Assembly: GCA_003134655.1 (NCBI GenBank) | Contig: PLBY01000114.1 | Location: forward strand, 1 to 64,000 | Source of the DNA: Acidobacteriaceae bacterium | Lineage (GTDB): Bacteria > Acidobacteriota > Terriglobia > Terriglobales > Acidobacteriaceae | Direction: 5' to 3' | Length of the DNA stretch: 64,000 bases | Shown: piece after piece, positions 1 to 64,000 of the stretch | Numbering within the stretch: the first letter of the stretch is position 1 | Layout: each line of letters starts with the position of its first letter | Program-made: the position numbers and the translations under genes | The notes under the pieces: model-generated | Told to the model about the DNA's origin: nothing | Seen by the model: only the letters and a program-made list of their open reading frames with translations | Databases searched by the model: none

Positions 1-476
1 CGCATGTTGTGCAGGCGGTCGGCCAGCTTGATGAGCACCACGCGGATGTCGTCGACCATGGCGAGCATCATCTTGCGCAGGTTTTCGGCTTGCTGCTCTT
101 CCCGGGTGGCGAAGTCAATCTTGCTGATTTTGGTGACGCCTTCGACGATGTGAGCGACCTGCTCGCCGAATTCCTTGCGGATGTCGACGATGGTGACCGA
201 CGTGTCTTCGACCGAATCGTGGAGCAGGCCTGAGGCCACGGCGACCGGGTCCATTTTCATTTCGGCAAGGACGAGAGCGACTTCCAGGGGATGGACCAGG
301 TAAGGTTCGCCGGAGGCCCGCATCTGGCCTTCGTGATTCTTCAGGGAGTAGTCGTAGGCCTTCTTGATGATGGTGAGATCGTCCTGGGGACGGTTCTCCT
401 GCATCCGCTTCATCAAGTCGCGGAACTTGGTCAGCGTGAGGGCAGTGGTAGCGATCTGTTGGCGCAAGCTCGCCAT
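1..476 (-). CDS. relA: RelA/SpoT-type (p)ppGpp synthetase/hydrolase, N-terminal part
   Basis: This is the first 158 codons of a bifunctional RelA/SpoT homologue; the gene runs off the left edge. Such enzymes make and degrade the alarmone (p)ppGpp in the stringent response. The visible part is the HD hydrolase domain: YLVHPLEVA, LLHDSVEDT and the later LIKLADRLHNMR block carry the metal-binding His, His-Asp and Asp residues of an active hydrolase. The start is the ATG at 476-474; an in-frame TAA lies three codons upstream and no other start intervenes. No Shine-Dalgarno is visible. A perfect TATAAT sits six bases upstream, which suggests a leaderless transcript. The synthetase, TGS and ACT domains would lie outside the window. 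Confidence 0.93.
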   Translation of the reverse strand, partial: MASLRQQIATTALTLTKFRDLMKRMQENRPQDDLTIIKKAYDYSLKNHEGQMRASGEPYLVHPLEVALVLAEMKMDPVAVASGLLHDSVEDTSVTIVDIRKEFGEQVAHIVEGVTKISKIDFATREEQQAENLRKMMLAMVDDIRVVLIKLADRLHNM

Positions 477-481
477 GCACG

Positions 482-487
482 ATTATA
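482..487 (-). promoter_or_regulatory. Perfect -10 hexamer just upstream of the RelA/SpoT start
   Basis: The minus strand reads TATAAT six bases before the ATG at 476. With normal spacing transcription would begin at or next to the A of the start codon, giving a leaderless mRNA. This agrees with the lack of a ribosome-binding site. No convincing -35 hexamer is seen 16-18 bases upstream. Confidence 0.5.
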
Positions 488-691
488 GCCCGCGAGGAAG
501 GGGCTCCGGGCGGAGGGGACAACGGGACGCGCTGCCGATTATACCTTGGCCGATGGAACACTCCGGCTCCGTCGTGCTCAAGCGATATCCTGCAGTGCGC
601 CGGATTCGCATTTCAGATCGTTTGAATACTTCTAATTCCTCCCCGGTTTGGTTCGCGATGCCGCAAGCTGATAGAGTGCAAACTGTCAGCC

Positions 692-1588
692 ATGATTTCT
701 CGAATTCTTGTCAGCGGCGTTTCCGGGCCAATCGGCACTGCCCTCCTTCCTCCTCTCAAAACCCGTGGGTACCAAGTCACGCGCCTCGTTCGCGGCGTGG
801 CCAAGGGCGAGGATCAGATCTCGTGGGATCCCGGGAAGCCGATAACGCCTGAGGCAGTCTCCGGCTTCGACGCGGTCGTCCACCTTGCGGGCGAGAGTAT
901 AGTCGGACGTTGGACCGACGAGAAGAAGCGGAAGATCCGCGACAGCCGGGTCATCGGAACGTCCGCTCTGGCGGAGGCCCTGGCGCATGCGAAGGACAAG
1001 CCGCAGGTATTCGTCTGCAGTTCGGCAATTGGATACTACGGCGACCGCGGCAGCGAGGTCTTGACTGAGCAAAGTGCGCCGGGCATTGGGTTCCTTCCTG
1101 AGGTGTGCCGCGAGTGGGAAGCGGCAACGCGGTTTGCCATCAACGCAGGCATTCGCACCGTTCAGATGCGCACTGGCGTTGTGCTCAGCCCAAGCGGTGG
1201 CGCGCTGGGAAAGATGCTGACGCCGTTCAAGATGGGCGTGGGCGGAAAGATCGGCGACGGGCAACAGTGGATGAGTTGGATCGATGTGCAGGACATGGTA
1301 GGAGCAATTCACCACATCCTGAAGAGCGATCTGCTGCAAGGGCCGGTCAACATGGTTGCCCCTAAGCCAGTGACGAATACAGAATTCACCATGACATTGG
1401 CCAGTGTGCTCGCGCGGCCCGCGATCTTTCCTGTGCCGGCCTTCGTAGTAAAACTCGCCTTCGGCGAAATGGGAGAGACGGTGCTCTTGGGCAGCCAGCG
1501 TGTCGAACCGACACAGTTGGTGATGAGTGGATATCCCTTTCGTTTCAGCACGCTAAGAGCGTCGCTGGAAAATATCCTCGGGAGCTAG
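692..1588 (+). CDS. TIGR01777-type NAD-dependent epimerase (YfcH family)
   Basis: This 298-aa protein is an extended short-chain dehydrogenase/reductase of the YfcH/TIGR01777 type. The N-terminal nucleotide-binding loop reads GVSGPIG, a variant of GxxGxxG. It is followed by VVHLAGE and by SSAIGYYGDRG, which supplies the Tyr of the catalytic region. The last 50 residues match the short C-terminal domain (DUF1731-like) usual in this family, and the length is normal. Substrate and physiological role are unknown; older annotations as a cell-division inhibitor are not supported by the sequence. The gene stands alone, divergent from the RelA/SpoT gene, and ends about 110 bp before the convergent methyltransferase gene. 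Confidence 0.9.
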   Translation: MISRILVSGVSGPIGTALLPPLKTRGYQVTRLVRGVAKGEDQISWDPGKPITPEAVSGFDAVVHLAGESIVGRWTDEKKRKIRDSRVIGTSALAEALAHAKDKPQVFVCSSAIGYYGDRGSEVLTEQSAPGIGFLPEVCREWEAATRFAINAGIRTVQMRTGVVLSPSGGALGKMLTPFKMGVGGKIGDGQQWMSWIDVQDMVGAIHHILKSDLLQGPVNMVAPKPVTNTEFTMTLASVLARPAIFPVPAFVVKLAFGEMGETVLLGSQRVEPTQLVMSGYPFRFSTLRASLENILGS

Positions 1589-1698
1589 AGAAGAGAGCCG
1601 CCGGATGCTCGTCTGGAAAATCAGGGGCCGGGACTAGGCCGACGCGATGTTCGCGAATCCATCAGTCGACCCAGCCCAGCAATGCGCCCCAGGTTTCG

Positions 1699-2754
1699 TT
1701 AGGGCCTGGCCTCATACACCAAGTTGAACGGCGTTTGTGTCGCCCGCCGGAAACGGCTGAAGCCGGCGGAATGAACCACTTTCTGCATTTGCTTCTCCCC
1801 GGCCTGAGCTCCCAGACACATTCCCACTTCCTGCGAGCGGGAGCAAGGCGTGCACAGCAACGTCGAGAAGGAATAGTAGACGCGGCCCACGGGATTGAGA
1901 TTGTCCTGTAGGTCGTCATTTGCGAACGGCTCGACGATCATCCAGGAACCGTCGGCGGTCAAAGCTGCCCGCACGTGTGCCGCTGCGCCCACCGGGTCTC
2001 CCATGTCGTGGAGACAGTCGAATACCGCCACGAAGTCGTACCCTTTCCCCGGGAACTCTTTCGCTTTCGCGACTTCGAACGTCACACGGTCCGCTACGCC
2101 TTGACGCTTAGCCGACTCCCGCGCCAATTCAATCGACTTATCGTGATAGTCGAATCCATAGATGTGAGACTTGGGAAAGGCTTTCGCCATCAGGATGGTG
2201 GAAGCTCCTTTCCCGCAACCCACGTCAGCAACTTTGGCACCGCGGGCTAGTTTGTCCTGAACGCCATCGAGAGCGGGGATCCAGGAGCTGACGAGATTCG
2301 CCGCGTACCCGGGACGAAAGAACTTCTCACATCCGTGAAACACGCGGTCCTCGTGCTCGCCCCAGCCCATCCCGGCGCCGGAGCGAAATGCCTCGGTGAT
2401 GCGCGGGACGGCAGCCAACGATCCCAGAGCGAGTTCAAAGGCACCGGGCAAATATGCCGGGCCATCTTCGTTCGCCAGGGTGAGGGCCTGCTCTTCGGTC
2501 ATGCTGAACTTGCGAGTCTCTGCGTTGTAAGTGATGTATCCTCCCGCCGCCTGGGAAGCCAGCCACTCGCGCACATAACGCTCATCGGTGCGCGTGATGG
2601 CCGCCAGTTCCGCGGGTGTGAGTGGGCCGGCCGCCAGAGCCTTGTAAAGACCCAGGCGTTCTCCGATCACGACCATACCGGCGTGAACGGTGGCCCCCAG
2701 ATCGTTGACAAACTGTCCTAAGAATTGCTCGAGTTTTTTCGCATCAACAGTCAT
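1699..2754 (-). CDS. Class I SAM-dependent methyltransferase with N-terminal winged helix
   Basis: This 351-aa protein has an N-terminal winged-helix/dimerisation region (residues ~15-95, with LTPAELAAITRTDERYVREW) followed by a Rossmann methyltransferase domain. Motif I reads VADVGCGKGAS and motif II gives an acidic residue in YGFDYHD. The layout is that of O-methyltransferase-like enzymes acting on small molecules; the substrate cannot be read. The ATG at 2754 is chosen because GGAGG lies five bases upstream; a TTG four codons further upstream is less likely. It begins 32 bp after the cupin gene and is probably co-transcribed with it. Cysteines near residues 300-320 (LLCTPCSRS, GMCLG) are unusual for the fold and might be structural. 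Confidence 0.85.
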   Translation of the reverse strand: MTVDAKKLEQFLGQFVNDLGATVHAGMVVIGERLGLYKALAAGPLTPAELAAITRTDERYVREWLASQAAGGYITYNAETRKFSMTEEQALTLANEDGPAYLPGAFELALGSLAAVPRITEAFRSGAGMGWGEHEDRVFHGCEKFFRPGYAANLVSSWIPALDGVQDKLARGAKVADVGCGKGASTILMAKAFPKSHIYGFDYHDKSIELARESAKRQGVADRVTFEVAKAKEFPGKGYDFVAVFDCLHDMGDPVGAAAHVRAALTADGSWMIVEPFANDDLQDNLNPVGRVYYSFSTLLCTPCSRSQEVGMCLGAQAGEKQMQKVVHSAGFSRFRRATQTPFNLVYEARP

Positions 2755-2786
2755 AGGTTCCTCCAATCGTTTGAAAGTGCCGAGAC

Positions 2787-3275
2787 TTACTTCTTGCTCG
2801 GGTCGTCATCGGGATTGACATAGTTAAACTGCAAGGGCGCGCTTCCGTGGACTTGCACGATGACTTCGCCCGAGGCCATCGCGTAGTGGTGCATGTCGGG
2901 ATCGAGAAAAGCGAAACTGCCGGCTGGGAATGTTCCCATCTTGTCCTTGTCGAAGGTGTCTCCCATGCCGACCTTGAACGTGCCTGAGATGACCGTGACA
3001 TTTTCGCGCTGGGGATGCCAGTGCGGCGCAATACGGTACCCGTCTGGCATTTTCAGACGCACGGTGTAGTCACCGCTCGAAGCGGCGGGGTTGCCTTTGA
3101 TTACGGCGAGTTGCGCGCCCGGGGCGACGAAAGGCGGCGGCGGACCCCAGGGAATTGTTTCCGGGGTGAAGGCGTTTTTTTCGTGAGCGCCAGGATGTGC
3201 GGCGGTCGTGAAGAGCTGGCCTGCGAAGCACAACATCGCAACGATTGCCAGGGTGAGGAACAGATTTCGTTTCAT
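2787..3275 (-). CDS. Secreted cupin-domain protein
   Basis: This 162-aa protein has an N-terminal signal peptide (hydrophobic core in residues 5-22, likely cleaved near TTAAHP) and one cupin barrel. Cupin motif 1 is visible as the His-x-His pair and following Glu in APHWHPQREN, ending in SGTF. Motif 2 is in PAGSF...PDMHHYA. These three His and one Glu would bind a divalent metal. Function is unknown: secreted single-domain cupins are often dioxygenase-like or sugar-binding. AAGGAG lies eight bases before the ATG. The methyltransferase gene follows after 32 bp, and the winged-helix regulator is divergent, across a ~145-bp shared promoter region. Confidence 0.85.
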   Translation of the reverse strand: MKRNLFLTLAIVAMLCFAGQLFTTAAHPGAHEKNAFTPETIPWGPPPPFVAPGAQLAVIKGNPAASSGDYTVRLKMPDGYRIAPHWHPQRENVTVISGTFKVGMGDTFDKDKMGTFPAGSFAFLDPDMHHYAMASGEVIVQVHGSAPLQFNYVNPDDDPSKK

Positions 3276-3419
3276 CGACTTCTCCTTGGTGAAGCGTGAT
3301 GAGGCATCTTCCCGCGAAGTGGGCAGTTGGACAACGCAGCCGGGATATTCTTTGGATATCTTCTCTATATCGTCGCAAGTTGTTGATTTTTAGTGGATAA
3401 TGCTCCCAATTGGGGTTCT

Positions 3420-5228
3420 ATGGGGCACCCTAGAAAGAACACGGGCGAAGTCGAAATCGATTTGGGACGCTACGAACTGCGACGGTTCGGACAGCGGATC
3501 AAGATCGAGAAGAAGCCCATGGAACTGCTGATCTTCCTGCTGGGGCGGCGCGAGCAGATGGTGTCTCGTGAAGACATCGTCAAGAGACTCTGGCGCTCGG
3601 ATCTGTTTATCGACACGGAGAAGAACGTCAACAACGTGGTGCGAAAGCTTCGCACGGCCCTGGGTGACAGCGCCGACAAGCCACGCTTTCTGGAAACGGT
3701 GGTCGGAAAGGGATACCGGTTCGTCGGCCCGGTTCGCGTGATCGATGCGCAATATCCGGTTTCTGACGCTCGGCGAACTCCGGAACTCATCGACCAGAGG
3801 ACCGACGCGAGCGATTGGGGCAACCGTTCGTCGATCGCAGTCCTGCCGCCGTTGCTGCTGGAGAAGGCTACCGACGACCAGGGCCTGTGTCTCGGTTTTG
3901 CGGATGCCCTGGTCTCCCGTCTCGGAAATCTGCCGGGCGTAGACGTGTTGCCCACTTCCGCGGTTCTGAACCTACCAATGGAAACAAATCCTTCGCAAGT
4001 CGCGTCTCGGCTGGGCGTCCGATTTGTGGTCCACGGAGCACTGCAGATGTCGAAGGGGCAGTGGCGCCTCTCGCTGGAGATGCTTGACGCCCAGCTGCAG
4101 CGCTCCTGCTTCGCGAAGAGGTGCGACCTCGATCTGAGTCGCCTGGTGAGCGTGGAGAGCGACGTCGCGAAGGGCATCAGCCGCGCGTTAAACCGACCCA
4201 CGGTCACGGCGGAGGCCGAGCAGCGCCCGCGCTACAGCCGGGACCCGATGGCCTATGCGGAATTCATGCGGGGCTATCGCATCGCTGCGAGCGGCAATGC
4301 TTCCAGGATGGACGAAGCTAGCCATCATCTCAGCAATGCGCTGACTCGCGATCCCGCGTTTGCCCTTGCTCATGCGACTCTCTCGTTCGCATGCACAACG
4401 CGCCATTTTGAATTCGACCCCGCCAGCGTGTGGCTGGAGAAAGCGGAGTTCCACTGCCGGCGGGCACTCGAGATTGACGCGAATCTTCCCGAAGGGCACG
4501 TGGCCCGCGCTTTTCTGCTGTGGGGACCATCGAAAAACTTTCAACATCTGGAGGCCATTGCTGATCTCAAGCGCGCTCTCGCGCTGCAGAAGAACCTGCC
4601 TCATGCTTACAACCGTCTGGGCTCGATCCTGGCGCATGTCGGACTGCTCGATCATGCTCGCGAGATGTTTGAAAGGGGACGGCCTTTTCAACCTAACAAG
4701 GCGGTGAACCCGAGCGTCGTCCAAGTTTATGTTTGGGGCCAGGAATACGACCTGGCGCGCCGGCACATTCAGATCTGGCGCACAGAGAGTCCCGGCAACA
4801 AGTACGCCCTATATTTTGCTTCGTACCCTGCGATGATGACTGGGGATTGGAAAGAGGCGACCCGACTTACGGACGAGGCGGTGCAACTCGTGCCGAACGA
4901 CCCGCTCATCATCAGCCGACAAGGTCTGCTGCACGCTTTGATGGGGAATCGGGATGCGGCCATCGAGTGTGTTACTCATGCCTGTTCGAGTCCTAGGTCT
5001 TTCGGCCACGCGCATCACACGTATTATCAGATCGCCTGCACACTCGCTCTGACCGGAAGGCGCGACACTGCCTTCGAATGGCTGGAGCGCAGCGTCAGTA
5101 CCGGCTTCGCCTGCTGGCCTTACTTTCTGAAAGATCCCTGCCTCGCGAGTCTGCGCAGTCTTCCCGAGTTCGAACTTCTGATCAGTGCGTTGCAGGCCAA
5201 ATACCCGGACCACCTGGGTCTGCTCTAG
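3420..5228 (+). CDS. OmpR-type winged-helix regulator with TPR repeats
   Basis: This protein of about 602 aa has an N-terminal OmpR/CadC-like winged-helix DNA-binding domain (residues ~10-95). Its recognition-helix region reads NNVVRKLRTALGD, and the domain ends with VVGKGYRFVG, the usual wing signature. A FlgO/TolB-like domain (SIAVLPPLLLE, ~140-265) follows, then TPR-type helices to the C-terminus. No transmembrane segment is evident, so it is probably cytoplasmic, unlike CadC. ATG 3420 is preferred because of GGGG just upstream; a GTG at 3393 in the same frame is possible. It is divergent from the cupin-methyltransferase pair and is a candidate regulator of it. Its TAG stop shares a CTAG with the stop of the convergent AhpD-like gene. 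Confidence 0.85.
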   Translation: MGHPRKNTGEVEIDLGRYELRRFGQRIKIEKKPMELLIFLLGRREQMVSREDIVKRLWRSDLFIDTEKNVNNVVRKLRTALGDSADKPRFLETVVGKGYRFVGPVRVIDAQYPVSDARRTPELIDQRTDASDWGNRSSIAVLPPLLLEKATDDQGLCLGFADALVSRLGNLPGVDVLPTSAVLNLPMETNPSQVASRLGVRFVVHGALQMSKGQWRLSLEMLDAQLQRSCFAKRCDLDLSRLVSVESDVAKGISRALNRPTVTAEAEQRPRYSRDPMAYAEFMRGYRIAASGNASRMDEASHHLSNALTRDPAFALAHATLSFACTTRHFEFDPASVWLEKAEFHCRRALEIDANLPEGHVARAFLLWGPSKNFQHLEAIADLKRALALQKNLPHAYNRLGSILAHVGLLDHAREMFERGRPFQPNKAVNPSVVQVYVWGQEYDLARRHIQIWRTESPGNKYALYFASYPAMMTGDWKEATRLTDEAVQLVPNDPLIISRQGLLHALMGNRDAAIECVTHACSSPRSFGHAHHTYYQIACTLALTGRRDTAFEWLERSVSTGFACWPYFLKDPCLASLRSLPEFELLISALQAKYPDHLGLL

Positions 5229-5809
5229 TCGGCTGCTTGCACTGGCAGGGCGCACACGGCGCCCTCAGTAAAATTCTCCGCTTCGACGCCGAAGGCGTGA
5301 TCGAAGCGTGCGCGGTAGTTCTCCCACGCGATTGCGGACGTCAGTTCCACGAGTTCTGCTTCGCTGAACCGTTCCCGCAACTTGGCAAACAGCGCGTCGG
5401 AGACTTCCACCGGAGTCCGAGTCATTCCGTCGGCGTATTCGAGGACGAGCCTTTCCAGTTCAGAGAAATTGAAATCCGTGAGGTAGTTGTTGAGATTCGC
5501 GATCTGCTCCGTCGTGATGCCGCTCGCTCTGCCCACGGCAGAGCCGATGTCAATTCAAAACGGGCATCCGACGAGCGTGGCCACGCGCAGTTCGGCGAGT
5601 CCTTTGAGCTTGGGATCGATGAGCTTGCTGCTGGCCTGCGATTGCTCCATCACGACGTATCCCCAAAAGATTTTGGGATGATGCGCGGTCACCTGGACGG
5701 GCATGATGACGCGGCCAAGCCTGCGCTGCGTAAGAGAGTAGACGATCCCGACAAACAACCGGCGGAGCAGGCCGCCCTGGTTGCGGGGAGCGCCGGTAAT
5801 GCGCGCCAT
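5225..5809 (-). CDS. AhpD/carboxymuconolactone decarboxylase-like protein, probable selenoprotein (CxxU)
   Basis: Read through one in-frame TGA (5557-5555), this is a 194-aa AhpD-like protein. Residues 81-90 read GCPFUIDIGS; relatives carry Cys-x-x-Cys there, so TGA replaces exactly the second redox cysteine (C82, U85). The frame stays open for another 109 codons and contains typical family sequence such as MTRTPVEV and ENYRARFDHAFG. A perfect 8-bp hairpin begins 10 bases after the TGA. The start is firm: AGGAGGT lies five bases before the ATG. The permease gene ends 10 bp upstream, so the two are probably co-transcribed. AhpD-type proteins act in peroxide and thiol redox chemistry; the substrate is unknown. 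Alternatives are a nonsense mutation or a sequencing error. Standard gene calling would split it into 84- and 103-aa fragments. Confidence 0.75.
5526..5544 (-). promoter_or_regulatory. SECIS-like hairpin downstream of the in-frame TGA
   Basis: On the minus strand GCTCTGCC (5544-5537) pairs perfectly with GGCAGAGC (5533-5526) around a three-base loop GTG. The loop's first G lies 18 nucleotides after the TGA. Bacterial SECIS elements lie directly downstream of the UGA inside the coding region, with an apical-loop G roughly 16-37 nucleotides away. This hairpin fits that description. Its sequence is also coding (GSAVGRA), as expected. Confidence 0.6.
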
Positions 5810-5819
5810 GGGGACCTCC

Positions 5820-8063
5820 TTACGAATTTAGATCGGTGCGGGGGGGAGCCTGCATCTCGTCTTGCAACTTTTGCAGCAGCTGCGCGCGTTGTTCGGTGCT
5901 CAACTCGCGCTGCAGTTCCTCCAAGGCCAGGGCCACGATGTGATAGTGGTGAGCGCCGGCGAACTTGGGATCGGCCGTGATGTTGAGCCAGAGCTGGTGC
6001 ATGAGTTCGACATCCTGCGGGCGCATGCGCGGAGCATGGGGTCCGAGAGCAAATTCGCGAATGGTCCCGTCCGGAGCGCACACTTCCAGATTCAGCCGGG
6101 GACGCGGCTCGGGCAGGCGTTCCCAGGCGTCGCCCGTGAGCTTGGCCTGCTCATCGGCGGTGAGCTTGTTGGAGAGCCCGCAGACCACGCGACTGGACTC
6201 GAGCCGCTGCGCCGTCACCATGATGGCTTCGAAGACGTCCGTCGCGGGCACCACGAGCAGAGAGATGGGCTTCCCTTCCTTTTCGGCCACAGCCACGGCC
6301 GCCGTGAAAAGCTCCTGCTCGTAGTGGTCGAATACCTGGCTCGCTTCAAACACCGAACTCCCGCTGAAACTATGCTCCCGATGGTACAAGCGGGCGCTCA
6401 TCACCACCACGTCCTGCTTGATGGTGTTGGTATGGCTGAGGATGTGCCGCAAGTAATAGAGATTCCGTGGGTCGCGGACCGCAACCAATACATTGCCGGG
6501 ACGGACACCCATGGCGCCGCTGCCCAGCTCCTGATTGCCGTAAACCCGGAACTGGTCGAGTTGCTCGGGCTTGCCGTGGCGCTCCTTGGTGACATGGTGC
6601 TCGGAGAGCGTAAAGATCGTGAAGAATACCACGCTGAAGACAATGCCAGCGATCGTAGCCTCATACTTGGTGAACAGATTCACAATTGCGGTCATGAAGA
6701 GCACAGCAGAAATGATAATGAGGCCAATGGGAATTTCAGTCTTTCCGATGTGCAGATTCCCGGGCACTTTCCACGCCCGGTTCCCCGGCTCCGTGAAACG
6801 CAACACGAGCACGGCCAGGGACTTCATGGTGAAGCTCCAGATCACTCCGAAGGCGTACAGCGCGGCCAACTGGTAGACGTCGCCCCGGCTCAGCACAATG
6901 GTGAGCAACTGCATGCCTACGATCAGGTTGATGATGCGGTAGCTGGTGCCGTAGCGGTGGTGGGGCTTCTGAAACCAGTCGGTCAGCACTCCATCTTCGG
7001 CCACGCGGTTCAGGACACCATTCGCACCCACGATGGAAGTGTTCTGCGCGCCCGCGAGTATCAGTACGCCCACCAGTACGACGAAGCCGTGGAACAAGAT
7101 CTTCAGGCTAGTCGGCCCCACCAGATACACGGCGATGCCGCCGATGAGGTCCGCGAAGTACTGCGGGCGGACGCCGTCCGGGATGATCATCACTGCAAAG
7201 AACGACACCAGCGAAGTGAACAGCAGGCTGTAGACAAAGATCACCAGCCCGGTCTTCTCCAGGTTCTTCAGCTTGGGGTGTTCGATTTCGCGGTTGACCT
7301 GGGCCAGCGTTTCTTCGCCGCTCATGGCCAGAACGGAGTGCCCGAAGCCGACGAACAGGATGATCCACGTGATGTGGCCGAACCAGGTTGGCAGCCAGCC
7401 CAGAGACTCCTTGTTGAGCGGAATCACGCCCGCGTGCAGTGGGTTCGGGGGCAACTGCACCGGAGCCCGCAGAACCGTGATCGTGCACCAGATGATCAAA
7501 ATCACCACCATCACCGTGGTGATGGCCATGATCTGCAAGGCCTTCTGGCTGGATTCGTGGATGCCCTGCGTGTTCTTCCACCAGAAGTAGCCGACGATGA
7601 TGACGGCCACTCCGGCGGCGAAATGGTCGTCGGAAAAATTGAGCGGGCGGTGGAGGACTACGCCGATGTCCTTGATGAACCCCGCCAGGTATTGCCCTGC
7701 AGAAACCGCGCTGATGGGACCGGTGAGGACATAGTCGAACAGCAGCGCCGACACGGAGAACTTGGCGAGCGTTCCGCCCATCGCCTCTTTGACGACGCGG
7801 TAGACGCCGCCGCGCACGAACATGCTGCTCGACTCGATATAGAGCGCGCGCACCGCGTAGCTGAACAGCATGACCGCGAGGATGAACCAGGGCGCGCTCT
7901 TGCCGATGACTTTCTCGGCATCGCCGCCGGCGTAGTAGGCGGACGAGGCCAGATCCGACAGAACGATGGCGGAGGCCCGCCAGAACGAAATGAAGGTCAG
8001 CATCACCGTTGTGGCGACGAAGACCTTTACTGCCGGTTTTGTACCCTCAGGGGATGTAGCCAT
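5820..8063 (-). CDS. APC-superfamily amino-acid permease with large cytoplasmic C-terminal domain
   Basis: This 747-aa integral membrane protein has an APC-type permease core with about 12 hydrophobic segments over residues ~15-500. An example is the segment around FISFWRASAIVLSDLASSAYY near the N-terminus. It is followed by a soluble C-terminal region of ~230 residues. Part of that region (VLVAVRDPRNLYYLRHIL to LLVVPATDVFEAIMV) resembles a universal-stress-protein fold. It probably transports amino acids or similar cations by proton symport; the substrate is not readable. The candidate selenoprotein gene follows 10 bp downstream. The upstream gap to the DUF885 gene holds an inverted-repeat cluster. 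The start at 8063 has no strong ribosome-binding site. Confidence 0.9.
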   Translation of the reverse strand: MATSPEGTKPAVKVFVATTVMLTFISFWRASAIVLSDLASSAYYAGGDAEKVIGKSAPWFILAVMLFSYAVRALYIESSSMFVRGGVYRVVKEAMGGTLAKFSVSALLFDYVLTGPISAVSAGQYLAGFIKDIGVVLHRPLNFSDDHFAAGVAVIIVGYFWWKNTQGIHESSQKALQIMAITTVMVVILIIWCTITVLRAPVQLPPNPLHAGVIPLNKESLGWLPTWFGHITWIILFVGFGHSVLAMSGEETLAQVNREIEHPKLKNLEKTGLVIFVYSLLFTSLVSFFAVMIIPDGVRPQYFADLIGGIAVYLVGPTSLKILFHGFVVLVGVLILAGAQNTSIVGANGVLNRVAEDGVLTDWFQKPHHRYGTSYRIINLIVGMQLLTIVLSRGDVYQLAALYAFGVIWSFTMKSLAVLVLRFTEPGNRAWKVPGNLHIGKTEIPIGLIIISAVLFMTAIVNLFTKYEATIAGIVFSVVFFTIFTLSEHHVTKERHGKPEQLDQFRVYGNQELGSGAMGVRPGNVLVAVRDPRNLYYLRHILSHTNTIKQDVVVMSARLYHREHSFSGSSVFEASQVFDHYEQELFTAAVAVAEKEGKPISLLVVPATDVFEAIMVTAQRLESSRVVCGLSNKLTADEQAKLTGDAWERLPEPRPRLNLEVCAPDGTIREFALGPHAPRMRPQDVELMHQLWLNITADPKFAGAHHYHIVALALEELQRELSTEQRAQLLQKLQDEMQAPPRTDLNS

Positions 8064-8151
8064 GCTTCAGATGAATGGCGGAAACCGCAATTAGATGAAC
8101 CCATTGAAGATAGCACAGGCAAGGTCCGACCGCTCGTCGGTTGAGATTCTC

Positions 8152-8233
8152 AACCACCAAGGACGCGAAGTCACACGAAGGAAGGACCTGCAATGAATTT
8201 CCTTCGTGAACCTTCGTGCCCTTCGTGGTTAAT
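8152..8233. repeat. Inverted-repeat cluster built from CACGAAGG-like words
   Basis: The left arm (about 8152-8184) contains CCACCAAGGACGCGAAG and CACACGAAGG. The right arm (about 8200-8233) contains CCTTCGTGAACCTTCGTG and CCCTTCGTGG. Together they would form a long imperfect hairpin between the DUF885 and permease genes. It resembles REPIN-type palindromic repeats and ends a few bases from the DUF885 stop codon. Confidence 0.6.
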
Positions 8234-8240
8234 TGCTTTG

Positions 8241-9992
8241 TTACTTCGCTTTTTGTTGCGCGATCCATTTATCGGTGCGGGCTTCGAGCAGATCGAGGGG
8301 TAGCGTTCCCCCGTCGAGCATCTCGTCGTGAAACTTGCGGAGATCGAACTTCGGACCTAGCTCTTTCTGGGCGCGGTCGCGGAGTTCACGGAACTTGAGT
8401 TGCCCGAGCTTGTAGCTGAGCGCCTGCGCGGGCCACGAGATGTAGCGGTCGGTCTCGGACTGGATCGTGGGCTCGTCGACGGCGCCGGACTTGCGGAAAA
8501 AGTCCACGACTTGGTCGCGGCTCCATCCCTTGGCGTGAATGCCCGTATCAACAACTAAACGCACCGCGCGAAAGAGTTCAGAGGAGAGGCGTCCGTAGTC
8601 GGAAACGGGATCCTGATAGAAGCCCACTTCTTTCCCAAGTTGCTCTGCGTACAGAGCCCAGCCTTCGATATAAGCGTTGAAACCGAGGCCGTGCAGGCGG
8701 AATTTCGGCAGCTCCTGAAGTTGCTGCTGCACAGAAAGCTGCATGTGATGTCCCGGGACGCCTTCATGGTAGGCGATCGCCTCATTGTCGATGAGCGAGC
8801 GCTCGGCGAAGTTGGAGGTGGCGACCACCACTCGGCCCGGCCGCTTACCGTCGGCCGTTCCGGTCACATAGTGGGTCATGGCGCTCGCATTGAAAGCAGG
8901 GATCGCTTCCACCGTGACCGGCGACTTGGGAAGCAGCGTGAACAGGTCCGGAAGCTTCGTCTCCATCTGCGCGATGTAATGGCGGTAACCGTCGAGGATT
9001 TGCTCTGCGGAACTTGGGATGTACTTGGGATTGGTCTTCAGCGACGCCCGGAAAGCAGCGAGGTCAGCAAAGCCCTCTTTCTTGGCGATTGCCGTCATCT
9101 CGGCTTCGATGCGGTCGATCTCTCGCAGGCCGAGCTGGTGGATTTCTTCCGCCGTCATGTGCGTCGTGGTGCGCGCATAAATATCGTTCTCGTAGCGCTT
9201 CCGGCCGTCTGCGAGCGAAGTAATCGACAGAGTCGTGCGGCCCTGCGGCGCGTATTCCGTCTGGATGAACGCAGCGAACGCTTTGTATGCGGGGAGCACA
9301 TCGGTATTGACCGCGTCAGTGATCTGTTGGGTCAGCCGCTTCTGCTCCTCCGGTGAAATGCTGGCGGGATACTTCTTGGTTGGCTGCAGGAACGGATCGG
9401 CGGCGATGATGCCTTGGCATTGCGCCGGAATCTTTTCCGCAAGGAAACGCACGGGCATGAGCTTGTCTTTCATGCCGGCGCGCAGGACCTCAGTGACCTG
9501 GCTGAGGGCGAGCGGAATTTGGTGCAACCGCGAAATATAGTCCTTGTAATGCTTGACCGAGTCGAGCGGCACCGCCAGTGGCAGATCGGCGAGGTTGGTA
9601 TGGATGCCATTCTGCGTGTTGATGGGCATCTCATATTCCTTGAGGTCGAAATCGGCAATGCGCTGCCGCAGCACGCGTATCAGCAAGTCGTGCGAGAGCT
9701 GGTCCTGATCGGAGAACCCTTCGGTCGGGATGGCTTCAACCCGCTGCAGAAAGGCTGCATCGCCTTCATGACGCCGCCGGATGGCATCGACGGAATATTC
9801 GTTGAGCCGGTCGTTGTAGCGATAGTCGCCGAAAGCGGTCGCGCGCTCGGGAAAGTTGCGAAGATCGGATTCGTACTGCTCGTCGAAAAGAGCGTTCTGC
9901 GCTGCGAGGCGCTCGGCAAGCGGTTTGGGGCCTTGGGCAGAAGCCGAGGCGGCCGTGGCGAGCAACAGCAGGACGGTTATGAAAGCGCGCAT
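8241..9992 (-). CDS. DUF885-family secreted putative metallopeptidase
   Basis: This 583-aa protein has a clear N-terminal signal peptide (MRAFITVLLLLATAASASAQ), so it acts outside the cytoplasm. The body matches the DUF885 family in length and sequence. The key motif is AYHEGVPGHHMQ, a zinc-binding His-Glu plus the following His pair, about 400 residues in. It is followed by IEGWALYAEQLG, whose Glu is a likely further ligand. These point to a gluzincin-type metallopeptidase; substrates for most members are not established. It is probably monocistronic, with the hairpin repeat 8152-8233 immediately downstream. The last residues (WIAQQKAK) end at a normal stop. Confidence 0.9.
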   Translation of the reverse strand: MRAFITVLLLLATAASASAQGPKPLAERLAAQNALFDEQYESDLRNFPERATAFGDYRYNDRLNEYSVDAIRRRHEGDAAFLQRVEAIPTEGFSDQDQLSHDLLIRVLRQRIADFDLKEYEMPINTQNGIHTNLADLPLAVPLDSVKHYKDYISRLHQIPLALSQVTEVLRAGMKDKLMPVRFLAEKIPAQCQGIIAADPFLQPTKKYPASISPEEQKRLTQQITDAVNTDVLPAYKAFAAFIQTEYAPQGRTTLSITSLADGRKRYENDIYARTTTHMTAEEIHQLGLREIDRIEAEMTAIAKKEGFADLAAFRASLKTNPKYIPSSAEQILDGYRHYIAQMETKLPDLFTLLPKSPVTVEAIPAFNASAMTHYVTGTADGKRPGRVVVATSNFAERSLIDNEAIAYHEGVPGHHMQLSVQQQLQELPKFRLHGLGFNAYIEGWALYAEQLGKEVGFYQDPVSDYGRLSSELFRAVRLVVDTGIHAKGWSRDQVVDFFRKSGAVDEPTIQSETDRYISWPAQALSYKLGQLKFRELRDRAQKELGPKFDLRKFHDEMLDGGTLPLDLLEARTDKWIAQQKAK

Positions 9993-10228
9993 AGGAGGAT
10001 TAGCGTAACAGAGTGCCCAGGCATGCTTCCATCCGCCCCCAGGTCGATATGAGCACGAAGGCCTGTGAGAAGGCCGGTCGGACCCATCTGGTTACACCAG
10101 TTTGTCCATGCAACCATTCCCCCGGAGTGTTTTAGTTATCAGAACTTCCATCCCTTGCGGAAGACAATTTTCACAGTGGGGCGCGCCATTGTGCGTGCAC
10201 CACTGCACTTAGTGGCCGCAGTCAAATC

Positions 10229-10555
10229 TCACTTTGTTTTCGGATTGTCGCTCCCGTGACCGGCGAGAACTTCCTTTTTTTCCACTGCCCGCACTTCGTC
10301 TCGGTCAACGTCCACGTTCACGTCTTCGTGGCTCACAACTGTGGAGCCGTGTGGAACTACGACCGCCCCATCGTGCGGCACGGTCATCCCTACTTTCGCC
10401 AGCCCCGCTAGACTCGTTTCCAGCGCGTGCATTTCCTTAATGGTTTCCCTCGTCTTCCCCAGCGCCTTGGTGTAATCCTTCATTTCCAGGTAGCCGCTTA
10501 TGAGTTGCAGATGGCTAGTCATTTTGTGAATCGACTCCTTCACCGTTTTCTCCAT
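10229..10555 (-). CDS. Small protein with histidine-kinase DHp-like helix
   Basis: This 108-aa protein is of unknown function. The start is well supported: GGAGG lies six bases before the ATG. Residues ~8-55 form a helical hairpin whose first helix (SIHKMTSHLQLISGYLEM) resembles the dimerisation/phosphotransfer helix of HisKA-type kinases or Spo0B-like proteins, with a His in the expected area. No ATPase domain follows. The C-terminal half (VPHDGAVVVPHGSTVVSHED) is rich in Val, His and Asp and ends in a charged tail (DNPKTK). It could be a stand-alone phosphotransfer or scaffold protein, but this is only a resemblance. The next gene, on the same strand, is the small zinc-motif protein at 10583. 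Confidence 0.65.
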   Translation of the reverse strand: MEKTVKESIHKMTSHLQLISGYLEMKDYTKALGKTRETIKEMHALETSLAGLAKVGMTVPHDGAVVVPHGSTVVSHEDVNVDVDRDEVRAVEKKEVLAGHGSDNPKTK

Positions 10556-10582
10556 CAGGTCCTCCTTCCCATTCCACAGACA

Positions 10583-10729
10583 TCAATCGGCTGCAAGCAA
10601 GCGTCGGTCTCGATGCGACTGCGTACGGGGGTGTCCCGCGCTGAGTTCGCATTTCTCGCCCGGCCCCGCCCCACAACTCGGGCACTGGACTGCTTGCACC
10701 TGTTTGAGAGTTGGCTTCCTGGCCTTCAC
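10583..10729 (-). CDS. Small zinc-finger-like protein (CxxC...C)
   Basis: This short protein of about 48 aa has the core CPSCGAGPGEKCELSAGH: two cysteines in CxxC, a third cysteine after seven residues, then a His. The layout suggests one zinc ion. The tail PRTQSHRDRRLLAAD is strongly basic, which would suit nucleic-acid binding. I recognise similar short proteins only as uncharacterised. The start is uncertain: GTG 10729 gives a compact protein beginning just before ARKPTLKQVQ. The frame stays open to 10930, but that extension has an atypical composition (many Cys, Phe and Met) and looks non-coding. It lies 27 bp upstream of the DHp-like gene on the same strand. Confidence 0.5.
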   Translation of the reverse strand: MKARKPTLKQVQAVQCPSCGAGPGEKCELSAGHPRTQSHRDRRLLAAD

Positions 10730-11158
10730 GTTGTCGATGATGTCACAATCCGCACCAGAAAAATGTCCAATTTTGTACACTGAACTCGGACAATTGGCGA
10801 AACATCGGCTCTCGAACAATGCCGGCGGTATCAAGCACTTTTTGAGCACACACAGCATGCACTCGGAGAAGAGCGCCATTTCGCTTTCGTTGAAAATGTG
10901 CCGATCCAACCAAGGCTCGCTCGCCATCAAGTTTCAGGTCAGGAACTCAGTCCGACCCATGGGAGCCGACATTGTTATGGAATCAATTTCACTCATCGTC
11001 GGGTCAATGCGGTTACAACAGTCATGCAATGCACGCTGAGAACTGGGCCTTCGTCCTTTGGCCAGGTCAGCGTGTGTGTTATTTCTCTTCGTGAGGCGAC
11101 TTTTTTCGTCGTGGTGGAACTCATAGACCAGTTTGGGAGTGTGTTGCCGAAAGCAAGC
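10730..11158. other. Intergenic stretch without a recognised gene
   Basis: About 430 bp lie between two minus-strand genes. An open frame extends through 10730-10930 upstream of the zinc-motif protein, but it looks like an extension rather than a gene. I see no RNA gene, terminator or repeat here. Confidence 0.5.
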
Positions 11159-11596
11159 TTACCGATGCTTGCGGAAAATTTCGAAGATCAGATTGAAGAA
11201 TTGCACGAGCGTGATCCCGATCGTCACATAGACCGCAATCTCCAGCCGGCGCCCCGCTTCTTGCGTCCCACGCAGCAGGTCGGCGACGTCTTTCGTGGAC
11301 TCGTGCAGAGTATCGGCCAATTGCTCAAAGTGCTGCAGCGAAGCCCTCATTTTGTCCGAGGTCCTCGACATGGCCAGCGCCGCTTCGCCGAACTGCTGTC
11401 CATTGCGCAGATCCAGCTCAGCCCGGCACGCCGTCCACCACGGACTCCCCGGAGGACTGTCATACATCCGCTGCCGGATCTCCACATAAGAACGGTTGCG
11501 CAACAACTCCACGAGCGCCGCCACTTTCTCCGAAGCCGGGGTTGGGTCACCGGCCGGTGTTTCCGGCGCTTTCACGTCACTGGCGATAACCCGCAT
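11159..11596 (-). CDS. Hypothetical protein with C-terminal membrane anchor
   Basis: This protein of about 145 aa is of unknown function. The N-terminal part is soluble and charged. The middle is predicted helical or coiled-coil (MRASLQHFEQLADTLHESTK), and residues ~118-140 form one transmembrane segment (IAVYVTIGITLVQFFNLIF). A short basic tail (RKHR) follows. The topology suggests a tail-anchored inner-membrane protein with the helices in the cytoplasm. The start is uncertain: ATG 11596 is chosen because the in-frame extension back to 11698 has an atypical composition. No neighbour suggests a role. Confidence 0.55.
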   Translation of the reverse strand: MRVIASDVKAPETPAGDPTPASEKVAALVELLRNRSYVEIRQRMYDSPPGSPWWTACRAELDLRNGQQFGEAALAMSRTSDKMRASLQHFEQLADTLHESTKDVADLLRGTQEAGRRLEIAVYVTIGITLVQFFNLIFEIFRKHR

Positions 11597-11861
11597 AACA
11601 GGCAGCCTATCAGCCAACTCCTGCCGAGCGCAGGTGCCCGAAGTGCATGGCCACCTTACCTTTCCGCGCAATCTGGCCATGGTAACGACCTTACCCATGC
11701 CCTTTCAGCCAGACTGCCCTTCGGCCTTTCGTGTAGGAACGAGCGCTACGCTGCTCGGAGGGTCGGGCGTCACGTGCAGGAGACCGATTTGTGTGGCTGT
11801 TGCAACATCGCCATCGCGCTCATTCGCCCGATCGGCCTATTCTCAATGCGTGAAATCGCCT

Positions 11862-12008
11862 GTGGCTGTTGAGAAACTCCATTTTCTCCAAAACAGCCGA
11901 AATTTGGGACTAGAAAATGTCCAGGAAAACCGAGAACGTCGTTTGTAGGGCTTCTTAAGGCAAAGTTTTTTCGGCCATTTTCTGGCGAGTGAGTTTTTCA
12001 ACAGCCAC
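11862..12008. mobile_element. 147-bp MITE-like element with 18-bp terminal inverted repeats
   Basis: The left end GTGGCTGTTGAGAAACTC (11862-11879) and the right end GAGTTTTTCAACAGCCAC (11991-12008) are inverted repeats matching at 17 of 18 positions. The element is flanked on both sides by GCCT (11858-11861 and 12009-12012), consistent with a 4-bp target duplication. The interior is AT-richer than its surroundings and has no coding capacity. It fits a non-autonomous transposon. It lies upstream of the lipoprotein gene at 12071, ending about 50 bp before that gene's putative -10 region. Confidence 0.65.
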
Positions 12009-12070
12009 GCCTGATAGCGTCGACCATCCGCCTCAGGCTCTCCTAGTCCAGTCCTGCTATAGTTTCGGCC

Positions 12071-12862
12071 ATGAACTGGAGATCAACTCGAAAGGTGTTC
12101 GCCGTTGTCCTCGCTTCAGCGCTCACCTCCGCTTGCAATGCTCAGCAGCCCTCCCCGGACTGGAACGGCACATGGAAATTGAGCCCTTCAAAGAATAGCT
12201 ATCAGGGCCCGGTTGTTACTATCTCGATTTCGGCGGACGGTGAGTATGGCTATGACGATGGAGGTTCGAGTTTCACTTTTCGCTGCGATGAGAAGGATCG
12301 ACCGATAGGGAAAAAGCGCACGCAAGCCTGTGTGAAAGGCAGCGAAACTACGTTAGACCTGACTCGAGAAGAAAATGGGGCAAAGACGAATGCGTATCAT
12401 TGGGAGCTTTCGGCTGACGGGAAGGTTCTTACGGCGACAGCGACCGCATTTCGTCCGAGTGGCCCTGTTACTACCAGTCAGGTCGTCGCCTCGCGAATCT
12501 CGGGTTCTGAGGGCTTTGCTGGCCAGTGGCGGGACACGAGCTACCTTCAGCGACATGCCGATATGTCACTGAGGCTCGATAGTCAGACCTTGCATCTCAG
12601 CTATCCGAGCGCCGGGCAGTATGTTGACGCACCGTTCGACGGAGTCGACGGGGCGGTGCAGGGGCCTCACGCCCCAGAGGGGGTGACCTACTCGGTACGG
12701 CTGGTTGGACGACGCGAGATTGCCACACTGACGAAGCGCAATGGCAAAGTTCTCACTCAAGGCTCCCTCGAATTGAGTGACGATGGAAGAGTCATTACCC
12801 ACTCTTGGTGGAATCCCGATCGACCAACTGATAAGGGTACGTTCGTCTACGAAAAGAAGTAG
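12071..12862 (+). CDS. Hypothetical lipoprotein
   Basis: This 263-aa protein has an N-terminal lipoprotein signal (basic NWRSTRK, a hydrophobic core, then LTSAC), so Cys-22 would be lipidated. The mature part appears to be two beta-rich modules. The first starts at WNGTWKLSPSKNSY; the second starts at FAGQWRDTSY. Both have the G-x-W opening common in lipocalin-like or DUF-type beta domains of Acidobacteriota. No catalytic motif is visible. A TATAGT hexamer 9-14 bases before the ATG, and no Shine-Dalgarno, suggest a very short leader. The MITE-like element lies just upstream and may have altered the promoter region. Confidence 0.75.
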   Translation: MNWRSTRKVFAVVLASALTSACNAQQPSPDWNGTWKLSPSKNSYQGPVVTISISADGEYGYDDGGSSFTFRCDEKDRPIGKKRTQACVKGSETTLDLTREENGAKTNAYHWELSADGKVLTATATAFRPSGPVTTSQVVASRISGSEGFAGQWRDTSYLQRHADMSLRLDSQTLHLSYPSAGQYVDAPFDGVDGAVQGPHAPEGVTYSVRLVGRREIATLTKRNGKVLTQGSLELSDDGRVITHSWWNPDRPTDKGTFVYEKK

Positions 12863-12954
12863 AGGTGCTTTGCACCGCCAGTGCGAGTCAGTTGTCGATA
12901 AATCTCCATTGCGCTCATCGGCGTTCGAAGTACCCTCGCCTGTTGGCGAAAGCT

Positions 12955-14019
12955 TTAAGCCGTCGAGAGTTCCTCAGGCTTGGGCTGAGGCTTCCTGGGC
13001 GCGAGGTACGTGTGCGTGATCCGGTCGTGCCAGCAGAGGGCATCCTCATCGAGAAACACCCAGGCATATCCCATGCCGGCGGAAACCGCGGACAGACACG
13101 CGGCCAGCACGCGCCAGCGGCGTAGTGAGCGGCTGGTGGAAGTGCCGTCGAAGCGCGCCAGTTCGAGCCCGGCCACCCGCAATCCCGGGGTGCTGGCGGC
13201 ATAGACGATCATCAGGTACTGGTACGCCGCCCAGAAAAGGCAGGAGATTCCCGCGGCGATCCCCAAAATCTGCAGCAACGGGGGACGCACCGCCGCCACC
13301 TTCCAAAAAATGTAACCGAAGAGAGCCGAGCCAGCGGCGATGATCAGTCCGTCGACCAGGGCAGCCACGAAGCGCAGTCCGAGTGGCGCGCTTTGCAGAG
13401 GAATGTCGATGCCGGGCCGCTTCTCGGCCTCCTGTTGCTCGGCCGCTTCGATGGTGATTCCACCGAGCGCGGGAGGTGGAGGCGCGACCTCTGGCACTTC
13501 CAGGATTCGCGGGCGCTCGCTGACCGGCTCCGCCAGTTGATCGGGTGGAGGCGGTGGCGGCCCCCACGCGAACCTTGGGAACTCAATGATCTTCGCACTG
13601 GCATGTACAACGGACTGACGCGCGGGCGGAGCGGCGAACTCTGCGGCGGGCGCCGACCGAGGGTTCACTTCCGATTCTGCAGCCACGGACGGCTCGTGCC
13701 TCATCCCATCGAGCGCGAGAGCATGGCTTGAGATGGGCTCGAACTCCGCCAGCGAAGACCCGCTAGGAGCATTTGTGGACCCGTCCGGGGCATCAAACTT
13801 CAGGCTGAGCGACGGGTAACGGGGAGGACGCACTTTGCGCCGCGCGCGATAACGGCTGAGCCGATCGGAGAGTTCGTCGCGCCAGGCAGGAGCGTCCGCA
13901 GCTAGAGGCACTGCTTCGACCGGCAAGTCTGAGACCTCAACGTCGGCGTTCCCCTGCAAGGCAGCGGGAAGGGGCTCCGATTGGCAACGGCAAACTTCTC
14001 CACACAGCGGACAATTCAT
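12955..14019 (-). CDS. RDD-family membrane protein with N-terminal zinc-ribbon motif
   Basis: This 354-aa protein begins with MNCPLCGEVCRC, four cysteines suited to binding zinc. A long low-complexity Pro/Ala-rich linker follows (to ~residue 205, including GPPPPPPDQ), then a C-terminal RDD domain. The RDD domain starts at APLGLRFVAALVDGLIIAAG with the typical R...D pattern and continues with STPGLRVAGL. It holds three to four transmembrane helices. RDD proteins are poorly understood; some act as Na+/H+ antiporters, others are thought to be structural. The gene is convergent with the lipoprotein gene and divergent from lptD. The zinc-ribbon/linker/RDD arrangement is recurrent in Acidobacteriota as far as I recall. 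Confidence 0.8.
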   Translation of the reverse strand: MNCPLCGEVCRCQSEPLPAALQGNADVEVSDLPVEAVPLAADAPAWRDELSDRLSRYRARRKVRPPRYPSLSLKFDAPDGSTNAPSGSSLAEFEPISSHALALDGMRHEPSVAAESEVNPRSAPAAEFAAPPARQSVVHASAKIIEFPRFAWGPPPPPPDQLAEPVSERPRILEVPEVAPPPPALGGITIEAAEQQEAEKRPGIDIPLQSAPLGLRFVAALVDGLIIAAGSALFGYIFWKVAAVRPPLLQILGIAAGISCLFWAAYQYLMIVYAASTPGLRVAGLELARFDGTSTSRSLRRWRVLAACLSAVSAGMGYAWVFLDEDALCWHDRITHTYLAPRKPQPKPEELSTA

Positions 14020-14211
14020 GAAAGCCAGTCTTTTGAAATCGCACTCGTTCGAGCGTAACGTACAACCGGAAGGGATGCGACGGGAATCCTAGCCTTTTTC
14101 GCCACTTTGCCTCGCGACCAGCGCCGTGCTAAGTTCACGATGCCGCGGCAAAACAGCCGAAAGGGAAGGTTCGTCTTCAAGGGACGATCTGCTTCCGTTG
14201 ATTTTCTTCCG

Positions 14212-16791
14212 ATGACTCTTCGCACTAGATTCCTTATCACGGCGCTGTTCCTTTGTCATCAGGTTCTCGCCGCTGCGCTAGTAACCAGACAGTTGCTATC
14301 AGAAAATTCCGATCAAGCCGCGACTTCCTCCTCGCCCAAAGCCGAACAAAAAGCAGAAACCCAAACGGCCGCTTCGAGCACGCCTTGCGCTCGTCAGGCA
14401 GCGAACCAGGATTCCGATTCGGCCACCATCTGCGCCGATCAGCAGGAAAAAGACGGCGAGGTCTACAAACTGCACGGCAACGCCGAAATTCACTATCGCA
14501 CCTATGTCCTGAAGGCCGATGAGGTCACCTACGACTCCAACAGCGGCGAAGCCACAGCTTCGGGACACTTCCGGCTCGACGGCGGTCCGAACGACGACCA
14601 CCTCAAAGCGAGTCACGGAACCTACAATCTGACTGCAGAGACGGGACGATTCTACGACGTCACGGCGACCACCGGACTCCGCTTTCATGGCACGCGCGCG
14701 GTCTTGACGTCGACCTCCCCGTTTGCTTTCACCGGAAAACTTGTGGAGAAAGACAGTCCCGAGCACTACCTCGTCTTTGACGGCACCATCACCACCTGCG
14801 AACTTCCGCGTCCCAAGTGGCAGTTCAATGCCCGCAAAATAGTTGTGGATGTGGGCGGGAATGCCCAGATTTATCACAGCACGTTCTGGCTCCACGGATT
14901 CCCGGTGCTCTACTTTCCTTACGCGACGCATCCGGTCTCCAAAGAAGCGCGCGAGACCGGCTTCTTGATCCCGAGCATCGGCCGGTCCTCCACCAACGGC
15001 AACGAGGTGGGCGAGTCTTTTTATTGGGCCATCAATCGCAGCATGGACGCCACTGTGGGCGCAGAGTACATGTCGAAGCGAGGGTGGACCCAACGGGGAG
15101 GATTTCGGGCGCGCCCCAGCGACACTTCCTACGTGGACCTGAATTTCTTTGGCGTCATCGACCGCGGCATCGGCGAGCCGGCAACCTGCACGGGAACGCC
15201 CCCAGTATGCGTTGCGACGCCGCCACTGAAAGAAGGAGGACAGGAAGTGCGCCTGGCAGCCGAAGGCAACTTCTACGGTTTCCGCGCCGTCTCCAATATC
15301 GACTACCTGAGTTCGTTTCTGTTCCGCCTGGCTTTCAACGAAGTCTTCACCCAGGCCATCAACTCGGAAGTGAAGTCGCAGCTTTTTGTATCGAAAGCCG
15401 TCAACGGCATTTCGTTCGGCGGCATGGTGGAGCGTTACCAGAACTTCTTTCAAGCCACCGACCTCAACGGCAGGCCGACGTTTGATTCCATTCGGATTCT
15501 GCACACTCCCAGCGCCGACGCATCTAGCGTAGACCGGCGGCTCGCCCACACGCCATTCCTCTGGTCCTTCGACGCCTCGCTAGCGGGCCTTTCCCGCAGC
15601 GAGCCCGGCTTTCATACCGAGGCATTGCTGGGGCGCTTTGATTTCAGTCCCGAGATTTCGCTGCCCTTGCAGTACCGCGGCTGGTCTCTGCGCCCCGCGC
15701 TAGCTCTGCATGAAACGTACTACAGTGAGCGGTTTGTGAACGGAGTCGCCGTCAACGATCCCACGAACCGGCAGGCGCTGGATACCTCGGTGGAGGTGCG
15801 GCCTCCCGTTCTTGAGAAGATCTTCGCCAAGGAATTTCTGGGAAAGAAGTGGAAGCACGTCATCGAACCGCGCGCCGTCTACCGTTACGTAACCGGGGTA
15901 AACAACTTCTCGAATGTGCTGCACTTCGACGAGCGCGACATCCTGAGCAACACCAATGAGGTTGAGTACGGATTCGTGACCCGCCTCTACGCGAAAAAGT
16001 CGTCGACCGCAATTCAGGAGTGCGATGCGCCAATGACGGGCCTCGCCGTCGGTGCCGCGGCGCCGGAACAGACAGTTCCATGGCAGCGCATCAATACTCT
16101 GGAAAATCAGACGTGCATTCCCGGTCCGCAAGCGCGCGAAGTCGCCACCTGGGAAGTTCGGCAAAAGTATTTTCTCGATCCGAACTTCGGCGGAGCACTG
16201 GTGCCGGGACAGCGCAACGTCTTCACCACGACAGAGGAACTCACGGGCATCGCATTCGCCACCGAAAAGCGGCATCTCTCTCCCCTGGTGTCGCGCCTGC
16301 GGGCGGCCACCAGCAGCCACACCGACACGGAGTGGGACCTCGACTACGACTTCCAGTTGGGCCGCATTAACGCCAGCACGCTGCTGTTGAACTATAATTT
16401 CGGCGCGTTCACGGTAGGCGGCGGGGATGCGTTCCTGCAGATTCCGCAGACCACGACAACCTCGGCTCCTCCCGAAGGGACGTGCTCGAGTTCGAACGGC
16501 ACGGCGCAACCCACCTGCAAGTTTCAGCAGTTCCGTGTGGCCCTTGGCTATGGAGGGCTGGCGCGCCGGGGATTGAGCGCGGCCGCCAGCTTTGGCTTCG
16601 ATGCAGAAGCGCGGCAACTGCAGTTTGCCACCGCGCAAACCACCTACAACTGGGATTGCTGCGGTGTGACGATCGAATACCGCCGGTACGCCATCGCGAA
16701 CGTGCGCAATGAGAACCTGTTTCGCTTCACCTTCAGCCTGGCAAACATCGGCTCGTTCGGAAACCTGCGCCGCCAGGAGCGGCTGTACTAG
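14212..16791 (+). CDS. lptD: LPS-assembly protein LptD
   Basis: This protein of about 859 aa is the outer-membrane LPS translocon. It has a signal peptide (RTRFLITALFLCHQVLAAAL) and an OstA/LptA-like jelly-roll domain (~residues 70-165) with VYKLHGNAEIHY and LKADEVTYDSNSGEATASG. A long beta-barrel region follows (LHGFPVLYFPYATHPV is a typical LptD block). It works with LptE to place lipopolysaccharide in the outer leaflet, so the host is a diderm. Several cysteines occur in the barrel loops (for example TCTGTPPVC), but the canonical LptD disulphide pattern cannot be confirmed by eye. The start is uncertain: ATG 14212 puts the signal peptide at the N-terminus; ATG 14140 or 14107 would add a basic extension. 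Confidence 0.88.
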   Translation: MTLRTRFLITALFLCHQVLAAALVTRQLLSENSDQAATSSSPKAEQKAETQTAASSTPCARQAANQDSDSATICADQQEKDGEVYKLHGNAEIHYRTYVLKADEVTYDSNSGEATASGHFRLDGGPNDDHLKASHGTYNLTAETGRFYDVTATTGLRFHGTRAVLTSTSPFAFTGKLVEKDSPEHYLVFDGTITTCELPRPKWQFNARKIVVDVGGNAQIYHSTFWLHGFPVLYFPYATHPVSKEARETGFLIPSIGRSSTNGNEVGESFYWAINRSMDATVGAEYMSKRGWTQRGGFRARPSDTSYVDLNFFGVIDRGIGEPATCTGTPPVCVATPPLKEGGQEVRLAAEGNFYGFRAVSNIDYLSSFLFRLAFNEVFTQAINSEVKSQLFVSKAVNGISFGGMVERYQNFFQATDLNGRPTFDSIRILHTPSADASSVDRRLAHTPFLWSFDASLAGLSRSEPGFHTEALLGRFDFSPEISLPLQYRGWSLRPALALHETYYSERFVNGVAVNDPTNRQALDTSVEVRPPVLEKIFAKEFLGKKWKHVIEPRAVYRYVTGVNNFSNVLHFDERDILSNTNEVEYGFVTRLYAKKSSTAIQECDAPMTGLAVGAAAPEQTVPWQRINTLENQTCIPGPQAREVATWEVRQKYFLDPNFGGALVPGQRNVFTTTEELTGIAFATEKRHLSPLVSRLRAATSSHTDTEWDLDYDFQLGRINASTLLLNYNFGAFTVGGGDAFLQIPQTTTTSAPPEGTCSSSNGTAQPTCKFQQFRVALGYGGLARRGLSAAASFGFDAEARQLQFATAQTTYNWDCCGVTIEYRRYAIANVRNENLFRFTFSLANIGSFGNLRRQERLY

Positions 16792-16884
16792 CTTGCTCTG
16801 CGGAAGAAAACGAGTGAGCATAAGAAAGAAATGGCTGTGAGTGCTCGGGTCGCGTTCCAATTCACCCGAAGAGGAGCGTCGTTG

Positions 16885-19599
16885 ATGGTTCGGATTGTGA
16901 ATCTGCGTCTCCTCACCCTCGTTATTATTGTTTTCCTCGTAGGCACACCGGCAGCGTCGTCCCAAAAAGTGACCGATCCTGGCACCACGGTGCTCCGCGA
17001 CAATTGGTTCATCCAGCCTTCCGCTGATGTGCACGCACATGGAGAAGCGATCTCGAGTGTGGGGTTTTCCACGCGCGACTGGTATCCCGCCACGCTGCCC
17101 TCAACGGTGTTGAGCGCCCTGGTCGAGGACAAGGTCTACTCCGATCCATACACCGGCGTAAACCTGCGTTCAATCCCGGGCACGACATACCCGATATATG
17201 AGGACTTCTCCAATATCCCGATGCCGCCGGCCAGTCCGTTCCGGCAATCCTGGTGGTATCGCACCGAGTTCCAACTCCCGCCGCAATCCAGCGGAAAAAC
17301 GGTGTGGCTTGGTTTCGACGGCATCAACTACCGGGCAAACGTATGGATGAACGGAGTGCAGATCGCCTCCTCCGACGACCTGGCCGGTACCTGGCGACTG
17401 TTCAACCTTGATGTGACCTCTGCCGCGAAGCCCGGCCAAGCTAATTCCCTCGCCGTCGAAATATTCCCGCCTCAGCCGCGCGACTTGGCCATCACGCTGG
17501 TCGACTGGGCGCCAATGCCCCCAGACAAAGAGATGGGCATCTGGCGTGATGTGCGTATCACTACTACCGGCCCCATCGCTCTGCGTTATCCGGCTGTGCT
17601 GACCAGGGTCAACTTTCCTTCCGCCGACCGGGCCAGGTTGACGATACGGGCGGAATTGACCAACGCCTCTGACCATCCGGTCGAAGGTGTGGTGAAGGGT
17701 CACATCGAAACTCTCGCCTTCGAGCAGACAGTGCGCCTCGGACCCAAGGAGACTCAGGTAGTCCGCTTCACCCCGGAGAAGTTTCCGCAGCTCACCATTG
17801 CCAATCCTCGCGTGTGGTGGCCCGTCCAGGTCGGAAAGCCGGACCTCTACCCGCTCGATCTTACGGTTGAGGTGCGCGGGCAGGTTTCGGATTCAGCTCA
17901 CATTCAGTTTGGAGTTCGCGAAGTCACTTCGAACATTGACGAGAAAGGTCATCGCATCTTTCAAATCAATGGCAAGAGCATCCTCATTCGAGGTGCAGGT
18001 TATAGCTTCGACCTGTTGCTGCGATCTTCGCCGGAGAGGCAGAAAGCTGAACTTAACTACGTGCGCGATCTCAATCTCAACGCAGTCCGTCTAGAAGGCA
18101 AACTGGAAAACGATCACTTCTTCGACCTCGCCGACCAGATGGGCATTCTCGTAATGCCTGGCTGGTGCTGCTGTGATCAGTGGGAGAACTGGCCTGCCTG
18201 GGACAGGGAAAACGAAACGATCGCCGGAAACTCGCTGCGCGACCAGATCCGGCGGCTGGAGCGCCATCCCTCGGTGATCAGCTGGATGTATGGCAGCGAC
18301 TTCGCTCCTCCACCCCGGATCGAAGAAATGTATCTGGGAATCCTGCAGGAGTTGGAATGGCCGAATCCCTCAATCTCCTCAGCGGCAGGCCGCACGACTA
18401 CCGTCGGGCCCAGCGGCGTGAAGATGACAGGACCCTACGAATACGTCCCGCCGTCATTCTGGTATCTCGACACCCGCCACGGCGGCGCCTTCGGTTTCAA
18501 CACGGAGACCAGCCCAGGTCCGGCAATCCCGCCCGTCGCGAGCCTGCGCCGCATGCTGCCACCAGACCATCTCTGGCCCATCGATTCCGTGTGGGAGTAC
18601 CACGCCGGGGGAATGTCACGTACGCTGAACGTATTCACCCAGGCCCTCAACGAGCGCTATGGGCCGTCGAAGTCGGTAGAGGAGTACGCCCTCAAAGCAC
18701 AACTCCAGGCCTATGAAGCTCACCGTGCCATGATGGAAGCCTATGGACGGAACAAGTACACCTCCACTGGGATCATTCAATGGATGCTGAACAATGCCTG
18801 GCCCAGCATGATCTGGCATATGTATGACTGGTATCTGCGCCCGGCAGGGTCCTACTTCGGCGTGAAAAAGGCGTGCGAGCCTCTGCACGTGCAGTACTCG
18901 TACGACGACCGTTCCATCGTGGTCGTGAACTCCTATTACCAGCCGTTCGCCAATCTCAAAGTCATCGGCACGGTGTACAACCTCGACATGACCGAGAAGT
19001 TCTCAAAAGAAGCTGCGCTCAACATCGGTCCAGACAGCAGCACGCGGGTGTTCACGGTGCCTGCAATAGAGGGCCTCAGCGCCACTTATTTTGTCAGCCT
19101 CCGCCTTGAATCGGACGGCCAGATCAAGAGCAGAAATTTCTACTGGCTATCCACCCAGCCGGAAACCATCGACTGGAGCAGGCAAGAGGAGGATCCTACC
19201 GGCGAATATGACATTTCGACCTGGGCGCCAACCAAGAGTTTTGCCGACTACACCGCACTGAATCAGCTGCCGCGCGTCGACCTCGACGTGACCGCCCAGA
19301 TCAAGAGGGACGGTCAAGAAGGTGCGACCGCCGTCACGGTCCACAACCCGACATCCACCGTTGCTCTTGCCGTCCACCTAACCGTCAACAAATCATCGAA
19401 CGGCCGCGTCAGCCGCGAAGGCGACGCCGACAATGAAATATTGCCCGTACTCTGGCAGGACAATTACTTCGCGTTGCTGCCCGGGGAAACGCGCCAGGTG
19501 ACCGCGACCTATCGGATCGGCGATAAGAACAATTCGACACCCAGCGTCGAAGTCGATGGGTGGAATGTCACTCGCAAGACGGCTGACATTCGCGAATAA
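16885..19599 (+). CDS. GH2 exo-beta-D-glucosaminidase-like glycoside hydrolase
   Basis: This 904-aa secreted protein belongs to the exo-beta-glucosaminidase branch of glycoside hydrolase family 2. A signal peptide (NLRLLTLVIIVFLVGTPAAS) is followed by a sugar-binding jelly roll, an Ig-like domain, a TIM barrel and C-terminal beta domains. In the barrel, MYGSDFAPPP offers Asp-472 as the acid/base, where most GH2 enzymes have Asn-Glu. FGFNTETSPGPAIP offers Glu-541 as the nucleophile. This Asp/Glu pair is the hallmark of CsxA-type enzymes, which release glucosamine from chitosan oligomers. The ATG at 16885 has AGGAG eight bases upstream. No chitin-use genes adjoin it, so the substrate remains inferred. 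Confidence 0.85.
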   Translation: MVRIVNLRLLTLVIIVFLVGTPAASSQKVTDPGTTVLRDNWFIQPSADVHAHGEAISSVGFSTRDWYPATLPSTVLSALVEDKVYSDPYTGVNLRSIPGTTYPIYEDFSNIPMPPASPFRQSWWYRTEFQLPPQSSGKTVWLGFDGINYRANVWMNGVQIASSDDLAGTWRLFNLDVTSAAKPGQANSLAVEIFPPQPRDLAITLVDWAPMPPDKEMGIWRDVRITTTGPIALRYPAVLTRVNFPSADRARLTIRAELTNASDHPVEGVVKGHIETLAFEQTVRLGPKETQVVRFTPEKFPQLTIANPRVWWPVQVGKPDLYPLDLTVEVRGQVSDSAHIQFGVREVTSNIDEKGHRIFQINGKSILIRGAGYSFDLLLRSSPERQKAELNYVRDLNLNAVRLEGKLENDHFFDLADQMGILVMPGWCCCDQWENWPAWDRENETIAGNSLRDQIRRLERHPSVISWMYGSDFAPPPRIEEMYLGILQELEWPNPSISSAAGRTTTVGPSGVKMTGPYEYVPPSFWYLDTRHGGAFGFNTETSPGPAIPPVASLRRMLPPDHLWPIDSVWEYHAGGMSRTLNVFTQALNERYGPSKSVEEYALKAQLQAYEAHRAMMEAYGRNKYTSTGIIQWMLNNAWPSMIWHMYDWYLRPAGSYFGVKKACEPLHVQYSYDDRSIVVVNSYYQPFANLKVIGTVYNLDMTEKFSKEAALNIGPDSSTRVFTVPAIEGLSATYFVSLRLESDGQIKSRNFYWLSTQPETIDWSRQEEDPTGEYDISTWAPTKSFADYTALNQLPRVDLDVTAQIKRDGQEGATAVTVHNPTSTVALAVHLTVNKSSNGRVSREGDADNEILPVLWQDNYFALLPGETRQVTATYRIGDKNNSTPSVEVDGWNVTRKTADIRE

Positions 19600-19672
19600 G
19601 CGTTCAGTGATGTTCGAAAAGATAGACTTCACCCGGGATAGACTTCACCCCGGGGAACAGAGGGGCAACTCA

Positions 19673-21025
19673 ATGAACATTCGACCACCTTCCGAATCGC
19701 ACCGCCAGGACTTGGACAAGATCCTCCGCATACTGCAGGACACGCCCGCAATTGACCGCGAGTATATGGCGCCCCTTGAGGAGTTCCTGGCGCGCGTTCG
19801 CCGCACCAACCAGGCATTGCAGCATCATGGCCACACGGTCGGTCTTGTTTTTTCCGACGAGCATTACGCCGGCGACGTTCCTTACCTCGGCGGAAATACA
19901 AATATCTCCATCGAGCAGGTGGCCGGCATTATCGGGCCCAATGGCTTTCACGTCGTGGCGGGCTTGGAGGGTGGCTACGTAGCCGAGCAACTCGCGGACC
20001 GTGCCGGCGCCACGGTGCACAAGGTCGAACTCCTGCAGTTGGCCGACGAGAAGTATCCGATCCGAGCGGAACGCCTGGAGGACGTCATCAAAGCGGCCGC
20101 TGGCAAGGACGTCGACCACATTGCTCTGCTGACTCCGCGTCAGGTGATCCCCGCAGGTCTGGTCGAATACCTGGAAAACGTCTACGGCCGCGAAGGCGTA
20201 GTCGATGACCAGGAACTGTACTTTCGCGTGAAGTACGAGAAAAGTGAGATCGAGATGCGTCTCATTGCAGATGCCTGCATCATCGCCGATGCAATGTTGC
20301 GCGCCATGCTGGCGGTTCTCCGCCCAGGGCGTCTCGAAACCGAGGTCGCGGCGTGGGGCGCGTGGGTCGGACGCATGCTGGGTTCCGAACGCGACGGATT
20401 TCAAATCATGGTCGGAGCCAACACTGCCAACCGCACCTTGATCGGTCCTGCACTGAACCGGCAAATTCACGAGGGCGATTGGGTTCACCTCGGCGTCGCG
20501 CCCAAGCGCGATGGCCTGACCGCTTGCATTCGCCGTTCGGTCATTGCCGTCGATTCGCCCACGAAAGTGAAGCCTGAACAGAAGTACTGGTTTGATCTCG
20601 TCGAGGAAGGATACGCCGTCGGGGAGCATTGGTATCGCAAGGTTGCGGACAAACACTTACCCGCGCGCCTGCAAGAACAATCCCTCGTGGACTTCTTCGC
20701 CGAGCACTCGCAAGAGATCTCGCGTCGCATTGGCCGGGAGATCAATCTTGCGCAGCAGAAGCCCTATACTGGTACGCATAACTCCGGCTATACCGAATGC
20801 CAGGAGTTCTTTGGCGCTATCACGCTCGACAGCCACGAGCCATTAGGCAATCAGATTGTCACCATGCTGGACGTAGCATTGCGCGGAATCGGAGACCGAT
20901 GGAATGACGTCGTGATCCCCGGCTTCGATTTCTGCGTGGTGGAAAACACCCTGGGCAAATATGGCAATCGAGTTGAAACGCTGACCAAAGTGCCGATCAA
21001 CGTACAAGAGTTGGTGGGTCCCTAG
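19673..21025 (+). CDS. M24 (aminopeptidase P-like) fold protein, metal site degenerate
   Basis: This 450-aa cytoplasmic-looking protein has an N-terminal creatinase-like domain (residues ~1-185) and a C-terminal pita-bread M24 domain. M24 enzymes bind two metals through Asp, Asp, His, Glu, Glu. Here the segment that should carry both aspartates reads WVHLGVAPKRDGLTACIRR, so His-272 and Cys-285 appear to replace them. The later THNSGYTECQE and FDFCVVENT keep His and Glu candidates. It may therefore be a non-peptidase or use a different metal. The ATG at 19673 has a purine-rich AGAGGGG upstream. A 15-bp direct repeat (GATAGACTTCACCC at 19621 and 19637) sits in the leader. It follows the GH2 gene by 73 bp. 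Confidence 0.7.
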   Translation: MNIRPPSESHRQDLDKILRILQDTPAIDREYMAPLEEFLARVRRTNQALQHHGHTVGLVFSDEHYAGDVPYLGGNTNISIEQVAGIIGPNGFHVVAGLEGGYVAEQLADRAGATVHKVELLQLADEKYPIRAERLEDVIKAAAGKDVDHIALLTPRQVIPAGLVEYLENVYGREGVVDDQELYFRVKYEKSEIEMRLIADACIIADAMLRAMLAVLRPGRLETEVAAWGAWVGRMLGSERDGFQIMVGANTANRTLIGPALNRQIHEGDWVHLGVAPKRDGLTACIRRSVIAVDSPTKVKPEQKYWFDLVEEGYAVGEHWYRKVADKHLPARLQEQSLVDFFAEHSQEISRRIGREINLAQQKPYTGTHNSGYTECQEFFGAITLDSHEPLGNQIVTMLDVALRGIGDRWNDVVIPGFDFCVVENTLGKYGNRVETLTKVPINVQELVGP

Positions 21026-21128
21026 CTGTCGGGCCCAGGTTCGTCGTCGACTCCGAAAGGAAAACGGAGCGCTGCGCCATCCAAAATCATCATCTGCCGC
21101 GTGGCCTGAGGCTGGTACCATAGAACCT

Positions 21129-21974
21129 ATGCAGGCACCTGAAACTGGCGCTGGAGCAAAGGACTCGCGACTGCAGGTTGACCTGCGGCAACTGGGCCGG
21201 CTACTCGTCGCCTATTCTGGCGGCGTCGATTCCTCGTATCTGGCCTGGGCCGCTCACCGCGCTCTTGGAACTGACATGCTGGCGGTGATCGCCGACTCTC
21301 CCAGCCTCGCTCGGACTCACCTGACCGACGCCATCGCCTTCGCCAACGAGCAAGGGATTCCGATCGAAGTCATCTCCACCTCGGAACTCGACCGCCCGGA
21401 GTATGCACGCAATGACGGGCAGCGTTGCTTTCAGTGCAAAGACGAACTTTTCGATGTCATGGAAAGGCTACGCGCGGCACGCGGATTCGACGCGATTGCC
21501 TACGGCGTGAACCTGGACGATCAGGGCGACTTCCGCCCGGGGCAGCAGGCCGCGCGGCAGCATCACGTCGCCGCTCCGCTGCTGAAAGCGGGGCTGACCA
21601 AGCAGGAGATTCGCGACCTGGCGCGCCAAGCGGGCCTGCGCATCTGGGACAAACCGGCATCGGCCTGCCTCTCGTCGCGCATCGAGTACGGGCGTCCGGT
21701 GACGCGCGAGGCGCTGGAGGTTGTCGAGCGCGGCGAAGACGCGATTCGGGCCCTGGGCTTCCGGCAGTTTCGCGTGCGCCATCATGGCGACATCGTCCGC
21801 ATTGAAATCGCCCGCGAGGAACTGGAGCGCGCTTTGAATCCGGCCATCGCCTTGCAGTTCACGGCGATCTTCAAAGCTCTCGGCTTCAAGTTCGTGACTC
21901 TCGATCTGGAAGGATTCCGCTCCGGTTCGATGAACTCCCTGCTGCCCGTGGAACAACTCCGCCGCACGGGCTAA
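21129..21974 (+). CDS. larE: LarE-type ATP-dependent sulfur transferase (PP-loop)
   Basis: This 281-aa protein is a PP-loop ATP pyrophosphatase of the LarE family. LarE adenylates a nicotinate-derived precursor and adds sulfur while building the nickel-pincer cofactor of lactate racemase. The PP-loop is YSGGVDSS near residue 30. The sulfur-donor cysteine of Lactobacillus LarE corresponds to Cys-180 in KPASACLSSRI. Two further cysteines, C100 and C103 in RCFQCK, give a three-cysteine set; to my knowledge LarE proteins of this kind have been reported to hold an iron-sulfur cluster rather than sacrifice the cysteine. No larA, larB or larC lies in the window. The length is normal for the family. 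Confidence 0.87.
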   Translation: MQAPETGAGAKDSRLQVDLRQLGRLLVAYSGGVDSSYLAWAAHRALGTDMLAVIADSPSLARTHLTDAIAFANEQGIPIEVISTSELDRPEYARNDGQRCFQCKDELFDVMERLRAARGFDAIAYGVNLDDQGDFRPGQQAARQHHVAAPLLKAGLTKQEIRDLARQAGLRIWDKPASACLSSRIEYGRPVTREALEVVERGEDAIRALGFRQFRVRHHGDIVRIEIAREELERALNPAIALQFTAIFKALGFKFVTLDLEGFRSGSMNSLLPVEQLRRTG

Positions 21975-22046
21975 AACACGCGGCACGCCCGCTGCTTCCG
22001 CGGGTGGCTCGCATATGCTGTGAGATAATCGATACGATAAAACGTG

Positions 22047-22991
22047 ATGCTGAGGCGGTTTCTGGTGATCCTAATTCGACGTTCGCTGCTCATCCTGCTT
22101 CTGGTTTGTCTCGGTTGTGTTGCTCAGTCCGCACCTCCCGATGTGGCTCGCAAAATCGAGCACCAGGTGCGCGCTTTCTATACTATTCCCGCCGAGGTGA
22201 AAGTAACGGTCGGGGTAATCACCCCCAGCACCGACTGGCCGGGTTATGACGCAGTGTCTGTGAACATTGACGGCGGCGATGGCAAGCAGAAGGACTACAA
22301 GTTCCTCCTGTCGAAGGACCGGGCGACCATGCTGCGCGTGACCAAGTTCGACTTGACCAAGGATCCGTTCGCCGAGTTGATGAGCAAAATCGACGTTAAG
22401 GACCGGCCGACACGCGGGGCCAAGTCGGCAAAGGTCGTGGCAATCAATTTCGACGACTTCGAATGCCCGTTCTGCTCGCGAATGCACCAGACCCTGTTCC
22501 CCGAGATCTTCAAGGAGTATGGCGATCGGGTCACCTTCATCTATAAAGACGACCCGCTGACGGAGATTCATCCCTGGGCGCTTCATGCCGCGGTGGACGC
22601 GAACTGCCTGGCCGCGCAGAGCGGCGATGCGTATTGGGACTTTGCCGACTACATCCATGCCAACAAGCACGAGGTGGATGTGGAAAAGACCCCCGCAGCG
22701 CGTTTCGAGGCTATCGACAAGATGACCACGCTGCAAGGCCAGAAACACAACGTGGACGCGGTGAAGCTGCAAGCCTGCGTGAAAGCGCAGAACGAAGATG
22801 CGGTGCGAGCGTCCATGAAAGAAGCCGACGGACTGGGCGTGAACGGAACGCCGGCGCTGTTCATCAACGGCCGAAAGATTGACGGCGCGGTTCCCATCGC
22901 TGATGTTCGCGCTGCGCTGGACGCTGCTTTGCGGGACGCGGGGGAATCCGCGCCGACGCATCCATCAGCCCCAGCGCCAGCATCCAGGTAA
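22047..22991 (+). CDS. DsbA-like thioredoxin-fold protein, exported
   Basis: This protein of about 314 aa has a strong N-terminal export signal (RRSLLILLLVCLGCVAQSA). A ~110-residue N-terminal domain of unknown role follows, then a DsbA/DsbG-like thioredoxin domain. The redox motif CPFC lies at residues 140-143 (NFDDFECPFCSRMH) and the cis-Pro loop is NGTPALFINGR. The inserted helical domain between them is typical of DsbA. It would catalyse disulphide formation or isomerisation in the periplasm. The next gene, a SurA-like foldase, starts 39 bp later, so both may form a periplasmic folding operon. ATG 22047 is chosen; the GTG one codon upstream is possible. Confidence 0.85.
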   Translation: MLRRFLVILIRRSLLILLLVCLGCVAQSAPPDVARKIEHQVRAFYTIPAEVKVTVGVITPSTDWPGYDAVSVNIDGGDGKQKDYKFLLSKDRATMLRVTKFDLTKDPFAELMSKIDVKDRPTRGAKSAKVVAINFDDFECPFCSRMHQTLFPEIFKEYGDRVTFIYKDDPLTEIHPWALHAAVDANCLAAQSGDAYWDFADYIHANKHEVDVEKTPAARFEAIDKMTTLQGQKHNVDAVKLQACVKAQNEDAVRASMKEADGLGVNGTPALFINGRKIDGAVPIADVRAALDAALRDAGESAPTHPSAPAPASR

Positions 22992-23030
22992 TTGTCTCGT
23001 TTGTGGTGGCAGTCAGGAACGGAGAAACTC

Positions 23031-24095
23031 TTGAGAACAAACTCATTCTTTGCCCAGTTGGCCGCAACGCTTTCTGCCGCCATACTGCTGGCAGCCCTGG
23101 CCGCATGCAATTCTCAGCCAGGCGGCGACGTGATGGCCACCGTCGATGGCCGCAGGATTTTCCGCACGGATGTCGACAAATATTACGACAACAACGTCGC
23201 GTCCGCGCAGCAGGCCCCATCGGGCGAACAGGCTACCGCATTGCGCCTGAACATTCTGCACCAGATGATCGACGACGAGATCCTGATGCGACGCGCCGAA
23301 AAACTCGGCCTGCTGGCGACCGAAGAAGAGGTGGACCGCAAGTACAACGAATACAAGTCTCCCTTTACGCAGGAAGAATTCGACAAGCGCTTGAAAGACA
23401 AGAAGATCACGCTGGCCGATTTCAAGCGCGACATCCGGCGTTCCATCACGGTCGACAAGGTGATGAACAAGGAGGTGTCCTCCAAAATCAGCGTCAGCGA
23501 GCAGGATATTTCCGACTACTACAACACGCATAAAGCCGACTTCAACCTGATCGAACCGACGTATCACTTGGCTCAGATCATGGTGACGCCCGCGCCCAAC
23601 CCGCAGGCCCACAACCAGAACGACAAAGCACAAAATGAGGCCGAGGCGCGAAAGAAAATCCAGATGATTGCGAACCGCCTCGACAGCGGCGATGACTTCG
23701 CGACGCTGGCCATGAAGTACTCCGAGGATCCGGAGACCTCAGGCAACGGCGGCGATCTCGGCACGGTTCAGGAGTCGGGCCTGAAAGGAACGGACCCGGC
23801 GACGCGGGACGCAGTCATGAAGCTCAAGCCCGGCCAGTACAGCACCGTCATCGCCGTGGTGAATCCAGCGACCAGGCAGGCTGTGGGATATCGCATCGTA
23901 AAGCTGGTGTCGAAGGAACCGGCGGGACAACGCGAGTTTGGCGATCCGCGAGTGCAGCAGGCCATCCGCTCGCAGTTGCACGACCGCCGCGAGCAATTGC
24001 TGAAGGCTGCATATTACGAAGTCTTGCGGGATACCGCGAAGGTCGAGAATTTCTACGCGAAGAAGGTGCTCGACAGCAACGGGACGGAGAAGTAG
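23031..24095 (+). CDS. SurA/PpiC-type peptidyl-prolyl isomerase lipoprotein
   Basis: This protein of about 354 aa starts at TTG 23031, which has GGAG seven bases upstream and leads directly into a lipoprotein signal ending in LAALAAC. A SurA N-like helical chaperone domain (~residues 30-155) precedes a parvulin rotamase domain (YHLAQIMVTP to GYRIVKLVSKEP), with the GGDLGTV signature in the middle. It would help fold outer-membrane proteins in the periplasm. The frame also extends upstream to 22992, directly after the DsbA-like stop, but that stretch lacks a start with a ribosome-binding site. The convergent biotin-carrier gene begins 16 bp after its stop. Confidence 0.88.
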   Translation: MRTNSFFAQLAATLSAAILLAALAACNSQPGGDVMATVDGRRIFRTDVDKYYDNNVASAQQAPSGEQATALRLNILHQMIDDEILMRRAEKLGLLATEEEVDRKYNEYKSPFTQEEFDKRLKDKKITLADFKRDIRRSITVDKVMNKEVSSKISVSEQDISDYYNTHKADFNLIEPTYHLAQIMVTPAPNPQAHNQNDKAQNEAEARKKIQMIANRLDSGDDFATLAMKYSEDPETSGNGGDLGTVQESGLKGTDPATRDAVMKLKPGQYSTVIAVVNPATRQAVGYRIVKLVSKEPAGQREFGDPRVQQAIRSQLHDRREQLLKAAYYEVLRDTAKVENFYAKKVLDSNGTEK

Positions 24096-24111
24096 TGATT
24101 TGAGGTGCTGA

Positions 24112-24606
24112 CTATTCCACGATCGCCAGCACGTCTCCGGCATTGACGGCGGCGCCTTCGCTGACCAGAATCTTCTGAATCGTACCCTTCTTCGGCGATT
24201 TGATTTCGTTCTGCATCTTCATCGCCTCGACGACGAGCACTCCAGTACCCGCCTCGACCTCGGCACCTTGACTCACCAGCACGCGAACAATCTTGCCTGG
24301 CATCGGAGCGGTTAACTTCTTCGGGCCATGATCATCGACAGCGCGGACGCGGCCGCGCAACGAGCGGGGATCGCGGACTTCCGCGGCAAAACGGGCGCTG
24401 CCCACCCAAAGGTGCATGTCGCCGGCAACGCGTTCGCACTTCACTTCGTACGCCTGGTTGCCGATGCGGAGTGAGAGCACATCAGGCCGCGCCAGCACCG
24501 CGTCGACCTCCACTTCGCGTCCGTCGACACGGCAGGACCAGCGTCCGTCCGCTCGATTGAGATCGAGCCGGTAACTCTTGCCGTCGATGGCGATGTCGTA
24601 CGTCAT
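24112..24606 (-). CDS. Biotin carboxyl carrier subunit of acyl-CoA carboxylase
   Basis: This 164-aa protein ends with a biotinyl domain (~residues 90-164). The biotinylated lysine is in EAMKMQNEI, and the preceding APMPGKIVRV and following GDVLAIVE are standard. The N-terminal half is the linker domain usual in separate biotin carriers of propionyl/acetyl-CoA carboxylase-type complexes. The ATG at 24606 is chosen because it opens the typical sequence TYDIAIDGKSY. The frame continues upstream, but that part is translated repeat DNA (CWQLATGSWQLHL). It lies 52 bp downstream of the biotin carboxylase gene, presumably in one operon. No carboxyltransferase subunit is in the window. Confidence 0.88.
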   Translation of the reverse strand: MTYDIAIDGKSYRLDLNRADGRWSCRVDGREVEVDAVLARPDVLSLRIGNQAYEVKCERVAGDMHLWVGSARFAAEVRDPRSLRGRVRAVDDHGPKKLTAPMPGKIVRVLVSQGAEVEAGTGVLVVEAMKMQNEIKSPKKGTIQKILVSEGAAVNAGDVLAIVE

Positions 24607-24612
24607 GAGATG

Positions 24613-24642
24613 CAGTTGCCAGCTTCCAGTCGCCAGTTGCCA
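24613..24642. repeat. Tandem GCCAG(N)TTCCA/TTGCCA words between carboxylase genes
   Basis: Near-identical words (CAGTTGCCA, GCTTCCA, GTCGCCAGTTGCCA) are repeated in about 30 bp, immediately before the start of the biotin-carrier gene. They occupy most of the 52-bp gap between the two subunit genes. The type resembles the other short-word clusters in this window. Confidence 0.55.
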
Positions 24643-24658
24643 ACAGCTCGGTTGAGCT

Positions 24659-26188
24659 TCACTTTGTCGCCTCTTTGCGAGCCGCAATCTTCCAGTTCGA
24701 AGCGGCGTGTGGCGTACTATTCGCGGACACGGTTGCGACCGGGCGCTCTCCCGCTCCTGCGGCGGCAGAGCCTAGCGCAGCGAATATTCCGGCGGCAATC
24801 ACTGCGACTTCGATCGCCTTCGGATCCGCCGGAGCTTCCGCCTTCTTCTGCTTCAGGAGTCGATCGAGGAAGCCGGTATCTATCTTCGCGGCGCGGAAAT
24901 CGGGATCGCTCAGGATGCGCCGGAACAGGGAAATATTCGTTTTGATTCCGCCTACGAAATATTCGTTCAGGGCGCGCGTAAGCCGACTGATGGCCTGCTC
25001 GCGGTCCGTGCCGTAGCCGATCAGTTTGGCCAGCAGCGGATCGTAGTCCATGGGCACGGTCCAGCCTTCGTACATGCCGCTGTCGCGGCGGATTCCCGGG
25101 CCTGAAGGCAGCAGCAGAAGGGTGATTTTGCCTGGACTGGGGTAATAATTGTTGTCGGGATCTTCGGCGTAGATGCGGCACTCGATGGCGTGGCCGCGAA
25201 GGACCACTTCGTCTTGCGTAAAGGGCAGCTTCTCTCCAGCCGCGATCCGGATCTGCAGGTGGACTAAGTCGAGTCCAGTGATGAGCTCGGTCACCGGATG
25301 TTCCACCTGCAGTCGCGTGTTCATCTCCAGAAAATAGAAATTCTTTTGCTGGTCGACGAGGAATTCGACAGTGCCGGCGTTGGTGTATCCCGCAGCCTGG
25401 GCGACACGAACTGCGACCTCGCCCATTCGTTTGCGCATGTCGGGATCGACGATGGGAGACGGCGCTTCCTCGACCACCTTCTGATGGCGGCGCTGCAGCG
25501 AGCACTCGCGCTCGCCGAGATACACGGTGTTGCCGTGCTCGTCGGCCAGTACCTGCATCTCGATGTGGCGCGGATTGATGATTGCCTTCTCGATATAGAC
25601 TTCGCCGTCGCCGAACGAGCGCTCGGCCTCGCTGCGCGCACGCTCCAGCGCCGACTTCAATTCTCCGGGCGCGTGCACGAGGCGCATGCCTTTGCCGCCT
25701 CCGCCTGCCGCGGCCTTCAGCATTACGGGATACCCGATGCGCTCCGCCACCTGCTCGGCCTGCTCGAACGATTCGAGGCCACGAGATGTGCCGGGAACGA
25801 AGGGAACGCCGGCGCGCTCCATTGCCTGCCGCGCTCGGGTCTTCGAGCCCATGGCGTCCATGGCTGCGGCCGTAGGGCCGATGAACTTCACGCCTGCATC
25901 GGCGCACGCTCGGGCGAACTTCGCGTTCTCGGAAAGAAAACCGTAGCCGGGATGGATCGCGTCAGCGCCGGAGCGGGCGGCGACGTCGAGAATCTTCTCG
26001 ATGTTCAGGTAAGACTCGGAAGCGGCGGCCGCGCCGATGGGATACGCTTCGTCGGCTTTGCGGACGTGCAGCGCGGGGCGATCCACGTCAGAGTAGACAG
26101 CAACCGCGGCAATTCCCATCTCGTGGCAAGCGCGGATGACGCGTACGGCGATTTCTCCGCGATTCGCGATGAGAATTTTCTTGAACAT
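24659..26188 (-). CDS. accC: Biotin carboxylase subunit of acyl-CoA carboxylase
   Basis: This 509-aa protein carboxylates biotin on the carrier subunit using ATP and bicarbonate. The N-terminal domain begins FKKILIANRGEIAVRV. The ATP-grasp region contains the glycine-rich loop AAAGGGGKGMR and the block ECSLQRRHQKVVEEAPSP. The catalytic region EMNTRLQVEHPVTE is intact. Compared with ~450-residue relatives, it has a C-terminal extension (from ~450) rich in Ala (IAAGIFAALGSAAAGAGE), often seen in propionyl-CoA-type subunits. The carrier gene lies directly downstream. Acetyl-CoA versus propionyl-CoA specificity resides in the absent carboxyltransferase, so it cannot be told here. Confidence 0.93.
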   Translation of the reverse strand: MFKKILIANRGEIAVRVIRACHEMGIAAVAVYSDVDRPALHVRKADEAYPIGAAAASESYLNIEKILDVAARSGADAIHPGYGFLSENAKFARACADAGVKFIGPTAAAMDAMGSKTRARQAMERAGVPFVPGTSRGLESFEQAEQVAERIGYPVMLKAAAGGGGKGMRLVHAPGELKSALERARSEAERSFGDGEVYIEKAIINPRHIEMQVLADEHGNTVYLGERECSLQRRHQKVVEEAPSPIVDPDMRKRMGEVAVRVAQAAGYTNAGTVEFLVDQQKNFYFLEMNTRLQVEHPVTELITGLDLVHLQIRIAAGEKLPFTQDEVVLRGHAIECRIYAEDPDNNYYPSPGKITLLLLPSGPGIRRDSGMYEGWTVPMDYDPLLAKLIGYGTDREQAISRLTRALNEYFVGGIKTNISLFRRILSDPDFRAAKIDTGFLDRLLKQKKAEAPADPKAIEVAVIAAGIFAALGSAAAGAGERPVATVSANSTPHAASNWKIAARKEATK

Positions 26189-26791
26189 TTGTTTGAGCAG
26201 TGGCGCTGCTCGGAGAACCCAAGATTTTACAGGAGATTCCGTTTTCGCGGCGTGATCGCGGGCGAGGAACAGATCAAACCACGGAGGACACCGAGGACAC
26301 AGAGAATTTTGGGCTCTGTGGATATCGGGCTCAAAAATATTTTCTTGAAACCGCTGTTTCGCAGCGGGCGGGCACGGGTATGGCTTTCTGACGCGTTTTC
26401 TAGAGGTACCCCCCTCCCCCTCTATTGCGCTCGTCGCCAGTGTTTATGCGGGTTTGCGCGATGGCGAGTGCGCAGAGGGCATTTTGGATCTTTATTTCAA
26501 ATAACTTACGGGCAAAATCTTCACAACAAAGCACTTAGCTTCGCTGCCGGAAAACCGATCACTGCCTCCGCCTCGACCATGTTCTGCTTATTCTGTTTTG
26601 GGCGCAAGGTCAGATGTCACAACTAGCCTATGGATTTTCGCGCGGACGGGAAGGCAAAATCCGTTCTGCTCCGCGCGAGATCCCTCGCTCCGCCTGAATG
26701 GCGGCTACGCTCGGGATGACGCCGATAAGAACGATAGGCCGTCTTTGCAATCGCGACGCTACCGCCAATGGTCTCCCCGGTTCGGCTTGGT
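26189..26791. other. 600-bp intergenic region with repeat fragments
   Basis: No gene is supported here. It contains an ACCACGGAGGACACCGAGG-type word cluster (about 26276-26310); the same family recurs, on the other strand, inside mnmG. A pyrimidine-rich tract follows (CCCCCCTCCCCCTC near 26409), then an AT-rich stretch around 26490-26545. One copy of a ~55-bp repeat at 26675-26731 has a second copy at 27651-27712. Short open frames here have repeat-derived sequences and are not credible. Confidence 0.5.
26675..26731. repeat. Copy 1 of a ~55-bp repeat flanking the GT2 gene
   Basis: This segment contains GAGATCC, CTCCGCCTGAA, CGGCT and GGATGACGCCGATA in order. The same blocks in the same order and orientation occur at 27651-27712, on the other side of the glycosyltransferase gene. 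Confidence 0.6.
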
Positions 26792-27574
26792 TTACTCCGC
26801 CGGCGGGCGCGAGAAACTCACGGCAAACGGGGTTTGGGGCTTGTCTTCGCCCTGGCGTAGCCAGCGGCGGCGCGGGGTGAAACGGTAACGGATTAGGGTC
26901 CATATCGCCTGCAATCCATCGGAGTGGCGGATTTTCTTTCCTTCGTCCGCCGAACGCGGATGGTACTGGATGGGGACTTCTTCGATCTTCTCGCCCATGC
27001 GGCAGAGTTTCGCGGTGACTTCCGGACAGAACTCGAAGCGATGACACGACAGTTGAACCTGTGACAAGAGCGAGCGGCGAACCGCTTTATAGCAGGTGGC
27101 TTCGTCGTGAATGCCCGCACCGTACAGAAAGTTGGTGAGGTGGGTCAGCAGCTTGGCTCCGAGAAAGAAACGCAGGCCGCGCTCGGGACGGTCGGGGCGC
27201 ACGCCGTAGACGACATTCGCCCTGCCTTCTTCGAGCGGTCGGAGCAATGCGGGGTAATCCTGCGGATCGTATTCCAGATCGGAGTCCTGGATCAGCACGT
27301 ACTCGCCGCGTGCATAAGAAAGCGCGGTGCGAATGGCTGCGCCCTTGCCACAGTTTTTCTCGTGGAATACGACGGTGACGTCGTCCATCGGCGGCAGCGC
27401 CTTCAACTTCTCCCGGGTACCGTCGGTTGAGCCGTCGTCGACGATGACGATTTCCTTTTTCACCGGCGAGGCGTGGATCGCTTGCAACAGTTCGTCCACG
27501 TGGGCGGCCTCGTTGTAGACGGGTACGATCACCGACACGGAGCCCTTCCAGCGGTCTTTCATTGCTCGATCCAT
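26792..27574 (-). CDS. Family 2 glycosyltransferase (dolichyl-phosphate-mannose synthase-like)
   Basis: This protein of about 260 aa has a single GT-A domain. SVIVPVYNEAAHVDELL opens the fold, IVDDGSTDGT is the nucleotide-sugar-binding aspartate region, and IQDSDLEYDP is the DxD-like metal motif. It lacks C-terminal membrane helices, so it would transfer a sugar from UDP- or GDP-sugar to polyprenyl phosphate or a membrane-associated acceptor at the cytoplasmic face. The divergent gene 27799 encodes a GT39/ArnT-like membrane transferase that would use such lipid-linked sugars, so a functional pair is plausible. The start is uncertain (ATG 27574 or 27562); no clear ribosome-binding site. Two copies of a ~55-bp repeat flank the gene. 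Confidence 0.85.
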   Translation of the reverse strand: MDRAMKDRWKGSVSVIVPVYNEAAHVDELLQAIHASPVKKEIVIVDDGSTDGTREKLKALPPMDDVTVVFHEKNCGKGAAIRTALSYARGEYVLIQDSDLEYDPQDYPALLRPLEEGRANVVYGVRPDRPERGLRFFLGAKLLTHLTNFLYGAGIHDEATCYKAVRRSLLSQVQLSCHRFEFCPEVTAKLCRMGEKIEEVPIQYHPRSADEGKKIRHSDGLQAIWTLIRYRFTPRRRWLRQGEDKPQTPFAVSFSRPPAE

Positions 27575-27650
27575 TGGTCGATCCGTCGCTGCGCGGGTTG
27601 GCCACGATGCAGTTGCCAAGGAAGCATGCTCCAGCACATCTAATGGTTTG

Positions 27651-27712
27651 CGCGTGAGATCCTTCCCTCCGCCTGAAGAACGGCTCCGGTCAGGATGACG
27701 CCGATATAAACG
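27651..27712. repeat. Copy 2 of a ~55-bp repeat flanking the GT2 gene
   Basis: This segment contains GAGATCC, CTCCGCCTGAA, CGGCT and GGATGACGCCGATA in the same order as at 26675-26731, with small differences between blocks. It sits upstream of the glycosyltransferase start. Confidence 0.6.
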
Positions 27713-27798
27713 AGAACTGTACTACTACCCTCGGTCGAAAATACGCGTAGGTCTGACTATTTTCTAGCATAGTATCATTTTGGAACCGACTCTCTAGC

Positions 27799-29379
27799 AT
27801 GCATCCACCCGAAGCCGCGGTGAACCAATACCAAAGCGCAGCCGCTTCACCGCCCCCACACGACTCTGCACGCCGGACTACCGGGCTGACCCTTCTTTTG
27901 CTGATGGCGGCAGGGACCGTCGTTCGATTCCTATACCTGACGCGCAAGCCCTTCTGGTTTGATGAGTCGTTCAGCGCGGAAGTCGCGCGGATCAGTTGGG
28001 GCAACTTCCTACACCTATTGTGGTGGCGCGAAGCCAACATGTCGCTGTACTACGTGCTGCTGCGGATCTGGCTGCAGTTTGGGCACAGCGAGTTTTACAT
28101 TCGCAGCCTTTCGGTCGTGATTGCAGTGGCCACGATTCCGGCAATCTACTGGCTGACCCGGCTGCTCTATGACCGTCGAGTGGCGTTGGTCGCGGCCGCT
28201 CTGTTCGCGTTCAACGCTTACAGTGTCCGCTACGCTCAGGAAGCGCGCAGCTACGCCCTCTTCTTATTGCTGGCGACGCTCTCCTCGGCTTTCTTGATTG
28301 CCTTGATCCACGAGCCTGTGCGCCGCAACCGCGTTGGCTATGTGCTGGTCAGCATTCTGGCCGTCTATGCACACTTTTACGCGCTACTGTTATTGGCGGC
28401 GCACTGGCTGGCCTTGCGCTGGCTGGGAAGTGGTGAGGGGTGTACAGAGCGATCCGGAGCAAAGCTGTCTGCCCAACTGCGGCGCGCCTGGATCACGATT
28501 GGCGTCGCCGTGCTCCCTCTGCTCGTGTTTGTGGCCAAGACGGGAGCCGGACCGATCCGCTGGATTCAGAGGCCCGGAGTCCATGATCTGTTCGAGTTCG
28601 TCGAGCACCTGGCAGGAGGTAACAGCTGGCCTCTGCTGGCGCTCTGCAGCGTAGCTTGCATTGTGGCCGTAGCACCTTTGGGCAAGTCGCTCTGGACGCG
28701 CGGCCAGGCTTGGGAAGTTTGGCGCTGCCAATTTCTGCTTCTGTGGCTGGTGTTCCCTGTCCTGCTGACGGTTCTGCTGTCATTCGCGCGCCCGGTCTTC
28801 TTAAGTCGCTATATGATCTTCTGCCTGCCCGCGCTGTTGATTCTGGTGGCCGCGGGCCTGGCGCGGCTGCGGCAATCCTGGCTGCTGACGGTGGCTCTGA
28901 CCGGGATCCTGCTTCTGTGCATGCAGGGAGTATTGTTCGTCTACGGAAACGACTTTGACACTGAGCGGGACGCGTCGGGGGCGGCGGCAGGCTTCATTCT
29001 CGATCACGCGCAGCCCGGCGATGCTGTCGTCTTCCACATCGCGGCGACGCGCATTCCCTACGAATTTGTCCGCTCGCTGCGCTCTGGGCAGAATACCGCC
29101 AGCGCTATGTTCACGGCCCAACTCGGGCCTGAGATTCTGTTCCCAGATCACGGAGCGGGGCTCGACTATGGCGACTTCACAGGCAAACCGACAGCGGATT
29201 TTCTGCGGGCGGCGATGCAGAGCCATCCGCGGGTGTGGGTCATGCTGATGAACAACGGGCCCGCGGAGAGCCCGGATGCCACGACCGTGATGCTCACGAA
29301 GCTTCTTCCGGAAGCGTTTCCCAAGATGAAGAGCTGGCATTTCGCGAAGGTTGAAGTCCGGCTCTACAGCGAGAAGTAG
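27799..29379 (+). CDS. GT39/ArnT-like polyprenyl-phosphate-sugar glycosyltransferase
   Basis: This 526-aa polytopic membrane protein has about 10-11 hydrophobic segments. The first loop carries KPFWFDESFSAEVAR; the Asp-Glu pair is the expected catalytic/metal site of GT-C transferases (PMT/ArnT type). AQEARSYALFLLLATLS is another typical block. A soluble C-terminal region (~residues 395-526) would face the periplasm. It would transfer a sugar from a polyprenyl-phosphate donor to a lipid or protein. The divergent GT2 gene could supply the lipid-linked sugar. A possible -10-like TAGCAT/TAGTAT lies about 25-35 bases upstream of the ATG. Confidence 0.82.
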   Translation: MHPPEAAVNQYQSAAASPPPHDSARRTTGLTLLLLMAAGTVVRFLYLTRKPFWFDESFSAEVARISWGNFLHLLWWREANMSLYYVLLRIWLQFGHSEFYIRSLSVVIAVATIPAIYWLTRLLYDRRVALVAAALFAFNAYSVRYAQEARSYALFLLLATLSSAFLIALIHEPVRRNRVGYVLVSILAVYAHFYALLLLAAHWLALRWLGSGEGCTERSGAKLSAQLRRAWITIGVAVLPLLVFVAKTGAGPIRWIQRPGVHDLFEFVEHLAGGNSWPLLALCSVACIVAVAPLGKSLWTRGQAWEVWRCQFLLLWLVFPVLLTVLLSFARPVFLSRYMIFCLPALLILVAAGLARLRQSWLLTVALTGILLLCMQGVLFVYGNDFDTERDASGAAAGFILDHAQPGDAVVFHIAATRIPYEFVRSLRSGQNTASAMFTAQLGPEILFPDHGAGLDYGDFTGKPTADFLRAAMQSHPRVWVMLMNNGPAESPDATTVMLTKLLPEAFPKMKSWHFAKVEVRLYSEK

Positions 29380-29404
29380 TTCGCACCGCGAACGGACTTG
29401 ATCC

Positions 29405-29531
29405 GCCGAAGAGCGACCACCGGGCTGAAGCCCGCGCTCATTGCACGGCGCTTACGCGGCCCTGAAGGGCCGCTCTTCCACTGGTTGATTGCACGCCGCT
29501 GACGTGGGTCATGGAAGGGCCGCTTCTTCCC
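29405..29531. repeat. GAAGGGCCGCT(C)TTCCAC direct-repeat cluster
   Basis: GGGCTGAAGCCCGC, CGGCCCTGAAGGGCCGCTC and a second GAAGGGCCGCTTCTTCC occur in about 125 bp. GCACGGCGCTTACG is echoed by GCACGCCGCTGACG. Several words are themselves palindromic. This is the main content of the gap between the GT39 gene and the TPR lipoprotein. Confidence 0.5.
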
Positions 29532-29619
29532 ACCGGTACCGCGTGCGGGGGCGTGGCGGCGCATGCCCGTCGGCGGCGTATGAATTGGGAGTTTGTCGGA
29601 GGCTGCGAGGCTAAGAAAT

Positions 29620-29648
29620 GGAAAAGCCTCCCTCGGGCGAAGGAGGCT
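29620..29648 (-). terminator. Rho-independent terminator after the TPR lipoprotein gene
   Basis: On the minus strand AGCCTCC (29648-29642) pairs with GGAGGCT (29631-29625) around a 10-base loop. The 3' arm runs directly into TTTTCC. It lies 26 bp past the stop of the TPR lipoprotein gene, at the end of the minus-strand block. Confidence 0.7.
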
Positions 29649-29673
29649 GAAGTCTCGCAACGAAGACTCGCGG

Positions 29674-30510
29674 CTACTTGTCCATCGTGATTCCGCCAGC
29701 CTGGTTTTGCGCGGCCTTCTCGGCCTTCGCTTTCTTCACGCGCAGGGTCTCGTCGACCCAATGGTCCGCAGTCTTCAGATCTTCGGCGCGGGCGGCGAGA
29801 TCGTCGCACTCCACATCGCCTTTTTCGCGGAACATCAGATTCAGGTACGCCATGGCGTCGTCATAGTCGGGACGGATCTGGATCGCCTTGTTGAGGCTCT
29901 CGATGCCTTCCTGAATGGCGGGCGCGTTCTTCACCTTCAACTCGGCGCAGACCTTGGCCTGATCTTTGTTCTTGGGATTCAGGTTCTCTTCCGGCTTCAT
30001 GCCCAGCTTGGCGCGTTCTTCCATGCGGGGCTGGTAGCAGGCGGTCCAGTCGATCACGCCGACGGAGTAGTAAGGCTCGGGATCGTTCGGGTCCAGGTCC
30101 GAGGCCATGCGGTAGTACCTCTTGGCATCGTTCCATTTCTTCTCGTTCAAGTACAGGTAAGCGATACCCTTGGCGGCGTTCACCTTCTGATCCCGAGAGG
30201 GATTGGCGTCGATCACCCTCTGATATTCGTCGATGGCTTGCTGGGCGGTGCGCAGATTATCGGGCGAGTCCACGCCGGGAATGTATTGCGACACAAACGC
30301 TGTAGCTAGGTACATGCGGGCATTGATCAGGCTGGGATCCAGTTGAACCGCCTTCTGGAAATGTTCAATGGCCTGCTCGTAGTGGTTGTTCTTGTAAGAT
30401 TCCACGCCTTTGTTGAGCTGATCGCGCGCCCTCAGCTTGTCACATCCCACAGAGGAGAAAAGCGCCAGCGCTACGGCTGCCAGCGTGATGAGTTTCAGGT
30501 TCTTATTCAT
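29674..30510 (-). CDS. TPR-repeat lipoprotein
   Basis: This 278-aa protein has a lipoprotein signal ending in FSSVGC, so it would be anchored to a membrane facing the periplasm. The mature part is helical TPR repeats: YKNNHYEQAIEHFQKAVQLDP is a textbook unit, with later units near AQQAIDEYQRVIDANP and WNDAKRYYRMASDLDPNDPE. TPR proteins act as scaffolds; the partner is unknown. It is the last gene of the TonB-ExbB-ExbD-ExbD run, 170 bp after the second ExbD, and is followed by a terminator. A link to the energy-transducing complex is possible but inferred only from position. Confidence 0.85.
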   Translation of the reverse strand: MNKNLKLITLAAVALALFSSVGCDKLRARDQLNKGVESYKNNHYEQAIEHFQKAVQLDPSLINARMYLATAFVSQYIPGVDSPDNLRTAQQAIDEYQRVIDANPSRDQKVNAAKGIAYLYLNEKKWNDAKRYYRMASDLDPNDPEPYYSVGVIDWTACYQPRMEERAKLGMKPEENLNPKNKDQAKVCAELKVKNAPAIQEGIESLNKAIQIRPDYDDAMAYLNLMFREKGDVECDDLAARAEDLKTADHWVDETLRVKKAKAEKAAQNQAGGITMDK

Positions 30511-30679
30511 TGCGGTATAAGTCTCCCTCGACAGAGCATCCTAGGCCCAGAGACATCGGTTTGACAAGCGCGGTTTGACAAAGCGCGACAAGCGCGGGCC
30601 GCGGAGGCACGGAAGCGACACGCTCCCGTGCAGTGGGCCGATACGAAATACGCAACTCCGGGCTTGCCGGACGGGCAGT

Positions 30680-31120
30680 TCAGTTGCCCGCTTCGATCTT
30701 CGCGGTAATGAGACCGACCTTGTCCACACCTGCGGCGTGGGCGAGATCAATCACGTTGGCGACATTGGCGAAGGGGATAGCGTCATCGCCCTTCACGAAC
30801 ATAACCTTCTCCGCGCGCTGCTTGTAAATGTCGGTAAGACGGCCCTGCAAGTTGTCCCAGGTCGCGTCTTCGTTGTTGATCTTGACGCCCGGCTCCGAGC
30901 CAGCGCCACGGTCGATCAACTGCACGACGATGGTACGGTCGGGGGTATTGTTCTTGGGGGCGTTGGGCGGGGGCGGCTGAGGAACCAGCGCATCCAGGCC
31001 TTTGGGGGTAACGGGTGAGATCACCATGAAGATGATCAGCAGAACCAGCAGTACGTCAATGAGCGGCGTGACGTTCATGTTTGCATTTTGGCCTCCGCTC
31101 GGGCCAACTGCCATTCCCAT
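30680..31120 (-). CDS. exbD: ExbD/TolR-family biopolymer transport protein (second copy)
   Basis: This 146-aa protein has one N-terminal transmembrane helix and a periplasmic domain. The segment NVTPLIDVLLVLLIIFMVIS holds the conserved membrane aspartate used in proton coupling. ExbD works with ExbB and TonB to energise outer-membrane transport; TolR-type proteins do the same with TolQ. GGAG lies seven bases before the ATG. It starts 12 bp after the first ExbD gene, so the two are translated from one message. The two paralogues differ clearly in the periplasmic domain, which suggests a heteromeric complex rather than a recent duplication. Confidence 0.92.
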   Translation of the reverse strand: MGMAVGPSGGQNANMNVTPLIDVLLVLLIIFMVISPVTPKGLDALVPQPPPPNAPKNNTPDRTIVVQLIDRGAGSEPGVKINNEDATWDNLQGRLTDIYKQRAEKVMFVKGDDAIPFANVANVIDLAHAAGVDKVGLITAKIEAGN

Positions 31121-31132
31121 GGTCGTTCTCCT

Positions 31133-31597
31133 CTATTGGCCGGGCGCAGCCGGAGCTGGCGGGGCGGTTGGAGCCGTTTTCTTCTGATCGGTGAGCAAGC
31201 CAAGGTCATCCACCCCGGCGGCACGAACGCTGTCCACAACCCTCACCACTCCGCCAAAACGGGTCCGCATGTCCGCCTTCACGTACACGCGCTTGTCCTG
31301 CTTGTTGGCGAGGCGATCTTTCACTTTTGTGGTCAGATTATCCACGTCCTGGATCTGGTCGCTGCCGAAATACACCTTGCCATCCCGGGTGATTGAGACC
31401 AGCAGGGCATCTTCCTTGTCGGCGTCCGGCATCTGTTCCGGGTTATTGACCGGGGCCATGTCCACGCTGATGCCTTTCTGCAACATGGGCGTGACCACCA
31501 TGAAGATGATCAGCAGAACCAGCATCACATCCACCATGGGTGTGACGTTGATATCTGAGCTGATCTTCGCTCCTTCGTTTCGTTTCGCTAATGCCAT
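31133..31597 (-). CDS. exbD: ExbD/TolR-family biopolymer transport protein (first copy)
   Basis: This 154-aa protein has the same layout as the following gene: a membrane helix with the proton-relay Asp in NVTPMVDVMLVLLIIFMVVT, then a periplasmic domain ending in a Pro/Ala-rich tail (TAPTAPPAPAAPGQ). The start at ATG 31597 (ALAKRNEGAKISSDIN) fits the usual short cytoplasmic N-terminus. The frame is open further upstream, but the extension is unlike the family. It sits between the ExbB/TolQ gene (142 bp upstream) and the second ExbD gene (12 bp downstream). Confidence 0.92.
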   Translation of the reverse strand: MALAKRNEGAKISSDINVTPMVDVMLVLLIIFMVVTPMLQKGISVDMAPVNNPEQMPDADKEDALLVSITRDGKVYFGSDQIQDVDNLTTKVKDRLANKQDKRVYVKADMRTRFGGVVRVVDSVRAAGVDDLGLLTDQKKTAPTAPPAPAAPGQ

Positions 31598-31738
31598 AGC
31601 TAGGTATCTCCGTACTTCCGCCGCGGGCTTGTTCTGCAGTCGGGGCTGAACCGCGCCCACGGTTAAGTTGGGAAAGCCCGGCGCTGGAAAACTCCAGCGC
31701 CGGACAAGCAACTCACTGCGAACCAGTCCGAGCCGTTC

Positions 31739-32503
31739 TTACCGTCTAATGTCGCCGCGCTTCTTCAGGAAGTAGTCGATCAATTCGCTGGACGAGTTGT
31801 CCATTTCGACGTCGAACGCTTCCACGCGACCGGTCAGATAGTTGAACATCATGACGGCCGGGATGGCGACGAGCAGCCCGATGGCCGTCGTAACCAGCGC
31901 TTCCGCGATACCGCCGGCGACTGCAGCCAGACCGGTGGCCTTGGAGTTGTTGATGCCGATGAAGGCGTTCAGAATGCCCATCACCGTTCCGAACAGTCCC
32001 ACGAAGGGAGCGGTCGAGCCGATGGTGGCGAGACCACCCAGTCCGCGCTTCAGTTCGGCGTGGACGATGGCTTCAGTGCGTTCCAGAGCGCGCTTGGAGG
32101 CTTCAATGGTTTCGCCAGGGATGGCGCCCGGGGAATCCTGGTGAGCCTTGAACTCCATCAGGCCAGCGGTGACAACCTTGGCCAGGTGGCTCTTCTTGTT
32201 GCGCTCGGCAACCTTGATGGCTTCATCGATACGGCCGTCGCGCAGAGCACCCGCTACGGCGGGGGCAAAGGCGCGAGACTGTTTGCGGGCGGCGCTATAG
32301 GCCATCCAGCGGTCGATCATCACGCCGATCGACCAACCGGACATGATGAAGAGAATGATGACGACGGTTCTGGCGACCCAGCCCATTGCCTTCCACAAAC
32401 CTAATGGGTCGGTCGCGATGGCGCCGCCGCCTTCCTGGACGATCCAGGTGGCTGCGACGGAGACGTGACTGAGAAGTGCTGCTGCTACGTGAGTTGCGAA
32501 CAT
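31739..32503 (-). CDS. exbB: ExbB/TolQ-family proton channel protein
   Basis: This 254-aa protein has three transmembrane helices. The first is around residues 36-58 (VARTVVIILFIMSGWSIGVM), and the conserved pair includes LGGLATIGSTAPFVGLFGTV and the last helix TTAIGLLVAIPAVMMFNYLT. These are the diagnostic ExbB/TolQ segments that form the pentameric proton channel around ExbD. A GGAGGG lies upstream of the ATG. The order tonB, exbB, exbD, exbD on one strand argues for a TonB system rather than Tol-Pal; no tolB or pal is present. Confidence 0.92.
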   Translation of the reverse strand: MFATHVAAALLSHVSVAATWIVQEGGGAIATDPLGLWKAMGWVARTVVIILFIMSGWSIGVMIDRWMAYSAARKQSRAFAPAVAGALRDGRIDEAIKVAERNKKSHLAKVVTAGLMEFKAHQDSPGAIPGETIEASKRALERTEAIVHAELKRGLGGLATIGSTAPFVGLFGTVMGILNAFIGINNSKATGLAAVAGGIAEALVTTAIGLLVAIPAVMMFNYLTGRVEAFDVEMDNSSSELIDYFLKKRGDIRR

Positions 32504-32684
32504 GAGTTGCTTTTCCCTCCTCGGAACTCTCTACTTTACTTGGACACTTTGATGCGCTCTGCGGTGCCAACCGCCGGATGAGAATTTCAGGTTACCGGCG
32601 GGTATGCGGCTTTTCGCCACACACGCACGAACCCGGATGGCCATCCTTAGATGTCAACCAAGGGTACGGCGGCCATGCCCGGGC

Positions 32685-32740
32685 TTTTGAAAAGCCCCTC
32701 CCGGCCACCGGGATTCAGGTGGGAAGGGGAGGGCTATGCA
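32685..32740 (-). terminator. Probable terminator after tonB
   Basis: On the minus strand an imperfect hairpin between AGCCCTCCCC (32735 side) and GGGAGGGGCT (32690 side) is followed directly by TTTTC. It lies about 50 bp past the tonB stop. If real, it would partly separate tonB from the exbB-exbD-exbD genes downstream. Confidence 0.45.
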
Positions 32741-32783
32741 CACACTGCTGATACTCGATACGAACCGCGCCACGTTGGGGAGT

Positions 32784-33524
32784 TTAGCCCCCAGCGAGCG
32801 TGAAGTTTACCTGCACCTGCGTGTCGACCTCGACCGGTTCTCCGTTGAGCAGGTACGGCTTGTACTTCCACTGCTTCACGGCTTCGATCGCGGCCGGCGC
32901 CAGCATGGGGTGCCCGCTGATTAACTGCAGGTTCTGAATATTACCCTCTTTGCTGATCTGGGCCTGGAGAACAACCACGCCCTGAATACGCGCCTGGCGC
33001 GCCAGCGGAGGATACGTCGGCGGAACCTTGCGGATCAGCAGACCGGTGCTTACGCCCGAGGACACGCGCACGCGCTGCGGAGTGGCAATCTTCGGCACAG
33101 CGACTGGCGTACTGCTAAGAACGCTGCCGATGACGCCGCCCATCGATCCACCCGGGACTCCACCAGGGACGCCGCCCACCACGCCGGCCGAAGCCATGGA
33201 CGGCGGAGGAGCTTCATCTTCCTGAATCATTTTGATCTGTTTCGGAATCTTGGTGGGCGTGCGCAGCTCACCGTTGACGATGTCGGTCTGGACCACTTTT
33301 ACGTGCTGCACGACCGCGGCTGCGGGCGGTGGAGGCGGAGGCGGAGGCTGGGGGGCCACCAGCAGGAACATCATTTGTCCCTTGGGCAAGGCTTCGGTGA
33401 AAATCAGCGGAATCAGAACCATCACGCCGATGATCATGACTTCCAGCACAAACGCAACCGCGGACGTGCGGCCACGCTGCGTCTTCAACCTGCCGCCGGA
33501 TTCGATAAGACTGTCTTCAAACAT
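32784..33524 (-). CDS. tonB: TonB-family energy transducer
   Basis: This 246-aa protein has an N-terminal membrane anchor (~residues 23-43, VAFVLEVMIIGVMVLIPLIF) and a proline-rich periplasmic spacer including PQPPPPPPPP and glycine repeats. The C-terminal TonB domain has PPTYPPLARQARIQGVVVLQ, the usual YP-x-x-A-x-x-x-x-x-x-G pattern, and VKQWKYKPYLLNGEPVEV. It couples the ExbB/ExbD proton channel to outer-membrane receptors. GGGGGAG lies eight bases before the ATG. It is the first gene of the run, 187 bp after secF, with a possible terminator before exbB. Confidence 0.92.
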   Translation of the reverse strand: MFEDSLIESGGRLKTQRGRTSAVAFVLEVMIIGVMVLIPLIFTEALPKGQMMFLLVAPQPPPPPPPPAAAVVQHVKVVQTDIVNGELRTPTKIPKQIKMIQEDEAPPPSMASAGVVGGVPGGVPGGSMGGVIGSVLSSTPVAVPKIATPQRVRVSSGVSTGLLIRKVPPTYPPLARQARIQGVVVLQAQISKEGNIQNLQLISGHPMLAPAAIEAVKQWKYKPYLLNGEPVEVDTQVQVNFTLAGG

Positions 33525-33711
33525 TGGAATTCTCCCCCTACTTCTTTCAGACCCCTACGAGCATTTAGACACCGACTGCTTCCTGTTTGCTCCCACTTTC
33601 TTTGGCCCGCCCCACGGCCTGTCTGAGCCCGAACGGCGAACCGAGCAAACCCCTCTAACTCCTACATAAGAAGGCGTAATGCAACCACTGCCACCGCCGC
33701 CATCGAGTAAG

Positions 33712-34899
33712 CTACCTAGCTCTACCCGGCATGGCGACCGGACGCTTGCCTTTTTCAATCCGCCAATCCTGGTAAGCCACCAGGATGGGAGCGGCAATCG
33801 CAATCGATGAATACGTCCCGATTAAGATGCCAATCACCAGCGCGAGGCTGAATCCACGAAGCACCTCGCCGCCAAATAAGAAGAGTGCGAGTACGGTAAG
33901 GAAGGTAAGGCCCGCTGTCAAGATCGTTCTGCTGAGGGTCTGATTAATGCTGCGGTTGACGACATCCGCCAGTTTCTCCCGCCGCATGAGTTTAATGTTT
34001 TCCCGGATGCGGTCAAATACCACGATCGTGTCGTTATTAGAGTAACCAATCAGGGTGAGGATGGCCGCGATCACGGTCAGGGTGATGTCGGTATTGGTGA
34101 GAGAGAACGCCCCTACGGTGATGAGGGTATCGTGGAACACCGTGACTACCGCGGCAACGCCGTAAATCCACTCAAACCGGAAGCCCAGGTACACCAGCAT
34201 TCCCAATAGGGAATAGAGGGTGGCCAGTCCAGCCTGTGTGCGCAACTGGCCGCCGACCTGAGGCCCGATAATCTGTGCGTCACGGATGCCGTAGTCGGAA
34301 AGATAGAAACCATCGGAAAGCGCTGAGATCACCTTGGGATCGACCCCTTCTGCGCTCGTCAACTGGTCCAGAGAATTCAAAACGCCTCCCTGAACCTTGT
34401 TCCGATAGTCCAGGATGGCCTGCGCCTGGGCTGCATATTTCGCATCCGCGTCGGTGCCCAGATGGAGCGGGTCTTTTTCGACCAGGTAGCCCTTAACGGT
34501 CAACATGCTGGCATTATTCAGGTCGACCTTGCCCGCGGGAGCAGTAGACCTACCCTGCAGCGCCTTGATGATCGTCAACTTGCCCTGGTCGAGTTCCTGC
34601 TCGCTGGTCTCGCGCACATCGAGGTCAACCAGCACCTCGTTGTTTGCGGCTACGCCGTAACGCTGCAGCTTGAAATTGCGCAAGCCCGCATGATCCAGTT
34701 CGGAGCGGATCGCGTTGTCGTCGGGCGTGTGAGAGAACTTCACATACACAAGCGTTCCGCCGCGGAAGTCGACGCCCCACGGAATGTGGTGCCAGAACAA
34801 CATCGAAAACAGTCCTGCAACGCTGAAGATCAGCGAAAAGGCGAGAAAATACCACTTCTTGCCCAGAAAATCTATGTTGGTATTGCGAAAGAACTCCAC
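33712..34899 (-). CDS. secF: Protein translocase subunit SecF
   Basis: This 395-aa protein has six transmembrane helices. Typical blocks are HIPWGVDFRGGTLVYVKF at the first periplasmic boundary and IGYSNNDTIVVFDRIREN in the membrane core. With SecD and YajC it helps complete Sec-dependent export using the proton gradient. It is longer than the ~310 residues of enterobacterial SecF. The extra sequence is in the first periplasmic domain (~residues 100-210), where LDYRNKVQGGVLNSLDQL resembles a helix-hairpin-helix-like insert. SecD is upstream, separated by ~140 bp that include a short-word repeat cluster. Confidence 0.93.
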   Translation of the reverse strand: MEFFRNTNIDFLGKKWYFLAFSLIFSVAGLFSMLFWHHIPWGVDFRGGTLVYVKFSHTPDDNAIRSELDHAGLRNFKLQRYGVAANNEVLVDLDVRETSEQELDQGKLTIIKALQGRSTAPAGKVDLNNASMLTVKGYLVEKDPLHLGTDADAKYAAQAQAILDYRNKVQGGVLNSLDQLTSAEGVDPKVISALSDGFYLSDYGIRDAQIIGPQVGGQLRTQAGLATLYSLLGMLVYLGFRFEWIYGVAAVVTVFHDTLITVGAFSLTNTDITLTVIAAILTLIGYSNNDTIVVFDRIRENIKLMRREKLADVVNRSINQTLSRTILTAGLTFLTVLALFLFGGEVLRGFSLALVIGILIGTYSSIAIAAPILVAYQDWRIEKGKRPVAMPGRAR

Positions 34900-34956
34900 G
34901 GGTTGTCTTAGCCCCTTATCTATCTATGACTTAGCAAAGATTGGGTGATTTTACGA

Positions 34957-35036
34957 TTGTGTCATTGAGCGATTGAAAACGCAGCGACGGCAGGTTTTTC
35001 AATGACTCAATGACCCGATGACTCAATCACTCAATT
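34957..35036. repeat. Inverted TCATTGAGT-word cluster between secD and secF
   Basis: The left arm GTCATTGAGCGATTGAAAA (from 34961) pairs with the right arm TTTTTCAATGACTCAATGAC (from 34995). The right side continues with more copies of the same word (GATGACTCAATCACTCAATT). It fills the gap between secD and secF and would form a long hairpin in the transcript. Confidence 0.65.
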
Positions 35037-35037
35037 C

Positions 35038-36672
35038 CTAAATGCTGAGAGCTTCGCCGCGCTGATGCCGGCTCAGCACCCAATCAAAAATGAACCGCGA
35101 CACGAACACGGCGGTGAACAGATTTGCCAGCAGACCGAATGTGAGCGTGGTGGCGAAACCCTTCACCGGACCGGTACCAAAGATGAACAGAATCGCGGCC
35201 GAAACGATCGTGGTCACGTGAGTATCGACGATCGTGATCCAGGCATGGCTGAAGCCCTGATCCACCGCCGACGGCGGCGTCTTGCCGTTGCGCAACTCTT
35301 CGCGAATGCGCTCAAAGATCAGCACATTGGAATCCACGCCCATGCCGACCGTCAGAATCACACCGGCAATTCCGGGCAGGGTAAGCGCGATATTGACCCC
35401 TGCGATGCTGGACCATCCCAGGAACCCGAGCAAGATGATCAGGTTCATGACCAGGGCCAAGTCTGCATTGATGCCTGCGCCGCGGTAGTAGATCAGCATG
35501 AAAATCAGAACAGCCACCATGCCGATCACGGTCGCCTGCACGCCGGAGCGAATCGACTCCGCGCCCAGCGACGGTCCGACCGTTTCTTCCGACAGGTACT
35601 TGATGCTGGCCGGCAGAGCGCCTGAGCGCAGAATCATGGAAAGATCCTTCGACTGCTGCTCGCTCATGCGGCCACCGCTGATGGAACCCTGATCGCGGAT
35701 GGGTTCCTTGATGTTGGCGACTTCCTGCACTTTACCGTCGAGCACCACCGCCAGGCTGTCGCCGACGTGAGCGGAAGTGAAGCTGAAGAAGCGCTGGCCG
35801 CCATCACCCGTCAGGGAAAATGTCACGCTGGGCTGGCCATTCGGATCGCGGCCGGGTTGCGCGTCACGCAGGTCCTTGCCGCTTACTGCCGAAATGCGCG
35901 ACACGAAGTACCACGCCTGTCCCTCTGCTTCGGCGCCGGGCATGCTGTGTCCGGGAAGAAGAACGGCATCCGCGGGGATTATGCCGCCCTTATCCTGCAG
36001 GGCTGCCTGCTCGCTGGGATAGGGTCCGCCGAGAGACTGCTTAATCTCAAGCATGGCGGTGGACTGAATGATGTCCTTCACGCGCCCGAAATCGTCCACG
36101 CCCGGCAGTTGCACCAGAATTTGATATTGCCCACCCGCTCCATGCTGTTCAATCGTGGGCTCGCTGACGCCGAGAGCGTCCACTCGATTACGGATGGTCT
36201 CGATGGCCTGGCCAACCGCCTTGGTCTTCAGGTCGCTCAGCGAGGAAGGCTTCATCGAGAGATTCCAGGAATTGTCCGGGCCGCCGGTCACGTCGTACTC
36301 GGGCAACTTCTCCTGCACGATGGTCAGCAAATCAGAGCGCGCCGCCGGCTGCATGCCTTTCAGCACCAGGTGGTCGGGATTGTTCTGCTGGTCGGGCTGC
36401 GTAACGTCGGAATAGTCGATCTTGCGGTTGCGCAACTGCTCTTTCAGCACTTCCATCGCATTCTGCGCGACAACGTTCACCGCATCGTTGACCTGAACCT
36501 GCAGAATCAGGTGCGTTCCACCGCTCAAATCGAGGCCCAGGTGGATGTGATCGCTCACCGCCGCAAGCAGCCCCTGGCGGGAGAAGCTCTTCGGAACCCC
36601 AAAGATTCCGAACAGGAAAAACAGCGTGATGCCGACGATAATCGCGAGCTTCCAAAGAAAATTCTTAGTCAT
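35038..36672 (-). CDS. secD: Protein translocase subunit SecD
   Basis: This 544-aa protein has an N-terminal membrane helix, a large periplasmic P1 region and five C-terminal helices. HIHLGLDLSGGTHLILQV marks the start of the periplasmic domain, and GVILTVGMGVDSNVLIFERIREE is the highly conserved membrane block with the functional Asp. It pulls exported proteins out of the Sec channel on the periplasmic side. The length is within the bacterial range. It lies between yajC (upstream) and secF (downstream), both separated by repeat clusters, in the classical tgt-yajC-secD-secF order. Confidence 0.95.
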   Translation of the reverse strand: MTKNFLWKLAIIVGITLFFLFGIFGVPKSFSRQGLLAAVSDHIHLGLDLSGGTHLILQVQVNDAVNVVAQNAMEVLKEQLRNRKIDYSDVTQPDQQNNPDHLVLKGMQPAARSDLLTIVQEKLPEYDVTGGPDNSWNLSMKPSSLSDLKTKAVGQAIETIRNRVDALGVSEPTIEQHGAGGQYQILVQLPGVDDFGRVKDIIQSTAMLEIKQSLGGPYPSEQAALQDKGGIIPADAVLLPGHSMPGAEAEGQAWYFVSRISAVSGKDLRDAQPGRDPNGQPSVTFSLTGDGGQRFFSFTSAHVGDSLAVVLDGKVQEVANIKEPIRDQGSISGGRMSEQQSKDLSMILRSGALPASIKYLSEETVGPSLGAESIRSGVQATVIGMVAVLIFMLIYYRGAGINADLALVMNLIILLGFLGWSSIAGVNIALTLPGIAGVILTVGMGVDSNVLIFERIREELRNGKTPPSAVDQGFSHAWITIVDTHVTTIVSAAILFIFGTGPVKGFATTLTFGLLANLFTAVFVSRFIFDWVLSRHQRGEALSI

Positions 36673-36683
36673 ATAAAGACTGG

Positions 36684-36764
36684 TTTCGTGTTTCAGGTTT
36701 CGAGTTTCAATCGTCCAGCTTCGCCGAATCTGCGCAACTGGAAACTTGAAACTCGAAACTTATT
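36684..36764. repeat. Inverted GTTTCGAGTTTCAA cluster between yajC and secD
   Basis: The left part (36684-36710) has TTTCAGGTTTCGAGTTTCAA. The right part (36740-36761) has GGAAACTTGAAACTCGAAAC, its approximate reverse complement. The cluster fills the gap between yajC and secD and touches the last bases of the yajC frame. Confidence 0.65.
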
Positions 36765-37086
36765 TTGCTTTCACTTCTTCCTCGGTGGTCGTCACCGCCA
36801 GCACCGAGGCCTTGGTCACTTCCACCACGATATTGTTCGGGGGGACGCGCAGATGAAGGCAGTCATCTTTGAGAGCCATGATCGTGCCCCGCAGCCCTCC
36901 GCTGGTCGTAACTTTGTCGCCGGTTTTGAGCTGATCCAACATGGCCTGCCATTTTTTCTGGCGGCGCTGCTGGGGCATGATCAACAGAAAGTAAAAAATG
37001 GCGAAAATGAAGATGAGGGGTGCCATACCCAGCCACCCCATACCACCGCCACCACCACCGAGCTGTATTGCCAGCAAAGATTGCAT
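36760..37086 (-). CDS. yajC: Preprotein translocase auxiliary subunit YajC
   Basis: This 108-aa protein has one N-terminal membrane helix (APLIFIFAIFYFLLIMPQQRR) followed by a small cytoplasmic beta domain (LKTGDKVTTSGGLRGTIMAL). This is the standard YajC layout and length. It associates with SecD-SecF in the inner membrane. A Gly-rich N-terminus (LGGGGGGMGWLG) precedes the helix and is somewhat unusual. It lies 147 bp after tgt and 87 bp before secD. Confidence 0.95.
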   Translation of the reverse strand: MQSLLAIQLGGGGGGMGWLGMAPLIFIFAIFYFLLIMPQQRRQKKWQAMLDQLKTGDKVTTSGGLRGTIMALKDDCLHLRVPPNNIVVEVTKASVLAVTTTEEEVKAK

Positions 37087-37233
37087 ATATGAGGTCAGCG
37101 CGTACGTATTCGCGAAAAACCGCCCGCGCCCATTCGCTTCGCGGGAGCTGTTATTTCACCACGGGGCTTGGATCGACTTCGGCCGGGTTTCTTCAGCTTT
37201 CAGGCTTGAATCCGGGGAGGCCGTCCGTCGAGG

Positions 37234-38481
37234 TCAAGGTTTTGGTCGTGACCAGACAGTAGAAAGAAAACGGGACTCTTCCCCAAGTGAAATAGAATGC
37301 CGCACCCGCCGCATAGTGTCAAGGTAGAAACTAAGGTTGTGGATCGTATTCAAGACCTGCGCCAGCACTTCGTTAGATGCATAAAGGTGACGTAAATAGG
37401 CCCGCGAGTAGCGAAAACAGACCCGGCAGGAGCAATTTGGGTCGAGCGGGCCCGCATCCTGGGCATAGCGCGCCTGCTTGATCGAAACCTTGCCCTCCGA
37501 GGTAAACAGCAGCCCGTGGCGGGCGGCACGCGTTGGGAGGACGCAATCCATCATGTCCACGCCCAGGTTGGCGTACTCGACAATCTCCTCGGGCGTGCCC
37601 ACTCCCATCAGATACCGCGGCTGGTCCTTGGGAAGGTGTTCCAGGGTCGATTCGACGATCTCGCGGGTAAGTTCGCGCGGCTCACCCACGCTGAGCCCGC
37701 CAATGGCATAGCCAGGAAACCCAATCTCGATCGTCCGCTCGGCCGACTCTTTTCGGAGCGCCCGGTTCATGCCGCCCTGGACGATGCCGAAGAGAGATTG
37801 TGTAGGGCAGCACTCAGTACTCGGCACCCAGTTGCCAGACTTCGTGCTACCGATGTTTTCTGCAGGCAGGCTTGCGGCGCCACCCTTTTCAGATACTGAG
37901 TACTGAGTACTGGGTACTGAGTACTGGTTCCAAGGCACCTCGTGCTTGTGCTCCTCAAAATATTTCTTGCTGCGCTCCGCCCAGCGCGCCGTCATTTCCA
38001 TCGACGCGCGCGCGCGAGTAGCGTCCGCCGGATACTCCGTGCACTCATCAAACGCCATGATGATGTCGGCGCCCAGCCCGATCTGCGCCTCCATTGCGCT
38101 CTCGGGGCTGAAGAAGTGCGAGGAGCCGTCGAGGTGGGAGCGGAACGTCACACCTTCCTCGGTGACTTTGCGCAGCTCGTTCAAGCTGAAGACTTGAAAG
38201 CCTCCCGAGTCGGTCAGGATCGCCCGCCGCCACGACATGAATCCATGCAACCCGCCTAGGCGACGCACGGTGTCGATCCCTGGACGCAGGTACAGGTGAT
38301 ACGTGTTGCCGAGAATGATCTGGGCCGTCAGGTCCTCGAGAATGTCCTGGGAAACGCCTTTCACCGAGGCCACCGTTCCCACCGGCATGAACACCGGCGT
38401 CTCAATCTCGGCGTGCGGCGTCAGCATGCGCCCAAGGCGAGAAGTACCAGCGGTCTTTTCTATTTTAAATTGCAACGACAT
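37234..38481 (-). CDS. tgt: Queuine tRNA-ribosyltransferase (tRNA-guanine transglycosylase) with in-frame insertion
   Basis: This 415-aa enzyme exchanges guanine-34 for preQ1 in GUN-anticodon tRNAs. MSLQFKIEKTAG opens the usual N-terminus. LTDSGGFQVFSL holds a catalytic Asp, and MGVGTPEEIVEYANLGVDMMDCVLPTRAARHG, split over active site and zinc region, includes the nucleophile Asp. The zinc site includes the cysteines of CSCRVCFRYSRAYLRHL. The usual length is ~375. About 42 extra residues (coded at ~37803-37929) lie between EEHKHEVPW and SLFGIVQGG, and they are encoded by short-word repeat DNA. The insertion is in frame, so the enzyme may still work. It is the first gene of the tgt-yajC-secD-secF run. 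(Residue blocks are quoted in parts; the active-site stretch spans about 32 residues.). Confidence 0.93.
   Translation of the reverse strand: MSLQFKIEKTAGTSRLGRMLTPHAEIETPVFMPVGTVASVKGVSQDILEDLTAQIILGNTYHLYLRPGIDTVRRLGGLHGFMSWRRAILTDSGGFQVFSLNELRKVTEEGVTFRSHLDGSSHFFSPESAMEAQIGLGADIIMAFDECTEYPADATRARASMEMTARWAERSKKYFEEHKHEVPWNQYSVPSTQYSVSEKGGAASLPAENIGSTKSGNWVPSTECCPTQSLFGIVQGGMNRALRKESAERTIEIGFPGYAIGGLSVGEPRELTREIVESTLEHLPKDQPRYLMGVGTPEEIVEYANLGVDMMDCVLPTRAARHGLLFTSEGKVSIKQARYAQDAGPLDPNCSCRVCFRYSRAYLRHLYASNEVLAQVLNTIHNLSFYLDTMRRVRHSISLGEESRFLSTVWSRPKP
37803..37929. repeat. Repeat-derived in-frame insertion within tgt
   Basis: The left part contains ACTCAGTACTCGGCACCCAG (from 37812). The right part contains ACTGAGTACTGAGTACTGGG (from 37895), an imperfect inverted copy with further repeats of the same word. 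The segment adds about 42 codons to tgt without breaking the frame and encodes low-complexity peptide such as NQYSVPSTQYSVSEK. Confidence 0.7.
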
Positions 38482-38527
38482 CGCTGCGATTGTAGCAACC
38501 GTAATGCTCGGGGGGACGCCATGCTCG

Positions 38528-38621
38528 CGTAGGGGCGGACGCATTCGTCCGACCCGGGAGCGCCACATGCACGTGGGAAGAGCCGTAGCGACTGCCCCGG
38601 ACGAATGCCTCCTGGGCTACG
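38528..38621. repeat. Inverted-repeat pair with GGACGAATGC words
   Basis: The left arm (38528-38552) reads CGTAGGGGCGGACGCATTCG and onward. The right arm (38595-38621) has CCCCGGACGAATGCCTCCTG and GGCTACG, roughly its reverse complement. It fills the gap between the yfcE stop and the tgt start. Confidence 0.55.
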
Positions 38622-38630
38622 TTAGATTCG

Positions 38631-39098
38631 TCACCCAAGCATGACGATCTCAGCCCCGACCTTCGTCGCGCTGATCGTGATGCGCGCCACGCTCACCGGC
38701 AACTTAAACCGCCGTGGCCCTGCGCTGCCTGGATTGAGATACAGGATCCCGTTCTTCGTCTCCTGCTTGGGAACGTGGCTGTGGCCGTAGATGATGACGT
38801 CGAACCCGGCGGCCTCTGGCTTCAGATCGAGCGTGGCGAGATCGTGGAGTACATAGATCGAGGTGCCGCCGAGTTCGACAACTTCGGTCTCTGCCAGCCG
38901 TCGCGCCCACAGTGCTTTGTCAATGTTGCCGCGGATGGCGGTCACGGGCGCGACGGTTGCGAGTTGATCGAGGATTTCCGGATCACCGACGTCCCCAGCG
39001 TGAATGATGTGTTCTGAACCACGCAGCGCTGCCAGAGCTTCCGGACGAAGCAGGCCATGGGTGTCGGAGATAACGCCGATGACGATGGCAGCTCTCAA
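38631..39098 (-). CDS. YfcE/MJ0936-family metallophosphoesterase
   Basis: This 155-aa protein is a small calcineurin-like phosphodiesterase. The metal-binding motifs are complete: GVISDTHG, HAGDVGD, IRGNID and YGHSHVP. Family members hydrolyse phosphodiesters in vitro; natural substrates are mostly unknown. The start is a TTG at 39098 that overlaps the TGA stop of the preceding PEP-mutase-like gene (TTGA), which indicates translational coupling. No ATG or GTG occurs nearby in frame. It ends the small operon that begins with the CADD and thioesterase genes. Confidence 0.9.
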   Translation of the reverse strand: MRAAIVIGVISDTHGLLRPEALAALRGSEHIIHAGDVGDPEILDQLATVAPVTAIRGNIDKALWARRLAETEVVELGGTSIYVLHDLATLDLKPEAAGFDVIIYGHSHVPKQETKNGILYLNPGSAGPRRFKLPVSVARITISATKVGAEIVMLG

Positions 39099-39976
39099 TT
39101 CTGGGACTTCGCCCTCCGCTTCGAACTCATCAGTTGGTTGATCTCGGCATACGAAGGCGCTTCTGCCAATGCCGAATACGTGCCGTGTGTCTTCAGTTCG
39201 TGCGCCAGGCGTCGCAGCAAGCCAAGCGCAGCCCGCATGGGGCCCGACCCCAAACTGATTCTCCTCACCCCGAGGGCTGTCAATTCAACCACCGAAGGCG
39301 AATCCGGCACGGCGAGAATGTTTACCGGACAAGCCAGATCAGCAACCAGACGGCCGATCGTCGGCGCGTCCCGCAGTCCGGGAACGAACACACAGTCGGC
39401 GCCGGCATCGCGAAACGCCCGCAGCCGCCGGACGGTCTCGTCGTAACGCTTTGCCCGATCCCCCACCTGCAACAGGTAAACATCCGTCCGCGCATTGAGC
39501 ACCAGCGGAACACCCCACTCCTCGGCCTTCTCGCGGACGGCCCGGATTTTTTCCAGTTGCAGCGGCAAATCCACGAGCGGCCGTTCGGCATCTCCGGTCG
39601 CGTCTTCGAGATTGAGGCCGACCGCACCCCTGAAGAATGACGCTGCCCGCAGTGCTGGCTGCATGCTCCGGCTTGTTTCCGTATCCAGCTTCGACGTCGG
39701 CGGTGACCGGGACCTTCACTGCGCCCGCGATCAGTTTTATGTTCCGAACATCTGGAACCGATGAATTTTCTGGCCATCGGGAAAACCACGTGCAAAGGCG
39801 ATGCCGGCGCTGCTGGTGGCAATCGCCCCGAACCCCGCATCCTCGATGATGCGGGCGCTGGCGACATCCCAGACGTTGGCAAGCAGAAGCGGCTCGGGGC
39901 CTGCGTGCATCGCCCGGAATGCTTCTGCCTTTTTTATCTGCTCCGGGTCCACCATACGCGGGTTGGATGCGCTCAC
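39095..39976 (-). pseudogene. PEP mutase/isocitrate lyase-family gene with two compensating frameshifts
   Basis: The parts encode a ~290-aa protein of the isocitrate lyase/PEP mutase family (carboxyvinyl-phosphonate mutase-like). The N-terminal part (39976 to ~39745) includes LLLANVWDVASARIIEDAGF. A middle part (~39745 to ~39675) is in another frame and includes VKVPVTADVEAGYGNKPEHA. The C-terminal part returns to the first frame with AVGLNLEDATGD. The first shift acts like a one-base loss, the second like a one-base gain. Without correction, translation stops at 39739-39737. Catalytic motifs are intact once the frames are joined, so this is a recent lesion or an assembly error. The GTG start overlaps the thioesterase stop (GTGA). 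Confidence 0.8.
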
Positions 39977-40368
39977 CGGCCACCGTCCCTTATTTTTTCT
40001 GTGAACCTTCCCACGCTGACCACGGCACGGCCTACAGTCCCGCGCCCAATCTCCCGCACCTCGTCGCTCGCGGTAACGCGCAAGATATAGAAACGGCCGT
40101 CGAACGATTCCAGCGCGGCCTCGGCCTTGATGCGCGCTCCGATACCGCTGGCGGCGCGATGCTCAATGTTGATGGAGGTTCCCACGGTGATCTCGTCGCC
40201 TTCACAGTAAGGCTGCAGCGCGTGAAATGCCGCGGTCTCCATCAGACGGATCATGTCCGGTGTCGAATACACCGGGGGCAGCTCAGGGTGATGCGACGTG
40301 AGCGTGTGCCCGAACTGGACAGTCTCTTCCGCCTCGCCGCGTGCCCCGATAGGAACATCTTTAGCCAA
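39973..40368 (-). CDS. FlK-like (fluoroacetyl-CoA type) hotdog thioesterase
   Basis: This protein of about 131 aa has the hotdog fold and closely follows the fluoroacetyl-CoA thioesterase FlK. The catalytic triad of FlK (Thr-42, Glu-50, His-76) has exact counterparts with the same spacing: Thr in VYSTPDM, Glu eight residues later in LMETAA, and His 26 residues after that in IEHRAAS. Substrates of such homologues are unknown; fluoroacetate itself is unlikely. The start is probably TTG 40368, with GGAGGGG eight bases upstream; a TTG at 40383 is also possible. Its stop overlaps the next start (GTGA). A terminator-like hairpin lies just upstream. Confidence 0.8.
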   Translation of the reverse strand: MAKDVPIGARGEAEETVQFGHTLTSHHPELPPVYSTPDMIRLMETAAFHALQPYCEGDEITVGTSINIEHRAASGIGARIKAEAALESFDGRFYILRVTASDEVREIGRGTVGRAVVSVGRFTEKIRDGGR

Positions 40369-40381
40369 GCCGCTCCCCTCC

Positions 40382-40420
40382 AAAAAAGAAATGAGCCAAC
40401 GATTCTATCGAATCGTTGGC
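40382..40420 (-). terminator. Rho-independent terminator after the CADD-like gene
   Basis: A perfect 11-bp stem (GCCAACGATTC at 40395-40405 with GAATCGTTGGC at 40410-40420) has a 4-base loop. On the minus strand it is followed by TCATTTCTTTTTT. It lies 26 bp past the CADD-like stop and directly before the ribosome-binding site of the thioesterase gene. It either ends the first transcript or attenuates the downstream genes. Confidence 0.8.
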
Positions 40421-40445
40421 CCAAACCTATTTTCTGTAATCCGAT

Positions 40446-41150
40446 CTATGCTACCGCCATCGCGGTCCGGCGGGCGTCGATTCCGTCCAGCGCCTTCCAC
40501 AGCATGCGGGCCGCATTCTCGGCTGCGTCCAGGGCGGCATCCGCAGTCTCGGGGTGAGCCTCGATCCGCTTCTCGAGCTGCTTGCGCCAGACGTTCGAGT
40601 GGTACACATCGGCAGTGGCGTGCAGCGAGAAGTATCCGCAGGTCTTGTCGTCGGCGCCGTACATCTCGCGCAGGCCGCGCTCTTTTTCCTGGGCGATCCG
40701 TGGCACCTGCGACTCGTAGGTATAAAAAGCCGCCAGCGCATCTTCAGGCGTGCCTTCACTGGCCACCTGATGAAAGTGCCGGATGAGCTGCCGAATCTCC
40801 GGCACCGGACTATGCCACTCCAGATTGCGGCTTGAGCCCATGCCCTCGGCGAAGTCGAGCCAAAGATCCGAGTGCGGAACGGCATCGCGCCCCGGACGCC
40901 CGTCTACGCCCTTCTCGTCGCACATATTGGCCAGCACCGCGCGGCGCAACTCGCCTTCGTCCAGGCGCATGCCAAGTGCCGCCAGGTACGACGGAAACGC
41001 TTCCACATGGTGGTAGTAATCCTGCGCATATTCCCGCAGATCGTTGCGGGTCAGCTGGCCCGCCGACCATGCCTTGTAGAAAGGATGGCAGAGCAGGTCG
41101 TACTTTCCGACGCGCGCGTTCAGCTGCTCAAAGAATTCCGCAGTATTCAT
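40446..41150 (-). CDS. CADD-type self-sacrificing p-aminobenzoate synthase (heme-oxygenase-like fold)
   Basis: This 234-aa protein closely matches chlamydial CADD (CT610). CADD replaces the classical pabABC route by making p-aminobenzoate for folate from one of its own tyrosines, with a dinuclear metal site. HPFYKAW aligns with the CADD segment holding the sacrificed Tyr-27 (here Tyr-25). YESQVPRIAQEKERGL aligns with the segment holding Glu-142 and Lys-152 (here Glu-146, Lys-156). LHATADVYH supplies His-177, Asp-181 and His-184 in the same HxxxDxxH spacing. Glu-79 and His-93 complete the site. The ATG at 41150 has GAGGGGG upstream. A generic TenA/PqqC-like annotation would miss this. Folate genes do not adjoin it. 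Confidence 0.85.
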   Translation of the reverse strand: MNTAEFFEQLNARVGKYDLLCHPFYKAWSAGQLTRNDLREYAQDYYHHVEAFPSYLAALGMRLDEGELRRAVLANMCDEKGVDGRPGRDAVPHSDLWLDFAEGMGSSRNLEWHSPVPEIRQLIRHFHQVASEGTPEDALAAFYTYESQVPRIAQEKERGLREMYGADDKTCGYFSLHATADVYHSNVWRKQLEKRIEAHPETADAALDAAENAARMLWKALDGIDARRTAMAVA

Positions 41151-41213
41151 AAATCCCCCTCTGGCGTTTCGGTTAGGACAGCTCAATATACGGTCGAGAA
41201 GGCCGCGTCGGCA

Positions 41214-41251
41214 AGTGATGCAAATCACAAGTCCCGCCAAGTTGCTAGAAT
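41214..41251 (+). promoter_or_regulatory. Candidate mnmG promoter with CRP/FNR-family operator
   Basis: GTGAT-GCAA-ATCAC (41215-41228) is a perfect dyad. On the other strand it reads TTGTGATTTGCATCACTT, which fits the TGTGA-N6-TCACA pattern of CRP/FNR-type regulators. A TAGAAT hexamer (41246-41251) follows about 17 bp later, so the operator would overlap the -35 region as in class II activation. The same region is upstream of the divergent CADD-like gene. Confidence 0.45.
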
Positions 41252-41301
41252 GAAAGAAGTAATGCGCGCAAGGATTTCACGGGTGCGCTCCGACCGATTT
41301 C

Positions 41302-43422
41302 ATGCAGTTCACCGAACAATTCGACGTAGTGGTTGTGGGCGCCGGCCATGCCGGATGCGAGGCGGCGATGGCCTCCGCACGCATGGGCCTGAGGACTGCC
41401 CTCTACACGCTCAACGTCGACCTGATCGCGCAGATGTCTTGCAACCCGGCGGTCGGAGGCATCGCCAAGGGCCACCTGGTGCGCGAAGTCGACGCCCTTG
41501 GCGGCATCATGGGCGAGATCACCGATGCGGTCGGCATCCAGTTCCGCCTGCTGAATACTTCGCGTGGTCCGGCGGTGTGGTCGCCGCGGGCGCAGTGCGA
41601 CAAGCAGGCGTATCGACTGAAGATGCGCGAGGTGCTGGAGTCGCAGCCGAATCTGAAGATCAAGCAGGCGGAAGTTGCGGATCTGATTGTGGAGCCGGCT
41701 TCCGGCTCCCGGCTTTCGGCTGCCGGAGAGCAGAGCGATCCGCAATCCTCACTCAGCATTCAGCCAGAAGAGACCGGAAGCCGAACGCCGGAAGCCGGAA
41801 GCCCGGTTCTGAGACGCCGTGTTCTCGGCATTCGCTTACGCGACGGCCGCACCGTCGGAGCAGGCGCGGTCATCATCACTACCGGAACGTTTCTCAACGG
41901 ACTGATTCACTGCGGCGAGCAGCAATATCCCGCGGGACGCTCCGGGGAGCCCAACGCGGTTCTGCTGGGCGAGGCATTGAAGAAGCTCGGCCTCCGCGGA
42001 TGCCGCCTCAAGACCGGAACTCCGCCACGCCTCGACGGCCGTAGCATCGACTGGTCGCGTTTTCCTGCGCAGCCGGGCGACGTCGATCCTACGCCTTTCA
42101 GTTTTCGCACCAAGCGCGTTGCGCATCACGATTCGCAGGTGCCTTGCTACATTGCGTGGACCACGGCAGAGACCCATCGCATCATCCGCGAAAACGTGCA
42201 CCGCTCGCCGATGTATAGCGGGCAGATCCAGTCGATCGGTCCGCGTTACTGCCCGTCGATCGAAGACAAGATCGTCAAGTTCCCCGACAAAGAAATGCAC
42301 CAGCTCTTCCTTGAGCCTGAGGGGCTGAACACGCACGAGATCTACGTTAATGGCATGAGCACTTCATTGCCGGTAGAAGTGCAGCTCGAAATTTTGAAGT
42401 CGATCCCAGGGCTCGAAAATGCGGAGATGCTGCGGCCTGGATACGCCATTGAGTACGACTCCATCGATCCGACGGAACTCGAGCGCACACTCGAAACGCG
42501 CAAGATTGCCGGACTGTTCCTTGGCGGTCAGATCAACGGCACCTCCGGCTACGAAGAAGCGGCTTGCCAGGGACTGATGGCCGGAATCAACGCCGCATTG
42601 CAGGTGAAGCAGCAACCGCCGCTGATCCTCGACCGCACCGAAGCCTACACAGCGATCCTGATCGACGACCTCATCTCGAAGGGGACGAATGAGCCCTACC
42701 GCATGTTCACCTCGCGGGCCGAGTTCCGCCTGCATCTGCGCATCGACAACGCCGACCGCCGCCTCACTCCGCACGGCCACCGCGTCGGCTTGATCTCGGA
42801 TGAAGCGTGGGCAGATTTTCAGGCGAAACAGAAGCGGCTGGAGCAGATAAAGAAGCTACTGGAGAGCACGAGGATCACCGCAGAGATGTTGGAACTTTGT
42901 CATTCCGAGGAGCGAAGCGACGAGGAATCTGCTGTCGCCGGCAGCGCCACGATGGTCGGCCAAGCCTGCGCGCAGGTTCTGAAGCGCCCCGAAGTGAAGG
43001 TAGAGCAACTAGTGCCGATCCTGAGGGCACTCACGCCGGAGTTTTTCGCACGAGGTCCCTCTGTGTCCTCAGTGTCCGGAGCCTGCCCTGAGCGGAGTCG
43101 AAGGGTGGTTAAGTTGTCTTCAGAAGTCAGGAACGAACTCAAGTCCGTCGAGACCGAGATCAAGTACGAAGGCTACCTGCTGCAGCAGCAGCGCGCCATG
43201 GAACGCCTGAAGAAATCCGAGCAGCACTCGATCCCCGAATGGTTCGACTACCGTTCCATCAGCGGCCTCTCGCGCGAGATGCAGGAAAAGCTCACTCACG
43301 TGCGCCCGCGCACCATCGGCCAGGCCTCGCGCATTCCGGGCGTGACGCCGGCAGCGGTGTCGCTAGTGAACGTCTTTATCGAAATCCAGGCGCGCCGCCG
43401 CGACCAGGCCGCCGCTCTCTAG
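41302..43422 (+). CDS. mnmG: tRNA uridine-5-carboxymethylaminomethyl synthesis enzyme MnmG with three in-frame insertions
   Basis: This 706-aa FAD enzyme, with MnmE, modifies uridine-34 of certain tRNAs. [20 protein letters not shown] is the FAD-binding loop, [20 protein letters not shown] the second signature, and the C-terminal helical domain ([20 protein letters not shown]) is normal. The usual length is ~620-630. The excess comes from three repeat-like insertions: ~38 residues after EVADLIVE (coded at ~41696-41815), the peptide [12 protein letters not shown] (~42899-42932), and ~22 residues including CPERSRRVV (~43050-43110). All keep the frame and appear to fall at domain surfaces. It is divergent from the CADD-like gene across a candidate CRP/FNR site. 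Confidence 0.95.
41696..41815. repeat. Insertion 1 in mnmG: inverted CCGGAAGCCGG words
   Basis: The left part has GCCGGCTTCCGGCTCCCGGC (from 41696). The right part has ACCGGAAGCCGAACGCCGGA followed by AGCCGGAAGCCCGG, an imperfect inverted copy. The DNA could form a long hairpin. It adds about 38 codons after the conserved EVADLIVE segment. Confidence 0.65.
42899..42932. repeat. Insertion 2 in mnmG: CATTCCGAGGAGCGAAGCG-type repeat
   Basis: This short element encodes [11 protein letters not shown] in the mnmG frame. The word TCATTCCGAGGAGCGAAGCG followed by ACGAGGAATCTG is partly palindromic. I recognise it as a repeat that recurs in intergenic DNA of this kind of genome; this is from memory, not from this window. 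Confidence 0.6.
43050..43110. repeat. Insertion 3 in mnmG: two repeat words in tandem
   Basis: CCCTCTGTGTCCTCAGTGTC is the complement of the GGACACNGAGGACACAGAG family also seen near 26280. It is followed by GCCTGCCCTGAGCGGAGTCG and AAGGGTGG. Together they add about 20 codons ([18 protein letters not shown]) to mnmG. Confidence 0.6.
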
Positions 43423-43430
43423 TCAAAGCG

Positions 43431-44495
43431 CTACGGATTTTGTTTGGTTTGTAGTTGCTCCGCGAGCTTCAGTTCGCTCTCCGCTTCTTCTTTTCTCCCC
43501 ATGTCGCGGTAAGCCTGACCGAGCAGGTGGTGGGTCGTAGGATTATTGGGGTCCATCGTCGCCGCCCGCTTCAAGGCGATCACCGCCAGATCCAGTTCTC
43601 CCTTTTTCTCCAACACCTTTCCCATGAGAATGAAAGGCCCCGTTGCTGTCTGGTCAAGCCAGATGGAGCGCTGCAGCGAATGTTGAGCGTCTTCGTATTT
43701 CTGAATTCGCGAATACGCATCGGCCAGTTTGTAATAAGTGGCGGCGTGCGCGGGATTGATCGCCAATTCCTTCTGAAACTCCGCGATTGCTTCCGGAATC
43801 CGCGACTTATAGATATAAAGTTCGCCGAGCAGGTAGTGGGCCAGCGGCAGCTTCGGATCGAGAGTCGCTGCCTTCTGGGCATACTCTTCCGCGACTGGAT
43901 CAAATTCCTGGCGCAGCAGCATCTGCGCCGTAAACAAATAGCTCGCAGCCGAGTCCGGTGGCACGTCGAACATCTTTCCAAACGCCTTGCGCGCCTGCGG
44001 ATAGTCTTTGGTCTGGATGTAGCAGATGCCCAGAACGTACGACGCATCCGCATTGGCCCGCGGATACCATCCTTGTACCTTTTCAAGCAAGGGAATCGCA
44101 TCCGCCGGATGCCCGCCCCGGTAATAAGACAGTCCTAGCAGCTGAGTCGCCTCGCCATTCGCGGGGTCTGCGGCGGCGGCCTTTTTCAAATACGCGATCG
44201 CCTGCGGGAAGTCATTTTTCTTGTAATACGCGGTGCCCAGTTCCTGGGCGAGCCCTTTTGTGGCGGGATCGCGGGCTTCAACAGCTTGCAACTCCGCGAT
44301 GGCTTTGTCGGCATCGCCTTGTTGCATCAGCTTTCGCGCTTCGGCGAAATCCGAAGACGCTCCTGGAGACGCTTGCGGCGACGGTGCCGACGGCACGTCG
44401 GCAAGCGCAGGCTGCTGCGCCAGTCCAACCGAAGAAACGACGGAGAGCAACGCCACACAACACGCCCAGCGCAGAACAAAGAATCGCGTTTCCAT
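43431..44495 (-). CDS. Exported TPR-repeat protein
   Basis: This 354-aa protein has a signal peptide (VLRWACCVALLSVVSSVGLA) followed by about eight TPR units. Examples are GDADKAIAELQAVEARDPAT, NDFPQAIAYLKKAAAADPAN and GELDLAVIALKRAATMDPNN. It would be a periplasmic scaffold. It is third in a minus-strand run with the redoxin and the cytochrome/copper-monooxygenase/TPR protein, 93 bp after the latter. A role alongside that redox pair is possible but rests only on position. No enzymatic motif is visible. Confidence 0.85.
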   Translation of the reverse strand: METRFFVLRWACCVALLSVVSSVGLAQQPALADVPSAPSPQASPGASSDFAEARKLMQQGDADKAIAELQAVEARDPATKGLAQELGTAYYKKNDFPQAIAYLKKAAAADPANGEATQLLGLSYYRGGHPADAIPLLEKVQGWYPRANADASYVLGICYIQTKDYPQARKAFGKMFDVPPDSAASYLFTAQMLLRQEFDPVAEEYAQKAATLDPKLPLAHYLLGELYIYKSRIPEAIAEFQKELAINPAHAATYYKLADAYSRIQKYEDAQHSLQRSIWLDQTATGPFILMGKVLEKKGELDLAVIALKRAATMDPNNPTTHHLLGQAYRDMGRKEEAESELKLAEQLQTKQNP

Positions 44496-44588
44496 ATCAA
44501 GGATTAGAGCACATCAGTATTGGAGGGTGCCCCGCCCTTCTTTTCGCCGCGCTTGGCGAAAAGAGGCTGGGGATTTTGACCTTCTTCT

Positions 44589-46433
44589 TCAGTGCACACC
44601 CATTTCTTTCTTGACCGCCTCCAGATTCTCTTTCGCAATCGCCTGGTTGGGATCAATCTGCAAAGCCCGCTCAAAGTGCAACTTCGCTTCTGGAAAGCGT
44701 CCCAGTTCCGCCATCGCAGCGCCCAGGTTCGCTTCCACATTGGCGTCGTCGGGCTGCAACTTTAATGCGAGAACAAAATGCCGCGACGCCCCCTCAAAAT
44801 CATTCTGTTCCGCCAGCGCTAATCCCAGGTTGTAATGCGCCTCGAAATAATCCGGACGCGCCTTCAGTGCCGTCTGAAAATATCCAACCCCCTGTTCGGG
44901 GTGTCCCGCCGCCACCAAAGCCGCGCCCAGCGCGTTGTTTCCGGCCGGGTCTTCTGGGCGTAGCCGCACTGCCAGTTCGTATTCGCGGATCGCAGCGTCG
45001 AGCAGGTCTTTGGCCTGCAACATGGCCGCCAGGTTGTAGTGCGCCTCAAAATCGCCGGGATTCTTCTCCACGTTATGCCGTGCCAGTGCCTCCTGCAGCA
45101 CCATTCGTGGATCGCCCTGCGCCGGGTCAAAGTTCACCGGCAGCACCTGCAGCCACAGGTGACACATCTCATCGCTCGATCGGTTGCCGCCCACCACGCG
45201 CGCCGGCGGATGATTCGGATTCAGCGGATTCTCCTCCGAGTTGTCATACACGTAACGCAGACTCACCTTCGTGCCCTTGGGCAACCGCACCGGCTCCGCA
45301 TAGCGATACACCGCCTGCCAGTTCAGGTTCCAGTGGGGAATGTGGATCAGCGTCTCCGTCGTGCCATCGGGCAGCATGGCGAACGCCTGCATATCTTTTC
45401 CCAGGTAGTGTGCGTGCGGATAAATCGCCATCAACTCAACATCGATCGGCAGCGTGAACTCGTCGGCGACCAGAAAATCTTTCTGTCCCGCTGGAATGTC
45501 GAGCTTCAAATCATTCTCGAGTTGCAACAACATCGGCAGCTTGGTCGCTGCATGCGGAGTGAAATAAAGTCCGATACTCGGCTGGATCACCTCCGGCTTT
45601 CCTGACGGCTGCAGGTGAGTATTGAGAACGAGGTCGGTGCCCTTATCGAGGCGCAGCGCCATGCCTTCAGGCTCAACGTAAGGAATGGTTCCCGGCTTCC
45701 AGAACAGCAGATGGCTGTCGGGATCGAACACCTGCGACTCAATGCGAATCTCCATACCGCCGAAACCCGCGCCCGGCTCGCTCTCGCGGCTTCGCAGGGA
45801 GCCGGCCCGGTCCACCAGAATGTTTGCGTGGTGCACGTAACGCTTGTCGCCCGGACGAATCTCCACCGCCTTCACCCATCGCGTCTGTTGAATCGGCACA
45901 GGGAAGATGAAATTCCAATACGTGTCGGTGCCGGAGGGCGCCAGGGTGAGGGGTTTCGTTGCCGTCAGAATCAAGTCCGGCTGTCCGAGCCGCCAGCCTT
46001 CGACGAACTTTGGGGCCGGAGGCAGATCGGCTGGATCGCCCTCGATTGCTCCTTGCTCGACCCAGCTCTGGATGAGAATGAGTTCCTCATCCGACAGGCG
46101 AAGCTCGTCTGCGAACTTCAGCTTCTGCGGCTCCGGCAGCCACGGTGGCATAGCCCGCGATTGGGTTACGTCCACGATCTGCCGCGCATGTTTCTTTGCG
46201 TCGGAATAGCTCAGCAGAGAAAACGGCGCCGCTTCTCCCGGCCGGTGACAAGTCGAGCAGGAATGAAAGATGATCGGAGCGATGTCGCGGTTGTAGGTAA
46301 TCTGTGCCGCTAGCGGCGAAGAAGCCGCACGCGATGACTGACGCGCCACCGGCTTGCCCGAGAGCGTTCCCGCTGCGACTGCGCCCGCCAAAAGGATCAG
46401 CGTCCAACCCGCGCCGCGCAGCCAGGGGCTCAT
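44589..46433 (-). CDS. Cytochrome-c / copper type II monooxygenase-like / TPR fusion protein
   Basis: This 614-aa exported protein has three parts. After a signal anchor (WLRGAGWTLILLAGAVAAG), a cytochrome-c-like heme site is visible as CSTCH (Cys-59, Cys-62, His-63), followed by MPPWLP, a possible Met ligand. The middle (~130-430) resembles the two-domain PHM-type copper monooxygenases: YVHHANILV, YPHAHYLGKDM and SDEMCHLWL give His and Met copper ligands. The C-terminal third is TPR repeats (VEKNPGDFEAHYNLAAMLQA). The ATG at 46433 overlaps the redoxin stop (ATGA), so both are translationally coupled. The architecture suggests a heme-to-copper redox enzyme; its substrate is unknown. Confidence 0.82.
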   Translation of the reverse strand: MSPWLRGAGWTLILLAGAVAAGTLSGKPVARQSSRAASSPLAAQITYNRDIAPIIFHSCSTCHRPGEAAPFSLLSYSDAKKHARQIVDVTQSRAMPPWLPEPQKLKFADELRLSDEELILIQSWVEQGAIEGDPADLPPAPKFVEGWRLGQPDLILTATKPLTLAPSGTDTYWNFIFPVPIQQTRWVKAVEIRPGDKRYVHHANILVDRAGSLRSRESEPGAGFGGMEIRIESQVFDPDSHLLFWKPGTIPYVEPEGMALRLDKGTDLVLNTHLQPSGKPEVIQPSIGLYFTPHAATKLPMLLQLENDLKLDIPAGQKDFLVADEFTLPIDVELMAIYPHAHYLGKDMQAFAMLPDGTTETLIHIPHWNLNWQAVYRYAEPVRLPKGTKVSLRYVYDNSEENPLNPNHPPARVVGGNRSSDEMCHLWLQVLPVNFDPAQGDPRMVLQEALARHNVEKNPGDFEAHYNLAAMLQAKDLLDAAIREYELAVRLRPEDPAGNNALGAALVAAGHPEQGVGYFQTALKARPDYFEAHYNLGLALAEQNDFEGASRHFVLALKLQPDDANVEANLGAAMAELGRFPEAKLHFERALQIDPNQAIAKENLEAVKKEMGVH

Positions 46434-47002
46434 TCGAGGTCTGAGATGTAACATCCCACTCCCCTCACTTCGCTCTTGGCCACAGGTTTTCCCGCCAACG
46501 CCGCGCGGATCGCGTCCTCCAGTTCGTGGGTCGTCGGGGCAGGCCGTGGCCGGCTGAGATCGACATACCAGTCGTCGATGCGCCCGTCGTAAATCAGTTG
46601 GCGGTTGAGGTTAAAAACGGCGACTTCGGGTGTGATCTGCGCGTGCCCCAGCTTCACCAGCACGTGATCGGGATCCCGCAGCGCGGGCAAATGATATCCG
46701 TAGTCCTGCAGATATTTTCGAATCGCCTGCGGCGAGTCCGTCTTGTCGGGATACACCAGCCAGAAACTGGCGCGGTCGGCGTACTGTTTGCTTATTTGCT
46801 GAATGGCAGGAGCGTAACGGCTCGACACCGGACAGTCGCGGCGAAGGAACACCAGCACCGCAATCTTGCTGGAATCCGCAGCGAGAGGATTCACCGCGTT
46901 CCCGTCAAGATCGAGCGCAGTGTGTTGTCCGTGGGCGAGGGCCGCACACAGCACGAGTACGGCCGCAACCCACAACGGAAATCGGAGTCTGACTCGCAAC
47001 AC
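46430..47002 (-). CDS. Exported redoxin (AhpC/TSA-like) protein
   Basis: This 190-aa protein has a signal peptide (FPLWVAAVLVLCAALAHG) and a thioredoxin-fold redoxin domain. VFLRRDCPVSSRYAP places a single reactive cysteine (Cys-57) where AhpC/TSA and SCO-like proteins have theirs. EVAVFNLNRQLIYDGRIDDW holds the cis-turn region but lacks a second CxxC. A C-terminal Cys (GVGCYIS) may be resolving. It is translationally coupled to the cytochrome/copper protein and may help its metal loading or redox state; this is inferred. The start is TTG 47002, with no clear ribosome-binding site. Confidence 0.82.
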   Translation of the reverse strand: MLRVRLRFPLWVAAVLVLCAALAHGQHTALDLDGNAVNPLAADSSKIAVLVFLRRDCPVSSRYAPAIQQISKQYADRASFWLVYPDKTDSPQAIRKYLQDYGYHLPALRDPDHVLVKLGHAQITPEVAVFNLNRQLIYDGRIDDWYVDLSRPRPAPTTHELEDAIRAALAGKPVAKSEVRGVGCYISDLE

Positions 47003-47108
47003 AGAGAACGCCCACGGAACTATCTGGATTCTAAGAGGCTCCAGGACGAGTGTCCATCCCGCACCAGTTCTGCTCCGCGAGCCTCTCTGCCGCTACAATG
47101 GCCTGAGC

Positions 47109-47699
47109 ATGATTGCCCATTTGCGCGGAAAGCTGCTGGCGAAGCATCCCAACCAGGCCATCGTCGAAACGGCCGGCGTCGGCTATGACGTGGTCATCAG
47201 CGTGCCGACGTTCTCCGACCTTCCGGCGCTCGGCGCCGAGGTCGCGCTGCACATCCACACGCACGTGCGTGAAGACCTGATTGCGCTCTACGGATTCCTG
47301 CGTCCCTCGGAGAAGCTGCTGTTCGAGAAGCTCATCACCGTGAGCGGCATCGGCCCCAAGCTGGCGATCACGATCCTGAGTGGCATGGCCGCCGACGAAA
47401 TGGTGGGAGCGATTCGTGGCAACGATGTGGCGCGGCTGACACGCATCCCGGGAATTGGGAAAAAGACTGCGGAGCGAATGGTGCTGGAGCTGCGCGATAA
47501 GCTGCCGGAAGTAGGATCGGCCACGGCGCCCGCCGTTCCTGCCATGAGTGTTACCGAGGAAGATGTTCTGTCGGCGTTGCTGAACCTCGGATACCAGCGC
47601 GCCGCCGCCGAGAAGGCCCTGGCCGTTGTCGCGAAAAACGGCAAGGGTGGATCGTTCGACGCGATGTTCCGTGACGCGCTGGCGGCGTTGTCGAAGTAA
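47109..47699 (+). CDS. ruvA: Holliday junction DNA helicase subunit RuvA
   Basis: This 196-aa protein binds four-way DNA junctions and loads RuvB. The N-terminal OB domain (MIAHLRGKLLAKHPNQAIVE), two helix-hairpin-helix motifs (TVSGIGPKLAITILSGM and RIPGIGKKTAERMVLEL) and the C-terminal RuvB-binding domain (EDVLSALLNLGYQRAAAEKA) are all present, and the length is normal. TACAAT lies 10-15 bases before the ATG and no Shine-Dalgarno is seen, suggesting a very short leader. ruvB and ruvC are not in the window. It is convergent with mnmE, three bases between the stops. Confidence 0.96.
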   Translation: MIAHLRGKLLAKHPNQAIVETAGVGYDVVISVPTFSDLPALGAEVALHIHTHVREDLIALYGFLRPSEKLLFEKLITVSGIGPKLAITILSGMAADEMVGAIRGNDVARLTRIPGIGKKTAERMVLELRDKLPEVGSATAPAVPAMSVTEEDVLSALLNLGYQRAAAEKALAVVAKNGKGGSFDAMFRDALAALSK

Positions 47700-47702
47700 T
47701 CG

Positions 47703-49205
47703 CTACTTGCCAATGCAGAACGTGCTGAAGATCAAGTTGAGGATGTCGTCGCTCGTCGTAGCTCCGGTGATGGCATCCAGCGGACGCAGAGCGTTGTAGA
47801 GATCGAGCAGCAGCATCTCGTGAGGAACCTTCCCGGCCACGGCATTCTTCGCCGCATCTAGCGCCGCCAGCGAATCTTGAATCAATCCCTGATGGCGGAT
47901 GTTGGTCAGAAAACCGCTCTCCGCGTGGGTACCGGATTCTCCGCCAATGTGCCGCAGGATTTCGCCGCGCAATTCGGCGATGCCCTCCCCGGTGACTGCA
48001 GATGTGAGGGTCTTCTGACCACTAGACACTAACCACTGACCACTGCTCCCAAGGTCGCTCTTATTCCCAACGACAATGACAGGCCGGTTCTCGGCCTGCC
48101 GCAGGAGTTCCGCATCTTCTGCCGTCTCCCCCTGCGACGCGTCGAGCACGACCAGCACCAAGTCCGCGTCGGCCAACGCTTCCATCGATTTGCGAATGCC
48201 GATCGACTCCGCTTCGTCGAGCGCGTGACGAATGCCGGCAGTATCGACCAACTTGACCGGGATCCCTCCGATCGCCACCGTCTCGCTGACCAGGTCGCGC
48301 GTGGTCCCCGGTGTCGCCGTGACGATGGCGCGCTCCCGCTCCACGAGTTGATTAAACAAGCTCGACTTGCCGACGTTGGGCCGGCCGACGATCGCGAGCG
48401 TCAATCCTTCGTGCACGATCTTGCCGTAGGCAAAAGTCGCGTTGAGCTGTTCAAGCGGCGTCCGCACGGCAGCGATGTGAGTAAGAATCGTGGCATCGGG
48501 CATGACCGACACATCGTCTTCGGCGAAATCAATGCCGGCTTCGAGCACCGCAATCAGCTCCACCAGTTTTTGCTTGACCGGCTGCAGCCGCCGTGACAGC
48601 GCTCCTTCCAGTTGCTGTGCCGCGACCTTCGCCTGATACAACGTCTGTGAATCGATCAGGTCGCGTACCGCTTCGGCCTGGGTCAAGTCGATGCGCCCGT
48701 TGAGGAAGGCGCGCATCGTGAATTCGCCGGGCTCCGCCAGCCGCGCCCCGGCGGCAACGCAAAGCTCCACAGTGTGCCGCAGCACCACGGGCGAACCGTG
48801 CGCCGAGATCTCAACAATGTCGTCGGTGGTGTAAGAGTGCGGCTTGGCAAAGTAAGTGACGAGGACTTCGTCAATGCGCTGGAGCGTCTCATGTGGCGCG
48901 GGCGCCCCCGCCCGCGTCTCGCCAGAAAATGAAAAGCTGGAGCCTTGTGCGGTGTGTCGCGCAGACAGACTGCTCGCTGACTGTACATCTGTCTTGGTAG
49001 CTCCCGGCTTTTCGCGGGCGGGGGCGCCCGCGCCACGCGGGTTGATCAGCTCTCCAAAAACCGCGCGTCCTGCCTCCAGTCCATGCTTCAGCCGAAGCAT
49101 CGGCGCCGCGATCTCGAGCGCCCTCGCCCCGGCGAGGCGGACGACACCAATTCCTCCGCGCCCGGCGGGCGTGGCAATCGCCACGATCGTGTCGTCCAGA
49201 TTCAT
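47703..49205 (-). CDS. mnmE: tRNA-modification GTPase MnmE with in-frame mobile-element insertion
   Basis: This 500-aa enzyme works with MnmG on tRNA wobble uridines. DDTIVAIATPAGRGGIGVVR starts the N-terminal folate-binding domain. LAIVGRPNVGKSSLFNQL is the G1 motif, VDTAGIRHALDEAE is G3, and VGNKSDLG is G4. The C-terminus FCIGK carries the functional cysteine. The usual length is ~450-460. About 48 residues after GELINPR (coded at 48892-49036) come from an inverted-repeat element. A second, smaller insert (SSGQWLVSSGQ, coded at ~48014-48050) follows G4 and is made of CCACTGACCACTG words. ATG 49205 or the GTG at 49217 may be the start. Confidence 0.94.
   Translation of the reverse strand: MNLDDTIVAIATPAGRGGIGVVRLAGARALEIAAPMLRLKHGLEAGRAVFGELINPRGAGAPAREKPGATKTDVQSASSLSARHTAQGSSFSFSGETRAGAPAPHETLQRIDEVLVTYFAKPHSYTTDDIVEISAHGSPVVLRHTVELCVAAGARLAEPGEFTMRAFLNGRIDLTQAEAVRDLIDSQTLYQAKVAAQQLEGALSRRLQPVKQKLVELIAVLEAGIDFAEDDVSVMPDATILTHIAAVRTPLEQLNATFAYGKIVHEGLTLAIVGRPNVGKSSLFNQLVERERAIVTATPGTTRDLVSETVAIGGIPVKLVDTAGIRHALDEAESIGIRKSMEALADADLVLVVLDASQGETAEDAELLRQAENRPVIVVGNKSDLGSSGQWLVSSGQKTLTSAVTGEGIAELRGEILRHIGGESGTHAESGFLTNIRHQGLIQDSLAALDAAKNAVAGKVPHEMLLLDLYNALRPLDAITGATTSDDILNLIFSTFCIGK
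48014..48050. repeat. Short-word insertion (ACCACTGACCACT) inside mnmE
   Basis: CTGACCACTAGACACTAACC and ACTGACCACTGCTCCC form near-tandem copies of one word. They encode about 12 extra residues directly after the G4 motif of MnmE, in a loop that varies little in relatives. Confidence 0.55.
48892..49036. mobile_element. 145-bp inverted-repeat element (copy A), in frame inside mnmE
   Basis: The 25-bp left end starts TGTGGCGCGGGCGCCCCCGC (48892-48916). The right end (49013-49036) starts CGCGGGCGGGGGCGCCCGCG and ends CGCCAC. The ends are near-perfect inverted repeats. The same ends bound copy B at 49800-49943, with the same length, and both copies share GTCT-GCCA after the left end and GCTTTTCGCGG at the right. 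The insert adds about 48 codons to mnmE without a stop. Confidence 0.8.
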
Positions 49206-49292
49206 ACCGACGTTCACGCGCCGATTGTAACGGGTAAACTAAACGTCAACCAACGGGGACACTGGAACATCACACTGCTGAGGAGCACTCAC

Positions 49293-49796
49293 TTGTCCGT
49301 CGCTGACGAACTCTTAAAGGCCAACGAAACCTTCGCGCGCAATTTCAAGCTGGGGGATCTCGCCGTCCGCCCCAAGCGGCACGTCGCCGTGCTGGCCTGC
49401 ATGGATTCCCGCATCCTGTTCGAGCATTGCCTGGGCCTGCATCCCGGGGACGCGCACATGATCCGCAACGCCGGCGGCATCGCCACCGACGACGCCCTGC
49501 GCTCGCTGATCGTCTCGCATCACCTGCTCGACACGCAGGAGTTCATCATCATCAACCACACCGACTGCGGCCTGCTGAAGGTGCGTGAAGATGAACTGAA
49601 AGCGCGGCTAACCGAAAAGATGGGAACCACCGCGGACGAACCCTCGCATTTCCACGCGTTCGACGACCTCGAAGCAAACGTCCGCCTGCAGATGCAGCGT
49701 GTGAAATCGCACCCGTGGATCCCGAAGCATATTCCGGTGCGCGGCTTTGTTTACGACGTGAAAACAGGAAAGCTGAAAGAAGTGGAAGGAGGTTGA
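49293..49796 (+). CDS. Beta-class carbonic anhydrase
   Basis: This 167-aa protein interconverts CO2 and bicarbonate. VAVLACMDSR gives zinc ligand Cys-36 and the Asp-38/Arg-40 dyad. IIINHTDCGLL gives His-89 and Cys-92, so all catalytic residues are present. It is of the short type II-like form (as in some mycobacteria and Gram-positives). The start is a TTG with GAGGAG eight bases upstream; the frame extends upstream but lacks family sequence. It is divergent from mnmE. Copy B of the inverted-repeat element begins three bases after its stop codon. Confidence 0.92.
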   Translation: MSVADELLKANETFARNFKLGDLAVRPKRHVAVLACMDSRILFEHCLGLHPGDAHMIRNAGGIATDDALRSLIVSHHLLDTQEFIIINHTDCGLLKVREDELKARLTEKMGTTADEPSHFHAFDDLEANVRLQMQRVKSHPWIPKHIPVRGFVYDVKTGKLKEVEGG

Positions 49797-49799
49797 CCA

Positions 49800-49943
49800 T
49801 GTGGCGCGGGCGCCCTCGCCCGCGTCTAGCCAAGAGACAAACAGTCTGCAGAATCTCCGAACTGGACTCGCAGGAAGCGGGCAGAACACTCTCAACGCTT
49901 CCTCGCTCCGCAGCTTTTCGCGGGCGGGGGCGCCCGCGCCACA
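49800..49943. mobile_element. 144-bp inverted-repeat element (copy B), intergenic
   Basis: The left end starts TGTGGCGCGGGCGCCCTCGC (49800-49824). The right end starts CGCGGGCGGGGGCGCCCGCG (49919-49943). They are inverted repeats over 25 bp with one mismatch. It lies between the carbonic anhydrase stop and the convergent TlpA-like stop. The interior differs from copy A except near the ends. Confidence 0.8.
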
Positions 49944-49951
49944 TACTTCAA

Positions 49952-50869
49952 CTACCGCGCCACCACCTTCTCAATCTCCGCCCGCAGTTCGTTGTAGCGC
50001 AGCGCCCCCGGATGGTACATCGCGACCTTCCCCTCGCGGTCCAGCAGCACCAGCGTGGGTGTGGTCGAAGCCCCGTAAGTGTCGAAGTTATACTTACTGA
50101 TCGGCACCGGCATGTCGAGCAGCCCCGAATAAAAGCGATGCCGCACCGCATCGATGTACTGCAACTCATCGCTCGCCGACGCATGCTCAACCTGCGCTGT
50201 GTAGCCGTAAAGGCGCGTAGGGCCAATCACTTGCAATCCCTTGCTGGCAAACTCCGACCGCAACTGCGTAATGATGGGCGCTTCCGCCTTGCAGTCCCCG
50301 CACCAGTGAGCCCAGAAAAACAGCAGCACAGGCGACCCCTTGAGTTGCGCCGGCAGAGGCAACTTCGCCCCTAAGAACTGATCAGACCTCAACGCAGGCG
50401 CCACCTTCCCCTGGAACGAAAGCAGGTTCAGGTTTTTCTGCAGCCGGTCGTGAATCGATGTATTGCCGTAAGTCAGAAGCGCAGACCGCAGCAGTGCCAC
50501 TGCCTGCGTCCGCTGCCCGCGAGCGACCAGGACCTGCGACTGAACTTCCAGCGCCGCGCCCAAGGCAATCGGCAGGTGTGGCTCGGCATCCAACGGACGC
50601 TTCTTCAGCAACTCCTGCGCGAGCGTCTGAGTCTGCTTGGCATAAGCGGCCGCCTGGTCGTACTGTCCCTGGTCCAGCGCGGCGCGCCCCATCCACGAAT
50701 AGGCTTCGAGGTACTCGGCAGTGACTCCCTGCTGGTTGCGATACGCATTCAGCGCCGACTCGGCGGAGGAGAAGCTTTTCTGCATCAGGGCGATGCGCAC
50801 GTCGTCCACAATCCCCGCCCACGCCGAAACCGTGAGCGCAACCGAAACCAGCAGTATCCTCAAACGCAT
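49952..50869 (-). CDS. TlpA/ResA-like thioredoxin-fold protein with TPR region
   Basis: This 305-aa exported protein has a signal peptide (RILLVSVALTVSAWAG), a helical TPR-like region (~20-140) and a C-terminal thioredoxin-fold domain. FFWAHWCGDCKAEAP supplies the redox pair Cys-190/Cys-193, and ASTTPTLVLLDREGKV has the cis-Pro. TlpA/ResA-type proteins reduce periplasmic disulphides, for example during cytochrome c maturation. A link to the cytochrome-type protein at 44.6-46.4 kb is possible but not shown. It is convergent with the carbonic anhydrase gene, with element copy B between. Confidence 0.87.
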   Translation of the reverse strand: MRLRILLVSVALTVSAWAGIVDDVRIALMQKSFSSAESALNAYRNQQGVTAEYLEAYSWMGRAALDQGQYDQAAAYAKQTQTLAQELLKKRPLDAEPHLPIALGAALEVQSQVLVARGQRTQAVALLRSALLTYGNTSIHDRLQKNLNLLSFQGKVAPALRSDQFLGAKLPLPAQLKGSPVLLFFWAHWCGDCKAEAPIITQLRSEFASKGLQVIGPTRLYGYTAQVEHASASDELQYIDAVRHRFYSGLLDMPVPISKYNFDTYGASTTPTLVLLDREGKVAMYHPGALRYNELRAEIEKVVAR

Positions 50870-51025
50870 ATTTAGATGATGAATGGTTTACGAAAAGGTC
50901 GCAAGTCGCCTGACTTTTTCCACAGGGCAAGCCAACCATAACATCTTTCACATCAACTGTTTAGCCATAGCCTACAGCAAATTATGTAGCTTTTATGGGG
51001 CACTTTCTTTACAATTTAATTGCGT

Positions 51026-51054
51026 TTGACTTAAGAGTTTCTTCGCAGTACAAG
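51026..51054 (+). promoter_or_regulatory. Promoter of the cold-shock gene
   Basis: TTGACT (51026-51031) and TACAAG (51049-51054) are separated by 17 bp, a good sigma-70-like fit. Transcription would start near 51061, giving an ~80-nt leader before the cold-shock ATG, as is common for cold-shock genes. Confidence 0.6.
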
Positions 51055-51143
51055 CATCTCCGCTTAACCCAGCGCGTGACCTGCCTGCAGAAGATCCTGA
51101 AAGTTTCAGCGCTACATCAACAAAAAAAGGAACAAGCAACATC

Positions 51144-51344
51144 ATGGAAACAGGAACAGTGAAGTGGTTTAACGACGCCAAGGGCTACGGTTTCATCAGC
51201 CGCCAGAACGGCGAGGATGTCTTCGTGCATTTCTCCGCCATTCAGGCCAGCGGCTTCCGCAGCCTGCAGGAAGGTCAGCAAGTGCAATTTGACGTGGTCA
51301 AAGGCCCTAAGGGCTGGCAAGCTGAGAACGTCAAGGGCGTCTAA
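51144..51344 (+). CDS. cspA: Cold-shock domain protein (CspA family)
   Basis: This 66-aa single OB-fold RNA/DNA-binding protein matches the CspA family over its whole length. RNP-1-like KGYGFIS and RNP-2-like DVFVHFS are intact; [14 protein letters not shown] is the usual opening. Such proteins bind single-stranded RNA and prevent secondary structure. AAGGAA lies about 12 bases before the ATG. A strong promoter (51026) and terminator (51373) frame the gene as a monocistronic unit. Whether it is cold-induced cannot be told. Confidence 0.96.
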
Positions 51345-51372
51345 CACCGCTTTGCGAGCCACAATTCGACAA

Positions 51373-51407
51373 TAAGGGCGGCCAGCAATGGCCGCCCTTA
51401 GTTTTTT
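51373..51407 (+). terminator. Rho-independent terminator of the cold-shock gene
   Basis: TAAGGGCGGCC (51373-51383) pairs perfectly with GGCCGCCCTTA (51390-51400) around a 6-base loop. GTTTTTT follows. It lies 28 bp after the cspA stop. Confidence 0.92.
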
Positions 51408-51426
51408 AGGGGGAGGCCTTTTGGGG

Positions 51427-51459
51427 TTGACTTCTCATAGTACGCAGCGTTATAGTACG
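51427..51459 (+). promoter_or_regulatory. Promoter and probable PadR operator of the 51.5-53.8 kb operon
   Basis: TTGACT (51427-51432) and TATAGT (51451-51456) are 18 bp apart. ATAGTACG occurs twice (51437-51444 and 51452-51459), 15 bp apart, overlapping the spacer and the -10 box. This fits repression by the PadR-type protein encoded two genes downstream. An ACGTTACGT motif follows. Confidence 0.55.
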
Positions 51460-51484
51460 TTACGTATCATATTGGAGGCACGAA

Positions 51485-52411
51485 ATGAATCGTTCCGCAC
51501 GAGTCTTGCAGGGCCTGTCAGTTAGCATCCTGTGCGCATTTTTGGCTCCGGCGTTCTTATCCGCTCAATCATCACTTACTGCAACCTCGACTCCGGTCAC
51601 GACAAGCCAGAGCCCCCTGGCCCGGCATTACACCGAGGGCGAGAAGCTGACCTACCACATGAAGGGCGACAATGAAGGCTGGACCTATGAAGTCCAGGGC
51701 AACGGCATCGTAAAGAAAGACGCGAGCGGACACTTCGTGGAAGAGTATGGCTGGTCCGATTTCAAATCGAACGCCGGCATGACGCTGTCCGCGTCGAGCC
51801 TGAGCTTTCGCCAGAGCCTCTCTCTTGATCCCGCGATTCAACCGTCGATCCCCAACCTCAGCCTGGTCCAGCCGTTTTTGATTGGACCGATCACTGACAC
51901 GCTGACCTTCTACAGCGATTTGTGGCTGGCGATCCAGCAGAGTGACCTGAAGCGGCCGGGGGACCATGCCTACGTCAAGGTCGGCATCCCGGCCTCCTGG
52001 GCCGACGGAAACCACGTGATCCTCGCGGAAAGCTCGATCGACTTTGATCTCACGCTCAAGGAGTTCGACTCCTCGAACCAAGTTGCCACGCTCTTGGTGA
52101 AGCACGTTCCTCCACTGCAGCCGAAAGTGAAGTTGCCGGCCGAGTGGATGCGCACGCCCGTCGCGGACGCCCCGAACAACTGGGTCCAGGTCGCCAAGGA
52201 TCAGTCTGGCAAATATGACGTCGGGGTGGGCAAGGAAATCTTCGACGTTGAACTCAAAATCAGCTTGAAGGACGGGAAGATCCTGTCTGCCACCATGAAT
52301 AATCTGGTTCAAACGCGTCAACGCGAATGCTCCGACGCCGCTCTGCTCGACTGCGGCCAGCCCGTCGACCACCAGATTCATCGACAGATCGAGCTGCACT
52401 TGGTGCCTTAA
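51485..52411 (+). CDS. Hypothetical exported protein in a PadR operon
   Basis: This 308-aa protein has a signal peptide (QGLSVSILCAFLAPAFLSAQ) and no recognised domain. The mature part is predicted mostly beta (YTEGEKLTYHMKGDNEGWTY at its start), with two cysteines near the C-terminus (RECSDAALLDC). It could be a periplasmic or secreted beta-sandwich protein. GGAGG lies seven bases before the ATG. The padR gene starts immediately after its stop and the membrane protein overlaps padR, so the three genes form one operon under the promoter at 51427. Confidence 0.75.
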   Translation: MNRSARVLQGLSVSILCAFLAPAFLSAQSSLTATSTPVTTSQSPLARHYTEGEKLTYHMKGDNEGWTYEVQGNGIVKKDASGHFVEEYGWSDFKSNAGMTLSASSLSFRQSLSLDPAIQPSIPNLSLVQPFLIGPITDTLTFYSDLWLAIQQSDLKRPGDHAYVKVGIPASWADGNHVILAESSIDFDLTLKEFDSSNQVATLLVKHVPPLQPKVKLPAEWMRTPVADAPNNWVQVAKDQSGKYDVGVGKEIFDVELKISLKDGKILSATMNNLVQTRQRECSDAALLDCGQPVDHQIHRQIELHLVP

Positions 52412-52981
52412 ATGAACCCGCCGAAGATTCCATCGCTCGGTTACGCCCTCCTCGGACTGCTGCAGAAGCCGTCCTCGGGATACGACTTGCGCAAAGTCTT
52501 CTCATCGACATCGATGAAGACCTACAGCGACAGTCCGGGCGCGATCTATCCCGCGTTAGGGCGCTTGGAGAAGGCCGGCCTGATACGCGGGGCGATCGAA
52601 GAGGGCTCCGGCCTGCGCCGCCGGCAGGTCTTCCGCCTGACTCCGAAAGGTCTTTCGGAACTCAAGCAATGGATCACGCGCCCGGTCGCTCGCGAGGACC
52701 TTGTCCGGGGCCAGCAGGAAATCATGCTGCGCTTCGCTTTCAGTGAAACGGTTCTCGGCCCGGCGGCCTCCATCAATTTGCTTGAATCGCTGGAGACTGC
52801 GCTCACGACCTACATCGACGCGTTGCGCGAGGAATTCGAAATCATCAAGCTCGTGGTACCGGTCTCGGGAAGATTGGCCTTCGAGTGCGGTATCCGTGGA
52901 ACGGTATGTCTTCTCGAGTGGACTCGGTACGCTCTTGCAACTTACGAAAAAGAAGGAAAAAGAAAAGGAGGCACATCATGA
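52412..52981 (+). CDS. PadR-family transcriptional regulator
   Basis: This 189-aa protein has an N-terminal winged helix (~residues 8-85) with GYALLGLLQKPSSGYDLRK and GAIYPALGRLEKAGLI, the usual PadR signature, and LTPKGLSELKQW in the wing. The C-terminal half is helical (dimerisation). PadR proteins repress neighbouring genes and respond to small molecules or envelope stress. It starts directly after the stop of the preceding gene and its own TGA overlaps the next ATG (ATGA), so it is probably autoregulated via the repeated ATAGTACG sites at 51437 and 51452. Confidence 0.9.
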   Translation: MNPPKIPSLGYALLGLLQKPSSGYDLRKVFSSTSMKTYSDSPGAIYPALGRLEKAGLIRGAIEEGSGLRRRQVFRLTPKGLSELKQWITRPVAREDLVRGQQEIMLRFAFSETVLGPAASINLLESLETALTTYIDALREEFEIIKLVVPVSGRLAFECGIRGTVCLLEWTRYALATYEKEGKRKGGTS

Positions 52982-53820
52982 AATTAACCAATGCAATTTG
53001 GCGCGCCCTCGTGGTTTTCTTCGCTTTCTGCTTCATACAGGCCGTGGCGGGCATGTTGCTGCTGTCCCAAATTAAGTCCCCCGCGTCTCCGCATGCTATG
53101 GAGTGGATGCTTTTGTCCAATTCGCTGGTAGTAGCGTCGCTCGCCTTCGTAGCTTTCCGCGCCGATTTGCGCGGCTGGCAACTCGGAGCCGCGATGGCCG
53201 GCATTCCCCTGGCCATCGGCTGCGTGAACGCGATTGAAGGCGTTTTCTTCCTGACGAATTCTCCGGTACCGTGGTCCCGACTCTTCGCCTTCCTGATCCT
53301 CTCCGCGGCTCTCATTCTCCCAGTGTGGGCGTTGCTGTTTGGCAGGCGGACGGACACTCCGATTGCCCACTACCCTCCTATCTCGTCCAAAAAGCTGGGC
53401 GAGAAGATTTGGAAGTTTGCGGTGTCTGACCTGGCATACTCTTTCCTCTACCTGACGGCGGGCTTCATCGTCTTCCCTTACGTGAGGGATTTCTACGCCA
53501 CCCAGCACATTCCTCCGATGACGGCGATCCTCGCGATGCAATTCCTGGTGCGCGGGCCGATCTTCGTCCTGCTGTGTCTCGCCCTGGTGCGTATGCTGGG
53601 CCTGCCGCGCTTCGCCGGAGCCCTTGCTGTGGGACTGGTATTCACGATCATCAGCGGCGTGGCGCCATTGTTGACGCCGAGTGTCGTTTTCCCAGATGCG
53701 GTTCGCTGGGCACACTTCTGCGAGGTAACCAGCTCGAACTTTGTGTTTGGTGCGATCGTGGGCTGGCTCTGGGGACAACCCAAGCTGGCTCCGACGCAAG
53801 TTCTGCAGCACGCCGCGTAA
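52978..53820 (+). CDS. Multi-pass membrane protein of unknown function
   Basis: This 280-aa protein has about seven to eight hydrophobic segments. Examples are ALVVFFAFCFIQAVAGMLLL near the N-terminus and FLILSAALILPVWALLFG in the middle. No known family is recognised and no conserved charged motif stands out. The ATG at 52978 overlaps the padR stop and has AGGAGG seven bases upstream; a longer frame upstream lies inside padR and is rejected. Being the last gene of the PadR operon, it may be the membrane effector or sensor of the response that PadR controls. Confidence 0.8.
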   Translation: MKLTNAIWRALVVFFAFCFIQAVAGMLLLSQIKSPASPHAMEWMLLSNSLVVASLAFVAFRADLRGWQLGAAMAGIPLAIGCVNAIEGVFFLTNSPVPWSRLFAFLILSAALILPVWALLFGRRTDTPIAHYPPISSKKLGEKIWKFAVSDLAYSFLYLTAGFIVFPYVRDFYATQHIPPMTAILAMQFLVRGPIFVLLCLALVRMLGLPRFAGALAVGLVFTIISGVAPLLTPSVVFPDAVRWAHFCEVTSSNFVFGAIVGWLWGQPKLAPTQVLQHAA

Positions 53821-53869
53821 CGAAGGGAAGAAAACTAGAGAGGAATTCCGCGCGGTGGGATTCCTCTTC

Positions 53870-56623
53870 TTACTGCTGCATGTCGCGCATCAGCACCACG
53901 TCGGAGTCGGTGTGCCCGCGGACAATCGCGAGTTTGCTGCCATCCGGAGACCAGTGATAGTCCCAGAGGTGCTCCGCCTTGAATGACGTCAGTTGTTTAC
54001 CCGCAGAACCGTCGAGCGGCTGCTGCCACAAGTTGTCGACATTGTTCTCGCGAGTGGGATACACCACCGACTTGCCGTCGCGGGCAAAACGAACCATCCC
54101 TCTTCTTGGTCGTTGAAATTCAATCTTCTTCTGCACCTGGCCCGTATCCGTGGAAATCAGCGCCAGCTTTTCTTCGTGTCCCGCCGCATGATCGATGGTG
54201 GCGAAAGCCAGCGTGCGGCCGTCAGGGGAAATATCAAAGAATCCTGCGTTGATGGCAAGATCCGACACTTTTCGTGACGCGCCTCCGTCAATCGGCACTT
54301 GCATCACGATCCCGTTTCCATCCATGTAATACACCGAGCGCGAGTCTGGAGCGCAAACTGGAAAATTCTCCAACTTCCCCTGCGTGAGTTGCTTCAGATT
54401 CCCGCCCGAAGCGTCCGCGCGCCAGACGTTCTCGCTGCCCTTGCCCCCACGCAGACCGAGCAGAAAGACAACATAGCGGCCATCCGGGCATTCCCAGGGA
54501 TCGCCCGCTGCCGAACCCTCCTCCGTTGCGAAAGACCCCTTCGCACCCGAATCCGGATTCACCCAGTTCAGGCTGTTGTCCTTGTCGTCGATCAGCCGTC
54601 CGTCGTGGGTCCAGTAAAGGTTGGTAAAGGCAGCCGCGGGAGCGACCTGCCGCGCGTCTGCGCCGCCCGATGCCGCCGACATTACGTAAAGGTTGTACCT
54701 TCCTTCACTGAGCACGGTCGCCAGCACTTGACCGTTCGCGGCCACGCTCAGATCAGAATAGTTGTTTGTGTCCCGCGTGACTGGGTCGGTCCTGCCTTCC
54801 GGGTAGACAACAAATACGATCTGCTGCAGGGTGAAATTCGAAGACCGGGTACGCTCCAACACCAGCAGACCGCTGCCGTCGGGAAGCCACGTCGGCGAGG
54901 CAAGGCCGGAATCCGAACTGAGAACCAGACGCTGCTGACCGCTGCGTGCGTCCACGGCCATCAGGCCGCTCAGCGCATCACCGGGCTGATTCACCACACA
55001 CAGAATCGTCTTCCCATCCGGCGACCACGCCGGATTGTAGAGTCCCTGACTATTCGCGCCGCTGGTAAGCGCCGTTTCTTCGCCGCTGCCGAGCGATTTC
55101 ACCATGAGCCGATACTTCCCCGGATCGGGATTGTCGTAGCGCATAAACGCGATTCGCTTCCCGTCAGGGGAGAACGTAATGTTGGAATCCACGTCTTCGG
55201 CCAGACGCTCGGGAGTACCACCCAGCAGCGGAGCACGGTACAAGAACCTCAGGTCCGAGTTTCCCGGATCGCTGCGCACGAAGTAAAGATAGTTTCCGTC
55301 GGGTGAAAACCGCAGTCCGTTGTAGTAGACGTCGGCCGGGGGCTGCACCTGCGTGTTGCTGTTGGTGGGAACGTTGCGCAGCCATAAACTGACTTGCCCA
55401 TTGTTCTCACCCATGAGGCTGAGAATGTATTTCCCGTCGGGCGACATCGCCACCAATGCCGCCTTGCCTTCCTCGGTCAATTTGGTCACCGAGAAATTGC
55501 GGAATGGCCGCATGGGGTGCCGAGTAACGAGCGAATAGATTCCGTACCCTGCGGCGAGCAGAACCATGAGCCCAAGCAGAACGGTGAATCCAGTCCCCAG
55601 TTTGTGCCGGCCCGCCGCCGCAACCACCGCAGAACTTGAGGCAGGCCGCGTGGCTTCGCTTGTCGACGAGTCGTTCGTGCGTGGCGCCAAAGGGCTGGCT
55701 GCTACCGGAACCGACGCCGAGCCAGACGCCGCAGTAGTCTTTCGACCAGATTCGACATCGCGCTTCAACCGCTTCAGATCGCCGCGCAGGTCCGCGGCCG
55801 ACTGGTAGCGCAGTTCGCGCTCCTTCTCTAACAGCTTCTCAATGATCTCTTGCAGCTTCGATGGCAGCGTCGCATTCAACTGCAGCGGAGAAACCGGATC
55901 CAACTCGAGAATCGCGTGAAACACCACCGCCGACGTCGCTCCGGCGAAGGGCAGCTTTCCCGTCGCCATCTGGTAGATCACCGTGCCCAGCGAGAACAGG
56001 TCGGTGCGTGTGTCGAGTCCTTCGCCGCGCGCCTGCTCCGGCGACATATACGAGATCGTGCCCACGGTCGCACCCGGGCTCGTCAGATGCGGGCTGGGTG
56101 AATCTTGCGTGGCGCCGATCGTGGTCATCTCGAGGTCTGGCCGAGTGAGTTTTGCCAGGCCGAAATCCAGCACCTTCACCTGACCGCGCGGCGTCAGAAA
56201 AATATTGGCCGGCTTAATGTCGCGATGGATGATGCCCTTGGCATGCGCGGCGTCGAGCGCGTCGGCCAACTGGATCGCAATCTCGAGCAAAGGACCGATC
56301 GCCATCGGGCCAGACATCACTTTGTAATCGAGGTTCTGCCCCTCCAGTAGTTCCATCGCAATAAATGACTGCGCGTCCGCGCCCTCGCCGGCCTTTTCGA
56401 CCGCATAGATCGTGCAAATGTTGGGATGATTCAGCGCCGAGGCGGCGCGTGCCTCCAGCAGAAAGCGGTCGAGCGCATTCTGGTCGCGCGACAGTTGCGG
56501 CGGCAGAAACTTCAGAGCAACTTTGCGCCCCAGGTTGAGATCTTCCGCTTCATAGACCACGCCCATCCCGCCGCTGCCCAGTTGGCCGGTGATGCGGTAG
56601 TGCGAGATGGTCTGGTTGATCAT
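53870..56623 (-). CDS. Transmembrane Ser/Thr protein kinase with C-terminal PD40/TolB-like beta-propeller
   Basis: This 917-aa protein has an N-terminal kinase domain (residues ~8-270) with all key motifs: [13 protein letters not shown] (loop), VALKFL (Lys), [12 protein letters not shown] (catalytic Asp), DFGLA and [10 protein letters not shown] linker and one transmembrane helix (~343-365, [20 protein letters not shown]) follow. The C-terminal ~550 residues are beta-propeller repeats ([38 protein letters not shown]) that would face the periplasm as a sensor. Such kinases are frequent in Acidobacteriota. Substrates are unknown. It ends near the membrane-protein gene, in convergent orientation. 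Confidence 0.92.
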
Positions 56624-56681
56624 GTGCGATTACTCATGAACGAAAAGCGGAGTTCCATCTTAGGGTGGACGCACGGGCCCG

Positions 56682-58433
56682 TCAACGCGGCAGCGGCTGG
56701 TTCTGCTCCTTCTCCAGGCGCTCCACCATGTCCTTCGGGAGTCCGTGCAACAACTCCAGAAACGCGGCATTGGTCCAGCCAAAGCCGACCACATTCATTT
56801 CATAGCCGAGTTCCACGTGCGCTTCTGAGGACCGGGTCACCACGTTGTATTTTTCCTTGATCGTGCCGTCACGCCGGAAATTCTCCGCCACCGTCGACAG
56901 GAATTCGTACGAAACGCGATCCGCGTCGGCGTTATATCCATAGCGCCGTAGACCGTCGATCGCCACCATCTCAATGTTTCCCCACCCGTAGGGCAAGTCC
57001 CATTGCGTGCCCGTGTCCTGCGTGCTCATAGGAAGTCCGCCGGGGCGCTCAAATGCTTTCAGATTGCCGACCACGGCCTTCGCCTGCTCCGGCGTCGCCA
57101 GGCCCGCCCACAGCGGATAGAACGTGGAGGCGTATCGATACTTCGACATACGCTTCGTCTCAAAGTTGAAATCGAAAAACAGGCCTTGCTCGCCGTTCCA
57201 TAGATACTGCGTGATCAGTTTCTTCCGCTCTTCCGCCCGCTGGTTCCACTTCTTCGCATCGTCCGCGTGGCCGAGCCAGAGGCTGATCTGCTCCAGATCT
57301 TTTTCTGTTTTGTAGAGCAGGCTGTTCAGGCACACGGGCGCATAGTGATGCGTGGCCGCACCGAAGGGACCGAAACGAAAACTGACGTCGAAGCCGGACT
57401 CCCGCATCGACCGGTCGCCTTTGTAGTAGTCGGCGCTCAGCTTGAACTGCTTCGCCTTCTCGCACTCCGCCCGCGTCATGGTCAGCGGCAGGTCGCACAC
57501 TTGCAGAGAATATGGTGAGCCCGCGATGGGTTGCGGCGAGGCGCCTTGGGTTGAACCGTCCTTGGTCTCGACCACGTAGTCGTCGGCCTCGGCGGGATGC
57601 AGGAAGAAATACTGCGCCACCTTGCGGTAGAAGCCGCTCTCGTCCTGCACAGCCTCGGCGGGTGGGCCTTCGCCAAAATCGTAATAACGCGACAATCCGG
57701 TCTGCCCTGCTAAATGTGGATCGCGTGTCCACATCTCGTAGTCTTTATTGAGGTCGGCGTACGCCCGCTCCAGCCAGGCTTTGTCGGGATGTCCTTCCTT
57801 CTCTGTAGCGCGGTAGACATCGACGAACATGGAACTCAAAAACGGAGGCTGCGACCGAGTCAGGTAGTAAGTGCGATTGGCGTTGAGCATCGCGCCATAG
57901 TGCTCAATCTCAAAAAAGAAGTTGTCGACCATCCCGTGTGCCAGGTCGACTCGCCCTGCGCGCAGCAGGCCACGAATGATGAAGTAGCTGTCCCAGCCGT
58001 ACATTTCGTTGAAGCGCCCGCCCGGCACAACGTATTTGTCCGGGAGATAGAGCAGTCCGTGCGGTTGTATCTTGGCCGTGTCGATCTCGCCCAGGCGATG
58101 GATCTCGATCGGAAGATGTTCGACGCGAACGTTGCAGTCCGCCGCCAGCTTCTGCACCGCCGCCGGCTCGGCGAAGTCCTTGGGCAAATACAATACCGGC
58201 GCCACCTTGATCTTAGGATCGACGACGCTTGCGCAATCCGTCATGGAGCGGGTCAGCGTGTCCCACGCCGAAGAGACGTAGTTCAGAACCGGCTTGAGTC
58301 CCTGGTCTGCTGGAGCGCGAGCGGCCGCAGGCGTTGCCGTCGTCTGGGCCACTGCGGCGGTAGAGATTACAGTGACTACAAGGAAACGGCGAAGAGCGTC
58401 GGTGAGAGAATCTTTCCAACCCTGAATGCGCAT
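56682..58433 (-). CDS. treA: Trehalase (GH37), exported
   Basis: This protein of about 583 aa hydrolyses trehalose to glucose. Both family signatures are present: PGGRFNEMYGWDSYF near residue 150 and QWDLPYGWGNIEMVAIDGL near residue 475. The catalytic Asp is in GFDVSFRFG. An N-terminal signal (ALRRFLVVTVISTAAVAQ) indicates a periplasmic location. The start is uncertain: ATG 58433 opens a normal signal peptide, while ATG 58457 adds eight residues. It follows the divergent BNR-repeat gene and precedes the kinase gene on the same strand, 58 bp apart. Confidence 0.92.
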   Translation of the reverse strand: MRIQGWKDSLTDALRRFLVVTVISTAAVAQTTATPAAARAPADQGLKPVLNYVSSAWDTLTRSMTDCASVVDPKIKVAPVLYLPKDFAEPAAVQKLAADCNVRVEHLPIEIHRLGEIDTAKIQPHGLLYLPDKYVVPGGRFNEMYGWDSYFIIRGLLRAGRVDLAHGMVDNFFFEIEHYGAMLNANRTYYLTRSQPPFLSSMFVDVYRATEKEGHPDKAWLERAYADLNKDYEMWTRDPHLAGQTGLSRYYDFGEGPPAEAVQDESGFYRKVAQYFFLHPAEADDYVVETKDGSTQGASPQPIAGSPYSLQVCDLPLTMTRAECEKAKQFKLSADYYKGDRSMRESGFDVSFRFGPFGAATHHYAPVCLNSLLYKTEKDLEQISLWLGHADDAKKWNQRAEERKKLITQYLWNGEQGLFFDFNFETKRMSKYRYASTFYPLWAGLATPEQAKAVVGNLKAFERPGGLPMSTQDTGTQWDLPYGWGNIEMVAIDGLRRYGYNADADRVSYEFLSTVAENFRRDGTIKEKYNVVTRSSEAHVELGYEMNVVGFGWTNAAFLELLHGLPKDMVERLEKEQNQPLPR

Positions 58434-58576
58434 GATGATTGAAAGCTCCGCCATCATAAACGTGCCGTGAGAGTGCCACCAAACTTATTTGGCCCAAACT
58501 CAACCCGCAAAGCCACGATCACTGCATTTTTGGTTTATTCTAGGTAGCTTGCCGTCTGGTCATTGAGGGGGCTCAA

Positions 58577-61500
58577 GTGAACCGATCGCACTTCGTCGTT
58601 CGTCTCTGCGTACTTCTCGCCGCGTTTCTGTCCGCAATTCCGGGCTGGGCGCAGGTTCCCGAAAACACCTACCAGGACTTGCACTGGCGGATGATCGGTC
58701 CCTTCCGTGGCGGGCGCACCCGCGCCGCCGCCGGCGTGCCCAGCCAGCCAAACGTGTTCTACATCGGACAGGTAAACGGAGGCGTTTGGAAATCGGACGA
58801 CTACGGCCGCACATGGAACCCCATCTTCGATCACGAATCGACGCAATCGATCGGCGCCATCGCGGTGGCACCCTCCGATCCCAACACCGTTTATGTGAGC
58901 AGCGGTGAGGGACTGCATCGTCCCGACCTGTCCGTCGGCAATGGCATCTACAAATCCACCGACGCCGGCAAGACCTGGACTCATCTCGGCCTCGTCGATG
59001 GACAACAAATCCCCGCGCTCGCTGTCGACCCGCGCGATCCCAACAAAGTGTTCGCAGCCGTGCTCGGCCATCCTTACGGGCCTAGTGAAGAGCGCGGACT
59101 CTATCGCTCGACAGACGGTGGTCAGAACTGGCAGAGAGTCATCGCCAAAGACGAAAACACCGGCGCCTCTGACGTGGTGATCGATCCCTCAAACCCTGAC
59201 GTAGTTTACGCGTCCATGTGGGAAGCCCGCGAAGGCCCGTGGGAAGACAACAACGAATTCAACGGCCCGGGCGGGGGACTCTTCAAGTCCACGGACGGCG
59301 GAAACACGTGGCATCCGCTGACCAACGGCTTGCCGAAAGATCTCTCCCAAATCTACGTGGCCATCGCGCCCAGCGATCCGCGCCGTCTGTACGCCACTCT
59401 TGCCGCAGCCTCGGGAAAGCTGGGTGTCTACCGCTCCGATGACGCCGGGGACACTTGGGCAAAGATCACCGACGATCCACGTCCTGCCGGACGCATCGGC
59501 GGCGGCGATCTCTCCATCCCGAAGGTAGACCCGAAGAATCCCGACCTGCTCTACGTGGTCAGCACCGTGACCATGAAGTCGAGCGATGGCGGCAAGACCT
59601 GGTCAGGATTCCGCGGCGCTCCCGGCGGCGACGACTACCAGAATCTCTGGATCAATCCCACAAACGGCAACATCATTCTCATCGTCAGCGACCAGGGCGC
59701 GATCATCACAGTGAACGGCGGCGCCAGCTGGAGTTCCTGGTACAACCAGCCGACCGCGCAGCTCTACCACGCCATCGCCGACAATGCGTTCCCCTACCAC
59801 GTCTGCGCCGGACAACAAGAGAGCGGCTCGGTCTGCATTTCCAGCCGCGGCAACGACGGCGCCATCACGTTCCGCGACTGGCATCCCGTCGGCGTGATCG
59901 AGTACGGATACGCCGCGCCGGATCCTCTTGATCCCGATGTGGTGTACGGCGGCGGCAGAACCGAGGTCTCGAAATTCCACTGGTCGACTGGCCAGGTGCA
60001 AAATGTCACGCCGATTCCGCTGCGTGACCCGAAGTACCGCACGAACCGCACCGAACCGCTGATGTTCTCTCCGGTCGACCCTCACATCCTCTATTTCGCC
60101 GCCAATGTTCTGTTCAAGACGACCGACGGCGGCAACACCTGGCAGACCATCAGCCCTGACTTGACGCGCGAGAACCCGGGCGTACCGGCCAGTGTGGGCA
60201 CGCTCGTCCCCAAGGGCGCCGAAAAACAACGTGGAGTGATCTATGCTCTCGCGCCATCATTCAAAACGGTAAACACTCTGTGGGCCGGCACCGACGACGG
60301 CCAGCTTTGGATTACTCACGACGGCGGAAAGAACTGGGCCAACATCACGCCTCCAGAGCTGACCGCATGGAGCAAGGTCACTCAGATCTCAGCGTCACAC
60401 TTCGACGAAAACACTGCCTACGCGTCCGTGAGCCGCTTCCGCATCAACGACGTTCATCCTTACATCTATCGCACGCACGATAGCGGCAAGAGCTGGAAGC
60501 TGATCACCGCGGGCCTCCCCGACTTCGGCCCCGTCGACACGGTCCGTGAGGATCCCGTCCGCAAAGGCCTGCTGTTCGCGGGCACGGAGAACTCCGTATG
60601 GGTTTCGTTTGATGACGGTGACCACTGGCAGTCGCTGCAACTGAACCTGCCCCACACCTCGATGCGTGATCTGTGGATTCATGAAGACGATCTGATCGTG
60701 GCGACGCACGGCCGTTCGTTCTGGATTCTCGACGACATCGCGCCGCTGCGCGAGGCCTCGGCCGCGATTGCAAACACGGTGCATCTGTTTGCTCCAGCGC
60801 CCGCCTACCGCGTGCAGCGCGATACCTATACCGATACGCCGCTTCCGCCTGACGAGCCTGTCGGGGCTAATCCGCCCGACGGAGCCATTCTTGATTACGA
60901 CCTGCCCGCTGCAGCATCCGCGGTCACGCTCGAAATTCTCGATACGCAGGGCCACCTCGTCCGCCGTTTCTCCAACACCGATAAGCCCGACATTACCGAG
61001 GAGGAATTACAAAAGCAGTTGATCCCGCTGTACTGGGTCCGCAAGCCCCGGCAACTCTCGACTGCCGCCGGCATGCACCGCTGGGTATGGGATCTGCACT
61101 ATCCTGCCCCGGTTTCGACACGCCATGAATATCCCATCGCTGCGATTCCGCACGACACACCTCGTCTCCCGTTGGGACCAACAGTTCTGCCCGGAGCCTA
61201 CACCGCCCGACTCACGGTCGACGGAAAATCTTCCAGCGCACCGTTGACCATCAAGATGGACCCGCGCGTCAAGACTTCCCTGGCGGGACTCGAGAAAAAA
61301 TTCCAGGTGGAGATGCGCGCCGCGTCCATCATGACCGAATCGGCGGAAGCTCTTCTGCAGGGCGGTTCGATTCGCGTCCAACTCGAAAAGCTCAACGCAC
61401 AAGCCGACAACCCGGCGAAAGACGCGATTGCAGGAATCGACAAGAAACTCACCGGACTCCTCGGCGCTCCCGGCGGATTCTTCGCTCCTCCTTCCGCGGA

Positions 61501-61759
61501 AGTTACCCTCGGCCGCGTCAACGGACAAGCCAGCACTCTCTACCAGCAAATATGGCAGGCCGATGCCGAACCAACTTCTCCTCAACTGGCAGCTTTGTCG
61601 GCGACGGAACATGACAGCGCCGACGTCTTGAAACGCTGGAGCGAATTCAAGACCACGGACTTGCCCGCGCTCAATCGCCTGTTGCGCGAATCCAAAGTCC
61701 CCGAAGTCCAGTTAGATGCGAACCTTCATCAGGAAGAGCCGCAGGTGGACGAGGAGTAG
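58577..61759 (+). CDS. Large secreted BNR/Asp-box (VPS10-like) beta-propeller protein
   Basis: This 1060-aa protein has a signal peptide (VVRLCVLLAAFLSAIPGWAQ) and two beta-propellers made of Asp-box repeats: YKSTDAGKTW, YRSTDGGQNW, FKSTDGGNTW, YRSDDAGDTW, MKSSDGGKTW. This is the sortilin/xyloglucanase-like fold. The C-terminal third (~730-1060) has a beta domain followed by a helical region (KKFQVEMRAASIMTESAEAL). Asp-box proteins include glycosidases but most are of unknown activity, and no catalytic pair is evident. The GTG start has GAGGGGG seven bases upstream. A signal-peptide enzyme of carbohydrate or peptide metabolism is possible but inferred. Confidence 0.88.
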   Translation: MNRSHFVVRLCVLLAAFLSAIPGWAQVPENTYQDLHWRMIGPFRGGRTRAAAGVPSQPNVFYIGQVNGGVWKSDDYGRTWNPIFDHESTQSIGAIAVAPSDPNTVYVSSGEGLHRPDLSVGNGIYKSTDAGKTWTHLGLVDGQQIPALAVDPRDPNKVFAAVLGHPYGPSEERGLYRSTDGGQNWQRVIAKDENTGASDVVIDPSNPDVVYASMWEAREGPWEDNNEFNGPGGGLFKSTDGGNTWHPLTNGLPKDLSQIYVAIAPSDPRRLYATLAAASGKLGVYRSDDAGDTWAKITDDPRPAGRIGGGDLSIPKVDPKNPDLLYVVSTVTMKSSDGGKTWSGFRGAPGGDDYQNLWINPTNGNIILIVSDQGAIITVNGGASWSSWYNQPTAQLYHAIADNAFPYHVCAGQQESGSVCISSRGNDGAITFRDWHPVGVIEYGYAAPDPLDPDVVYGGGRTEVSKFHWSTGQVQNVTPIPLRDPKYRTNRTEPLMFSPVDPHILYFAANVLFKTTDGGNTWQTISPDLTRENPGVPASVGTLVPKGAEKQRGVIYALAPSFKTVNTLWAGTDDGQLWITHDGGKNWANITPPELTAWSKVTQISASHFDENTAYASVSRFRINDVHPYIYRTHDSGKSWKLITAGLPDFGPVDTVREDPVRKGLLFAGTENSVWVSFDDGDHWQSLQLNLPHTSMRDLWIHEDDLIVATHGRSFWILDDIAPLREASAAIANTVHLFAPAPAYRVQRDTYTDTPLPPDEPVGANPPDGAILDYDLPAAASAVTLEILDTQGHLVRRFSNTDKPDITEEELQKQLIPLYWVRKPRQLSTAAGMHRWVWDLHYPAPVSTRHEYPIAAIPHDTPRLPLGPTVLPGAYTARLTVDGKSSSAPLTIKMDPRVKTSLAGLEKKFQVEMRAASIMTESAEALLQGGSIRVQLEKLNAQADNPAKDAIAGIDKKLTGLLGAPGGFFAPPSAEVTLGRVNGQASTLYQQIWQADAEPTSPQLAALSATEHDSADVLKRWSEFKTTDLPALNRLLRESKVPEVQLDANLHQEEPQVDEE

Positions 61760-61832
61760 TCCTGCACGCTCCATTTCAAGCGTGAGTCTTTCGACCCTGA
61801 GCATTCCGTCGATCCGATGACGGGGACCAGAG

Positions 61833-61862
61833 CAAGAGTCTGCAAGATCTTGCAGACTCTTG
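61833..61862. promoter_or_regulatory. 30-bp perfect palindrome with TGCAA half-sites
   Basis: CAAGAGTCTGCAAGA (61833-61847) is followed directly by its exact reverse complement (61848-61862). More TGCAA or TTGCA words occur at about 61875-61915 (GTTTGCAACTTCTTGC, CAGTTGCC, AGTGCAAAA). There is no U-run, so it is probably not a terminator; a dimeric-repressor operator is more likely. Confidence 0.5.
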
Positions 61863-61934
61863 GCGTCGAAGTTTGCAACTTCTTGCGCAGTTGCCTCTAG
61901 TGCAAAAAATCTTTGTAATTTTCTCGTGACAACT

Positions 61935-61963
61935 CTTTAGAACCGCCGCAGAGCAGGGTATAA
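61935..61963 (+). promoter_or_regulatory. Candidate promoter of the kelch gene
   Basis: A perfect TATAAT (61958-61963) has TTTAGA about 17 bp upstream as a weak -35. The start of transcription would be near 61970, ~118 nt before the ATG at 62088. It lies ~95 bp downstream of the 30-bp palindrome. Confidence 0.5.
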
Positions 61964-62087
61964 TCCACCGACTTTGGGACTTCGAGTTGGACTGCCTTGG
62001 GGACTCTTTTCTGTGGTGGCAGATCAACGGAATCCCGCGGCCGAAGCCACGTTTCGATTAACCCAAAAAATGCGAGGTCACTATTCT

Positions 62088-63560
62088 ATGAAGGTCTTCC
62101 GAACATTCGGAATTGCTCTGCTTGCTCTGCTGGCCTGGTCCAGTATCGCGAGCGCCCAGGAACCATTTACCGCAGGAACATGGACGAAGACAACGAAAGC
62201 TCCCTCATCGGCAGTTGCGCACGCTTTACTCCTCAACGACGGCTCGGTGCTGGTCAACAGCATGTTTTTTTCCACCCACTCTGACCCTTGGTACCGCCTG
62301 GTACCGGACAAGACCGGCAGCTACATCAATGGAACCTGGTCGAACGCAGGAACTCTACCTTCCGGGTATAACCCTCTGTACTTCGCCTCGTCTCTGCTTC
62401 CCAGCGGCCAAGTCGTGGTCATGGGTGGCGAGTACAACAACGGCGGCGCGGTGTGGACCACGAAAGGCGCTGTCTATGCCCCAGCCACCAAGACCTGGAC
62501 GAGCATAACGTCCCCCAGCGGCTGGACCACAGTGGGCGACGCCCAGAGCATCATTCTTCCGAACGGACACATGATGATGGCCAACTGCTGCACCACGCAG
62601 GAAGCCATTCTGACGATGACCGGACTCACCGCGACGTGGGCAACCACCGGCACGGGCAAGTTTGATGACAACGACGAAGAAGGCTGGACCATGTTGCCCG
62701 GCGGAAAAATTCTTACCGTCGATGCCTACGTGCCCAGCGGCTGCTGCAAGATGGGCTATCAGATCTATGACCCCACCACGGGCGCATGGACCACTCCCAC
62801 CAACAACACCGTCGTGAACCTGGTCGATCCGGGCTCTCTCGAACTCGGACCGATGCCTCTGCTCCCCAACGGCACCGTGTTTGCCGCAGGCGCCACCACC
62901 AACAACGCTATCTACACCCCGTCGACCGGCACCTGGGCTTCCGCTGCAAAATTCGGAGGCACGCTGGACATCGCCGACGGACCAGCCGCCGTGCTGCCCA
63001 ATGGCAATGCCCTGTTCGATGCCAGCCCCGGCGTCTTTAACAACGGCAGCAAGTTCTTCGAATGGGATGGCACCACCATGAACGCAACCAGCGCTCCGCC
63101 GAATGCCGGAGTCGATTCCTCCTATGTCGGCGGCATGGTAGTTCTTCCCTCGGGCCAGATCCTCTTCACGGACTTCTCGTCCGATGTCGAGATCTACACG
63201 CCCGCGTCGATCACCCCGTGCGCCGGTTGCGCTCCCACCATCAAGACGGTGGCCACAACTCTGACTCACGCCACTAAGAACAACAAGATCACCGGCACCC
63301 AGTTCAACGGCCTGACGCAAGGCTCTTACTACGGCGATGACAACCAAGCGTCTACGAACTTCCCCATCGTGCGCATCGTCGATTCGAAGGGCTCCGTGGT
63401 TTATTGCAAGACTCACAACTGGCTGGGCGGCGTAGCCACAGGCACGAAGCTTGTGTCCGCGCAGTTCGACATTCCGACCACCATCAACCTCGGAGCGGCG
63501 AGTCTGGTCGTGGTCACGAACGGCATCCCGTCCAAGGCCGTTTCCGTCACCATTAACTAA
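62088..63560 (+). CDS. Secreted kelch/galactose-oxidase-like beta-propeller protein
   Basis: This 490-aa protein has a signal peptide (TFGIALLALLAWSSIASA) and a beta-propeller of kelch-type repeats: SAVAHALLLNDGSVLV, LPSGQVVVMGGEYNNGGA, LPNGHMMMANCC. Each repeat places a NG/DG turn after a Leu-Pro or Met-Leu-Pro. The C-terminal domain (from ~385; ATTLTHATKNNKITGTQFNG) is an Ig/E-set fold like the DUF1929 domain of galactose oxidases. The copper Tyr-Cys cofactor cannot be identified with confidence, so an enzymatic role is not claimed. GAGG lies 12 bases before the ATG. A strong terminator follows at 63601. It looks monocistronic and specifically regulated. Confidence 0.85.
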   Translation: MKVFRTFGIALLALLAWSSIASAQEPFTAGTWTKTTKAPSSAVAHALLLNDGSVLVNSMFFSTHSDPWYRLVPDKTGSYINGTWSNAGTLPSGYNPLYFASSLLPSGQVVVMGGEYNNGGAVWTTKGAVYAPATKTWTSITSPSGWTTVGDAQSIILPNGHMMMANCCTTQEAILTMTGLTATWATTGTGKFDDNDEEGWTMLPGGKILTVDAYVPSGCCKMGYQIYDPTTGAWTTPTNNTVVNLVDPGSLELGPMPLLPNGTVFAAGATTNNAIYTPSTGTWASAAKFGGTLDIADGPAAVLPNGNALFDASPGVFNNGSKFFEWDGTTMNATSAPPNAGVDSSYVGGMVVLPSGQILFTDFSSDVEIYTPASITPCAGCAPTIKTVATTLTHATKNNKITGTQFNGLTQGSYYGDDNQASTNFPIVRIVDSKGSVVYCKTHNWLGGVATGTKLVSAQFDIPTTINLGAASLVVVTNGIPSKAVSVTIN

Positions 63561-63600
63561 CGCCACCTCGCAGTGGCTTCGACGACCGAGCAGTCGTTTT

Positions 63601-63655
63601 CCCCCAAGCGCTGGGTTCGTTCCCCTAAGGACGAACCCAGCGCCTGGGGCGTTTT
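63601..63655 (+). terminator. Rho-independent terminator after the kelch gene
   Basis: GCGCTGGGTTCGT (63608-63620) pairs perfectly with ACGAACCCAGCGC (63631-63643) around a 10-base loop. Outer CCCC/GGGG extends the stem, and GTTTT follows. It lies ~45 bp after the kelch stop. Confidence 0.85.
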
Positions 63656-63714
63656 AAGAAGGCCGCCGTCGGCGCCCCCGCCCGCGCGCCGATGAGTGCT
63701 GAGCGCGGAGGTCA

Positions 63715-64000
63715 TTACAGTCGCTCCACCGCTCTCTGCAGCTCCGCCGCGATCTCCTGTGGATCAGTTCCTGTCATAAACTTCATCGGCTCCCCAATCC
63801 GCACGCTGATTTTCCACGGAGCCGCGAATCTCCTGCCCGCATTCTTCACTTCAAACAGTCCATCAATCCGCATCGGCAAAACTGGGATCCCGAGATTCCC
63901 CGCCAGCAGCCCGACGCCCGCGCGAAATGCACACAGCTTCCCATCCGTCGTGTGCCGCCCCTCGGGAAAAACCAGCACGCTGTAGCCCCGATCCACGGCC
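63715..64000 (-). CDS. PlsC-like 1-acyl-glycerol-3-phosphate acyltransferase, C-terminal part
   Basis: These are the last ~95 codons of an acyltransferase that runs off the right edge. VLVFPEGRHTTDGKL matches block III of the PlsC family, which usually reads FPEGTRS and binds the glycerol-3-phosphate moiety; here Thr-Arg is replaced by Arg-His. LGIPVLPMRIDGLFEV matches block IV (the V-P-V-x-I-x region). The catalytic HX4D block would lie outside the window. It would acylate lysophosphatidate or a related lipid. The HTTDGK variant is closer to the acyltransferase domains fused to acyl-ACP synthetases than to stand-alone PlsC, so a longer multidomain protein is possible. Confidence 0.85.
   Translation of the reverse strand, partial: AVDRGYSVLVFPEGRHTTDGKLCAFRAGVGLLAGNLGIPVLPMRIDGLFEVKNAGRRFAAPWKISVRIGEPMKFMTGTDPQEIAAELQRAVERL

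What the first reader, a model, noticed from the sequence alone, without database searches (positions are those of the whole stretch)
5225..5809. Probable selenoprotein hidden by an in-frame TGA: AhpD-like protein with a CxxU redox motif
Seen: the minus-strand frame from 5809 to 5225 is open except for one TGA (5557-5555). It falls at the second position of a CPF-C type motif (GCPF-TGA-IDIGS), and family-like sequence continues on both sides without a frame change. Known: AhpD-like families use a redox CxxC, and selenocysteine replaces redox cysteines at TGA codons. Inference: TGA codes for Sec. A normal gene caller would report two unrelated fragments of 84 and 103 aa and hide the redox enzyme.
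Basis: partly seen in the sequence, partly recalled or inferred. Interest (0 to 1): 0.88.

Follow-up and report, generated by a model that had tools for sequence, protein, structure and literature searches.

The report
Selenoprotein gene split by apparent stop
An apparent stop codon splits what is very probably one gene for a small redox-type protein that carries selenium in its active site; it looks like a genuine new member of a selenoprotein group already on record.

Summary
The minus-strand frame 5809-5225 has one internal stop, UGA at 5557-5555 (residue 85 of 194, last position of C-P-F-U). 39 other distinct aligned homologues, from several phyla, keep UGA at this codon; 43 of the other 45 have Cys. 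The seven nearest all have UGA. Codon changes point to selection on both sides. A SECIS-type hairpin follows in nearly all UGA loci and in none of 43 Cys loci. The genome holds selA, selB, tRNA-Sec(UCA) and a UGA-containing selD. Of 32 genomes in the phylum sample with a UGA-containing match, 31 have selB. The read-through protein is modelled with confidence and resembles AhpD-like structures. CxxU selenoproteins of the CMD/AhpD type have been in print since 2005, so this is a new member of a known kind. One twist: its clade lacks the Glu and His of the AhpD proton relay. Function (thiol/selenol redox) is inferred; substrate unknown; nothing was tested at the bench.

The parts
5225..5809 (-). 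CDS of the Sec-containing CMD/AhpD-like protein, 194 aa, TGA at codon 85, stop TAG 5227-5225
5555..5557 (-). in-frame UGA read as selenocysteine (residue 85)
   Evidence: TGA or Cys at this codon in 83 of 85 distinct aligned loci
5564..5566 (-). codon of Cys82, partner of Sec85 in C-P-F-U
   Evidence: Cys at this place in 40 of 40 distinct TGA loci; invariant in the 22 rows of alignment A1
5526..5544 (-). bacterial SECIS-type hairpin, GCUCUGCC-GUG-GGCAGAGC, its first base 11 nt after the last base of the UGA
5814..5821 (-). Shine-Dalgarno-like AAGGAGGT before ATG 5809
   Evidence: sequence
5820..8063 (-). amino acid permease (PF13520) directly upstream on the same strand; possibly co-transcribed (inference). 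Neighbour kept in L026, not found in the other 20 loci compared

Best explanation
The locus is a single gene for a selenoprotein of the CMD/AhpD-like superfamily. SelB with Sec-tRNA(UCA) recognises the hairpin just after the UGA and inserts selenocysteine at residue 85 (strongly supported by comparison, not by experiment). Cys82 and Sec85 lie at the start of a helix in the model and most likely cycle between a reduced thiol/selenolate and a selenenylsulfide, reducing a small peroxide, disulfide or similar electrophile at the expense of a cellular thiol reductant (inferred from the superfamily). Because the Glu and His of the AhpD proton relay are missing, the low intrinsic pKa of selenocysteine (recalled) probably does their job here (inferred). 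The confidence given is for the first two sentences; for a thiol/selenol peroxide or disulfide reductase I would say about 0.6.
For: UGA at the same codon in 40 of 85 distinct aligned loci, against 43 with Cys and 2 with another residue. The clade of 8 that holds the window is all UGA, across Acidobacteriota and Planctomycetota. More silent than residue-changing codon differences on both sides of the UGA for L026 (28 v 14 of 84 upstream, 45 v 17 of 110 downstream) and L027 (29 v 16, 38 v 23). Hairpin: 134 of 147 cells paired in the 21 UGA loci with Gly, Asn or Val at +4, and 105 of 112 in the 16 with His (register 2 nt further on); slid by 1-3 nt they reach at most 82 of 147 and 63 of 112; 0 of 43 Cys loci have 6 or more of 7 pairs in either register. 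selB, selA and selD over their cut-offs, selD with its own UGA; tRNA-Sec with anticodon TCA. 31 of 32 genomes with a TGA-containing match have selB, against 256 of 396 overall. Model with mean pLDDT 92.9, best PDB matches AhpD-like proteins.
Against: No experiment. Two-sided changes are not decisive in the first register: 5 of 7 pairs at register 0 but up to 4 of 7 when slid (second register 6 of 7 v at most 3 of 7). The hairpin of the window alone is only modestly stronger than protein-preserving recodings (75 of 2000 as stable; L026 244, L029 292, L106 231, L031 193 of 2000). UGA loci that do not fit their register: L036, L076, L085; of the three with Arg at +4 one fits. One genome with a TGA-containing match, G110, has no selB. 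The genome is in 164 contigs with 5.23% contamination, and the selenium genes lie on other contigs than the window. No shared neighbour names a partner or substrate. The relay His is missing also in two close Cys homologues (L034, L080, Asn), so Sec is not strictly needed to do without it.
Confidence: 0.95

Rival explanations
1. The UGA is a real stop: the gene is a pseudogene or a truncated 84-aa protein.
For: Table 11 reads it so; UGA does seem to end other frames here (6 of 27 non-overlapping frames of 300 aa or more in the window end in TGA, a mechanical pick that includes at least one frame antisense to a gene); no expression data.
Against: Codon changes downstream of the UGA are of the same kind as upstream; same UGA in several phyla; hairpin in the UGA loci and not in the Cys loci.
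Confidence: 0.02
2. Sequencing or assembly error of a TGC or TGT Cys codon.
For: 43 of 85 distinct aligned loci have Cys here.
Against: The two nearest named relatives, L026 and L027, have the same TGA in separate records, as do 37 further distinct loci.
Confidence: 0.005
3. UGA is read as another amino acid (Trp, as in code 4, or by suppression).
For: The frame is open under such a code.
Against: The other 45 distinct loci have Cys in 43, Leu and Ala in one each, never Trp; Sec machinery and a Sec-type hairpin exist; long frames in the window end in TGA too.
Confidence: 0.01
4. A selenoprotein, but with a function other than peroxide or disulfide reduction, for example reductive dehalogenation as the name of its structural neighbour Bmp8 suggests.
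For: Top Foldseek row is debrominase Bmp8 (6ohi_A, E 1.2e-06), which in the alignment also lacks His at +4 (CMYCKSHF, His at +3).
Against: Only 17% identity, with near-equal E-values for PA0269; the same fold holds many proteins named peroxidase-related; no dehalogenation neighbour seen among the proteins scanned.
Confidence: 0.15

Closest known systems
CMD domain-containing / AhpD-like selenoproteins with CxxU (Sargasso Sea set, PMC1088965; 'AhpD-like 2', pfam02627, PMC2398784; CMD-like protein in the tables of PMC9312934 and PMC13188914)
   Same: CMD domain, CxxU motif, SECIS-like hairpin downstream of the UGA (passages seen)
   Different: I did not align the published sequences, so whether the window's clade is one of those subgroups is not tested. 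Acidobacteria are not mentioned in the text of three of the four papers (0 occurrences); the term was not looked for in PMC1088965.
NCBIfam NF053654 GroundWater_YciW, 'YciW-related (seleno)protein'
   Same: Best NCBIfam match, 133.9 bits, residues 1-178
   Different: Far below its curated cut-off of 310 bits, so a sister group, not a member.
AhpD and AhpD-like peroxidases (PA0269, Atu0492, M. tuberculosis AhpD)
   Same: Fold (2o4d, rmsd 1.6 A over 137 columns); place of the redox pair
   Different: Sec for the second Cys; relay Glu (Gly70 here) and His (Gly89 here) missing. M. tuberculosis AhpD itself is only a weak structural match (1gu9, E 0.73).
Debrominase Bmp8 (6ohi, 6ohj)
   Same: Fold and place of the redox motif
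   Different: Cys, not Sec; 17% identity.

Membership tests
Bacterial selenoprotein | in-frame UGA aligned to Cys of homologues | tested here: met
   40 TGA and 43 Cys among 85 distinct aligned loci
Bacterial selenoprotein | hairpin just downstream with G in the apical loop (feature as described) | tested here: met
   loop GUG here; by comparison only
Bacterial selenoprotein | selA, selB, selC, selD in the genome | tested here: met
Bacterial selenoprotein | selenium in the purified protein | not testable with these tools
   needs 75Se labelling or mass spectrometry
CMD superfamily (PF02627) | score over Pfam's gathering cut-off | tested here: met
   29.9 v 23 bits, read-through only
NF053654 YciW-related (seleno)protein | score over curated cut-off 310 bits | tested here: not met
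   133.9 bits
AhpD-like peroxidase | AhpD-like all-helical fold | tested here: met
   (predicted model)
AhpD-like peroxidase | relay His four residues after the second redox residue | tested here: not met
   Gly89; among 40 TGA loci His 16, Asn 12, Gly 8, Arg 3, Val 1; His called invariant in the family members compared in PMC3141380 (passages)
AhpD-like peroxidase | relay Glu (or His) twelve residues before the first Cys | tested here: not met
   Gly70; role from PMC3141380 (passages)
AhpD-like peroxidase | peroxidase activity | not testable with these tools
   needs the purified protein

The most novel reading that the evidence does not exclude
A Sec-specific branch of the AhpD-like fold in which selenocysteine has taken over the work of the lost Glu/His proton relay, giving an enzyme with a chemistry (for instance selenol-based reduction of a halogenated or other electrophilic soil metabolite) not known for AhpD.
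Probability: 0.15. Interest if true: 0.55.

Novelty: new member of a known kind. Interest (0 to 1): 0.3.

Why it matters
Ordinary gene calling would split a conserved redox gene in Acidobacteriota and Planctomycetota. The finding adds a clade in which UGA is fixed (8 of 8 rows) to a superfamily in which the Sec label needs 9 changes on the tree, at least 5 of them forced by well-supported branches. The missing relay residues make a clean test of what Sec buys an AhpD-type active site.

Tried and rejected
Conserved partner gene: the permease next door was found in 1 of 21 loci compared (L026); L027 has the DUF885 gene there (flanks differ in length). Ten chosen ORFs from the flanks of seven other loci (L028, L031, L032, L033, L036, L075, L076) show no common Pfam family; five of the ten match no Pfam model at E 1e-5, and some may be chance frames. 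Rfam at gathering thresholds finds nothing in the window and ARAGORN no tRNA gene. A second tRNA-Sec candidate (L009/L103, 53.8 bits, also over the gathering score) is not called a tRNA by ARAGORN and was left aside. Codon differences for L029 and L030 were not used: the ungapped comparison is out of register upstream, and L030's frame is broken near its start. L097 (TGA reported) could not be aligned even at a loose limit. A paper search for Bmp8/debrominase matched 1,126 papers, mostly by a shared name it seems; the 5 listed are on animal BMP8. The plasmid search gave 114 records, all under 60% identity; their codon was not examined. An earlier count said 13 TGA and 29 Cys of 44; the right count is 12 TGA, 30 Cys, 2 other.

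Full report
What is there. The reverse strand 5809-5225 reads ATG to TAG over 195 codons with a single internal TGA at 5557-5555, codon 85. The ORF list shows 84 and 103 aa. A Shine-Dalgarno-like AAGGAGGT lies just before the ATG and overlaps the last bases of the upstream permease gene. Read through, the protein passes Pfam's cut-off for CMD (29.9 v 23 bits); neither fragment alone matches CMD.

The codon is UGA or Cys in relatives. A scan of one genome per species gave 44 homologous loci; at the aligned codon 12 have TGA, 30 TGC/TGT, 1 CTG, 1 GCG. With loci of the phylum search added, 86 of 90 loci examined aligned across the codon: 41 TGA, 43 Cys, 2 other. With one duplicate removed there are 40 TGA, one of them the window itself, so 85 distinct loci. 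Of the four loci that did not align, three show a C-x-x-TGA motif and one, L097, could not be resolved. The phylum search listed 35 matches with a TGA; 32 were fetched, three (in G208, G092, G137) were not. Cys stands three codons before the TGA in 40 of 40 loci. Two loci, L078 and L085, hold a further stop in the aligned stretch (in L078 it lies near the C-terminal end).

The frame looks selected beyond the UGA. Against L026, 28 codons differ silently and 14 change the residue upstream (of 84), 45 and 17 downstream (of 110); against L027, 29 and 16, then 38 and 23; against L028, 31 and 32, then 41 and 37. An unconstrained frame would show mostly residue-changing differences (textbook expectation, not computed here). 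These are raw counts of codons, not a fitted dN/dS.

A SECIS-type hairpin follows. The 65 nt around the window's UGA fold at -28.2 kcal/mol, z -3.2, 2 of 200 shuffles as good. In the 21 UGA loci with Gly, Asn or Val at +4, a 7-bp stem pairs in 134 of 147 cells; in the 16 with His, a stem two bases further on pairs in 105 of 112. Slid registers reach at most 82 of 147 and 63 of 112. Two-sided changes occur at 5 of 7 and 6 of 7 pairs, but slid registers also show up to 4 of 7 and 3 of 7, so in the first group this measure says little. 19 of 21 and 15 of 16 loci have 6 or more pairs, against 0 of 43 Cys loci in either register. The registers were chosen on these sequences, and related sequences are not independent. 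Exceptions are L036, L076 and L085; of three UGA loci with Arg at +4, one (L066) fits the second register. Synonymous recoding gave hairpins as stable in 75 of 2000 for the window, 23 for L028, 11 for L033, 0 for L115, but 244 for L026, 231 for L106 and 292 for L029; 15 loci were tried. Single sequences are weak evidence; the comparison is strong.

The genome can make Sec. selB 367.8 bits, cut-off 242.25; selA 542.4 bits with its two pieces, cut-off 267.9; selD 361 bits, cut-off 125, with an in-frame TGA in AAGUASK; tRNA-Sec 64.3 bits, gathering score 47, anticodon TCA. Among 396 genomes of the phylum, selB reaches E 1e-60 in 256. Of the 32 genomes with a TGA-containing match 31 are among them; the exception is G110 (counted by eye; Fisher p 1.1e-5). 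For four of the 32 (G023, G208, G092, G137) the place of the TGA was not confirmed. Within the window's own family 6 of 9 genomes with selB and 0 of 35 without have such a match (counted by eye; p 1.2e-5); G023 is one of the six.

What it is. The read-through model (Sec handled as Cys, 22-row alignment) has mean pLDDT 92.9 and pTM 0.89. Its best PDB matches are Bmp8, PA0269, Mlr4105 and Atu0492, and a profile of the 22 rows finds these by sequence too. The best NCBIfam model is NF053654, 'YciW-related (seleno)protein', at 133.9 bits against a cut-off of 310: a sister group. In a tree of 85 rows the window sits in a supported clade of 8, all Sec, from Acidobacteriota and Planctomycetota. The Sec label needs 9 changes, at least 5 forced by starred branches. 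The nearest relatives carry the label Candidatus Sulfotelmatobacter, so the host is inferred to be an acidobacterium of that kin.

Mechanism. PMC3141380 (passages seen) gives the AhpD relay as Glu, Cys, Tyr or His, Cys, His, with both Cys and the last His invariant in the family members compared. Here these places hold Gly70, Cys82, Phe84, Sec85 and Gly89. At +4, of 40 UGA loci 16 have His, 12 Asn, 8 Gly, 3 Arg, 1 Val; of 43 Cys loci 28 have Arg, 13 His, 2 Asn. So His is also missing in most of the Cys loci sampled, largely one clade of 27 with Arg. That Sec's low pKa stands in for the relay is inference, and these Cys homologues count against a strict need. Substrate and reductant are unknown; neighbours do not help.

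What is in print. The Sargasso Sea paper lists CxxU for AhpD-like (27 sequences) and CMD domain-containing (4) selenoproteins (PMC1088965, passages). The GOS paper lists 'AhpD-like 2', pfam02627, CxxU, 70 selenoproteins (PMC2398784, passages). Reviews of 2022 and 2026 list CMD-like CxxU (PMC9312934, PMC13188914, passages). A 2006 survey counts 4 selenoproteins of 3 families in Acidobacteria, not named in the passages seen (PMC1794560). A 2025 method paper counts 3 known selenoprotein genes in one acidobacterium and does not mention AhpD or CMD (PMC12013277, passage). I found no paper that names this clade (searches; open-access library only). So: by comparative evidence a selenoprotein gene, a new member of a known kind.

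Noticed in passing
L100:5096-5878 (-), beside selB at L100:3114-5012 (G000:C139): A Cys-type CMD paralogue (GCHYC) lies next to selB and faces it. In G084, G210 and G265 a CMD-like match also lies next to selB (coordinates), and in G265 (L115) it is itself a UGA version with a strong hairpin: a possible selB-CMD linkage.
   Followed up: partly
L082 and L085 (G226 and G095, one genus): Sister CMD genes in one genus, one with TGC and one with TGA at the redox codon: perhaps a recent Sec/Cys exchange. Both stretches hold a further in-frame stop.
   Followed up: no
L058:3196: A homologue with Ala (GCG) at the Sec/Cys codon, sister to the Sec locus L107 in the tree.
   Followed up: no
L102 (G000:C49, selD): The genome's selD is itself a predicted selenoprotein (UGA in AAGUASK).
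   Followed up: partly
   Followed up: no
G210:C107:24053-24499: CMD-like match beside selB with two in-frame TAG codons; may be a decayed paralogue.
   Followed up: no
L025-type duplicates aside, L030 upstream of its match: L030, nearly identical to L028 from the TGA on, has a broken frame near its start in the ungapped comparison: an indel in the gene or the assembly.
   Followed up: no
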